30,371 nucleotides of DNA from a virus. Numbering within the stretch: the first letter of the stretch is position 1; each line of letters starts with the position of its first letter. Below are positions 1-30,371 of this stretch, piece after piece. Position numbers and translations under genes: made by a program. The notes under the pieces were generated by a model that did not search any database, was not told the origin of the DNA, and saw only the letters and a program-made list of their open reading frames with translations. Location: positions 1 through 30,371 of IMG/VR virus record IMGVR_UViG_3300021964_000319. One strand, written 5' to 3'.

Positions 1-143
1 TAAATGGCTTCTTTAATTTTGGTGATATCACCAGCCATTTCTTCGTTCTTTTCTTTGATAGTCATAATAACTTCTTCGATTCTTTTCAACGAGCCTTTTA
101 GTTCTGCGAACTCGACCGCGTTGTTTATTCTTTCGTCTGGCAT
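1..143 (-). CDS. Small charged coiled-coil protein, 3' end outside window
   Basis: The frame opens at an ATG (141-143) and runs for 47 codons to the window edge without a stop, so the C-terminus is missing or ends just outside. The protein begins MPDERINNAVEFAELKGSLK and continues with a lysine- and glutamate-rich segment with heptad-like spacing of I, L, M and V, which suggests a single amphipathic helix or coiled coil. A good ribosome binding site (GAGGG) lies 8 bases before the ATG, and the repeated CTATTTAT element lies 25 bases upstream, which groups it with the virion genes. I do not recognise the family. Small proteins of this type in phages include tail-fibre or lysis accessory factors, but nothing here decides that. 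Confidence 0.6.
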   Translation of the reverse strand, partial: MPDERINNAVEFAELKGSLKRIEEVIMTIKEKNEEMAGDITKIKEAI

Positions 144-168
144 TACTGCACCCTCATAAGGTTCAACA

Positions 169-176
169 ATAAATAG
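169..176 (-). promoter_or_regulatory. CTATTTAT element, putative late promoter (copy 1)
   Basis: Read on the minus strand the site is AACTATTTATTG, 25 bases upstream of the start codon at 143. It is one of seven copies placed the same way before gene starts in this window. Promoter function is inferred from placement and recurrence. Confidence 0.45.
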
Positions 177-180
177 TTCC

Positions 181-213
181 CCAAAATGTAAAGGCAGGGT
201 GGTTAGCCCTGCC
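181..213 (-). terminator. Hairpin terminator after the 188-residue protein gene
   Basis: On the minus strand GGCAGGG (213-207) pairs with CCCTGCC (199-193) around a 7-base loop and is followed by TTTACATTTT. This is a GC-rich stem with a T-rich tail, as expected of an intrinsic terminator for the gene ending at 238. Confidence 0.65.
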
Positions 214-237
214 ATTTGTACAGACTTTACTGTGGTT

Positions 238-804
238 TTAGTATTGGTCAGTTTCCTTGTAGCCCTGAATAAGAAAACGATGTTCTGTTAAGTCGGTTAG
301 GTCGTCTCTACAAGTAACCTCAAACCTATCGTTATTATCGCCAATCAATCTAATCTCTTGACCAGAGTTGGCAAAAGTCCAACGAACACCAGCATAACAA
401 GTGTTGCCGTTGTTTACTTTGTTTTTTAGGTCAAGGTCGTAGCAATAAGCAGCCCAATCAGTTAGTTTTTTAATTGGGTCGTTATTTGTGAAATCGTCTG
501 TGCCGCCGTTGATTACTCTAACTTGAATGCCGTTTGTTAATTCAGCAATGCCAGCATACTGGTTAATGTTGGTTGCTGAACCTGTGTTTAGAATGTTTAC
601 AAGCATTCTGTGAATTCTCCAAATCTCACCGGCTGGTGGTTGAAGATAAAAACTACCTGTGTTTGTTGAGTAGTTGCCATTAGCATTATTTGTTCCAGCA
701 TCTGAACCACTCAATCTCAAGTATTTAGTTATAATCTTTCCCTGTGGTCCAGACCTGTTGGTTTGTGAAGGTGATACTTTGTAGAAAAATCCTGACCTAG
801 CCAT
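238..804 (-). CDS. Putative virion protein, unknown family (188 aa)
   Basis: An intact 188-residue reading frame beginning MARSGFFYKV. The composition is rich in N, T, G and aromatic residues with alternating hydrophobic stretches (for example the segment around PPAGEIWRIHRMLV, residues 55-68), which suggests a beta-rich structural protein. There is no signal peptide or membrane segment. It stands alone between two hairpin terminators and has its own copy of the CTATTTAT element 22 bases before the ATG, so it appears to be a separate late unit. That context, not homology, points to a virion component such as a decoration, fibre or receptor-binding protein. The ribosome binding site is weak (TGGAA). 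I do not recognise the family. Confidence 0.75.
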   Translation of the reverse strand: MARSGFFYKVSPSQTNRSGPQGKIITKYLRLSGSDAGTNNANGNYSTNTGSFYLQPPAGEIWRIHRMLVNILNTGSATNINQYAGIAELTNGIQVRVINGGTDDFTNNDPIKKLTDWAAYCYDLDLKNKVNNGNTCYAGVRWTFANSGQEIRLIGDNNDRFEVTCRDDLTDLTEHRFLIQGYKETDQY

Positions 805-826
805 TTATTTTATTCCAGTTGATAAA

Positions 827-834
827 ATAAATAG
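827..834 (-). promoter_or_regulatory. CTATTTAT element, putative late promoter (copy 2)
   Basis: Reads TTCTATTTATTT on the minus strand, 22 bases before the ATG at 804 and directly after the terminator hairpin of the reductase gene, so its T-rich part also serves as that terminator's tail. Confidence 0.4.
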
Positions 835-835
835 A

Positions 836-864
836 AAGGCACGGGATAAAAAACCCCGTGCCTT
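836..864 (-). terminator. Hairpin terminator after the ribonucleotide reductase gene
   Basis: A 10-base-pair perfect stem (AAGGCACGGG, 864-855 pairing with 845-836 in minus-strand sense) with a 9-base T-rich loop, followed by TTCTATTTATTTT. It closes the replication and nucleotide metabolism operon. Confidence 0.75.
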
Positions 865-890
865 ACGTTATTATGCCGATGTGAGTGCAG

Positions 891-2750
891 TTATACTACT
901 TCACAAGCACCACCAGCACAAGCGGCTTGGTCTGTGAGGTTTGTATTGTCATCAGCCTCATAAACATTTGTGAGGTCAATGTCAGTTAGAGACTTGAGCA
1001 TGGCTTCATAAGTTTCTTTTGAGCAGTCCTCAAATGGAGCTTGGTCATAATTCCCGCCATCGTAGGGAAGAACTGAAAGACCATTATAAACATCACGGTT
1101 CTCCCACATCCATTCACCAACATCAGCCCACTCTGACTCACGGATACTTACCGTGGCTGAGACATTGTGGGTATTCTGTCCCTTGCGGTGTCCCTTCCTG
1201 ACCCACTCCTTTGAAACCTGCGCCACTCGTTTGAGCATGGACATGGCAGACTCTGTTCGATAGATTGCTGATTCTGGTGCTTTCTGTGGAACAGAAATGA
1301 CAGCAGTGTCATGGGGTCGAAAGTATTCATCTTCTACAAGCTCCTCGTGTGCCAGAGATAAGTAGCTGTAAATGGCTTCATTCTTTCCTACACGGATACG
1401 ACGAATGTAATAGTCGTTGTGCCAAGCGTGGATGCCGCTGGAAGTTCCAAGAGTGAGAGAGGTTGTGCCTGCTGGCTTTACGCAAGTGGTTCTTGCTGCG
1501 GGTCTTACACCGATAAGTCCAGCAACTCTTTCATTTTCTTTTTTTACTTCCTCGGCTGCTTTTGACATGTCGAGGTTGAGAACAGCACCAGAAGCAATGC
1601 CGGTCATTGATACACCAATGAGGGCGTCCTTCTCTGTGTTCCTGCGCCATACGTCGCGGAGATAGTGGAAGTCTGTGTAGCCTGCTTGGAGTGTGCCGAT
1701 AAAAGCAGCAGCCTTCACACGGGCTTCGTATTCTTCTTGACTGTCAAGGTCAGAGGCATTTACTTCTGTTAGGTTGCAGAACTGGTAAGGTCGTAGTGCA
1801 ATTTCGCAGCAAGGGTTCGTGCCCCAATCTTTGTCGTTGGAAAGATAAATTCCTGGCTCACCTGAGCCTGACTTTTTAATTCTGTCCCAAAGTTTTAGGA
1901 AGTATTCTTTATCAACCTTGTGGCGAAGAATAACCGCTGAGTTATTTGCTCTGCCGCGCTGTGGGTTTGTCTCCCACCAGTTGCCTGACTTGGAAGCAAT
2001 CATTTCATCATCATCTGCGGAAAAGAGTGAAATAAGTGCTGCTCTGCGAATACCACCGGCTAGAACTGCGTCAGCGATGTGGCAAATAATGTCATGGACT
2101 TCAATAGGTTGTAGTTTATCTCCGTCTTGTTTCTCACGCAAAATGCCCTCTACTTTTACAAGGCACTCGCGAAGAGGTTGTGGTCCAGGGGCTTTGCCAC
2201 CAGAAGTGACAAGTCGTGCGCCCTTTGGACGAATGTCCGAGAAGTCGAAACGAAGCTTTGATGTACCCTTGAAGTAAGAATACACGAGAGCCTTTACTGC
2301 GTCAGCCCAACCTTCAATGTTGTCGCTTACTAGGAAACGACGTGTGCGCTTTGGGTTTGGCTTGCGAATCTCTGGTAGTTTCTCAACGTGGTGAGCCTGG
2401 ACAGAGAAACCCACACCTGTGCCGCCTAGAAGTAGGAACATGCACTCACCAAATGAGTCAGCATGGTCAATAGGCATGTAAGCGCAGTTGTAAATGCGGT
2501 TTGGGGCTACTTCGATAGACTTACCACCAAACTGCATAGAGCGCATGGATGGTAAAACTTTTTTTGTAAAAACAAAGTCCTTATAAACTTTTTCGATTTC
2601 CTCGGCAAGTTCGGGATACTTTTTTACATGCATTCGCATGTTTCTGTCGCAGAGTTCATCCCAAGTCTCTCTGCGCTCTTTTTCTGGTAAATACTTTGCG
2701 TATTTCATGTGGACAGTGATGTCCGAAAGTATTTGTGTAGCTAGTTCCAT
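891..2750 (-). CDS. nrdJ: Adenosylcobalamin-dependent (class II) ribonucleotide reductase
   Basis: Reduces ribonucleotides to deoxyribonucleotides for phage DNA synthesis, using a thiyl radical generated from coenzyme B12. The 619-residue protein carries the class II pattern of catalytic cysteines: C89 in RIYNCAY, the NPCCEI motif (C314 as likely thiyl site, E316), C325 in FCNLTE, and a C-terminal CAGGAC pair (about residues 611-616) that shuttles electrons from a thioredoxin-type donor. The glycine-rich GGTGVGFSVQ (109-118) and PAGTTSLTLG segments also fit. There is no N-terminal ATP cone and no separate small subunit nearby, which matches the monomeric Lactobacillus leichmannii type; its length is somewhat shorter than that enzyme's. 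The ATG directly abuts the helicase stop codon with GGAGG upstream, and a hairpin terminator follows. Function is very likely; the monomeric assignment is inference. Confidence 0.95.
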   Translation of the reverse strand: MELATQILSDITVHMKYAKYLPEKERRETWDELCDRNMRMHVKKYPELAEEIEKVYKDFVFTKKVLPSMRSMQFGGKSIEVAPNRIYNCAYMPIDHADSFGECMFLLLGGTGVGFSVQAHHVEKLPEIRKPNPKRTRRFLVSDNIEGWADAVKALVYSYFKGTSKLRFDFSDIRPKGARLVTSGGKAPGPQPLRECLVKVEGILREKQDGDKLQPIEVHDIICHIADAVLAGGIRRAALISLFSADDDEMIASKSGNWWETNPQRGRANNSAVILRHKVDKEYFLKLWDRIKKSGSGEPGIYLSNDKDWGTNPCCEIALRPYQFCNLTEVNASDLDSQEEYEARVKAAAFIGTLQAGYTDFHYLRDVWRRNTEKDALIGVSMTGIASGAVLNLDMSKAAEEVKKENERVAGLIGVRPAARTTCVKPAGTTSLTLGTSSGIHAWHNDYYIRRIRVGKNEAIYSYLSLAHEELVEDEYFRPHDTAVISVPQKAPESAIYRTESAMSMLKRVAQVSKEWVRKGHRKGQNTHNVSATVSIRESEWADVGEWMWENRDVYNGLSVLPYDGGNYDQAPFEDCSKETYEAMLKSLTDIDLTNVYEADDNTNLTDQAACAGGACEVV

Positions 2751-4127
2751 TTAGTCTTTTCCTCCGTTTCTGAACTTCTTGTACTTTTCTTGTAACGACT
2801 CTTGCTGTTTCTTTGCAGCGTTGTCATTAATTTCTTCTGCTGTTTCGCCCGTCGAGGGAAGAACATCAATCTTAATGTTGCTCGTATCCATGAAAATAGG
2901 GTAAACGATACCATCAGGTCCGTTCCTGTTTTTTGCTACAAAGATACGTCCTGTGTTATTATTCTTGTCTGTAATGGTTCTGGATAGAGTGAAGATGAGG
3001 TCCGCTACGAAGCATTTGTTGAAGGCTTCGCTAATTGATTCCATTGTAACCACTTCTGCGTTTAGTCCGCTGCGGTTAGTTTGGCTTGCTGTCCAGACGG
3101 GACACTCAAACTCTTGTGCCATTCCCCGAAGGTCTTCATAAATAGTCTCTAATTCGATGCGTTTCTCCTTGTAAGAAGAAATAGGTTGCAAAAGGTCACC
3201 ATAATCGACGCAAATTAAGTCAGGTTCAAAACCAGAGCGTCTTAGTTTTTCTAGGTGTTGTTTGAGTTTATTTACGTTAGCGGACTTTGTTGGGTATTCT
3301 TTTACAATAAGTTTTCCTTCAAGTTCTTTTACTTGGTCGTAAATTAAATCTTTGAAGGAATGTAAATCTTGAAGTTTTACTGATGTGATGCAACTGTCAA
3401 AGCGGCTGGCTACAACAGTGTCTTGAAGTTCAAGCGTATAATAAACTACATTTTTTCCTTCCTTGACAATTTGTGCTCCAAGATGCACAAGAGCCATAGA
3501 CTTTCCTGCACCCGTTGGAGCAATAACAACTCCCAACTCTCCGCGACCTAAGCCACCCTTTGTAATGTCATCGATAATCTTCCAGCCCGTGGTCATGGGG
3601 TTGCGTGAGCGTTTTAGGAAGCGCTCTTCAAAGTCAATAAGATAGTCATAACCGTGGTCGTTGTCTAAGCCAAGTTTCATGGCTTGGTTGATAACTTCTG
3701 AAATTTGATCAAAAGAAGAAGTTTTCAAAAGTCCAACGGACTTCATAATGGCTTCTTTTAGTTTTTGTTTCTTGCAAAAGTCAAGAGCAGTGACTTTGAC
3801 ATACTCTTCATCTTCGACTTGACTTGTTGCAACGATGCGAGCAAAGTAGTCCTTTACTTGCTTTTGTAGCACCTCTGACTCTTCTTCCATTTCAGTTTTA
3901 ATAATGGAAGCCATTATCTCAACAGAAGGGTGCTTCTCAAACTTCTGTCGATAGTTGGCTAAACGCTCATAGAATAGCCGAAGGTATTTTACTTCCAAGA
4001 AGTAAGGGTCAAACACGTCTGACATTTGGTCGAAGAACGACCTGTCATAAAACATACTTTGGACCAACTTCTCTTGGAAACTTTTACCGAACTTAGAAAA
4101 TGTTTCATTCTCGTAGTCTAGTTTCAT
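2751..4127 (-). CDS. Replicative DNA helicase, DnaB/T4 gp41-like
   Basis: A 458-residue hexameric helicase of the DnaB family that would unwind the fork ahead of the phage polymerase. The N-terminal half (about 1-165) is helical, as in the family's primase-interacting domain. The C-terminal RecA-like ATPase domain has Walker A APTGAGKS (203-210), the VYYTLEL helicase segment (about 225-232), Walker B-like DLICVDYGDLL (about 305-315) and the WTASQTNRSG sensor region. No primase gene is in the window. It starts 11 bases after the exonuclease stop with a GGAG ribosome binding site and ends immediately before the reductase ATG, so the three genes are clearly one operon. Size is close to T4 gp41. 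Confidence 0.93.
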   Translation of the reverse strand: MKLDYENETFSKFGKSFQEKLVQSMFYDRSFFDQMSDVFDPYFLEVKYLRLFYERLANYRQKFEKHPSVEIMASIIKTEMEEESEVLQKQVKDYFARIVATSQVEDEEYVKVTALDFCKKQKLKEAIMKSVGLLKTSSFDQISEVINQAMKLGLDNDHGYDYLIDFEERFLKRSRNPMTTGWKIIDDITKGGLGRGELGVVIAPTGAGKSMALVHLGAQIVKEGKNVVYYTLELQDTVVASRFDSCITSVKLQDLHSFKDLIYDQVKELEGKLIVKEYPTKSANVNKLKQHLEKLRRSGFEPDLICVDYGDLLQPISSYKEKRIELETIYEDLRGMAQEFECPVWTASQTNRSGLNAEVVTMESISEAFNKCFVADLIFTLSRTITDKNNNTGRIFVAKNRNGPDGIVYPIFMDTSNIKIDVLPSTGETAEEINDNAAKKQQESLQEKYKKFRNGGKD

Positions 4128-4138
4128 TTGGTTCTCCG

Positions 4139-5092
4139 TTAGTCCTTGTTCAAGGAAATGTTTCGCATGGTGCCCCAGAGTTGGGTAAAGTTGTAGTTCC
4201 CAAACCCATCGAGGGTCATCATTTTATTTATCTCCATCAGGTTAAAGTCTTGACAGCACTCACGAAGTGTCCAATCAATTTTTGCTTTTGTTCTGCTGGA
4301 AATGGCTGGTGAGTATAGTTGCATCAACTTGTAGTTTTCTGAAACTAACTCTTTGTGCTCTACGATACTCTCAAAGATTTTTGCTTTGTTCTCGGGCTTA
4401 TCGCAGACTTGGATGAGTTCGTTTAGGAACACATCACGGTCCTCCATTAGAAGCGGGAAACGCTTTGCTACTGTTTTGAGTCCAGCCCGTGGCACACCGT
4501 CAAGGTTGTCTGACTTGTCGCCTACGATGGCGCGAGCCAAAGCGAAGTTTCTTGGGTGAATAGAGAACTCGTCCAAGATGCCCTGCTTCGTGACTGTCTT
4601 GTCTTGAATAGGTCGATAAACAATAGTTTTGTCATCGCAGAGTTGGAAAAAGTCTTTATCGGAGGAAACAATAACCTTTTCCACGTCTGGGAAGCGAGAC
4701 ACGATGTAGCCCACAAGGTCGTCTGCTTCTACGTTCTCTGAGATAAGTTGTGCCACGGGCATCTCATTTAGATACTCAACGAGCCTGCCCATTTGCCAGA
4801 TACGGTTTCTGAACTGTTGGTTATCAGACATGTAGGTATTGGGACGGTTGAAGCGGATAGGCTTACGCCCTTCCTTATAATTTTTATTCTGTGTTCTCCG
4901 CTTGAGAGAACCACCTTCACCGTCCCACACTACCACTACAAAATCTGGCTTAATAATGCGGCACTGCTTTTGTAGGGACTTCAAAAAGCCCTTGCAGCCA
5001 CCGATTGGTTCGCCATTTGATGATAGCGAAGGGTCTACAACATAGTTGCGTAAAAAAGAGTTATTTCCATCTACTATCATCATTCTGTTCAT
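4139..5092 (-). CDS. 5'-3' exonuclease / RNase H, FEN family
   Basis: Flap nuclease of the PIN/FEN fold that removes RNA primers or processes 5' flaps, like T4 RNase H or the 5' nuclease domain of Pol I. The acidic metal-binding residues are all visible in a 317-residue protein: D8 in IVDGNN, D57 in VVWDGEGG, E122/D124/D125 in VEADDL, D145/D147 in SSDKDF, and D192/D195 in GDKSDN, followed by the helix-hairpin-helix region (VPRAGLKTVAKRFP). I start at ATG 5092 because GGAG sits 6 bases before it; an in-frame TTG at 5104 overlaps that ribosome binding site and is unlikely. Since the polymerase here lacks nuclease domains, this gene supplies the 5' nuclease separately. Confidence 0.93.
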   Translation of the reverse strand: MNRMMIVDGNNSFLRNYVVDPSLSSNGEPIGGCKGFLKSLQKQCRIIKPDFVVVVWDGEGGSLKRRTQNKNYKEGRKPIRFNRPNTYMSDNQQFRNRIWQMGRLVEYLNEMPVAQLISENVEADDLVGYIVSRFPDVEKVIVSSDKDFFQLCDDKTIVYRPIQDKTVTKQGILDEFSIHPRNFALARAIVGDKSDNLDGVPRAGLKTVAKRFPLLMEDRDVFLNELIQVCDKPENKAKIFESIVEHKELVSENYKLMQLYSPAISSRTKAKIDWTLRECCQDFNLMEINKMMTLDGFGNYNFTQLWGTMRNISLNKD

Positions 5093-5093
5093 T

Positions 5094-5306
5094 TTAGTCT
5101 CCAATAAAATCGCCCAGGCTTTTGAGGAACCACGCTTGGAAAGCTTCTTCGTCCCAAGTGTGTAGTCCGTGCATATACATAAACCAATCTTTGAACTGCT
5201 CTGTTAAATCTACATTTACATCTACGGAGCCGTCTTCATTCTCACGCAAAGTCTTTACTGTTATGCCGAAATTCCTCGCTAGACCCCCTGACATTTCTAA
5301 CTTCAT
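5094..5306 (-). CDS. Small acidic protein of unknown function (70 aa)
   Basis: A 70-residue protein beginning MKLEMSGGLARNFGITVKTL, acidic, with a tryptophan- and aromatic-rich C-terminal half. I choose the ATG at 5306 because AGGGG lies 9 bases upstream; this makes the gene overlap the 3' end of the deaminase by 65 bases in another frame. An alternative internal ATG at 5294 has no convincing ribosome binding site. It ends one base before the exonuclease ATG, so translation is probably coupled. I do not recognise the family. Its place between deaminase and exonuclease suggests a role in replication or nucleotide metabolism, but that is only context. Confidence 0.65.
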   Translation of the reverse strand: MKLEMSGGLARNFGITVKTLRENEDGSVDVNVDLTEQFKDWFMYMHGLHTWDEEAFQAWFLKSLGDFIGD

Positions 5307-5700
5307 AAGTGTCTTCCCCTGTGGTGTAAAAAACTTTGCGGACTCCCACAAAGTTTAACACTTGATGACACATACAGCAAGGCTTGGACATACGAAACTT
5401 GTCGTAGTTGTTGATACGAACTACAAACAAGGAAGCGCCCCTTGTTGATTTCTCGGGCACTCCAAGGATAGCGGAAATTTCTGCGTGTTGGGTTGCATGA
5501 CCAAAGTTGTGAAAGTCTCGGAAGCGTTGTCCAAAAGCACAGTAGCAACCTTTGTTGAAGCCAACTGATACAACTGAACCTCCCTTGACTAAAACAGCAC
5601 CGTGACGTAGTTTGCCATAGGTGCTTTCTTTTGCCATGCGTCGTGCCAACTCAAAATACCGCTGCACACGCTTGCTAGATTTTTTTATTTTTTGTGGCAT
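5242..5700 (-). CDS. Deoxycytidylate/cytidine deaminase family protein
   Basis: Zinc-dependent deaminase fold protein of 152 residues, probably converting dCMP to dUMP to feed thymidylate synthesis. It shows HAE (H72, E74; zinc ligand and proton shuttle) and PCCMC (C108, C111; two zinc ligands), plus the GKLRHGAVLVKGG strand typical of the family's N-terminal part. The start is ATG 5700 with GGAG 6 bases upstream; the TTG one codon earlier is not needed. A near-consensus sigma-70 promoter lies just upstream (5758-5730), so this gene appears to head a transcript running on through exonuclease, helicase and reductase. The substrate cannot be fixed from the sequence: other members act on free bases, nucleosides or tRNA. 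Confidence 0.85.
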   Translation of the reverse strand: MPQKIKKSSKRVQRYFELARRMAKESTYGKLRHGAVLVKGGSVVSVGFNKGCYCAFGQRFRDFHNFGHATQHAEISAILGVPEKSTRGASLFVVRINNYDKFRMSKPCCMCHQVLNFVGVRKVFYTTGEDTYEVRNVRGSSEEFRHNSKDFA

Positions 5701-5729
5701 CAAATGCTCCGCATAAGAATGGAGTATCT

Positions 5730-5758
5730 GTTATACCCCATCCTCGTGCGAATGTCAA
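5730..5758 (-). promoter_or_regulatory. Sigma-70 type promoter before the deaminase gene
   Basis: On the minus strand TTGACA (5758-5753), a 17-base spacer, then TATAAC (5735-5730). This is close to the bacterial housekeeping consensus and lies in the only real gap of this region, about 30 bases before the deaminase ATG. Confidence 0.75.
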
Positions 5759-5761
5759 GCA

Positions 5762-6889
5762 TTATTCTTCTTCACTGTCAACGTCATAGAAGTGAGAAGC
5801 ATCACCAGTTTGCTCGTCAAACTTTTGGATAACTTCTCTATCCATAAGTCGTAGAATCTGGTTATAAAACTTCTCGTCTTCCAGCCATTCCAGCCACTTT
5901 GAGCCTTGAAACTTTTGTTCACCACCATCGTCGTAGATGAGTGTGTACCAAGCTCCACCTGACCTAATCTGGTCAGAACTCTTTACAGCCTCTAACCAGC
6001 TTTCTCGGTCAAGGATGCGAGGGTTCTTGTCGCCCCAGACAATCTGGAACGTACAGTTTCTACCCTCTGTGCCGAAGCGAGACTTCTCCAACTTGACTTT
6101 TACTTCTGAACCGATGCGGAAACCTGCGTCGTTCTCAATAAAAGACTTCTTGGCTTTTCGCTTTGTTAGCCAGATACGAAGAGAATAAGAATACGCCAGA
6201 GCCTTGCCACCCGGTGTGAAGTATGGTGTGGTCATAGCCTCTGCCACATTCATAGTGATGTTGGTCTTCAACTGGTTGAGAACCAACAGAACAGAGTTGC
6301 TGTTCGCAATAGGAACAGTCAGTTTTGACAAACCCTTTGATAGAATACGTGGCTTTACTGCCATCGATGACTGAGGGTTGAAGTCGCCTTCAAGGTCAGA
6401 GATAGATGGTGTAAATGCTAACGAGTCCCAAACAAAAAGATACTTATCATCTGTCTCGGTTAGAAGCTGTTCGATAGTTTCTAGAACCATCTCAACAGAT
6501 GCTGCCTGGGCATAGATAAGGTTGTCAATGTCACAGCCAGCGTTTGCCAAGAAGCTTGGGTCAATAGCTGACTCGGAGTCAAAATAAACAACAGAGAAGC
6601 CTTGCTTCTGTGCGTTTGCTGCAACCTGTGCAGCCATGTAAGACTTACCGGATGACTCCATACCGGCAATCTCTGTGATACGACCAACCGGAACACCGGC
6701 TAGTTTTCCTCGACAAACAATAGAGTCGAGCCAACGTGAGCCAGTTGGAATCCATTCTGTGACTTCTGTCGGGTTATCATTTTTTAGGTTGTAGGCAACT
6801 TCCATGCCAGCCCTTTTATTGATAAGGGCTAACTTATCTTTCATAGATAACTTGCCTGCTTTTGCTTTTTCTTTTTTCTGCCTTGGCAT
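5762..6889 (-). CDS. uvsX: RecA/UvsX-like recombinase
   Basis: Strand-exchange ATPase for recombination-dependent replication and repair. The 375-residue protein has Walker A GMESSGKS (76-83), the VVYFDSESAID segment (100-110) after it, Walker B LFVWDS (151-156), and the LVLNQLKTNI and TPGGKALAYSYSLRIWL segments that correspond to the DNA-binding loop region and following strand of RecA/UvsX. The N-terminus is lysine-rich. ATG 6889 is preceded by GGAGG. It lies between the SSB gene and the deaminase, separated from SSB by a strong hairpin. Whether it is closer to cellular RecA or T4 UvsX would need an alignment; the acidic C-terminus (DVDSEEE) resembles both. Confidence 0.92.
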   Translation of the reverse strand: MPRQKKEKAKAGKLSMKDKLALINKRAGMEVAYNLKNDNPTEVTEWIPTGSRWLDSIVCRGKLAGVPVGRITEIAGMESSGKSYMAAQVAANAQKQGFSVVYFDSESAIDPSFLANAGCDIDNLIYAQAASVEMVLETIEQLLTETDDKYLFVWDSLAFTPSISDLEGDFNPQSSMAVKPRILSKGLSKLTVPIANSNSVLLVLNQLKTNITMNVAEAMTTPYFTPGGKALAYSYSLRIWLTKRKAKKSFIENDAGFRIGSEVKVKLEKSRFGTEGRNCTFQIVWGDKNPRILDRESWLEAVKSSDQIRSGGAWYTLIYDDGGEQKFQGSKWLEWLEDEKFYNQILRLMDREVIQKFDEQTGDASHFYDVDSEEE

Positions 6890-6910
6890 TTTTCCTCCGC
6901 TAAAAGAAGA

Positions 6911-6930
6911 CGGGGGGCTTTCGCCCCCCG
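6911..6930 (-). terminator. GC-rich hairpin between SSB and recombinase genes
   Basis: CGGGGGGC pairs perfectly with GCCCCCCG around a GAAA tetraloop, followed on the minus strand by TCTTCTTTT. It lies just after the SSB stop and just before the ribosome binding site of the recombinase gene, so it would terminate or attenuate the SSB transcript, or protect its 3' end, and give SSB a higher level than downstream genes. Confidence 0.75.
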
Positions 6931-6937
6931 CCTAGTA

Positions 6938-7690
6938 TTACACACCCATTGCAGCGAATGCAGCATCAACAGTGGAGCCCTTTGGGGAGCTACCACCACC
7001 GTAGCGAACGGTCTCCTGACCACCTTCTGGCATAAGGTAGTTGTCAAGAATCTTCTGAACCTGCTCTGGAGTCTTACGGTCGAAAATCTCATAAAGGTCA
7101 ATGCCGTGCTCCATCCAACCTGCTGCGGTAGAATCTTCCTCGCAGAGCGCAGATGGCTTTGGACGTGCTTGCAAACTGTCAAACACAACGCGGTCTCCCT
7201 TACCAAAGTTCTTACTGATGTAGGAAACCTTCAAGTCGAAGCCCTTCTTTGGGTCAGTCACATCGCCATAGTCCTCATCAAGAATGGTCTCAATGATGGC
7301 TTTGTAGGCTGTCTTTGGGAAGGACCAAAGAACGACACCTCGCTCTTCTTGCCCACGGATAACCGCAGGAGCGTAGAAGCGCTGGGTGACAAACAACTTC
7401 TTTGCTTGGTTTTGGCTATCAGGTGTGCCCTCACGGAACAGTGAAGTAGCGAACTCACAGATGGGGCACTCGTCTCCGAAGTTGCGCTTCGGACACATTA
7501 CACCACCCTTATCCACATTGTAGTGGAAGTGAAGCTCCTTCACGGGGTCTCCGTCAGGGTCAGGTAGAATACGAATCATGTGCGTACCAACCTCTGGCTT
7601 CCAGAACACATTGTTGTTCTTTCCACCAGCCTTTGCCTTTCCGTCAAGAACGTCGAGTTTTGCTTTAAGCTTGCTAAAATCAATTGCCAT
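6938..7690 (-). CDS. Single-stranded DNA-binding protein, T4 gp32-like
   Basis: Coats single-stranded DNA at the fork and organises helicase, polymerase and recombinase. The 250-residue protein has a basic N-terminus (KLKAKLDVLDGKAKAGGK) as in gp32, then a core with a zinc site: H54/H56 in LHFHYN with C66, C75 and C78 in CPKRNFGDECPIC, matching the His-Cys3 arrangement of T4 gp32. The C-terminus is less acidic than that of T4. ATG 7690 has AAGGAG 7 bases upstream. A sigma-70 promoter overlaps the end of the preceding gene, and a strong hairpin follows, so SSB can be made as an abundant monocistronic message. Confidence 0.9.
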   Translation of the reverse strand: MAIDFSKLKAKLDVLDGKAKAGGKNNNVFWKPEVGTHMIRILPDPDGDPVKELHFHYNVDKGGVMCPKRNFGDECPICEFATSLFREGTPDSQNQAKKLFVTQRFYAPAVIRGQEERGVVLWSFPKTAYKAIIETILDEDYGDVTDPKKGFDLKVSYISKNFGKGDRVVFDSLQARPKPSALCEEDSTAAGWMEHGIDLYEIFDRKTPEQVQKILDNYLMPEGGQETVRYGGGSSPKGSTVDAAFAAMGV

Positions 7691-7724
7691 TTTATTTCTC
7701 CTTATTTGCTATAAACTTGCTATT

Positions 7725-7753
7725 ATTTTACTATTCATTGCTTGCTTTGTCAA
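7725..7753 (-). promoter_or_regulatory. Sigma-70 type promoter before the SSB gene
   Basis: TTGACA (7753-7748), 17-base spacer, TAAAAT (7730-7725) on the minus strand. The -35 lies inside and the -10 just after the upstream coding region; transcription would begin about 30 bases before the SSB start codon. Confidence 0.7.
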
Positions 7754-8588
7754 TAGCCTCTACCAAAACTTTGTTCTGAACTGCTGTGGTAGAGTTTTTG
7801 ACATAAATTAAATCTTCCTCGTATGGAACGGAGAAGACCTTGAAAGAAGTACGAACGTCTTCTTTCTTGAAGCCGCTAAACGACTTCACTACTTTATCAT
7901 AAAGTTCTGTATCGGTTTTTACCTTTTGTTCGCTGATTCCGTAGAACACCTCCTGCTCTCGTATAAACAATAGTTTACCAAGGTCCGTCACGGTTGTCAA
8001 GTCAAAATCGCAGTATGAGATAGAAGAAATAACTGCGTTTTGAGAACTCTCCTCGTCAATACCAAAAAGATTGTCCTGACTGCGAAGCCAGTTGAAGGTG
8101 TGGTAATGTCGTGCTGCGCTACTAGCAATGGACTTCTTCATCTCAGTTAGCACCACATTTGGAGTCACAGACTTGATAAGGTCTAGGTCAAATAGATACC
8201 AGCGGTTGAACACCTTTGACCGCGCCATTTCTTGGGTTACTCCGTGAACCAAGTTGTGTGCCATTGTAGCACTTTGGTTGAGTAAGTCAAGTTTTGGCTG
8301 CAAATAAACGATGTCAACCTTTTTATCTCTTAGTTGCTCCAAAACTTTCAGTGATGTGAGCGATACTGTCTCGCCACCTGAAATAACGCACGTTACTTCG
8401 TCAGAAACAGTGGATAGATACCGCCTAAGCCCATTTATGGGCTCGTCGTAGCGTTCTGGGTCGGAAAATATTGGTACTTTGAACTCTGAACCGCTGTGAC
8501 CAATGGTATAGGTGTTGTATTCGGGGTAAGAAGCCAAAAACTCGGCAAAGAGTAAGGCTGACTCCCCAATAGATACGATACTTCTCAT
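7731..8588 (-). CDS. Unknown replication-module protein, possible tubulin/FtsZ-like fold
   Basis: A 285-residue protein that I cannot assign with confidence. Its ATG overlaps the polymerase TGA by four bases (ATGA), with GAGGGAAG as ribosome binding site, so the two proteins are translationally coupled. The order of segments resembles FtsZ/tubulin: a first strand and loop SIVSIGESALLFAEFL (3-18), then CVISGGETVSLTSLKVLEQL where FtsZ has its GGGTGTG loop and helix, then VDIVYLQPKLD as the FtsZ VAVVTKPF strand, then a long helix ending in FNRWYLFDLDLIKS as the FtsZ VDxLIVIPNDRL segment. The canonical GTP-binding glycines are largely missing, so nucleotide binding may be lost. This is pattern matching by eye, not a search result. 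A polymerase accessory role is equally possible. Confidence 0.7.
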   Translation of the reverse strand: MRSIVSIGESALLFAEFLASYPEYNTYTIGHSGSEFKVPIFSDPERYDEPINGLRRYLSTVSDEVTCVISGGETVSLTSLKVLEQLRDKKVDIVYLQPKLDLLNQSATMAHNLVHGVTQEMARSKVFNRWYLFDLDLIKSVTPNVVLTEMKKSIASSAARHYHTFNWLRSQDNLFGIDEESSQNAVISSISYCDFDLTTVTDLGKLLFIREQEVFYGISEQKVKTDTELYDKVVKSFSGFKKEDVRTSFKVFSVPYEEDLIYVKNSTTAVQNKVLVEAIDKASNE

Positions 8589-9769
8589 AGAACTTCCCTC
8601 ATGTCGCCATAGTTCTTGCCGATGTTCATGTGAAGGTCAAACTTGTGGTCTCCAAAGTGAGAGAGCACAGACATAATGTCATTTATTTTGTCTCTCTCGC
8701 TTGCATCGAAGTCTAGAACTACGCTGTCGTGGATAAAAAATGAAATGTGCGACTTCATACCCCACTCTTTCATCTTATCAGACAGTTTGGCGATGTTTGT
8801 TAAAAAAATGTCGTTGAATGTGCTCTGAACGATGTAGTTTAGTGCTCGTGACTCATCAACCCTAATCTTCCTTCCTAAAGGGTTGGTGATAAACTCGCCA
8901 TCGTAGAACTTGTTGATTATCTCCTGCCTATTAAATAGTTCTTCAAGCCGGTTGTTTTTCTTACGAGGGTCATACAGCCAAGCGAAGAACTTTTTCTTTA
9001 CTTCGTCTCGCGTGTATTTACCACCGAAGATGTTCTCATTGACCCACTTGTGTAGGTCGCCACGAGGAATAGGTCTGCCGGTTAGATAGAACAGTGTAGC
9101 GACCTCTGCCGAGACAACATCAAACTCAAGAAAAACGTTTCTGTAAGGCTCTATAACGCCGCGCATTTTTTTAGGCATAAGAAGTATTGGAAAAGAGTTT
9201 TTCTTCGTTGCCATGCGACCTGTGCGCGTTCCAAAGGTACTGTAATTGATGTAAGGGTTAGCCTTGTATTTGGCATACTCTGCTCTGCCCTTTTCGGTTG
9301 CTAGTTGCACCTTGATGTTGGAGCCGTTGAGTTTTACTGGGCGGGTTGATACTTCCTTCGCCAACTTCTCGACTTTGATTAGATGGTCGTAGTTCGGGGG
9401 CTTGGGATAGTTTTGAATAACGTGCTCAGTTATTTTATTTTTTAGTTCTGCGTGTTGTTTGAGAAACCTGTGTGGAACAAGCTCGTAAAAGCAAAACTCA
9501 TCGACTGTGAGCCCGACATGATAGAAAGACTTGAGCAGGGCTTTGAGCCTGCCTTGGGCTGCTTCCCAACTTTCTTTTAGTTCCTCGGGGCAAACATCGA
9601 TAGGGTCTTTGCCACCTGTGTAGAGTTCTGCGAACTGAACGTGGTCAGGTAGATAAGAATGATAGTTCCAAGTCGCAGAGCCTTCTTCGGGAACGTGGTC
9701 GAAATGTAGCCGACCGTCGTAGTAGGATGCAACACAGGTTTCTTTGTCGTCTAGCGTTTGAAATAACAT
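8585..9769 (-). CDS. Family A DNA polymerase, polymerase domain only
   Basis: A 394-residue, strongly reduced Pol I-type DNA polymerase. Visible landmarks: the palm/thumb entry FYELVPHRFL (94-103), NYSTFGTRTGRM (175-186) matching the Pol A T..GRLSS region, motif A FDVVSAEVA (D217, E222), a motif B-like R254-K258-F261 helix, NYIVQSTFND (311-320) as the Q-helix, and motif C FFIHDSVVLDF with H347-D348-S349 instead of the usual HDE. There is no room for a 3'-5' exonuclease domain. About 170 N-terminal residues are poorly recognisable. A near-perfect sigma-70 promoter ends six bases before the ATG, and there is no ribosome binding site. Pol A identity is likely; processivity and proofreading partners are unknown. 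Confidence 0.85.
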   Translation of the reverse strand: MLFQTLDDKETCVASYYDGRLHFDHVPEEGSATWNYHSYLPDHVQFAELYTGGKDPIDVCPEELKESWEAAQGRLKALLKSFYHVGLTVDEFCFYELVPHRFLKQHAELKNKITEHVIQNYPKPPNYDHLIKVEKLAKEVSTRPVKLNGSNIKVQLATEKGRAEYAKYKANPYINYSTFGTRTGRMATKKNSFPILLMPKKMRGVIEPYRNVFLEFDVVSAEVATLFYLTGRPIPRGDLHKWVNENIFGGKYTRDEVKKKFFAWLYDPRKKNNRLEELFNRQEIINKFYDGEFITNPLGRKIRVDESRALNYIVQSTFNDIFLTNIAKLSDKMKEWGMKSHISFFIHDSVVLDFDASERDKINDIMSVLSHFGDHKFDLHMNIGKNYGDMREVL

Positions 9770-9775
9770 GCGTGC

Positions 9776-9804
9776 AGTATAGCACTAGATTTCAGTATCG
9801 TCAA
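9776..9804 (-). promoter_or_regulatory. Sigma-70 type promoter at the polymerase gene start
   Basis: TTGACG (9804-9799), 17-base spacer, TATACT (9781-9776) on the minus strand. The expected start point (about seven bases after the -10) falls on the A of the polymerase ATG, implying a leaderless message. The -35 and most of the spacer lie within the last codons of the upstream gene. Confidence 0.72.
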
Positions 9805-11188
9805 GGTTTATTCCTTGTTCTTTTAATTTTTGTTCTTCAGCCAGTTCTAAAGAATCAACGAGGATTGGGTCAGGCTGCTTTTTGTTTGTTTTTAACAACT
9901 TCGACATTACTGCTTCTTTGCTTGGAGGTAGAGCGTCGATTGCTTTTAAATAATCTTCCTCTCGCAAACAAGGAAGCCAACCGTGGTAAAGGCTTTTTCT
10001 TGCACCCTTGCAGCGAATGTAATTTGCTAGCCGTAGGGCATCTGGTCTGCTCAAAATGTCTTTTACCTTTACAAGCGACTTTGTTTTTATTAAATCGTGG
10101 AGCGTTTTGTATTTCTCTTGCTCTGTCTTTGCTCTGTTTATACTCTTAATCTCAGCGCTTGTCAAGGTAGTTCCTGTTTCATTCTGTCGAACGGAAATCA
10201 AAAAATCGAGCACAACTTGATTAGCTTCTGGTGCAGGGGTTACTCTTTGTCTGGGAATGTCAAACTGAACAACGTCACCTGTGTCTTGACAGACTGCTGC
10301 ACCTTTGCGAAGATTTGCTAATAAGAAATTTTCGTAGCCACGCAAAAGAGTGCTTTTAATAAATTCAAATTCTGTCTCGTAAGCACGAACATAGTTTGTG
10401 TTAAAGAACTCTTCTCTCTTTGGAAAACCCTTGAAACCTCGCTCGGGAGCAGGCTTTGTTATTTGTGGAGCAGAAATGTTGACAACAAACTGCCACGGCG
10501 AATTTAAATCTAAAACCAGGGCGTGTCTAATAAGAGTTTGTTTTAACAAAGAATAAGCGCTGTCATTTATGTAATCAACAAAAGCTTGTTCATCGTTTCC
10601 AAATGTGTTTGATTGTAGCGAATAAACAAGACCTGTGCTGTCGGGCTTAAAGAAGGAAGTGCGAATAAGGCACTCTCTCGTTATCGCGATGTTGTATGTT
10701 TTTAAATAATCAAACAAATGTGCAACGTATGATTGAAAGCTTGTAATCTTTTTGTCGTCTAAATCAAACAAAAGAACCTGAAGGTGTTCTTCTAGTAGGG
10801 TTTGATAATACTGAGAAAATGATTCTGTGATGTTTCTAAAGTTAGAATTGCTGACATTAATGTTTTTATAGATTGAAGATTTTGAAATCTGTCCAAAGCT
10901 TAAGTTTTGCCAATCTTGCAAAAATTGCAGTATTAATTTGTTTGATGATTCAAAGCCAAATGTTCTTGAGTCTGCGCTAAAAGAAATCTTTTCTATGTTT
11001 GGATAGATGGTGTTGTTGTCTGTGTCGATTCTTCCGTATAAAGACTTTTGACTTCTTAAATCAATCGTGTCAAAGATTTCTTCACCAAGAGAAATAAAAG
11101 ACCTATCATTATAATTTGTTCTTGAATCGGCATTGTTGGCAGACTCAGGGACTTCGGTTAAAATGTTATTTACAATTCTGTCTCTCAT
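9785..11188 (-). CDS. Putative baseplate or tail protein, unknown family (467 aa)
   Basis: An intact 467-residue frame directly following the hub-like protein gene; its ATG overlaps that gene's TAA (TAATG). The first 350 residues are rich in N, S, F and Y with many short strand-like segments, and the C-terminal third is lysine- and glutamate-rich, ending in an acidic tail (LDDTEI). There is no signal peptide or membrane span. Last position in the tail module suggests a baseplate or tail-fibre attachment protein. I do not recognise the family. Promoter elements driving the polymerase lie in its 3' part (9804-9776 and possibly 10165-10137). Confidence 0.8.
   Translation of the reverse strand: MRDRIVNNILTEVPESANNADSRTNYNDRSFISLGEEIFDTIDLRSQKSLYGRIDTDNNTIYPNIEKISFSADSRTFGFESSNKLILQFLQDWQNLSFGQISKSSIYKNINVSNSNFRNITESFSQYYQTLLEEHLQVLLFDLDDKKITSFQSYVAHLFDYLKTYNIAITRECLIRTSFFKPDSTGLVYSLQSNTFGNDEQAFVDYINDSAYSLLKQTLIRHALVLDLNSPWQFVVNISAPQITKPAPERGFKGFPKREEFFNTNYVRAYETEFEFIKSTLLRGYENFLLANLRKGAAVCQDTGDVVQFDIPRQRVTPAPEANQVVLDFLISVRQNETGTTLTSAEIKSINRAKTEQEKYKTLHDLIKTKSLVKVKDILSRPDALRLANYIRCKGARKSLYHGWLPCLREEDYLKAIDALPPSKEAVMSKLLKTNKKQPDPILVDSLELAEEQKLKEQGINLDDTEI
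10137..10165 (-). promoter_or_regulatory. Possible internal sigma-70 promoter inside the 467-residue gene
   Basis: TTGACA (10165-10160), 17-base spacer, TATAAA (10142-10137) on the minus strand, within coding sequence. It matches the consensus as well as the promoters placed before replication genes and could add a second start for the polymerase transcript. A chance match in coding sequence is possible. Confidence 0.4.
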
Positions 11189-13287
11189 TACTTACCTTGA
11201 AATCTCTTTTCTATTTTTATTGGCTGACCCTCCCTGGGGAGTGGTCCTTGATACTTGCAGTCTAGAGTGGTAAAATAACCACCCTTTGTCCAAGATGTGT
11301 TTACACTGATTATAAGGTATACGCCGCCGATGCCTAGCTGTTTCAAAGCCATGGCTGTGTCGCTGGAGCGGTTATTACTGGTTGATGAGTTATCATCCAG
11401 TAGTTTTGTTGGGTCAATAATAATAAAAGTACCATTTTCAAAAAATGGTGCTCCGTACAATTCAACAGTGGAGTTATAAACGTCTCTGGCTATGCCTGTG
11501 ATTTTAAATGCGTGTGGATCGGCAAAAGCAGACTTCAAGCCCTTGATTGTTGCTTGGCTAAATTTTACGTCTCTAACAGCCTGCTGCCCGCCGCCCAGCA
11601 CAACCTTCGGTAAGTTGCCAGCACCCGCTGTTGGAGAATAGTTTAGCATTGTGGCTCTAACAGCCGAGCCAGCAGGCTTGCCAATCTCAAACAATTGATA
11701 CTTGGGAAAATACAATTGTGGAAATACTCTCACGCCCTTTGGTTTTCTAAAGGCTATTTGAATTAACTTTTGGGTCATGTAATAAAGAAAGTCTTTTAGG
11801 GTAACCATGGTCTTACCCTGACCTGAAATAAATGACACAAACCACTCTTGAAAAGTACCTAAAGAAATGGGTATTGCACCAATACTAATTTGTAAGGTTC
11901 GCTTTTTAACCTTCGCAGAGGAGCCAATGTAAGCTGTCTCGCCTGTTACCACAGACATTAAAAAATCGCCAATCTCTATTTTTTCAAGGTCAACGCCGTC
12001 AAAAATTTTAACTTTATCAAAAAAGTTTTTGCACATGTAGGTAATAATGTTGTGAGCGTGAACGTAATAAATGTCTTTGGGTGGTCTAGCCCCTGTTTGA
12101 GCATCGCGCTGCGGCGAACCTTGCGAGCCACGGTTAACAATGACACCAGCGGCTTCAGATGAGGGTTTTACAATTACGGGCGTGCCGACTGTAAATGGCT
12201 TTAATAACCCTGGGTTGTCTGCTGTTGGATTGTAGGTCAAATCTGGGTCTGTAAAGTTTTGATTAAAGTAAGTTCTTATGTCTTTTTGCTCTTTTCTCTT
12301 GTTTTTAAAGTATTCGTCTGTCAATTTGAAATAATCGTCAATCACACTGCCGGGAACAGTAATCTTTTTAAGTTGCCCTTTTACCGTTAAATCAGCTAAA
12401 ATGTCTCTAAAAATAGCCTCCGAATACTTCTTCATTGTGCTTGTTATTTCGGCATCAATAATTGCTTTGTCTGCTCTTTTTAGTTTTGGGTCTTGAGCTT
12501 TTTTCTGTAAATCTTCAATTTGTTTAAAAAGCTTTGTATTTGCGCTTAACAACAAGTTGGCTCGGGGGTCTTCAAAATAAGAAGCCATCCTGCCTTTAAA
12601 ATCTATGCTGACTTTTATTTCTCCAGTTGATTCAACTGTGATGTTGTTTCGCAACAAAGAACCGACAACTTTGTATCTTGAGTTTTTTGAAAAGTTTAAA
12701 AGTGCGTTTCTCTCTGTGCTCTTTAGAAAGCCGCCATCAACCAATCCCTGCAAGTATTTCCCATCAGGATTTGTCCATCCAATTTCTAAAAGAACAGTAT
12801 TGTCTACGGGATAAGTAACATCTTCAGGAGTGTTTATGTTAAATGGTCTTTTAATAAAATCTGCTAAAGCTACTTTGTCTTTTCCTCTTTTCTTAGTGAA
12901 AGCAGAAAATGTCGAACATAGAAATTCCAAAGTAAAGGTAATGTCAACATCGAATTTCATCTTTTCTTTTCGACTAAGATTGACAGAAGAGGCAACAACG
13001 TATTCTAGTTTTTTCTTTTGCTCTGCAATTTTATCAACGTCCATTAACAATTGTGTGATTGGGTAGGACTTTTTTGCCTTTCCTTTGTCTAGTTTAGAAA
13101 TCTTAATGAAAGGCTGCAAAAGAGATAACTGCCTAGTGTTTAAAGATAGAAAGTTTTTAATTGTTGGGTTGGTCCCGGCTGAGTCTCTATAAACAACCTT
13201 TTTAGTTGATGTGGGCGATTCAAAGCTGTCTTGCCAGTGGGACATCAACCAAGCTTGGTCAGTCCACTCTCTTGTTGCGTTACCCAT
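11188..13287 (-). CDS. Baseplate hub-like structural protein
   Basis: A 699-residue protein in the baseplate region, after the LysM protein gene. The C-terminal part has the pattern common in contractile-tail hub proteins: ITGIARDVYNSTVELYGAPFF, then GTFIIIDPTKLL, then GIGGVYLIISVNTSWTKGGYFTTLDCKYQG, i.e. a domain that describes how a tail protein is set and a strand ending in the characteristic g(Y/F)xTTL turn. The central region contains a charged helical stretch (about 230-330). I infer a gp27/gp44-type hub or a hub-spike fusion; the larger size than T4 gp27 is unexplained. ATG 13287 has GGAG upstream and follows the LysM protein stop by one base. Confidence 0.72.
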   Translation of the reverse strand: MGNATREWTDQAWLMSHWQDSFESPTSTKKVVYRDSAGTNPTIKNFLSLNTRQLSLLQPFIKISKLDKGKAKKSYPITQLLMDVDKIAEQKKKLEYVVASSVNLSRKEKMKFDVDITFTLEFLCSTFSAFTKKRGKDKVALADFIKRPFNINTPEDVTYPVDNTVLLEIGWTNPDGKYLQGLVDGGFLKSTERNALLNFSKNSRYKVVGSLLRNNITVESTGEIKVSIDFKGRMASYFEDPRANLLLSANTKLFKQIEDLQKKAQDPKLKRADKAIIDAEITSTMKKYSEAIFRDILADLTVKGQLKKITVPGSVIDDYFKLTDEYFKNKRKEQKDIRTYFNQNFTDPDLTYNPTADNPGLLKPFTVGTPVIVKPSSEAAGVIVNRGSQGSPQRDAQTGARPPKDIYYVHAHNIITYMCKNFFDKVKIFDGVDLEKIEIGDFLMSVVTGETAYIGSSAKVKKRTLQISIGAIPISLGTFQEWFVSFISGQGKTMVTLKDFLYYMTQKLIQIAFRKPKGVRVFPQLYFPKYQLFEIGKPAGSAVRATMLNYSPTAGAGNLPKVVLGGGQQAVRDVKFSQATIKGLKSAFADPHAFKITGIARDVYNSTVELYGAPFFENGTFIIIDPTKLLDDNSSTSNNRSSDTAMALKQLGIGGVYLIISVNTSWTKGGYFTTLDCKYQGPLPREGQPIKIEKRFQGK

Positions 13288-13288
13288 T

Positions 13289-13630
13289 TTAAACTACTCC
13301 AACTAGACTCAAAGCATCGCTTAAACCTGTGGGGATTAACAGCACATCACCAACCTTTAGGTGAAACTCTGTTGGCTTTTGATTTATTGTAGCAATAATC
13401 CACCATAAAGTTGGGTCACCATAATAGGTGGAGGCTAGAGCCTGATAAGTGTCTCCTGCGCTCCAAACTCGGTACTCATAACCCTCTAGCTCTTGCAACT
13501 GTTCATCAGTTGGGTAAGAGATTGTTTTTGTGGCATAGTACCTAATGTATTTCTTTGCGTTTTTCTTATAATCTTTAAGAAACTCAATGGAATTGTTCTC
13601 GATTATCTCTCTGTCTGTAAGTCTGCTCAT
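13289..13630 (-). CDS. LysM-type baseplate protein
   Basis: A 113-residue protein with one LysM-like module in its second half: YRVWSAGDTYQALASTYYGDPTLWWIIATIN followed by LKVGDVLLIPTG (about residues 53-104). In contractile tails such small LysM proteins (T4 gp53, and similar proteins in other phages) join baseplate hub and wedge rather than bind peptidoglycan. The N-terminal half is lysine- and tyrosine-rich. Start and stop overlap or abut the neighbouring tail genes, placing it firmly in the baseplate operon. Confidence 0.85.
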   Translation of the reverse strand: MSRLTDREIIENNSIEFLKDYKKNAKKYIRYYATKTISYPTDEQLQELEGYEYRVWSAGDTYQALASTYYGDPTLWWIIATINQKPTEFHLKVGDVLLIPTGLSDALSLVGVV

Positions 13631-14334
13631 CAGTTGTTCCCATTGCGTCGTCTACCGGCGCGAGCACCGGCTCTGGCTGCGGGGCTTTGACCTGCGCGAG
13701 CTTGGTTTGGCTCGGCTGGTGATTCAATGACCGTGAGAAGGTCTGAAGTAAAAGCTTCTTCACCGCTTACGCGAACAGGATACTGGCTAGAATTACCCAG
13801 AGAGAACTTGCTGCCTTCTTTTTCAAAGGTGCCGGGTCTTTCTTTATGAATAACATTAAATCCAAAACTTAAGTCCCATAACTTGGGAAGCATTTGTCCC
13901 TCATCTGAGTAAAAGCCACCTTCTCCAACATTTGGTGATAAATTTAAACCATCAAGCCAGCCGAATAAAAAGCCACCTTTTGTTTTACCACCGTGAATCA
14001 GGTTGACAACTTTCATACCAACAATCGGTGATGTTGAGGGTACAACACCCTCTTTGTAAATTGGGTATAAAGATTGTACAATTTTGTTTAGTTTAATCTG
14101 GTATTCTGCGCTTTCTGTAAAATCGCTCGCAACCACTCTAAGCCCTAAAGTGATTTTTCTTGTTGTTCCAATAAAAGCACCAATTGGGTCTTGAAAGCCA
14201 TACTGTACGTCAGTCTGCCAATCAGAAGAAAACTGGTCACTCAAATCAGTAATGTAAGCGGGAAACTTAATTTGCTGATTGAACCTGGGTAGGAAAAATT
14301 CTACTTGATGTAAACCTGAACTGTTAATAGCCAT
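13630..14334 (-). CDS. Baseplate / tail tube initiator-like protein
   Basis: A 234-residue protein following the tape measure gene. The body contains FPAYITDLSDQFSSDWQTDVQYGFQDP, TLGLRVVASDFTESAEYQ and a GFLFGWLDGLNLSPNVGEGGF...LPKLWDLSFGFNVIHKE pattern that I associate with proteins joining the tail tube to the baseplate (the role of T4 gp48 and gp54). The last 25 residues form a low-complexity tail of A, R, G, Q and N (QARAGQSPAARAGARAGRR) that is strongly basic. A CTATTTAT element lies only 7 bases before the ATG. The exact T4 counterpart is uncertain. Confidence 0.75.
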   Translation of the reverse strand: MAINSSGLHQVEFFLPRFNQQIKFPAYITDLSDQFSSDWQTDVQYGFQDPIGAFIGTTRKITLGLRVVASDFTESAEYQIKLNKIVQSLYPIYKEGVVPSTSPIVGMKVVNLIHGGKTKGGFLFGWLDGLNLSPNVGEGGFYSDEGQMLPKLWDLSFGFNVIHKERPGTFEKEGSKFSLGNSSQYPVRVSGEEAFTSDLLTVIESPAEPNQARAGQSPAARAGARAGRRRNGNN

Positions 14335-14341
14335 AATCTCT

Positions 14342-14349
14342 ATAAATAG
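14342..14349 (-). promoter_or_regulatory. CTATTTAT element, putative late promoter (copy 3)
   Basis: Reads TTCTATTTATAG on the minus strand, only 7 bases before the start codon at 14334, the closest of the seven copies. A transcript starting here would have a very short leader. Confidence 0.38.
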
Positions 14350-14364
14350 AACGCTACTTTAATT

Positions 14365-16539
14365 TTAGGATGATAATTGACCGTTCATAATTTTTACGGT
14401 CTCGGTGGCAAGGATTTTGCCGTCCAAGGTGAGATTGACCGTTACGGGCTGTGCAGAACCCCCACCGGCTGAACCGGCAGTAGTGCCACCAGTTGTTAGT
14501 TTAAACCCTGCATCAATTGCACCTCTTAACTCGCGTGCTTTAATGGTGTTAACCTTGTTAATAGCTGAGACTAAATTACCGACCTGAGTTGCGTAACCGC
14601 CAAGTCTTGCAACCGTGCCGACGCCAATTTTATTTCCTGCGTCGACTACTTTGTCAATACTCTCTGCCAAATTTAACGCCAGCAAGCCCATTGCATTGAG
14701 GATCGCGGCGACGGGATTAAAAGCGCTGGCGATTGTTATAGCGATTTTAGCGAGCGTTCCAAAGACACCTACGGATTTAGCACCTGCTTCAACAAGTGTT
14801 GCAAGACCGTTTGCCAACAATCCAACCGCCGCCACAAGAGCCGCAATGGGCGTGACTATTAATGCTACGCCTGCGCCAAACGTTAGAAGGCTTGTACCGG
14901 CGGCTGCAATGCCAGGGGCTGCCGCTGCACCGGCTGTGCCAGTTGCTGTAAGACCTTTTGCTGAGGCGAAGCCTGCGCCTGCTGCTGCGGGAGCGAAGGC
15001 GAGAAACGCCTGTGCTGCGCCCATAATACCCTCAGCGGCTGCAAGGAATCCTCCACCCATCCCTGCGGCAGCTTGACCTGCCATCTTACTTGTTGCGGCA
15101 AGGTTTTCGCCAAGTTCTTTTGAGGTTGCCATAAGAGCAGCAGCAGCAGCTTCTTGCCCCTTGAGAGCCTTTTGTTGTTCGACTGTTAGGTTTTGCAATT
15201 GTCCAGCTTGGTCTTTTGTCAAATCAACATCGGCTACTTTTACATCATTTGTTAGACCAATAATCTCATTAAACTTTAAACCGCCTGGGAGTGATTGTTC
15301 AATCAACCTTCTTTGTGCGTCAGTTAAATCGTTTAAGCGACCGCTGGCTTTAATTGCTTCTCTAATTGTATCGATGCGCTCTTGGTCGCTCATCATGTTT
15401 AATTCAATGGCATTAAGTTGTGTTCCAAGAACAATGTTTAGCTTTGTAGCTGCCTCTGCGGCACTTTCAAATGTGTCAAAGCCTTTAGCAATGTCTAATA
15501 GCTTACCGATTTCTACACCGGAAGCTTTTGAAATCTCTTTTAGTCTTCTAAATACTTCGATTGCCTTTGGACCAGCTTGACCTAAGCGGTCACTAAACTG
15601 AACAAATTGTTTTGTGGCTGTTCCTATTGGTTCTCCAAGACCCTTAGAGATGGCAACCAATGAGCCAAGCTTGTTGTTGGCTTCATCAACTGTCATACCC
15701 TGTTGGACGATTGCTTCATTTAGAACCTGAGTGGCTGAAGCTGTGTCGAGCCCTGCTTTGCTAGCTCTGGCAAGAGTCTCAACCATACCAGCGTCGAGCG
15801 CTTCACGGAGACGTGTGCCACCTTGCTCTTGAATTGTTTGTAGAGCGTTAATAAAATCCTGTGGAGCATTACCAGCGGCAATAAAATCTTTACTTATTGA
15901 CCGTACTGACTTTGATGCTTGATCGGCAGATAAGCCAAAAGCAACAAGACTTTTCTCGCCTTCTTGCACTAGATCGCTGTATTCGGCGGCACGACTAACA
16001 AAACCACCGACTGCGACGGCTGCGCCTTGCAAGCCTGCTGCCAAGCCCCTGCCCAAGCCTTTTTGTTTTGCGAGAAGGTTTGCGCCTTTGGAAAGAATTC
16101 TCGTGTAGGCGTTTGACTCGGCTGTTAAAAATCCAAACTGTTGAACGAGGTTTTCAGCTAGACCAAGGGCTTCTCTTTTAAGGTCGTTTTGAAGAGACTG
16201 TAACTCGTTCTGCCTTTCGGCTTGTTTTGTTAGTTGTTCTCCCTTTCTTACAAGCCTAGTTAGCCTTTTTTCTTCTTCTTCTGTTAGTTTATCCTTCTTT
16301 AAAAGAGCCTGGACCTGAGCTTGAGTTGAGTCAAGTATAAGTTGATTTTTTTCTGCTATAAACTCCGCGCTGTCTTGGTTTTCTTTAAGTAATCTTGCGC
16401 GGCGCTGAAGTTGAGAAATGTCTTTCGCCAAGAGGCGTTGAAGCTCCTCTTGCGTCTTTTTTGCGCGATCGGTCTGGTCGGCGCTTTTTTGAACCGCATC
16501 AGCGAATAATTGTGCTTGTTTTACTTCTTCTGGAGTCAT
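14365..16539 (-). CDS. Tail tape measure protein
   Basis: A 724-residue protein that sets tail length and threads the tube. The first 130 residues are a charged coiled coil rich in Q, K, E and L; the middle is helical with A-S-G rich repeats; residues about 480-620 are dominated by alanine, glycine and long hydrophobic stretches (for example FGAGVALIVTPIAALVAAVGLLANG, given here only as a landmark of a membrane-spanning segment near residue 570), which would insert into the host membrane; the C-terminus ends with a short beta-like segment (PVTVNLTLDGKIL). This layout and its place between the tube chaperone region and the baseplate proteins are typical. The ATG lacks a clear ribosome binding site. 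Confidence 0.88.
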   Translation of the reverse strand: MTPEEVKQAQLFADAVQKSADQTDRAKKTQEELQRLLAKDISQLQRRARLLKENQDSAEFIAEKNQLILDSTQAQVQALLKKDKLTEEEEKRLTRLVRKGEQLTKQAERQNELQSLQNDLKREALGLAENLVQQFGFLTAESNAYTRILSKGANLLAKQKGLGRGLAAGLQGAAVAVGGFVSRAAEYSDLVQEGEKSLVAFGLSADQASKSVRSISKDFIAAGNAPQDFINALQTIQEQGGTRLREALDAGMVETLARASKAGLDTASATQVLNEAIVQQGMTVDEANNKLGSLVAISKGLGEPIGTATKQFVQFSDRLGQAGPKAIEVFRRLKEISKASGVEIGKLLDIAKGFDTFESAAEAATKLNIVLGTQLNAIELNMMSDQERIDTIREAIKASGRLNDLTDAQRRLIEQSLPGGLKFNEIIGLTNDVKVADVDLTKDQAGQLQNLTVEQQKALKGQEAAAAALMATSKELGENLAATSKMAGQAAAGMGGGFLAAAEGIMGAAQAFLAFAPAAAGAGFASAKGLTATGTAGAAAAPGIAAAGTSLLTFGAGVALIVTPIAALVAAVGLLANGLATLVEAGAKSVGVFGTLAKIAITIASAFNPVAAILNAMGLLALNLAESIDKVVDAGNKIGVGTVARLGGYATQVGNLVSAINKVNTIKARELRGAIDAGFKLTTGGTTAGSAGGGSAQPVTVNLTLDGKILATETVKIMNGQLSS

Positions 16540-16547
16540 AACTTAAA

Positions 16548-16862
16548 TTACTTAATTGGGTATTTAATCCCGGTTGCTCTTTCAAAGTTCTTAACAGCTT
16601 GGTTTAGTCTGGTTGAGCTAGCGTGTGTTCTTGGGTCGAGAAGTCCGTATCTTTTAGCAGCATCCATGTGTCTGCGCTCGTGACGAAGTGTGTCCATAAA
16701 GGTTCTAATTTGAGTTGGTGTGCCACGAAGCAAATAGTTTGAACCCATTTGTAGTCCTGGGAATCCCATAAGGTCTAGCATGTGTCGCATCTGTGCGCCA
16801 AATGCTCCTAGCCAAGATTCATCGACTCTTTTCTCGTTTAGGTTGATAACTGTTTTTTCCAT
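16548..16862 (-). CDS. Small protein with HExxH motif upstream of the tape measure
   Basis: A 104-residue protein of unknown function. I start at ATG 16862 because GAGGTG lies 6 bases upstream; an in-frame GTG at 16871 is part of that ribosome binding site. It contains HERRH at residues 61-65, which has the form of the zinc metalloprotease HExxH motif inside a predicted helix (TLRHERRHMDAAKRYG), with H80 as a possible third ligand. The flanks are basic. Position between the gp26-like protein and the tape measure gene suggests tail assembly. The motif may be coincidental, so peptidase activity is a hypothesis only. Confidence 0.75.
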   Translation of the reverse strand: MEKTVINLNEKRVDESWLGAFGAQMRHMLDLMGFPGLQMGSNYLLRGTPTQIRTFMDTLRHERRHMDAAKRYGLLDPRTHASSTRLNQAVKNFERATGIKYPIK

Positions 16863-16881
16863 AATAAACACCTCGCTAAAT

Positions 16882-16889
16882 GTAAATAG
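16882..16889 (-). promoter_or_regulatory. CTATTTAC element, putative late promoter (copy 4)
   Basis: Reads GACTATTTACAT on the minus strand, 19 bases before the start codon at 16862 and just after a terminator hairpin. One base differs from the main form. Confidence 0.42.
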
Positions 16890-16892
16890 TCT

Positions 16893-16930
16893 AAAAGAAA
16901 AAGTTCCTCCCGTTATCTACCGAAGGAACT
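16893..16930 (-). terminator. Hairpin terminator after the gp26-like extension
   Basis: AGTTCCT (16930-16924) pairs with AGGAACT (16908-16902) on the minus strand around a 15-base loop, followed by TTTTCTTTT. The stop codon of the frameshift extension (16915-16913) lies in the loop. The stem is only 7 pairs, so its strength is moderate. Confidence 0.5.
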
Positions 16931-17119
16931 CCCTCTTGAACTTTTATTTGCTTTTTCGATTGCCTCGTTTTTTCTTTCGATTTCTTTTATTAAACGATTG
17001 GCAAAATACTCTCTCATTTTTACCGGGAAGTTGTAAGCTTCTATAAAACTTATGCCCCCGTAATAAACAAGGTAAAAAATAGTGTCGTAAGCCGCTTTGC
17101 CGTATTCATCAGACAGACC
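16913..17119 (-). CDS. Frameshift-encoded C-terminal extension of the gp26-like protein
   Basis: An open frame of 68 codons that begins inside the last codons of the gp26-like gene and has no ATG, GTG or TTG before its main body; an in-frame TGA lies just upstream (about 17136). The sequence GLSDEYGKAAYDTIFYLVYYG is followed by a helix-forming segment (ISFIEAYNFPVKMREYFANR, then KEIERKNEAIEKA) that looks like the extensions of tail assembly chaperones. A run of seven T (17126-17120) lets the ribosome slip +1 or -2 at TTT TGG into this frame, giving a fusion of about 346 residues. An internal ATG in VKMREYF could yield a 33-residue fragment instead, but has no good ribosome binding site. Expression by frameshift is inferred, not shown. 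Confidence 0.55.
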   Translation of the reverse strand, partial: GLSDEYGKAAYDTIFYLVYYGGISFIEAYNFPVKMREYFANRLIKEIERKNEAIEKANKSSRGSSFGR

Positions 17120-17954
17120 AAAAAAAGTCTGCCGTCATCGGCAAATTGACCTCCTGATGTGCGGAACAACTGTTGCAGGTAAATGAAACATTTGTATTTA
17201 AATCTGGGCTCACAAACTCATAAACCTTTCTCAAGTACCTGCAATCAAGTGCTGGTAGGTTTTGTAAGCAAAGCTTTATTTGTACCCTGTCTGTAACACC
17301 GTTAATAGAAACAGTCATCATTTCCAACTGGTGCTGTAGCTTATCTTGTGGAAGTTTGTGCTCTGCTCTTTTTCTTGAAGCTTGAACAAGATTATTTTCG
17401 TCCTCTCCGGTTAAAAGCCTCAACTCAAATTGAAACTTTGTTCTTGGAGTTGTTGTCAAGAAAGTGCCGTTATCTGTTTCGGTAACAAGTTCTTCTGCTT
17501 CCTTTTGCTGTTTGTTCTCCAAAGCTGAAAGGTCGAAAGTGTGGTCTTGTGCTGTACCGCAGCTTGAGCAGGAAACTCTTGCTGGATACTCTGCTCCTAG
17601 TCCTGCAATTCTTGTGGCGAACAAGATGGCGTTTTTATCGCCAATAAGTAAATCATCTATTCTAATTGATTTATCTACTATAACACTTTGCAGTAGTTTG
17701 TCAATGACAACTCCATTTTTAAGATAATTCTCGTTCATAAGAATGTCTTCTTCTTTTGCTGTCATTACTTTTATTTCTACTTTCTCCACACCAAATAGAG
17801 AACTACCATCGGGATAGTATTTACCCCCCGAAGGTAGTTCTACAAATTCTGTTGGTGATGGAAAATTAAGAATCGAACTCGCTGCTGCCGGTGGCGTAGC
17901 GCCAATCGGCTGACTTACATCAGGCTGTAAGCCAAGTCTATCTTCATTTCTCAT
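17109..17954 (-). CDS. T4 gp26-like baseplate/tail assembly protein
   Basis: A 281-residue protein of the T4 baseplate family to which gp26 belongs. The signature FVELPSGGKYYPDG (37-50), then IKVMTAKEEDILMNENYLKNG (61-81) and DKLLQSVIVDKSI (85-97), and the aromatic end MTADFFW are as in that family. Two CxxC pairs (C129/C132 and C260/C263) suggest a zinc ribbon formed across the protein. In T4 gp26 helps build the hub without being part of the virion, and this gene sits where tail assembly chaperones usually sit, before the tape measure. The ATG has GAGG upstream. The reading frame continues after a T7 slip site into a further 68 codons. Confidence 0.85.
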   Translation of the reverse strand: MRNEDRLGLQPDVSQPIGATPPAAASSILNFPSPTEFVELPSGGKYYPDGSSLFGVEKVEIKVMTAKEEDILMNENYLKNGVVIDKLLQSVIVDKSIRIDDLLIGDKNAILFATRIAGLGAEYPARVSCSSCGTAQDHTFDLSALENKQQKEAEELVTETDNGTFLTTTPRTKFQFELRLLTGEDENNLVQASRKRAEHKLPQDKLQHQLEMMTVSINGVTDRVQIKLCLQNLPALDCRYLRKVYEFVSPDLNTNVSFTCNSCSAHQEVNLPMTADFFWSV

Positions 17955-17970
17955 AATACCTCTTTTTTAA

Positions 17971-18480
17971 TTAAGCGCCAGCCTTGTACTCTGCCCAATC
18001 GTATGCCATGTCAACTGAAACTTCGATTAGACCCTCGTCAGAGTATCCGTGCTGACCGAAGTCGATGTTTGTGATAAAGGCGTTGGTTAGTGTCCAAGAA
18101 CCAATTTGGGTGCCGTTTGTATCAATCTGGCTAATAATAACATTGCCTACTGCTGACGCGGCGTTACGCTTTGAAAGAGTTGCTAGCTGGTTAGAATTAA
18201 CAGGCTTGTTAATGCCAATAGCAGCAAATAGCGATGTTAAATTTTGAGCAACAGATTTTGAACCAACAACGTCGTAGATAGTAAACTGCACAGGAGACCA
18301 GCTAACCTTTCCAGGGTAGTAAAACTTGTATTGGGTGTAATCTGCCTCTAGAGTTCCTACCTCTAGCACTGGTAGCTTTGCTGACTTGATTAGAAATGAG
18401 TCAGCAATTGTACCCATCGTAACGGTGTACTGATAACTCTTTTTAGGTTCTAGTTCGGCTGAATTCCAAAAATTTGCCAT
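17971..18480 (-). CDS. gp19: Tail tube protein, T4 gp19-like
   Basis: Monomer of the inner tail tube. At 169 residues it is close to T4 gp19, and the sequence MANFWNSAELEPKKSYQYTV, DSFLIKSAKLP, YYPGKVSWSPVQFTIYD and the C-terminal strand GYSDEGLIEVSVDMAYDWAEY follow the gp19/Hcp-like two-sheet layout. It comes directly after the sheath gene with AGGAG upstream of the ATG, the usual sheath-tube order. No separate late element is present between the two, so sheath and tube are probably co-transcribed. Confidence 0.92.
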   Translation of the reverse strand: MANFWNSAELEPKKSYQYTVTMGTIADSFLIKSAKLPVLEVGTLEADYTQYKFYYPGKVSWSPVQFTIYDVVGSKSVAQNLTSLFAAIGINKPVNSNQLATLSKRNAASAVGNVIISQIDTNGTQIGSWTLTNAFITNIDFGQHGYSDEGLIEVSVDMAYDWAEYKAGA

Positions 18481-18500
18481 TGTTTATTTATCTCCTGTTG

Positions 18501-21302
18501 TTACTCAAAAACTGCTGCCGAGTTTGTGATAATAAAATCTAGAGCGATGAACTCAATTGATTTTGCTGGCTTCAAGAAGACCTTTGCGTAAAGGACGTTT
18601 CTATCACGAAGCTCTGGTGTTGTTGTGCTCTCATCGAGAACAAGTCTGTATTCCTCAAGACCGAAACCAGCCTGAATGTCGTCTAGGATTGGCTCTGCCT
18701 TGGAGATGAAGTTATTCCAAGTTGCTTGTACGTTCTGCTCAAAGAGAATGTCATTGGCGACTGCTGTGATTTGACGCTTTGTGTAAATCAAGAGGCGACG
18801 AACGTTAATTCTATCTAGAGCGGAAGGTGTTGTTTGTAGTGTCTTTTGACCAAGAATTACAACGCCTTCGTTGGGGAATGTACCAATTGGGTTGATGTTT
18901 GCTTCGTAGAGGTCATCACGGTCTCTTGAGCGAAGTCTGTCGGCTACGCCTACAACTTGTAGACCACCTGCGCCCTTTGAGAGACCACCACGGTTAAAGC
19001 CTGCTGGTGCGAACCATGGCTCTGCGTTTCTATCTGTGAAAGAGAAAGCGCCGATAGCTGCAACTGATGGTGGTAGCCATACTGTTGTGTCGCTGAAGGA
19101 ATCTTTTGCTCTTACCCAGGGGTAGAAAGCGCAGCCGTAGCTTGTGTTAATGGCTCTATTGTTAAGCTGTTTTACTGTGCTATCAACGGAACCGACTCTG
19201 TTTTGGAAAGTGTTGGTTGTCTCTGCTGGTGGTTGGTAACCGCCTGCTAGGTCGATAACTGCTAGGCAATCGCCACGGTCTTCAGCAAGGTCTAGAAGCT
19301 TGTCTGTTAGACCGGCTGTGGTTACACCTGGGACGCTGACGACGTTTGTTTCAATAACTTCCGTATCCTTGAAAGAATCCATTGCAACAGTTAGTGTGTG
19401 GTATGCGTAGCTTGAGCGCTCGCTTTCGCCAGAAGTGTTCTTGTTGGCAAAGGGGTCTTTCTCTGTAATGTCCATTCCGTCGAAACCACCGAACAAGGGC
19501 ATTGTGAAGCCTTTTGGTGCGGCTGTGCCAGTGAGAACAGCGTATGCGCCGCTGGTGGCTGTTAGTGAAGTGCCGCCTGCTCTGGAACCACTGCTGTAAC
19601 TTAAAACGCCACCGTTAAGAACAATGTCGTCTAGGGTAAAGATGTGAGATACCTCTGTGACGTTGCCTGCTGTGAAGGAGCTAATTCCTGAAGGCTTGCT
19701 ACGCAAGATGTCTCCAACTGAATCATCAAAAGTGGTTGAACCAGAAGCTCTTGTGGTTGTTAAGCCGAAGAAGGCTGCGTTAACGCTACTCACATCACCG
19801 ACCGCAGTTGTTGTGCGTAGTGGGATTCTGGGCATTCTAATTGAGATTTCGTTAGCCTTACCGAGAAGCAAATCACCTGATGCGTTGCTGGTGACGGAAG
19901 GTCTTTGGTTATCTGGGAGTGAACCAGTGCCTACTCCGAATTCACCATTTGATAGTGAGGAGCCAGAAAGGTTAGAAATGTTCTTGTATTTTAGTGGTCC
20001 AAAGAAGCCGTATGGTAGTAGTGTTGGGTCGCTTGCACCATCATCAATGGTTTGGGCTACCTCTACACGAACGTAACTTGATTGGTTCTCGTATTGACCA
20101 TACTCGTCGTATACTCTCTTCTCGTTGTTCCACTCTGTGAATCTATCACCAATTTGAGCACCAATGTAGTTTGGTGAGTTGGGGTTGAGGGTTACAGCGT
20201 TGAATCTTTCAACTTCTCTAACCTTGGCATCATTATCATCCATTCTGCGGACAACAACGTTAAAAGTGCCGTGTTGACCGGGAGTCTTTGATGGGATGAT
20301 GTTCTCTACTGAAACTTTGATGTTTCCTTGGTCGTACTCACCTGTTTTCAATCCGTGTAGCTTGAAGAGTTTTTGTGCTCTTGTGTCAAGTTCTGGGTTG
20401 AAGCCTGTTGGTGTGGTGTTTAAGTCTTGAGAAATAATCCAACCTGTTTGTGAATCCACAAAGCCTTGTCTAAAGTCAGCGCCGTCAAGTGAGCCAGACT
20501 TTAGTGGGATTACCATGGTGTGGGCAATGTTGCTAATTCCACCAATCTCTTCTTCAATGGCTCTCTCAAAGGTTTCGCCAAGGAAGTATTCCTGAAGGTC
20601 TGTGGATGGGGTAACTTCGCTATTTGTTTTTGTGGGGTTGGTGTTTAGAACGCTGCGAATGTATTTTCTTGAAGTTCTATCAAAGTTGACAGCGGTCTCA
20701 ACCAGACCTGCACCAGTAATGATTCGCACAGTTATGTCGCCGTCGTCGGCTTCAATAAGGGCGCAACCACCTTGAATTGCAGTGCCATTACCGGCAAGAC
20801 TGCCACTAACGCCGACGCTTGTATTAGAGTCGCAGTAAACAACTGCGCCTAGAGTACCTGTGTGGTGTCCAGAAGATTGTGAGTTAAAAACGTAAATACC
20901 GTAAGCACCACCACCGTCAGCGCTGGCGCTGTATGGGGCTAGACGCCAACCAGCTTCACCGGAATCGACTGTGTAGTTTGGGTCTTGGCGACCGATGAGA
21001 CGCACAAAGTTTACTGTGGGGTTGTTTCTCAACCAAGCTTCGGCGGCGTAAAGACCGTATGTGGCTGCACCGTAAGCTGGGTTACGGAAAGCATCAACGT
21101 TCTCGTTGCCTGCGATTGGTGGTCCAAAAACCTCTACCAACTGCTCTAGTGAGTCAACCTGTACGGGACGTAGAGCAGGACCGCGAAGCGAACGTCCAAC
21201 AAGAGTTGGTCCTTCTTGAGCGGGTGGTTGGGGGAGTTGCGAGTTATCAATCTCATTGATGAACACGCCAGGGGAAACAAATTTAAACTTTTTTACTGAC
21301 AT
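18501..21302 (-). CDS. gp18: Contractile tail sheath protein, T4 gp18-like
   Basis: Forms the contractile outer sheath. The N-terminus FVSPGVFINEIDNSQLP, then GPTLVGRSLRGPALRPVQVDSLEQLVEVFG is characteristic, and the C-terminal third has the conserved core with PWVRAKDSFSDTTVWLPPSVAAIGAFSFTD, then NEGVVILGQKTLQ, INVRRLLIYTKRQI and VFLKPAKSIEFIALDFII. At 933 residues it is well above T4 gp18 (about 660); the extra sequence lies in the middle (about 100-600), which in sheath proteins forms surface domains. A late element precedes it by 30 bases and GAGGAG serves as ribosome binding site. Confidence 0.95.
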   Translation of the reverse strand: MSVKKFKFVSPGVFINEIDNSQLPQPPAQEGPTLVGRSLRGPALRPVQVDSLEQLVEVFGPPIAGNENVDAFRNPAYGAATYGLYAAEAWLRNNPTVNFVRLIGRQDPNYTVDSGEAGWRLAPYSASADGGGAYGIYVFNSQSSGHHTGTLGAVVYCDSNTSVGVSGSLAGNGTAIQGGCALIEADDGDITVRIITGAGLVETAVNFDRTSRKYIRSVLNTNPTKTNSEVTPSTDLQEYFLGETFERAIEEEIGGISNIAHTMVIPLKSGSLDGADFRQGFVDSQTGWIISQDLNTTPTGFNPELDTRAQKLFKLHGLKTGEYDQGNIKVSVENIIPSKTPGQHGTFNVVVRRMDDNDAKVREVERFNAVTLNPNSPNYIGAQIGDRFTEWNNEKRVYDEYGQYENQSSYVRVEVAQTIDDGASDPTLLPYGFFGPLKYKNISNLSGSSLSNGEFGVGTGSLPDNQRPSVTSNASGDLLLGKANEISIRMPRIPLRTTTAVGDVSSVNAAFFGLTTTRASGSTTFDDSVGDILRSKPSGISSFTAGNVTEVSHIFTLDDIVLNGGVLSYSSGSRAGGTSLTATSGAYAVLTGTAAPKGFTMPLFGGFDGMDITEKDPFANKNTSGESERSSYAYHTLTVAMDSFKDTEVIETNVVSVPGVTTAGLTDKLLDLAEDRGDCLAVIDLAGGYQPPAETTNTFQNRVGSVDSTVKQLNNRAINTSYGCAFYPWVRAKDSFSDTTVWLPPSVAAIGAFSFTDRNAEPWFAPAGFNRGGLSKGAGGLQVVGVADRLRSRDRDDLYEANINPIGTFPNEGVVILGQKTLQTTPSALDRINVRRLLIYTKRQITAVANDILFEQNVQATWNNFISKAEPILDDIQAGFGLEEYRLVLDESTTTPELRDRNVLYAKVFLKPAKSIEFIALDFIITNSAAVFE

Positions 21303-21332
21303 TACGAAATCACTCCTCGTAGAATTTCATTA

Positions 21333-21340
21333 ATAAATAG
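21333..21340 (-). promoter_or_regulatory. CTATTTAT element, putative late promoter (copy 5)
   Basis: Reads TACTATTTATTA on the minus strand, 30 bases before the sheath start codon at 21302, in a 61-base gap that otherwise holds only the ribosome binding site. Confidence 0.48.
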
Positions 21341-21363
21341 TAGTCAATTAAATGAAAAGGAGG

Positions 21364-22170
21364 CTACTCTTCTACAAATGTTTTTACGCCCTTTGCCACG
21401 GTAGCTTGGTCTCCAACTATTGTGCGCTCTTTGTTGAATTTAATGTTTACTGCATTTTGAGCGGTTTTGATAACTTTGTCTTCAACGTTCTCTATTCTTG
21501 GGAAAAGAGCACCCCTTACCTTTAGTTCAATCGTTGTTTCAAACATTCTTTCTTCTGTGTCAAGCGTCTCTGAAATTTTATCAAAAGAAAACTCTGTGGG
21601 AAGTGTTAAGTAGTAGCTGTGTTCTTCGTGTTTTATTTTTACTTCTCGATAAGTTGTTGCGGTTAAAAACTTGTTGAGAATTTGGTTCATGTCGAGAAGG
21701 TAATTTGTTCTAATCAAAACATTATAATTCGCCAAAACGGCTACAATGTTTTCTGAATAAAGAGTTTCATACACCACCTTATCGTTGTCAAACCTGCTGT
21801 TGCTCACGCCAAACTTCTTTCTTGATACAGCGTTCGCAAACTTTTGCGTTTGTACTGGCAGGATTCTTCTAGCAATAGGGTAAAAATTATTTCCTGGCGT
21901 GAAGGGAAAAGTATCTGTGTCTCTTTGGATACTCGCTCTATAAACGGTCATCAAGGGGAGTTTTAAAGTTTCGTTATCATCTCTTAACTCTTTGCTATTT
22001 TTTATTTGATAAACCCTTTCTGAAGATGACCAGATAAGGGGTACTTTTTCTGCCTCACCCTGTTGAGTAGTTTGAAACTCCAGCCCGTTCAAATAGTTAA
22101 AAAGTGCCGTATCCATAGTTTCAATGGATGATTCAATAAATGGCTGTTCTTTTAATTCTGCCTTATCCAT
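21364..22170 (-). CDS. Tail terminator / sheath stabiliser, probably gp15-like
   Basis: A 268-residue protein directly before the sheath gene, the size and position of T4 gp15, which caps the tail and joins it to the neck. Recognisable features are LPLMTVYRASIQRDTDTF, the central NYNVLIRTNYLLDMNQILNKFL segment, and strands toward the C-terminus (ERMFETTIELKVRGALFP) typical of tail-completion proteins that handle force through beta sheets. Its ATG overlaps the end of the previous gene by 8 bases, so translation is coupled. The assignment rests more on synteny and pattern than on decisive motifs. Confidence 0.72.
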   Translation of the reverse strand: MDKAELKEQPFIESSIETMDTALFNYLNGLEFQTTQQGEAEKVPLIWSSSERVYQIKNSKELRDDNETLKLPLMTVYRASIQRDTDTFPFTPGNNFYPIARRILPVQTQKFANAVSRKKFGVSNSRFDNDKVVYETLYSENIVAVLANYNVLIRTNYLLDMNQILNKFLTATTYREVKIKHEEHSYYLTLPTEFSFDKISETLDTEERMFETTIELKVRGALFPRIENVEDKVIKTAQNAVNIKFNKERTIVGDQATVAKGVKTFVEE

Positions 22171-22642
22171 TAAACATTCCTTCTCTTGCTTTTATGCACT
22201 CTGCTAAAATTTCGTACTTTTGTCCTTCTTGACCAAACAATCTTTTACTTCCATTTGTTTGCACAATCTCGTAATAATCTCCATCGTAATAAACAAAGTC
22301 TCCAACTCTTACAAAAAGGTTTTGGTCTTCTGTTAATCTCTTACGGTGAAAATAAACACTTATCTTTTGTCTTCTATCAAAACCAGATTTAGTTTGAAAA
22401 GTGTCTGATTGTTGTGTTTCCACTCTTGCATAAACTCTTACGGGTGGTAAGAAGTTTTTTTCTTTGCTCTCTCCGTAAATTGGATGAAAATCTGAACTGT
22501 CAATGTCGATTGAGTAGTAAGCTATGACCTGTCCAACCACATTTTCAATAAGTTCGGTATTAACTTGGCGAACCAAGTCTCTTTCTTTTTTACCAACAAA
22601 GAGTGGTGGAGGTGGAGCGTCTGGTCTTGTGAATTTTGCCAT
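22163..22642 (-). CDS. Neck / head closure protein, tentatively gp14-like
   Basis: A 159-residue protein between the larger neck protein and the tail terminator. It shows a proline-rich start (FTRPDAPPPPLF), a middle with YSIDIDSSDFHPIYGESKEKNF, and a beta barrel-like segment FVRVGDFVYYDGDYYEIVQTN, common in head-to-tail joining proteins. Its length is below T4 gp14 (256 residues), so equivalence is uncertain. The gene begins two bases after the upstream gene's region ends, using GGGG as ribosome binding site. Confidence 0.65.
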   Translation of the reverse strand: MAKFTRPDAPPPPLFVGKKERDLVRQVNTELIENVVGQVIAYYSIDIDSSDFHPIYGESKEKNFLPPVRVYARVETQQSDTFQTKSGFDRRQKISVYFHRKRLTEDQNLFVRVGDFVYYDGDYYEIVQTNGSKRLFGQEGQKYEILAECIKAREGMFNG

Positions 22643-22646
22643 TTAT

Positions 22647-23900
22647 TTACCCCACGAAGATTGCATTTGGAACATTTTGGAAGAGTTTTTGTGAATTTTC
22701 AACAATTGCCGTGTCTGACTCGGCTAATGCGCCGTAAGTTAGTTGGTCTAGAAGCTCTTTTAGTTCTGTTTTTAGGTTTTGTTGTTCTTCTCTGGCTTGG
22801 CTTACCAAATCTGGACCATTCAGTGTTACTGAGTCGTTTGGAATTGGAATTGTGGCAAACTTAGAGCGCACTTGACCAAGAATTTCTTTACATAGAGCAA
22901 GAGCATAGCGGCGAATCCACTGCTTACCCACCGAGTTGATGTTATCGTAGGGAATGTTTGCAAATGGCAGTGTGTTCATGTTGTTTACACCCTTCACTCC
23001 ACGGTCCCTGGTCTCGTCTACGGCGTTTGCATCCTTGTCGACAGTAAATGTAAACCAGATGTAATCGTCGGCGTCTACAGAGCTTCCTGGGGGTGGATAA
23101 ATTTTTAGAAAGTTGTTGTGCAACTCATAAGAATAGTGTGAAAAGCGAACGTTTACGCTATCTTCAAAAGACATAGCCTGTAAGCGGTTTTGCCAAGTTG
23201 GGATAACTTCGTAAGTTGCATCATCAGCATACTGACCGTATGTTGAAAGGTTGCCAACTACATTTAGACCACCATAGTATCCGAAGAATCTCCACATGAC
23301 CCTTGGGCTTTTGTAGTAAACGTTTCTGATAAGAACTTTTTTATTATTGATCTCGTTGTAATAATCTGAGGAGGTCAATGAGCTAGAAGCCTGAACAATA
23401 GATTGTAAGTCGTATTGTTGTACATTTGGTTCCAGCTTGAAACTTGCTGAGTATTCTGTTAGGAAACCACCGACACCGGCTTCTGTTGACACACCCTCTG
23501 CCACGCGACGTGCATAAGCAAAACCAAAGTTTGGAAAGTCTCTTGATGCATCAGATGCGCCTGCTGTAATCTCGCCATCCTCATCAAATGAAGAGGTTGT
23601 TGCACCAAGCATGTCGGAAAGGACGTTTTTAGCTTGATGAGAGTTTATCATGTATGAGTATTCTAACACTGCTTCTTGATAAGCGGCATAAACATTACCA
23701 GTTTTTATTTCGATGTCTAAAACATCGCCGCCTAGTTTTTTATAAACATAGGCTACTTGGTCTGCTGCGCCGCTAATAAAAGCTGCGCTGTCGCTGTATA
23801 CGGTAAATGGTAAAGCAGCTACCACATCATCTGTTGAGCCTGTGGCTGTTAAAACAGATGTGCTTACGGTAGATTCTGGACTAAGTTGTGGAACTGGCAT
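22647..23900 (-). CDS. Neck protein, gp13-like
   Basis: A 417-residue head-completion or neck protein, first gene after the capsid gene. The C-terminal part, WIRRYALALCKEILGQVRSK, then TLNGPDLVSQAREEQQNLK and ELLDQLTY, is a pattern I know from neck proteins of T4-like and marine myoviruses. The middle contains IYPPPGSSVDADDYIWFTF. I start at ATG 23900 because GAGGG lies just upstream and because the longer in-frame start at 23975 would put coding sequence across a terminator hairpin and the late element. Longer than T4 gp13 (309 residues), it may combine functions. Confidence 0.75.
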   Translation of the reverse strand: MPVPQLSPESTVSTSVLTATGSTDDVVAALPFTVYSDSAAFISGAADQVAYVYKKLGGDVLDIEIKTGNVYAAYQEAVLEYSYMINSHQAKNVLSDMLGATTSSFDEDGEITAGASDASRDFPNFGFAYARRVAEGVSTEAGVGGFLTEYSASFKLEPNVQQYDLQSIVQASSSLTSSDYYNEINNKKVLIRNVYYKSPRVMWRFFGYYGGLNVVGNLSTYGQYADDATYEVIPTWQNRLQAMSFEDSVNVRFSHYSYELHNNFLKIYPPPGSSVDADDYIWFTFTVDKDANAVDETRDRGVKGVNNMNTLPFANIPYDNINSVGKQWIRRYALALCKEILGQVRSKFATIPIPNDSVTLNGPDLVSQAREEQQNLKTELKELLDQLTYGALAESDTAIVENSQKLFQNVPNAIFVG

Positions 23901-23920
23901 AGTGTTAAACCCTCTTCTTC

Positions 23921-23928
23921 CTAAATAG
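23921..23928 (-). promoter_or_regulatory. CTATTTAG element, putative late promoter (copy 6)
   Basis: Reads AACTATTTAGGA on the minus strand, 20 bases before the neck protein start at 23900 and directly downstream of the capsid gene terminator, so it would restart transcription for neck and tail genes. Confidence 0.42.
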
Positions 23929-23935
23929 TTTCCCC

Positions 23936-23972
23936 AAAGAGAAACCCCCCGCCTACCGAAGCAGACGAGGGG
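23936..23972 (-). terminator. Strong intrinsic terminator after the major capsid gene
   Basis: A 12-pair stem (minus strand 72-61 and 56-45 of 239xx, including three G-U pairs) closes a TTCG tetraloop of the very stable C(UUCG)G type, followed by TTTCTCTTT. It would end the abundant capsid message before the neck and tail genes. Confidence 0.8.
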
Positions 23973-23997
23973 CAACTCTATCGGGTTTTAGCTAAAC

Positions 23998-25731
23998 TTA
24001 GCTAGCAACGTCAAGGCAGACGACCACACCGTACATGTCGGGGCGAACCATCTTCTTGCCGTAGCGTGTCATCACACCCTTACGTGGCACGAAGTCCTCT
24101 GTACCAAAGATGGTAGGAGTGACCTGTAGTGGAACGTAAGGAGCGTAGACGTAACCACTCTCTAGGAAGCTGTTGCCACGGCGACCAACTAGCACGATTT
24201 GACGTGGGAAGTATGGGTCGACGTAAACGTCTAGCTTCTTGGAGATGCTACCAACATTTACAGCACCGGCTGTGCCATTGGCGTCAACGGTAACGTTGGC
24301 GCGGAAGCCAGCAGTGAACTCTAGAATGTTAGCAACTTCTGGTGAGCAAACGATGAAGTTTGCACCGCCGCGAACGGTCTTACGGTGAATCTCTGCGGAC
24401 ACATCGTTGATGGTCTCTAGAAGAGTCTCGTACCATTCGCTAACCGTACCTGTGAAGTCAGGAGCACCAGATGCACCAATTTCGTTACCAGTTGTGCGGT
24501 TAACAAACTTGCCTGGGCGGCGTGACCAGTAACGAACGTTGCCTTTTGCACCTTGGATGAGGTCGTTCAAGATTTCTTGATCGATCTCTAGAGCAATCTG
24601 CTCAGAAAGGATGCTTGTAAGCTCAACCTCGGCGTCGAGGTTGTGGTAGGCGTTGAGGTCTTGACCGAGTTCGGGTGACCACTTAGCCTTGAGCTTCTTG
24701 GTGTTGGCTGTGATAGCTGTGCTTTCAACCTTGATGTCAATCTCTGGAATGTTGCTTTCAGCCTCTAGACCCCATGGTGTTACACCACGGACAGCGCCAA
24801 CTGCGTCGCCAGTGTTGCCAAAAACGTCAGCGACGGCGTAGGTGAGGGCTAGTGTTCCCTTACCGGCAGCCATGGCTGTTGGTGTTACAGTACCATTGAT
24901 GTCAGCAATAACGAGCAACAGGTCATCAGCAGTACGAGTGCCAATGTAGTTTTCTGCGGCAGAACCGGAGAAGCTTGTTAGGCGGCGAACGATTCTTTGT
25001 GAACCTGTGATTGCACCGTTGCCAGCACTTCCGTAAGAAATGCTTACTAGGTTATCGTTGTTTAGGTTATCAAGACCGCTCTTGGCAATCTTAGCAACGT
25101 AAACGCTTGTTGTACCTGAAACAAAATCAGGGTCAGAGTGGCAGAGAAGGTTGTCAAACTGCTCTTGAGTTAGACCACCTAGTTCGGCTTCTGAACCTGT
25201 GCCACCGAATGTACCGGAAGCAACTGCTGTTAGTGAAACAGTAGCGCTACCTGTTGGTGAAGCATAGCCGTTGTTGAGGGCGTATGGTCCGCGCTCGGCG
25301 TTGTCACCTGTGAGGTCCATACCATTCTCAAGGCTTGAGCCTGTGACACCACCACCGTAGAGTGAGGTATCAGCGGCGTAACCTACGCGACCTGAGTTTG
25401 CGGTGAAGTCCAAGAAGAAAATGAGACCTGATGGTAGGCTCATTGGTTGGACGGAAACGAGTTCGTTGGCGATTAGCTCACCAAAGACTCTGCGGACGAT
25501 TGGGAATGCTACGGCGCTAAAGCCTTCGACATCACCAGCCGCCATTGTGGAAGCTTCACGGAGAAGTTCCTTGGCTTGGTTCTCTAAGAGACGAGCCATG
25601 TTGTTTTTTGTAACATCGTTGTTGAGACCTTCTAGAAGACCTGTACCTTCCCACTTGTTTAGTAGGGCAGCACCTTCTTTTTGGAGATCACGAGCAACAA
25701 TGCCTTCTGTTAATTTTTCTAATGCAGACAT
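23998..25731 (-). CDS. gp23: Major capsid protein precursor, T4 gp23-like
   Basis: HK97-fold shell protein of 577 residues. The N-terminal propeptide contains LLNKWEGTGLLEG and ARLLENQAKELLRE, closely parallel to T4 gp23, and a gp21-type cleavage site LLRE|A at E59/A60, followed by GFSAVAFPIVRRVFGELIANELVSVQPM, the equivalent of the gp23 segment ending in VQPM. Cleavage would leave a shell protein of about 518 residues, close to mature gp23. ATG 25731 has AAGGAGG upstream. It follows the scaffold gene by 13 bases without its own late element and is closed by a strong terminator. Confidence 0.94.
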   Translation of the reverse strand: MSALEKLTEGIVARDLQKEGAALLNKWEGTGLLEGLNNDVTKNNMARLLENQAKELLREASTMAAGDVEGFSAVAFPIVRRVFGELIANELVSVQPMSLPSGLIFFLDFTANSGRVGYAADTSLYGGGVTGSSLENGMDLTGDNAERGPYALNNGYASPTGSATVSLTAVASGTFGGTGSEAELGGLTQEQFDNLLCHSDPDFVSGTTSVYVAKIAKSGLDNLNNDNLVSISYGSAGNGAITGSQRIVRRLTSFSGSAAENYIGTRTADDLLLVIADINGTVTPTAMAAGKGTLALTYAVADVFGNTGDAVGAVRGVTPWGLEAESNIPEIDIKVESTAITANTKKLKAKWSPELGQDLNAYHNLDAEVELTSILSEQIALEIDQEILNDLIQGAKGNVRYWSRRPGKFVNRTTGNEIGASGAPDFTGTVSEWYETLLETINDVSAEIHRKTVRGGANFIVCSPEVANILEFTAGFRANVTVDANGTAGAVNVGSISKKLDVYVDPYFPRQIVLVGRRGNSFLESGYVYAPYVPLQVTPTIFGTEDFVPRKGVMTRYGKKMVRPDMYGVVVCLDVAS

Positions 25732-25744
25732 AGTTTTTCCTCCT

Positions 25745-26794
25745 TTATTTTTCTATTCCTGCGAGCTTACGCCAATTCTTAAACATTGGAGCTTGCTCGG
25801 TTTTAGTATCTTCTCTCTTGTGAGAGGAGACGACGAGGGAACGAGTGCGGTTTACAGCCTCAGACAGTGATTCTGGTGCTGTTCTTTCATTGGTGCTACC
25901 CACTGAATCTTTCATGGTCTCATAAACCAGTTTAGTTTCCTCAATTGTATTGGCTTTCGCCAATGACTCGACAATTTTATCTTTTTGACGAGTATTAAGT
26001 TCTTTTGAAGTTAGTGCTTGAGTTGTGTAGTAAAGTCTGGCGTTCTGAAGGTTTACTTCGGCAGCCTTTTGCTTCATCTCAATCAAAACTTCCTTTGCCT
26101 TTTCAAGTTGCTCGGAAAGCATCTTGTTTTGGTGTTGTAGTTCTTTGTTTTTCTCTTGCTCTTCATCAACTGCGGCAGCTAGTGCGGCAAGCTCGACGTT
26201 CTCAGCACGGTCACCGGCTGTGGAGCCAGCCCAACCGTTGTTGGGGTGTTGAGACTTAATGTCAACGTTGACTTCTTCTAGAAGGGCGTCGAGTTGTTCT
26301 TCTGTTAGGGCAGCGATGGCTTCATCAAGACCGTCACCCTCTTCCATCATCTCTTCCTCTTCTTCTTCCGCAGCGGGAGCGAGAAGTTCTTCTTCTCTGT
26401 CAATCATTTCTTCTGGGGAGGAAGGGTTCATTTCTGCATCAACTGCGGCGCGGAGTTCATCAAAGTCAATCTCGATTTCCTCGTCGCTGTCGTCCATCTC
26501 GCCAGAAAGAATTGCAGTTGCTGCGTCTGGGACTTGTGCCATTAGTGAGTCATCGCCAGTTGGTTCAGCAGGCTCGGCGTCCATTTCCATGTCCATAGCC
26601 ATTTCTTCACCGCCTTCGGGAGTCTCCTCCTCGGCAGCTTCTAGCTCTTCTTCTTCGTCCTGCTCAAGAAGGTTCTCTACAGCCTCTTTTAGCTCTACAG
26701 AATACTTCTCAATAAGTTCCTTTTCGGCATTGCGGAGGGCAGTTTCTTTCAACTCCTTCGCATCTGCAATTGCCTTTTCAAACAGTGATGACAT
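25745..26794 (-). CDS. Prohead core scaffold protein, gp22-like
   Basis: Internal scaffold around which the capsid assembles, later degraded by the prohead protease. The 349-residue protein has a helical start (LFEKAIADAKELKETALRNA), a very acidic region with runs of E (about 45-165), a coiled coil (about 205-255, EEQEKNKELQHQNKMLSEQL), and a conserved-looking end with LNTRQKDKIVESLAKANTIE and NWRKLAGIEK. Place between the protease genes and the capsid gene is the T4 order 21-22-23. The T4 equivalent is shorter (269 residues). A late element lies 33 bases upstream and GGGAGAAG serves as ribosome binding site. Confidence 0.87.
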   Translation of the reverse strand: MSSLFEKAIADAKELKETALRNAEKELIEKYSVELKEAVENLLEQDEEEELEAAEEETPEGGEEMAMDMEMDAEPAEPTGDDSLMAQVPDAATAILSGEMDDSDEEIEIDFDELRAAVDAEMNPSSPEEMIDREEELLAPAAEEEEEEMMEEGDGLDEAIAALTEEQLDALLEEVNVDIKSQHPNNGWAGSTAGDRAENVELAALAAAVDEEQEKNKELQHQNKMLSEQLEKAKEVLIEMKQKAAEVNLQNARLYYTTQALTSKELNTRQKDKIVESLAKANTIEETKLVYETMKDSVGSTNERTAPESLSEAVNRTRSLVVSSHKREDTKTEQAPMFKNWRKLAGIEK

Positions 26795-26827
26795 AATACA
26801 CTTCTCCCTTGACAGAAATAGTCGTTA

Positions 26828-26835
26828 ATAAATAG
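26828..26835 (-). promoter_or_regulatory. CTATTTAT element, putative late promoter (copy 7)
   Basis: Reads GACTATTTATTA on the minus strand, 33 bases before the scaffold start at 26794, in the gap after the bS21 gene. It would drive scaffold and capsid protein together. Confidence 0.48.
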
Positions 26836-26855
26836 TCCTAACGAACTCAAAAAAC

Positions 26856-27062
26856 TTATTTAGTCTTTTGCTCGTTGGTTATCTTTCTAGCTATTTTTTT
26901 TCTGCGAAGTTTTTTTAATCTTCTTATCTTGGATGGCTTGACAAAGAATCTTCTTTCTCTTACTTCGTCTATGATGCCTTCTTTCTTTACTTTTCTTGAG
27001 AACCTTTTTATTAGTCTCTCGCCGGGTTCATTGCGGCGAGCTTCCACTTTTACGTGTGCCAT
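26856..27062 (-). CDS. rpsU: Ribosomal protein bS21, phage-encoded
   Basis: A 68-residue very basic protein that matches bS21 along its whole length: NEPGERLIKRFSRKVKKEG, then IIDEVRERRFFVKPS, then a lysine/arginine-rich helix (KIRRLKKLRRKKIARK), parallel to E. coli NEPFDVALRRFKRSCEKAG, VLAEVRRREFYEKP and its basic tail. bS21 sits on the 30S subunit near the anti-Shine-Dalgarno region and aids start-site selection; in phages it is thought to enter host ribosomes. It lies inside the head operon, between a cargo/core-type gene and the scaffold gene, with AAGAGG upstream and only one base after the previous stop. The assignment is by sequence pattern; a generic basic nucleic acid-binding protein is the less likely alternative. 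Confidence 0.85.
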   Translation of the reverse strand: MAHVKVEARRNEPGERLIKRFSRKVKKEGIIDEVRERRFFVKPSKIRRLKKLRRKKIARKITNEQKTK

Positions 27063-27063
27063 G

Positions 27064-27525
27064 TTACCTCTTTTTAGCTGTGGCTAGGGATTTCCAGTTT
27101 CTTCCCCCAAGAGCCATGATGCCTGAAATGTCCACACCAGGGTCTTTTGCACTTACACCAGACATAGGACCAGCAGCGCCAGCGCCTTCAACGGGTGCGT
27201 CCATTGGTTCGATTCCCTCAAAAATGTTTGAATACGCGCCTTCGCCTACTGCTTTTGTAAGCATTTGTCTTTTGTCGGCAAGGCGCTTCTTTTGTAGTTC
27301 TATTGCTTCTTGGTTTGTGTTTCTTTGTGGTTCTGGTGTTGGTTCTGGTTGTTTTGCTTCAACAATAACATTGCCCATACCCTTAGCCACTTCTGCTACA
27401 ACCTTTGTAAGAATGCCTTCCTCGATAATAACTTCGTGGATGCACTCTTTGATAATGGGTTTGATAAGTTTTTTTAGTTGTTCTTTCTTCATAGTTTGCT
27501 GACCATTTACAGGTTTAAATGCCAT
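27064..27525 (-). CDS. Capsid core or cargo protein with gp21-type N-terminal motif (153 aa)
   Basis: A 153-residue protein that contains the shared segment MKKEQLKKLIKPIIKECIHE about 11 residues after its start. The preferred ATG (27525) has GGAAAAGG close upstream; the internal ATG at the shared motif has no good ribosome binding site. Possible gp21-type sites are IHE|V and IIE|E. The rest is a helical stretch rich in K, Q and E, a proline-rich linker (PEPTPEPQ), and a glycine/alanine-rich end finishing in GRNWKSLATAKKR, which resembles the last residues of the scaffold (NWRKLAGIEK). A role in the prohead core is likely from context. Confidence 0.72.
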   Translation of the reverse strand: MAFKPVNGQQTMKKEQLKKLIKPIIKECIHEVIIEEGILTKVVAEVAKGMGNVIVEAKQPEPTPEPQRNTNQEAIELQKKRLADKRQMLTKAVGEGAYSNIFEGIEPMDAPVEGAGAAGPMSGVSAKDPGVDISGIMALGGRNWKSLATAKKR

Positions 27526-27725
27526 TTACAGCCTTTTCCTTTTGCTTTGGCTACTGCGGAAGCCATGCCCGCCTCAGCATACCCGCCGGGGTTAGCATAG
27601 CCATCAAATTTGGCGTCTTTGTAATCGTCATGCAAATCCTTGCACTCTGGACTTTTGTAGTCCATTTCGTTCAGCATTGCCTGAAGTTCTTCCTTTATGA
27701 TTTGTTTTAGTTGTTCTTTTTTCAT
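27507..27725 (-). CDS. Capsid-targeted small protein with shared N-terminus (72 aa)
   Basis: A 72-residue protein starting MKKEQLKQIIKEELQAMLNE, the shared motif in its standard 20-residue form, ending in LNE for cleavage before M21. The remainder is D-, K- and Y-rich with a glycine-rich segment (YANPGGYAEAG) and ends KGCKWHLNL; two cysteines (in PECKDL and KGCKW) could form a disulfide or metal site. AAAGGAGAGGG serves as ribosome binding site. It overlaps the next gene by 19 bases. The mature part is unlike any family I recognise. Confidence 0.75.
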   Translation of the reverse strand: MKKEQLKQIIKEELQAMLNEMDYKSPECKDLHDDYKDAKFDGYANPGGYAEAGMASAVAKAKGKGCKWHLNL

Positions 27726-27772
27726 AGTATGTCCCTCTCCTTTAGGGTTGGTTTTGGTTGTTCTCGCTTCAT
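27722..27772 (-). CDS. Possible 16-codon micro-ORF
   Basis: MKREQPKPTLKERDIL, opened by an ATG overlapping the previous gene's TGA and closed by a TGA overlapping the next gene's ATG, with GAGAG before it. It may only be a coupling device that carries ribosomes across the 43-base gap; there is no evidence for a functional peptide. Confidence 0.25.
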   Translation of the reverse strand: MKREQPKPTLKERDIL

Positions 27773-28221
27773 AGTTCTCTCAACCAATCGCAGCCGAGTT
27801 TTTTTGCCTCTTCCTTAATGCGTCGGTGCCTATCAATGGCAACCACGTCAGCAGGGTTTATAGCGACCGCTGAATTGGCTTCCTCGTATCGCGGCTCCAA
27901 GATGCGGCATCGTTTTGCCGCTCGTATTGCTATCGAAGGGGCGTGTTGTCGAGCGCCCATCTCGTTCACAGGTTCGCCGCTGGTGAGTAGGTAGTCTCTT
28001 GCGCTGTTGAGATAAGCAGAAGCCAAAGACACCTTCTTCATCCACCAAGAAGGAAGGTCTTGCTCTGCGCTGAAGCCTTCTAGGTGTTGTAGAATGTCTT
28101 GGCTATCCTCGATGGCGAGTTTTGCTTGACGACGGGCAGAAGATACATCTGTGTGTCCGTCTTCGTTGAGAACTGCTTTCAGTTCTTCTTTGATAAGTTT
28201 TCTCAACTGTTCTTTATTCAT
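27769..28221 (-). CDS. Capsid-targeted protein with shared N-terminus (150 aa)
   Basis: A 150-residue protein starting MNKEQLRKLIKEELKAVLNE, the shared motif ending in LNE (cleavage before D21). The mature part is helical and fairly basic: SSARRQAKLAIEDSQDILQHL, then SWWMKKVSLASAYLNSARDYLL, then ARQHAPSIAIRAAKRCRI, ending KEEAKKLGCDWLREL. This looks like a compact helical domain of about 130 residues rather than a coiled coil. Its ATG overlaps the previous TGA (ATGA) with GGAGGAG upstream. I do not recognise the domain. Confidence 0.78.
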   Translation of the reverse strand: MNKEQLRKLIKEELKAVLNEDGHTDVSSARRQAKLAIEDSQDILQHLEGFSAEQDLPSWWMKKVSLASAYLNSARDYLLTSGEPVNEMGARQHAPSIAIRAAKRCRILEPRYEEANSAVAINPADVVAIDRHRRIKEEAKKLGCDWLREL

Positions 28222-28508
28222 AGGTCAAAATCTCCTCCCAAGTAAAGAAGCCTGTCTCTCATAAGTCTGTTAGCGAGGTTCTTTAGTTCGGGTTTCATTA
28301 GGGGGTAGCCTATTGTTTTTTCCCATTTTGCGGGAATGTCTTCTTTATCAATAGAACCACCAAACATAGTCTTTACTACTTCGGCAAACTTTTTGTAATC
28401 GTCCTCGGAGACTTCTACATCTTTTAGACCAACGTTGTCAAGCATACCTTCAGTGACGACTGCTTGTATTTCTTCTTTGATTATTTCTCTTAGTTGGTTC
28501 TTGTTCAT
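28218..28508 (-). CDS. Capsid-targeted protein with shared N-terminus (96 aa)
   Basis: A 96-residue protein starting MNKNQLREIIKEEIQAVVTE, the shared motif with VTE at the cleavage position (before G21). The mature part is acidic then basic, with a segment EDDYKKFAEVVKTMFGGSID, a PAKWEKTIGYPLMKPEL stretch and a helical end NLANRLMRDRLLYLGG. GGGAG lies before the ATG. It follows the protease gene by one base. Function of the mature domain is unknown. Confidence 0.78.
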   Translation of the reverse strand: MNKNQLREIIKEEIQAVVTEGMLDNVGLKDVEVSEDDYKKFAEVVKTMFGGSIDKEDIPAKWEKTIGYPLMKPELKNLANRLMRDRLLYLGGDFDL

Positions 28509-28509
28509 T

Positions 28510-29088
28510 TTATTTTCTCCCTACAAGAATGTCGTTGAGGGCACGGTTGATTCTGTCAGCCTTACCAAAGATTTCTCTTTCCTTTGCTTCTTTCATAAGG
28601 TATGCACCGGGGGTGGATGCCTCTGAAACAAGGTCAAAGCAAATAAGTGTAAAGTCGTCCTCTACCATAGTTAGTCCGCGCTCTTGGCGAGTTGAGCCTA
28701 AACCACGGGAGGAGATACCCAGTGAGCCACCGTCCAAAACAATTTGTTGGGCGATTTTGCCTGCTGGGGTATTGAGTAGTTTTAGTGTGCCATAGACTGC
28801 ATCACCGTCCATGTGAATTTCAGTAATAAGGTGTGATGCGTTTTTTAGTTCTACGACTGATGTGTCGGGGTGGTCGAGTTCCCCGTAGGCTCTGCGCTCA
28901 CGAACTATTTTCTTGTAGTTCTCGACTTCTCTTTGGAGAGCGCGAGGTGGGTAAACTCGTAGGTTGCCATTCTTTTTGTTGGCGTGTTGAAGGAGACCTT
29001 TTAGGTAAACGAAACCATCGTCAGCACGTTTGGCTTCCGTTAGTGTTTCAAGTTGAAAGTATTCTATTAGAACTTGTTTCTTTGACAT
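28510..29088 (-). CDS. gp21: Prohead core protease, T4 gp21-like
   Basis: Serine protease that degrades the scaffold and trims head proteins during capsid maturation. In 192 residues it shows the gp21-type sites: GELDHPD with H73, SLGISSRGLGS with the nucleophile at S126 or S127, and FDLVSEAS with D152 as a possible third residue. Its own N-terminus ends in LTE|A (residues 16-19), a self-cleavage form, and the C-terminal segment KEREIFGKADRI may also be removed. AAGGGG within the preceding micro-ORF is the ribosome binding site. Its place before scaffold and capsid genes matches T4. Confidence 0.93.
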   Translation of the reverse strand: MSKKQVLIEYFQLETLTEAKRADDGFVYLKGLLQHANKKNGNLRVYPPRALQREVENYKKIVRERRAYGELDHPDTSVVELKNASHLITEIHMDGDAVYGTLKLLNTPAGKIAQQIVLDGGSLGISSRGLGSTRQERGLTMVEDDFTLICFDLVSEASTPGAYLMKEAKEREIFGKADRINRALNDILVGRK

Positions 29089-29090
29089 AG

Positions 29091-29165
29091 TTAAGACCCC
29101 TTGCAGCAGTTTGTTGGTGGGCGAAGCATCCAGTGATTATCTACCCAAATGTTTATGTTCTTCAT
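29091..29165 (-). CDS. Possible 24-codon micro-ORF before the protease gene
   Basis: An ATG overlapping the previous gene's TAA (TAATG) opens 24 codons: MKNINIWVDNHWMLRPPTNC followed by CKGS and TAA, ending two bases before the protease ATG. It fills the only 76-base gap in this stretch and would keep ribosomes moving to the protease start. The peptide has two tryptophans and a CC pair. There is no own ribosome binding site, so translation would rely on coupling. Confidence 0.35.
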   Translation of the reverse strand: MKNINIWVDNHWMLRPPTNCCKGS

Positions 29166-29365
29166 TATCGACCTTCCAGTTCGTTTGAAATTGCTTCAAG
29201 TTCTTTTACGGCGGCGTTGATGGCGGCTTCGTAGGTTTTTGACTTGGGGTCTGCGCGCTTGAGGCGGCGAATGACGCTTTGGATTCTCAGAGCAGGGCTA
29301 ACAGCTTCACTAAGAAGGTTTTGAACCTCTTCTTTAACCATTTCTTGTAGTTTTACTTTGTCCAT
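29165..29365 (-). CDS. Capsid-targeted small protein with shared N-terminus (66 aa)
   Basis: A 66-residue protein starting MDKVKLQEMVKEEVQNLLSE, the shared motif ending in LSE|A. The mature 46 residues are a basic-then-acidic helix (ALRIQSVIRRLKRADPKSKT, then AAVKELEAISNELEGR). The leader GGAGAATAAAAATAAAATGGACAAA is nearly the same as before the next paralogue, so gene and ribosome binding site were duplicated together. In position it corresponds to the small core proteins between gp20 and gp21 in T4 (gp67, gp68). Confidence 0.78.
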   Translation of the reverse strand: MDKVKLQEMVKEEVQNLLSEAVSPALRIQSVIRRLKRADPKSKTYEAAINAAVKELEAISNELEGR

Positions 29366-29372
29366 TTTATTT

Positions 29373-29570
29373 TTATTCTCCGTCCCTTAGAGCTTTTACA
29401 ATAGCTGCAAGACCTGCTGCCATCGCTCTTGCTCTTTCGTCACTGACTTTACCTTTTTCTAACTCACTAATTGTGCGGTCAATCATTGTGTATTTGTCAG
29501 AAGCTGACGCTTCGCTAAGAAGGGCTTGAACCTCTTCTTTAATCAATTCTTTTAGCTTTGTTTTGTCCAT
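29373..29570 (-). CDS. Capsid-targeted small protein with shared N-terminus (65 aa)
   Basis: A 65-residue protein starting MDKTKLKELIKEEVQALLSE, the shared motif ending in LSE|A. The mature part (about 45 residues: SASDKYTMIDRTISELEKGK and on, with an alanine-rich helix ERARAMAAGLAAIVKALRD) is a short helical protein. The start overlaps the end of the preceding gene by 19 bases. It is most similar to the 66-residue neighbour, and I infer a recent tandem duplication of the leader and N-terminus with divergent C-terminal parts. Confidence 0.78.
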   Translation of the reverse strand: MDKTKLKELIKEEVQALLSEASASDKYTMIDRTISELEKGKVSDERARAMAAGLAAIVKALRDGE

Positions 29571-29857
29571 TTTATTTTTATTCCTTCATCGTCAAATACT
29601 TGACAGAGTATGTAACTTGTACCAGAACTTAGGCATCCTAATAAAATAGGCGTTACGAAGTTTGGTTCAAATGTAAATAGTGGTGTAAAGGGGGAAATGA
29701 CGCAAAGAAAGAACCCTACCCAAAAGCCCATACACATCGGGCATTGGAAGAGTTCTCCAAGTTTTCCTTTTGCTGGTCTTATTGAATTTAGTATTGAGCC
29801 ATAGACAAGTATTTGGGTGAGCCCATAGGCTACTAAGATGAATGTTAGAAGTTCCAT
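29552..29857 (-). CDS. Small membrane protein with CPMC motif (DUF1360-like)
   Basis: A 101-residue protein with two or three membrane segments: residues 3-20 (LLTFILVAYGLTQILVYG), about 46-62 (GFWVGFFLCVISPFTPL) and about 69-85. Between the first two lies FQCPMCMGFWVG, the CPxC-x-GFW(V/T)G pattern that I know from small phage and bacterial DUF1360-type membrane proteins. Its function is unknown; holin or superinfection roles have no support here. The ATG overlaps the end of the preceding gene by one base, and it overlaps the next gene by 19 bases. Confidence 0.75.
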   Translation of the reverse strand: MELLTFILVAYGLTQILVYGSILNSIRPAKGKLGELFQCPMCMGFWVGFFLCVISPFTPLFTFEPNFVTPILLGCLSSGTSYILCQVFDDEGIKIKWTKQS

Positions 29858-30371
29858 TATATCCTGTAAACAAGTGGCGTAGCAAGAGGGTTCTTTGGTA
29901 CAGTACCCTTTTTCTCTTCTTGTGGAACTTCGCCAAGTTCAGTAGCGTCTTCTTCTGGTGGGTCTAGAAGATACTCTTCGTATTCGTCTTTGTAGTATTC
30001 GTCGTAGTGCTCTGCTTGTTCTTTCTTCAAGAATTCGTCAACGTGATAAACAACGAGTTGTAGCACAGAGCGGTCTTCTGTTGGTTTGCCGTATGTTGCT
30101 TCCAGGGAAGCATAAATGTTTCCACCCTGAACTGTTTCGGGCTTGATGATACCAGCTTTGACAAAGTAGTCCATAAGACGCTTCATAGCGGCGTATGCAT
30201 CATCTGTGTAGTTTCCGTCTTTTGCAAAGCAAAGAAGTTTGTCTTTCTTTGCAATAATAGTAATGTAAGGGTGTGTGAGAAACATAAGTTCGCCGTCAAG
30301 AGTCTTTGTGACAGCCACTTTCTTTTTTAGTGTCTCCATTTCTTTTTGGCGACGAATCTTTATTTTAATTG
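29857..30371 (-). CDS. Unknown protein at window edge, start probably outside
   Basis: The frame runs to the window edge without a stop. The first ATG inside is at 30339 (METLKKKVAVTKTLDGELMF), but there is no ribosome binding site before it and the preceding codons (IKIKIRRQKE) are open, so the start may lie outside. The visible 160+ residues contain a mixed alpha/beta part (HPYITIIAKKDKLLCFAKDG, then YAAMKRLMDYFVKAG), an acidic middle (HYDEYYKDEYEEYLLDPPEE) and a short basic end. Position upstream of the head genes, where T4 has the portal and core genes, suggests a head or packaging-related protein. I do not recognise the family. Confidence 0.62.
   Translation of the reverse strand, partial: IKIKIRRQKEMETLKKKVAVTKTLDGELMFLTHPYITIIAKKDKLLCFAKDGNYTDDAYAAMKRLMDYFVKAGIIKPETVQGGNIYASLEATYGKPTEDRSVLQLVVYHVDEFLKKEQAEHYDEYYKDEYEEYLLDPPEEDATELGEVPQEEKKGTVPKNPLATPLVYRI

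What the first reader, a model, noticed from the sequence alone, without database searches (positions are those of the whole stretch)
16913..17126. Probable +1/-2 programmed frameshift in the gene before the tape measure
The gp26-like gene ends with GAC TTTTTTT GG and stops seven codons later. The +1 frame (same as -2) is open for 68 codons after the T run, has no start codon, has a stop just upstream, and encodes a helical segment of the sort found in tail assembly chaperone extensions. A TTT codon in the P site can re-pair with TTT either one base forward or two back. An AGGAGG lies about 26 bases upstream. Known: lambda G/GT and many tail phages use -1 shifts, Mu uses -2, always just before the tape measure; T4-like phages are not usually listed.
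Basis: partly seen in the sequence, partly recalled or inferred. Interest (0 to 1): 0.75.

Follow-up and report, generated by a model that had tools for sequence, protein, structure and literature searches.

The report
Frameshifted tail chaperone in T4-like phage
In this T4-like phage some ribosomes appear to skip one base near the end of a tail-building helper gene and so add a helical end piece, and the added piece is kept across many related phages, some of which reach it by slipping backwards instead.

Summary
On the minus strand the gp26-like gene (17954-17109) ends GAC TTT TTT TGG TCT GTC TGA; the +1 (= -2) frame stays open for 68 codons, with no ATG/GTG/TTG in the first 34. The same extension occurs in all 68 viral relatives with a readable gene end, in 10 named phage records and in 9 of 10 genome contigs. 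It is best read as a programmed frameshift making the long form of a tail assembly chaperone. The shift is most likely +1 at UUU-Y or CUU-U: such a re-pairing exists in 78 of 78 records, while -2 fails in at least four. The base before TTT TTT is never T in the +1 class (0 of 37) and always T in the -1 class. In cyanophages (80 of 80 loci) and jumbo T4-like phages a homologous extension is reached by -1 shifting at U_UUU_UUY; T4 gp51 holds both parts in one gene beside the short gp26. The T4 arrangement, and -1 poly-T sites in T4-like phages, are already in print (Vladimirov 2022, seen only through citing papers). My searches found no report of the +1 form at this locus. Expression is not shown.

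The parts
17109..17954 (-). gp26-like short form (TAC-N), 281 aa
   Evidence: PF12322 54.7 bits, cut-off 24.5; phrog_150 E 4.3e-18
17120..17126 (-). T7 run, proposed +1 shift site (0 frame GAC TTT TTT TGG)
16913..17119 (-). +1-frame extension (68 codons, GLSDEY...SFGR, then stop)
   Evidence: open in all relatives read; coding-like variation; helices
17135..17137 (-). +1-frame stop TGA, upstream limit of the shift window
17109..17111 (-). 0-frame stop TGA
17150..17155 (-). AGGAGG, constrained at nucleotide level in relatives
17971..18480 (-). tail tube gene upstream (context)
   Evidence: phrog_4542 E 9.1e-16
14365..16539 (-). putative tape measure gene (context)
   Evidence: phrog_991 E 0.0035; gene order as in annotated relatives

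Best explanation
The locus encodes a two-form tail assembly chaperone of a T4-like phage. Most ribosomes make the short form (gp26-like, TAC-N). A minority slip +1 when peptidyl-tRNA-Phe on UUU re-pairs one base forward (UUU-U here; UUU-C or CUU-U in relatives), skip one base, and make the long form with a helical C-terminal domain (TAC-NC), much as lambda makes G and GT by a -1 shift. Shown here: the conserved frame, the conserved and direction-specific site, and homology of the extension to the -1-encoded extensions of jumbo phages and cyanophages. Homology to the C-terminus of T4 gp51 is shown through the cyanophages and only weakly directly. Inferred: that the shift happens, that it is translational, its efficiency, and the chaperone role.
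For: Open +1 frame in 68 of 68 viral loci read, 10 of 24 named phage records (13 others use -1, 1 neither) and 9 of 10 genome contigs. UUU-Y or CUU-U +1 option in 78 of 78 +1-class records; no -2 option in L076, L081, L084, L085 and none near the site in L079. N/D/S codons before TTT TTT end in C 28 times and in T never, although T-ending ones are commoner elsewhere in these genes. Profiles of joined proteins: +1 class against jumbo -1 class E 7e-29, against cyanophages 1e-10; cyanophages against T4 gp51 1.5e-11 across the junction. T4 gp51 is PF12322 plus the extension domain. The top two of 892 chains re-aligned to the model are YqbN (3KLU) and HK97 tail assembly chaperone (2OB9). UUU_Ynn is known as +1-prone in bacteria (PMC5009743).
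Against: No expression data. UUU-Y is a common string, so something more must make this one productive; no conserved RNA structure was found around it, and AGGAGG at 22-25 nt is farther upstream than the stimulators known to me (recalled). The structural matches have Z 5.3 and 5.7, which the tool calls middling, and Foldseek gave no PDB match below E 0.001. The direct match of +1-class fusions to gp51 is weak (E 0.0085). One genome contig, L202, shows no extension under table 11.
Confidence: 0.86

Rival explanations
1. The shift is -2: peptidyl-tRNA-Phe on the second UUU re-pairs two bases back, as in phage Mu (recalled), giving the same extension with one more Phe.
For: In the window and most TTT TTT TGG relatives the -2 re-pairing on T2-T4 is perfect; the product frame is identical.
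Against: No -2 re-pairing is possible in GXN1, BRock, LuckySocke and pSt2308, none near the site in LR756508, and a G-U first pair is needed in the TTT CTT group, while +1 is available in all 78.
Confidence: 0.08
2. RNA polymerase slips on the T7 run and the extension is read from edited transcripts.
For: A run of 7 T is present in the window and most relatives.
Against: Close and distant relatives with the same extension have interrupted runs (TTTCTTT, CTTTTC, CTGTTTCRS).
Confidence: 0.04
3. The extension is a separate overlapping gene, translated from its own start or by re-initiation after the gp26 stop.
For: S-SCSM1 has an ATG of its own; 5 of 33 dereplicated +1 loci have an ATG, and 13 of 33 some ATG/GTG/TTG, in the open frame before extension codon 9; many cyanophages have an ATG after the stop.
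Against: The window has no ATG/GTG/TTG before extension codon 35; no start before codon 9 in 20 of 33 loci; the site bases are constrained by direction, which a separate gene does not explain; T4 gp51 has both parts in one protein.
Confidence: 0.02

Closest known systems
T4 gp26/gp51 as tail assembly chaperones of T4-like phages (Vladimirov, Gautam and Davidson 2022; title and citing passages only)
   Same: Same protein family (PF12322); gp51 holds the same two parts; both are listed as hub assembly chaperones in PMC3004832.
   Different: T4 has two genes, a short one and a fused one, instead of one shifted gene; for other T4-like phages poly-T -1 signals are cited, whereas this clade reads +1.
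Cyanophage and jumbo T4-like phages with the -1 form
   Same: Homologous gp26 part and extension; joined profiles match end to end.
   Different: -1 at U_UUU_UUY, always with T before the run; the 38 cyanophage sequences tested share a covarying 5-bp hairpin about 10 nt downstream.
Lambda G/GT
   Same: Short major and long minor form of a chaperone made by a shift near the end of the gene before the tape measure (PMC5009743).
   Different: -1 shift; sequence relation not tested; ratio unknown here.
HSTV-2 (haloarchaeal myovirus) tail gene
   Same: Very likely a +1 shift in the tail assembly position (PMC5009743).
   Different: Archaeal virus; sequence relation not tested.
RF2 and yopN-tyeA +1 sites
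   Same: CUU_U and UUU_Y strings (PMC5009743).
   Different: RF2 has a stop codon behind the shift codon and, as recalled, a close Shine-Dalgarno; neither is present here.

Membership tests
T4_baseplate (PF12322), gp26 family | profile match over the curated cut-off | tested here: met
   54.7 bits against 24.5; 21 of 23 relatives match at E <= 0.01
Tail assembly chaperone with frameshifted long form | conserved ORF in another frame overlapping the end of the upstream ORF, without need of a start codon | tested here: met
Tail assembly chaperone with frameshifted long form | gene lies between the tail tube and tape measure genes | tested here: met
   tube 17971-18480, weakly identified tape measure 14365-16539; same order with annotated tape measure genes in Flavobacterium immuto and Listeria LIS04
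Tail assembly chaperone with frameshifted long form | fold of the short form like solved chaperones | tested here: inconclusive
   3KLU Z 5.7 and 2OB9 Z 5.3 are the top two of 892 chains, but Z is under 8 and Foldseek gave no E below 0.001
Tail assembly chaperone with frameshifted long form | both forms made, absent from the virion, bind tape measure and tube proteins | not testable with these tools
   needs an isolate or an expression system
T4 gp51 C-terminal domain | extension homologous to the gp51 C-terminus | tested here: inconclusive
   clear for the cyanophage extension (phrog_634 E 3.3e-26); for the +1 clade only through cyanophage and jumbo forms; direct E 0.084 for extensions, 0.0085 for fusions
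-1 frameshift at X_XXY_YYZ | T before TTT TTY in the 0 frame and an open -1 frame into the extension | tested here: not met
   the site reads GAC TTT TTT TGG and the -1 frame closes after 23 codons
DUF6760 (PF20546) | profile match over the curated cut-off of 27 bits | tested here: not met
   16 bits, E 0.012; a weak lead only

The most novel reading that the evidence does not exclude
One homologous chaperone locus of the T4 superfamily is kept as a two-form system by three decoding solutions: -1 slippage at U_UUU_UUY, +1 slippage at UUU_Y or CUU_U, and in T4 a second gene with the fusion written out. Each shifting lineage has purged the other direction's signal through the base before the T run, and the +1 lineage carries a selected AGGAGG at 22-25 nt that acts as a stimulator from an unusually long distance.
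Probability: 0.4. Interest if true: 0.75.

Novelty: new variant of a known kind. Interest (0 to 1): 0.6.

Why it matters
A 2016 review says that G/GT-type shifting is conserved in long-tailed phages 'except T4' (PMC5009743), and a 2022 paper, seen only through citations, explained T4 by a short gene plus a fused gene. The data here add that one large part of the T4 superfamily appears to make the long form by +1 shifting and another by -1 shifting at an equivalent place. That is a natural series for asking how shift direction is set and how it changes in evolution. It also means that many 'baseplate hub' and 'gp51' annotations in these phages are incomplete: the long form is missing, or its end is written as a separate short gene.

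Tried and rejected
Separate gene for LR756511 (L080): my first reading of its TAATG overlap was dropped, because GGT TTT TTC lies upstream and the -1 frame is open from there to the end of the extension.

Conserved RNA structure in the +1 class: fold_alignment of 22 sequences predicted no pairs. The hairpin around the window's T run (121-nt fold z -3.2) is not kept in relatives such as L006 and L010. A pairing of upstream GGCGT with downstream ACGCC across the site was noticed in some loci and is not general.

AGGAGG as an initiation signal for the extension: in the L010 group no ATG/GTG/TTG in the extension frame follows it.

First genome-contig scan with SP-15 gp26: 30 pattern matches, no relative. 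Viral-contig scan with PBECO4 gp26: only 3 loci. DUF6760: below cut-off, and a paper search for the name gave 0. PDB by sequence profile: only one match, E 0.5, a ribosomal protein. A link to extracellular contractile injection systems was considered from recall and not established.

Rows dropped or not read: 4 of 72 loci (L009, L016, L049, L060) had no readable gene end and were left out; 4 of 68 extensions are cut by a contig end (L003, L007, L013, L025); L203 is partial. L001 is identical to the window protein and so is not independent. I read 8 of 17 records, 1 new of 7, 2 new of 8, 11 of 63, 1 new of 9, and 2 besides T4 of 1262. The 80 cyanophage loci are the best-kept 80 of 598; the hairpin was tested on 38 of those 80.

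Full report
What is there. The window is a fragment of a T4-like phage: gp23 capsid (E 1.8e-73), S77 prohead protease and gp32-like protein, UvsX-like recombinase and DnaB-like helicase, tail sheath and tube. G000 is a virus record of 30371 bases, that is, the window itself. The gene in question reads right to left, 17954-17109, and belongs to PF12322. Its end reads GAC TTT TTT TGG TCT GTC TGA. From the T run the +1 frame reads TTT TTT GGT CTG TCT GAT GAA TAC and is open to 16916.

Is it conserved. A scan of viral contigs gave 72 loci, of which 68 had a readable gene end. In all 68 the +1 frame runs past the 0-frame stop, and in all 68 one of four site types is present: TTT TTT TGG, TTT CTT TGG, TTT CTT TAC or CTT TTC TAC. 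Most extensions begin GL[ST]xxY and have a later PxxxR motif. For 33 dereplicated complete loci, first-order Markov randomisations of each region reach the observed open length in 0 to 2.25% of cases (median 0.1%), and the -1 frame closes after a median of 2 codons. In the extension, third positions of +1-frame codons vary two to three and a half times more than the first two in the 86-aa and 66-aa groups. In 20 of these 33 loci no ATG, GTG or TTG lies in the open extension frame before its ninth codon; in 28 of 33 no ATG does.

How far it reaches. I read 24 named phage records besides T4. Ten have the extension in the +1 frame: Flavobacterium immuto, Microcystis Mel-JY01, Streptococcus GXN1, Listeria LIS04, Bacillus SP-15, three Streptomyces phages, LR756508 and Rhodothermus RM378. 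Thirteen have it in the -1 frame at T TTT TTY: PAC2, Phosso, XaC1, CBB, PHA46, Vibrio 2.275, SCTP-2, XacN1, RAS14, PBECO4, RaK2, Bakedbeans and LR756511. One, S-SCSM1, has an 11-nt insertion after the stop and an ATG of its own. Of 80 cyanophage contigs, all 80 keep U_UUU_UUC and have the -1 frame as the longer open one; a few are cut by the contig end. Of ten genome contigs with a readable gene end, nine have the +1 extension.

Which direction. For each of 78 +1-class records (68 viral loci and 10 named) I listed every position where a P-site tRNA could re-pair one base forward or two back within the open overlap, allowing one G-U pair and no mismatch. A UUU-Y or CUU-U +1 option exists in all 78. 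No -2 option exists in GXN1, BRock, LuckySocke or pSt2308, and none near the site in LR756508. +1 is therefore the common denominator, although for the window alone -2 pairs equally well. [quoted passage not shown]

A direction-specific signature. A -1 shift at U_UUU_UUY needs a T before the run. In the -1 class it is always there: 76 of 76 dereplicated cyanophage loci, with TCA never used although it is the second commonest Ser codon in these genes, and all 14 other loci listed. In the +1 class with TTT TTT sites it is never there: 0 of 37 dereplicated loci. For Asn, Asp and Ser(AGY) codons the C-ending form is used 28 of 28 times, although T-ending forms are commoner elsewhere in the same genes. 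The product of usages is 2.7e-14, which overstates the case because the loci are related. The +1 lineage thus seems to be kept from slipping -1.

Upstream element. AGGAGG, or GGAGG in two loci, lies 22 to 25 nt before the run. Where the residues [QVE]E[GV] are present (24 of 35 dereplicated loci) Glu is GAG in 24 of 24, against 61 of 454 elsewhere in the genes, and the residue before it is CAG in 22 and GTG in 2; CAG is 38 of 219 Gln codons elsewhere. The other 11 of 35 lack the motif. The constraint looks nucleotide-level. What it does is open: the distance is longer than I recall for known stimulators, and no start codon in the extension frame follows it in the L010 group.

What the extension is. 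Profiles of the joined proteins match: +1 class with jumbo -1 class, E 7e-29; +1 class with cyanophages, 1e-10; cyanophages with T4 gp51, 1.5e-11, co-linear across the junction. T4 gp51 is itself a PF12322 protein (E 3.9e-52, residues 1-201) followed by the extension domain (phrog_634), and it resembles T4 gp26 at BLASTP E 2e-6. The direct +1-class to gp51 match is weak (0.0085). A 2010 genome comparison noted that cyanophage and marine vibriophage gp51 lack the first about 200 residues but keep the C-terminus; the word frameshift does not occur in it (PMC3037559, passages). A -1 shift from gp26 would explain that observation.

Tree. In a quick maximum-likelihood tree of 57 gp26 parts the 27-row window clade is all +1 (SH-aLRT 95), the jumbo clade of 11 is all -1 (93), and cyanophages, Bakedbeans and the T4 proteins fall together (99). 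Firmicute and Streptomyces +1 groups are not resolved against these. The least number of changes is three over four labels, one of them the single row L080, which was labelled 'separate' when the tree was built and is now read as -1. The order of events is not settled.

Structure. The short form is predicted with mean pLDDT 85.4. Re-alignment of Foldseek's candidates puts YqbN (3KLU, Z 5.7, residues 161-250) and the HK97 tail assembly chaperone (2OB9, Z 5.3, residues 33-120) first and second of 892 chains. That YqbN is the same kind of chaperone is recalled. These Z values are in the range that the tool calls middling. In the joined protein the extension forms helices 282-299, 303-307 and 311-343, at block pLDDT 79-94 apart from the last residues. 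Among predicted viral proteins the best matches include gp26-like baseplate hub proteins such as that of SP-15.

What is known. The review lists T4 as the exception to G/GT shifting. Vladimirov and colleagues (Virology 2022) identified the T4-like chaperone genes; the paper is not held. One citing paper says that some T4-like phages carry a short gene and a longer fusion gene (PMC10885494, passage); another says that poly-T -1 signals are known in TAC-N genes of T4-like phages (PMC12846349, passages). In the listings of the searches I saw no paper describing a +1 shift at this locus; that is a statement about these searches only.

Conclusion. The kind of system is known; the +1 form and the direction-specific avoidance of the other signal are, as far as my searches go, new.

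Noticed in passing
L099-L178, about 10 nt after U_UUU_UUC: A 5-bp palindrome (GGTCC ATAT GGACC and variants), tested on 38 of the 80 cyanophage loci: all 5 pairs show changes on both sides, 85.8% of cells paired against 52% when slid by one column. Candidate -1 stimulator hairpin; it often also contains an ATG in the extension frame.
   Followed up: partly
L097 (S-SCSM1) after position 3185: An 11-nt insertion just after the gp26 stop puts the extension out of the -1 frame; here the extension may really be a separate gene, or the record may hold an error.
   Followed up: no
window 16548-16871, minus strand: 107-aa ORF with GTG start between the chaperone extension and the putative tape measure gene, no confident family match; L193 has a 115-aa ORF at the same place.
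   Followed up: no
window 17114-17131, minus strand: The T run sits in the loop of a CAGAC...GTCTG hairpin; the 121-nt region folds better than all 200 shuffles (z -3.2), but the hairpin is not kept in relatives.
   Followed up: partly
L054-L072, about 20-30 nt before the shift site: Loci of this group carry a second run of nine Ts in the 0 frame inside the +1-open overlap, a possible extra slip site.
   Followed up: no
L193 (CP070664.1, WOR-3 bacterium chromosome): A gp26-like gene with +1 extension, between large ORFs in the same order as the window's sheath, tube and tape measure genes, lies in a 2.8-Mb bacterial MAG record; prophage, injection system or misbinned phage is not settled.
   Followed up: no
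L202 (Prevotellaceae contig OMRP01000002.1, 399 kb): gp26-like gene without a visible extension in either frame under table 11; other genetic codes were not tried.
   Followed up: no
window 16925-17092, minus strand: Weak match of the extension to Pfam DUF6760 (E 0.012 in Pfam-A, below cut-off).
   Followed up: partly

Follow-up and report, generated by a model that had tools for sequence, protein, structure and literature searches.

Six small genes in a stretch of 30,371 nucleotides of virus DNA (the whole of what was analysed from IMG/VR record IMGVR_UViG_3300021964_000319, called the window here) encode proteins that share an N-terminal leader of about 20 residues, MxKxxLxxxIKEE[LIV]xxxLxE. 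We consider it highly likely that this leader, of 20–22 residues, is a capsid-targeting propeptide that is cut by an S77 protease, the freed body being packaged in the head; both the packaging and the cleavage are inferred. Across a clade of phages, some 180 kinds of small protein that are unrelated in sequence begin with this same front end, which therefore probably serves as an address tag: it would direct proteins into the head and be removed thereafter. The earlier note had proposed just such a modular leader, cut by a neighbouring gp21-like protease and loading unrelated proteins into the head. This proposal is supported, by sequence evidence only, through the co-occurrence with S77, the site signature, its match to the capsid-protein sites, the confinement to one S77 clade, the swapping of bodies, a fusion of two cargoes that keeps only the site, and the roughly 180 body clusters.

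The six genes occupy positions 27064–29570, a span that had been given correctly before. Flanked by them are the genes for an S77 prohead protease of the gp21 type, a scaffold resembling gp22, and gp23 (a slash marks a predicted cut):

29373–29570, minus strand: leader protein 1, 65 aa; leader 29511–29570, MDKTKLKELIKEEVQALLSE/A; predicted cut LLSE/A after residue 20
29165–29365, minus strand: leader protein 2, 66 aa; leader 29306–29365, MDKVKLQEMVKEEVQNLLSE/A; predicted cut LLSE/A
28510–29088, minus strand: gp21-type prohead protease; Peptidase_S77 PF03420 (E=1.3e-22), phrog_207 (E=1.1e-47)
28218–28508, minus strand: leader protein 3, 96 aa; leader 28449–28508, MNKNQLREIIKEEIQAVVTE/G; predicted cut VVTE/G
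27769–28221, minus strand: leader protein 4, 150 aa; leader 28162–28221, MNKEQLRKLIKEELKAVLNE/D; predicted cut VLNE/DGH
27507–27725, minus strand: leader protein 5, 72 aa; leader 27666–27725, MKKEQLKQIIKEELQAMLNE/M; predicted cut MLNE/M
27064–27492, minus strand: leader protein 6, 142 aa; leader 27433–27492; start corrected from 27525
26856–27062, minus strand: ribosomal protein bS21, a context gene without leader; PF01165 (E=7e-14)
25745–26794, minus strand: acidic gp22-like prohead scaffold, assigned by position only, between the core genes and the major capsid protein
23998–25731, minus strand: major capsid protein gp23; PF07068 (E=1.8e-73)

All six leaders are present, five of them as originally described and the sixth after a shift of its start. 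This start had been placed at 27525, with 11 extra residues ahead of the leader. Relatives of the gene begin at the Met of 27492 (MKREQLKKLIKPIIKECIHE...), and the gene therefore very probably starts there, without any extra residues. The same start and position are found in relatives L003–L008, L013–L019, L021 and L022, with a similar arrangement in L023 and L025–L027. In relatives the gene is conserved between the protease and the scaffold, and its product is a probable ancestral head-core protein.

Past the leader the bodies were said to be unrelated, and this holds: BLASTP found no similarity in most pairs and a single weak match, between the proteins starting at 28221 and 27725 (E=0.002 over 46 aa). 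Genes 1 and 2 have AATAAAAATAAAATGGACAAA in common, located upstream of leader protein 2, and their DNA is 85% identical in the leader vs 43% in the body. For leader protein 1 no family match was found in Pfam or PHROGs; a chimeric homologue is encoded in relative L003. In the AlphaFold2 model of leader protein 4, which is too weak for a fold search (mean pLDDT 65), the leader forms a helix at residues 3–20, followed by a low-confidence break at 20–23. With a profile trained on the window leaders and those of close relatives, the window leaders score 46–58 bits, and no other start there exceeds 9.9. A strict DNA pattern matches two of the window leader genes, with an expectation of 0.00 from 100 shuffles.

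We now turn to the end of the leader, where L-x-E is followed by G, A or S and never by P, and which looks like an S77 protease site, cutting being inferred. Among the six window genes, L/I-x-E stands at residues 18–20 in all but that at 28508, which has VTE. The glutamate at residue 20, which the earlier note had pointed out, is found throughout the window; relatives do not always have it, E falling exactly at this residue in 28 of 80 unbiased leaders. The site statistics were taken from 67 leaders not selected for the [ILVM]xE motif. The motif, with E at residues 17–24, is present in 41 of them, as compared to 20.3±3.5 in shuffles and to 7 and 11 in downstream windows; it is missing from the remaining 26. 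The P1′ position is enriched in G/A/S/N/Q, with no proline (8.4 expected) and a single leucine (10.7 expected); half of the window P1′ residues (D, M, V) lie outside the preferred A/G/S.

The leader-end motif matches the capsid-protein sites of the clade. In the window, gp23 has a predicted maturation site LLRE/A at residue 59 that is conserved in relatives, and the gp23 sites of the clade read LLRE/A, LLKE/A, LINE/A and IVSE/A. The proteases of the clade bear LLTE at their N-termini, and the window S77 protease has its own propeptide-like site, TLTE/A, at residue 18. Another option considered was a cut at I-K-E inside the helix, after E12. Here P1′ is always E, unlike in the major capsid protein sites (A/V/S/Q), and residue 20 is thus preferred. 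In the 27769 family the conservation of the body starts at E/DGH, and in relative L009 two cargoes are fused, the second leader being lost and only its LNE/D site kept.

That the leader genes surround a gp21-like protease, as had been claimed, is borne out by both Pfam and PHROGs. Of the 39 long contigs with leaders, 28 encode S77, vs 4 of 26 controls (p=1e-5). The 11 leader records without it look like fragments, one of which carries a T4 portal, and the HK97-type S78 prohead protease was found in none of the 15 leader-bearing records tested. A leader in phages devoid of a gp21-type protease would, according to the earlier note, have refuted the proposal; no such counter-example emerged. All 114 leader matches tallied are on the protease strand, and 21 of them are within 2 kb of the protease (6.3 expected); in linear contigs the distance of some leader clusters from it reaches tens of kb. 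Every leader phage with a protease that was placed in the tree falls in one clade, with T4, cyanophages and Melnitz outside. The leader thereby appears restricted to a large clade of T4-like phages, most of them uncultured.

A protein-motif pattern for the leader was found in at least 119 IMG/VR stretches vs 8 matches in 257 Gb of cellular genomes, two of the latter being out of frame, and the profile gave no match in 26 control virus records. A search of related phages had been suggested as a check, and it places the leader on about 180 sequence-unrelated kinds of body: the 227 leader proteins, often encoded in tandem, fall into 180 BLASTP clusters. The invariant Leu6 is encoded by all six Leu codons, which indicates that selection on the leader acts at the protein level. 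Leader and body appear in the sequences as exchangeable modules, new bodies being recruited behind a constant tag. The leader of protein 3 sits on a different body in L009, and the body family of leader protein 4, DGHxDVxSARRQ, is found again behind other leaders, among them one in L115 that is one residue shorter. Nearly all bodies lack a known family: scans of 147 leader proteins with Pfam, PHROGs and PADLOC gave almost no matches, Pfam finding four families, and the bodies include a P-loop kinase (PF13671, E=5.5e-13). The assignment of L058 as an ADP-ribosyltransferase was a guess that is not supported. No match to the bodies of window genes 27769 and 27064–27492 was found in isolate phages. 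The leaders alone, in tblastn against isolate phages, which is too insensitive, gave one weak match in one search and none in another. A text search of the literature for leader strings returned no paper, and for none of the phages with a demonstrated leader could a virion proteome be located.

In the mechanism that we propose, the amphipathic helix of the leader would, during assembly, attach the protein to the prohead core formed by the gp22-like scaffold. The scaffold is the expected docking partner, docking itself being inferred; its assignment is based on gene position compared with Flavobacterium phage immuto and Microcystis phage Mel-JY01, without a database match. The S77 protease would then cut after [VL]-L-x-E near residue 20, a motif at which it would also mature gp23, and the freed small body would remain in the head among the DNA. 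Protease, gp23 and scaffold (the latter by position only) are all encoded in the window and in relatives. With less certainty, the body may later enter the host on ejection and act there as an early effector or an anti-defence protein. Whether the whole clade thus possesses an open-ended delivery system, in which one interchangeable leader marks a fast-turning repertoire for packaging, trimming and injection, we regard as evenly balanced; the repertoire would here comprise some 180 sequence families, most without a known relative.

It is important to consider what else the leader could be. Like T4 gp67/gp68, the proteins could be sacrificial components of the scaffold or core, degraded and lost before DNA packaging and thus neither cargo nor delivered. 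The leader genes are indeed located in the head module, and since the most conserved of them (27064–27492) constantly adjoins the protease in relatives, such a role may well hold for that gene. As a general account it is unlikely: an assembly role is hard to reconcile with some 180 unrelated bodies, the kinase among them, that turn over rapidly, and a cyanophage protein with the annotation 'virion protein' contains one of the body families. Rather improbable, too, is a helix that is never cut and docks onto the scaffold or a different part of the head, the proteins being permanent minor head or core components. The helix (L6, IIKEE) is the best conserved portion, and the 26 leaders without a clear [ILVM]xE near residue 20 would be accounted for, but the L-x-E enrichment, the P1′ bias without proline, the match to the capsid-protein sites, the body boundary at the site and the LNE/D retained in L009 despite the loss of the second leader all speak for a cut.

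Two further options have no link to the head. One is a cassette at the DNA level that makes genes easier to shuffle or translate, or else a tag for regulation or degradation. It could draw on the upstream and leader DNA shared by genes 1 and 2; the use of all six Leu codons at Leu6 and the association with S77 and one head-gene clade make it very improbable. Chance or convergent amphipathic N-terminal helices are scarcely conceivable, even though Lys/Glu/Leu-rich helices are common in AT-rich phages, given the shuffle expectation, the few cellular matches and the silence of the profile in the controls.

If the packaged-propeptide reading is true, a 20-residue rule predicts which of the many small unnamed genes in these widespread phages have products carried in the virion, and it provides a list of candidates for injected effectors and for anti-defence proteins as well as a testable tag to load foreign proteins into phage heads. 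The T4 internal-protein concept, known from a few T-even genes, would then also cover a large clade in which the leader is a different one. Should the delivery system also be real, injected effectors could be read from metagenomes by their first 20 residues.

The packaging leader is the sole part shared by T4 Ip1–3, and the bodies are packaged and injected (PMC12373910, PMC3012670, PMC9026906). Like the CTS of T-even IPI–IPIII and Alt, the present leader is an N-terminal propeptide ahead of unrelated, modular and highly diverse small bodies, with an (I/L)-x-E site for the S77 protease. The T4 IPIII leader (MKTYQEFIAE/A), however, is shorter and unrelated in sequence, and T4 has three such proteins, with at least 10 reported in T-evens, whereas genomes of the leader clade have several such genes in tandem, with bodies in about 180 clusters. 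The leader profile has no match in T4 66–112 kb, and the T4-CTS pattern (MKTYQEFIAE-like) is absent from the stretches of immuto, Mel-JY01, RM378 and LR756508 searched. The best reading is therefore that the leader functions like the CTS, packaging being inferred, without belonging to that family by descent, and that it is used far more widely. The pattern was also absent from the stretches of cyanophage S-SM1 searched, and we thus make no claim that cyanophages use a T4-type CTS.

In the giant phages SPN3US and phiKZ, a gp21-related protease removes N-terminal propeptides of head and ejection proteins after a Glu motif (PMC10052503, PMC5694885, PMC9026906), a likeness to the present case. The accessible parts of this literature contain no report of a short leader with the present sequence on many small unrelated proteins, and the capsid genes of the leader phages are, unlike theirs, T4-type gp23/gp20/S77. 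In the cyanophage protein S-SM1_115/T4-GC119 (phrog_727 region) there is a module, ACYxKVKSRY..WPSAYASGALVKCRK, that also occurs in leader proteins L127, L131 and L162. The modules of this cyanophage protein are separated by VLE/G- and IQE/G-type sites; it lacks the IKEE leader, and in place of many small tagged proteins there is a single long one. This phrog_727 body family recurs in a protein annotated as 'virion protein' in S-SCSM1, the virion of which was analysed by mass spectrometry (PMC9602691).

Also among the closest known systems are immuto, Mel-JY01 and the uncultured huge phage LR756508, which belong to the same S77 clade and have a similar gene order; no reports naming their sequences as leaders were found. 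About a dozen leader-like genes surround the protease in LR756508, while in immuto, with a leader-like MKKSQLRQIIKEALDAS..., and in Mel-JY01 the leaders are few or degenerate. The bS21 gene has the same position in Mel-JY01 as in the window.

The minus strand of this linear IMG/VR virus record (30,371 bases) encodes a structural module of the T4-like type, in which the following features were assigned:

28510-29088, minus strand, prohead protease of the gp21 type (Peptidase_S77)
26856-27062, minus strand, ribosomal protein bS21
25745-26794, minus strand, gp22-like scaffold, assigned by position
23998-25731, minus strand, major capsid protein gp23

The gene order (protease, small core gene, bS21, scaffold-like gene, gp23) matches that of the Microcystis phage Mel-JY01. 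The bS21 gene lies among the head genes and on their strand, while Bacteroidetes phages have a related arrangement but with bS21 on the opposite strand (PMC9723584).

The earlier note proposed that six small proteins share an N-terminal leader of about 20 residues ending in a prohead-protease site. According to the ORF calls and the sequence, five of these leaders are exactly as described. The sixth gene does have the leader, but very probably not the proposed start at 27525 with 11 extra residues. Those residues are most likely untranslated, because homologues that immediately follow the protease in the related loci L003-L008 and L013-L019 start at a position aligning with the Met at 27492 (similar starts are seen in L021-L027). 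With a leader profile trained on the window leaders and those of close relatives, the six score 46-58 bits and the next-best start in the window 9.9; a strict degenerate pattern, matching two of the six, is expected 0.00 times, as estimated from 100 shuffles. Pairwise, the leaders have 5-15 of 20 residues in common. The bodies, as had been claimed, have no common sequence (pairwise BLASTP matches none or negligible), and no significant family match was found for these proteins. Two further small frames were seen here: a hydrophobic protein at 29552-29857, which contains a CPMC motif and probably membrane segments, overlaps the start of the first leader gene, and a 24-codon ORF (MKNINIWVDNHWMLRPPTNCCKGS; 29090-29164, minus strand) lies in the gap between the second leader gene and the protease.

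The search for the motif in other viral genomes, suggested earlier, was fruitful. The pattern ATG..L..IIKEE[LIV]...[hydrophobic].E matched at least 119 IMG/VR stretches; in contigs of bacteria and archaea totalling 257 Gb it matched only 8, of which two were out of frame. The translated matches resemble MKITKSQLKQIIKEELEAVLxE followed by anything. Judged from codon use, the conservation is not a DNA effect, since invariant positions are written with many codons (all six Leu codons at Leu6). With a relaxed pattern over all loci, 227 leader proteins (median 120 aa) fall into 180 BLASTP body clusters. A TM-like stretch occurs in 3 of 218, and 147 representatives match only four Pfam families at 1e-3, one a P-loop kinase. 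Neighbouring leader genes are at most 60 nt apart in 53 of 100 pairs, with a 4-nt overlap in 22.

We now turn to the protease. Although the retrieval pattern is blind to other genes, S77 is present in 28 of the 39 long leader records and gp23 in 23, compared to S77 in 4 of 26 control records fetched with a scrambled pattern (Fisher p=1e-5), none of which matches the leader profile (0/26). Phages with the leader and without a gp21-type protease would have refuted the proposal, and no such counter-example was found. The 11 records lacking S77 also lack gp23, none has the HK97-type S78 protease and one has a T4 portal; most are therefore probably fragments outside the head region. All 114 leader matches tallied in S77 records lie on the protease strand. 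The number within 2 kb of the protease is 21, where 6.3 are expected, and within 15 kb it is 64, where 42 are expected; others form distant clusters. The huge phage LR756508 has about a dozen leader-like genes on both sides of its protease. In a protease tree, 27 leader records, the window, immuto, Mel-JY01 and LR756508 form one clade, which also includes the proteases of L031 and L033. The clade excludes those of T4, S-SM1, S-H34, Melnitz and RM378, as well as all four from the control records. It is important to point out that this is a quick FastTree whose supports were not examined, and its deep branches are tentative.

Two prohead proteases (L280:229-2148 of IMGVR_UViG_3300025018_000180 and L217:16480-18204 of LR756508) contain an in-frame intein-like insert, which starts with Cys, has a LAGLIDADG-like block and ends in TGN before Ser. 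Both are at the identical spot, between HPD and SSVV beside the catalytic His region. A self-splicing element inside a head protease would be unusual.

As the search pattern demanded E20, the site was assessed on 67 same-locus leaders chosen without that requirement. Of these, 41 have an [ILVM]-x-E whose E falls within residues 17-24 (20.3±3.5 in shuffles; 7 and 11 in two downstream intervals). In the pattern leaders, E is followed by G, A or S in 61 of about 140 cases (31.7 expected), never by P (8.4 expected) and once by L (10.7 expected). The gp23 maturation sites of the clade, aligned before the conserved FPIVRR motif, are LLRE/A, LLKE/A, LINE/A, IVSE/A and LISE/A (slash, predicted cut), and LLTE or similar is found in the protease N-termini. 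T4 gp21 cleaves at L/I-x-E (PMC9026906). Since these signatures agree, the V-L-x-E end of the leader is the expected site of the clade's protease. Glutamate at residue 20 holds for the five window leaders, as noted earlier, but is not strict in relatives, where the site drifts by a few residues.

Among 48 loci recovered via protease relatives, the close ones have the same leader genes, with turnover. In L003-L007 a single gene occupies the place of two in the window, with the upstream region and body of gene 1 (start 29570) and a leader resembling both. In L009, the leader of the gene at 28508 precedes a different body, to which the DGHTDV body of gene 27769 (start 28221) is joined in a fusion, with the second leader reduced to ..GELNE/DGH..; this rests on one contig, and an assembly error is not fully excluded. 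In L115, a DGHxDVSSA body follows a different leader, one residue shorter, and identity to the 27769 family starts at E/DGH. Separately, a TGxVxGYxT(P)xAF body upstream of the protease is common to three distant phages (L213:18356-18577, L214:20492-21028, L217:13398-13910), preceded by a leader-like N-terminus ending near L/M-x-E; it is possibly an ancestral tagged core protein.

The shared leader, the unrelated and exchangeable bodies, the S77 linkage, the site signature and the clade limit are seen directly in the sequences. By inference, the leader helix would dock on the scaffold core, the protease would trim after L-x-E, and the body would stay with the DNA; injection and a host-directed function are less certain. 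This mechanism has a precedent in T4 (PMC3012670, PMC9026906), where the principle of propeptide-addressed head cargo is already known. The leader's sequence, clade, scale and use as a predictor have no account in the literature searched, and the searched leader strings appear in no paper of it (most subscription journals and preprints were outside its coverage). The leader gene with the strongest conservation (27064-27492) may encode not a cargo but a true core protein and is, at a guess, the likely source of the leader.

Indirect virion evidence comes from the phrog_727 module, present in three leader proteins. In cyanophages it forms part of a long protein that is encoded between gp16 and gp17 and has junctions of the VLE/G and IQE/G type, and the homologue in S-SCSM1, whose virion proteome was determined by mass spectrometry (PMC9602691), is annotated "virion protein". 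The link is supportive only, as the S-SCSM1 peptide table was not seen. In the three leader proteins (L127:1648-2274, L131:6461-7027, L162:217-753), long Lys/Arg-rich runs separate the leader from the module; these proteins are likely DNA-binding cargo. The T4-GC119 protein of cyanophages (L229:11023-12510 of S-SM1; also L228, L230 and L231) appears to string together small basic modules with (V/I/L)xE/G junctions between them, and could possibly be a cargo polyprotein for the prohead protease.
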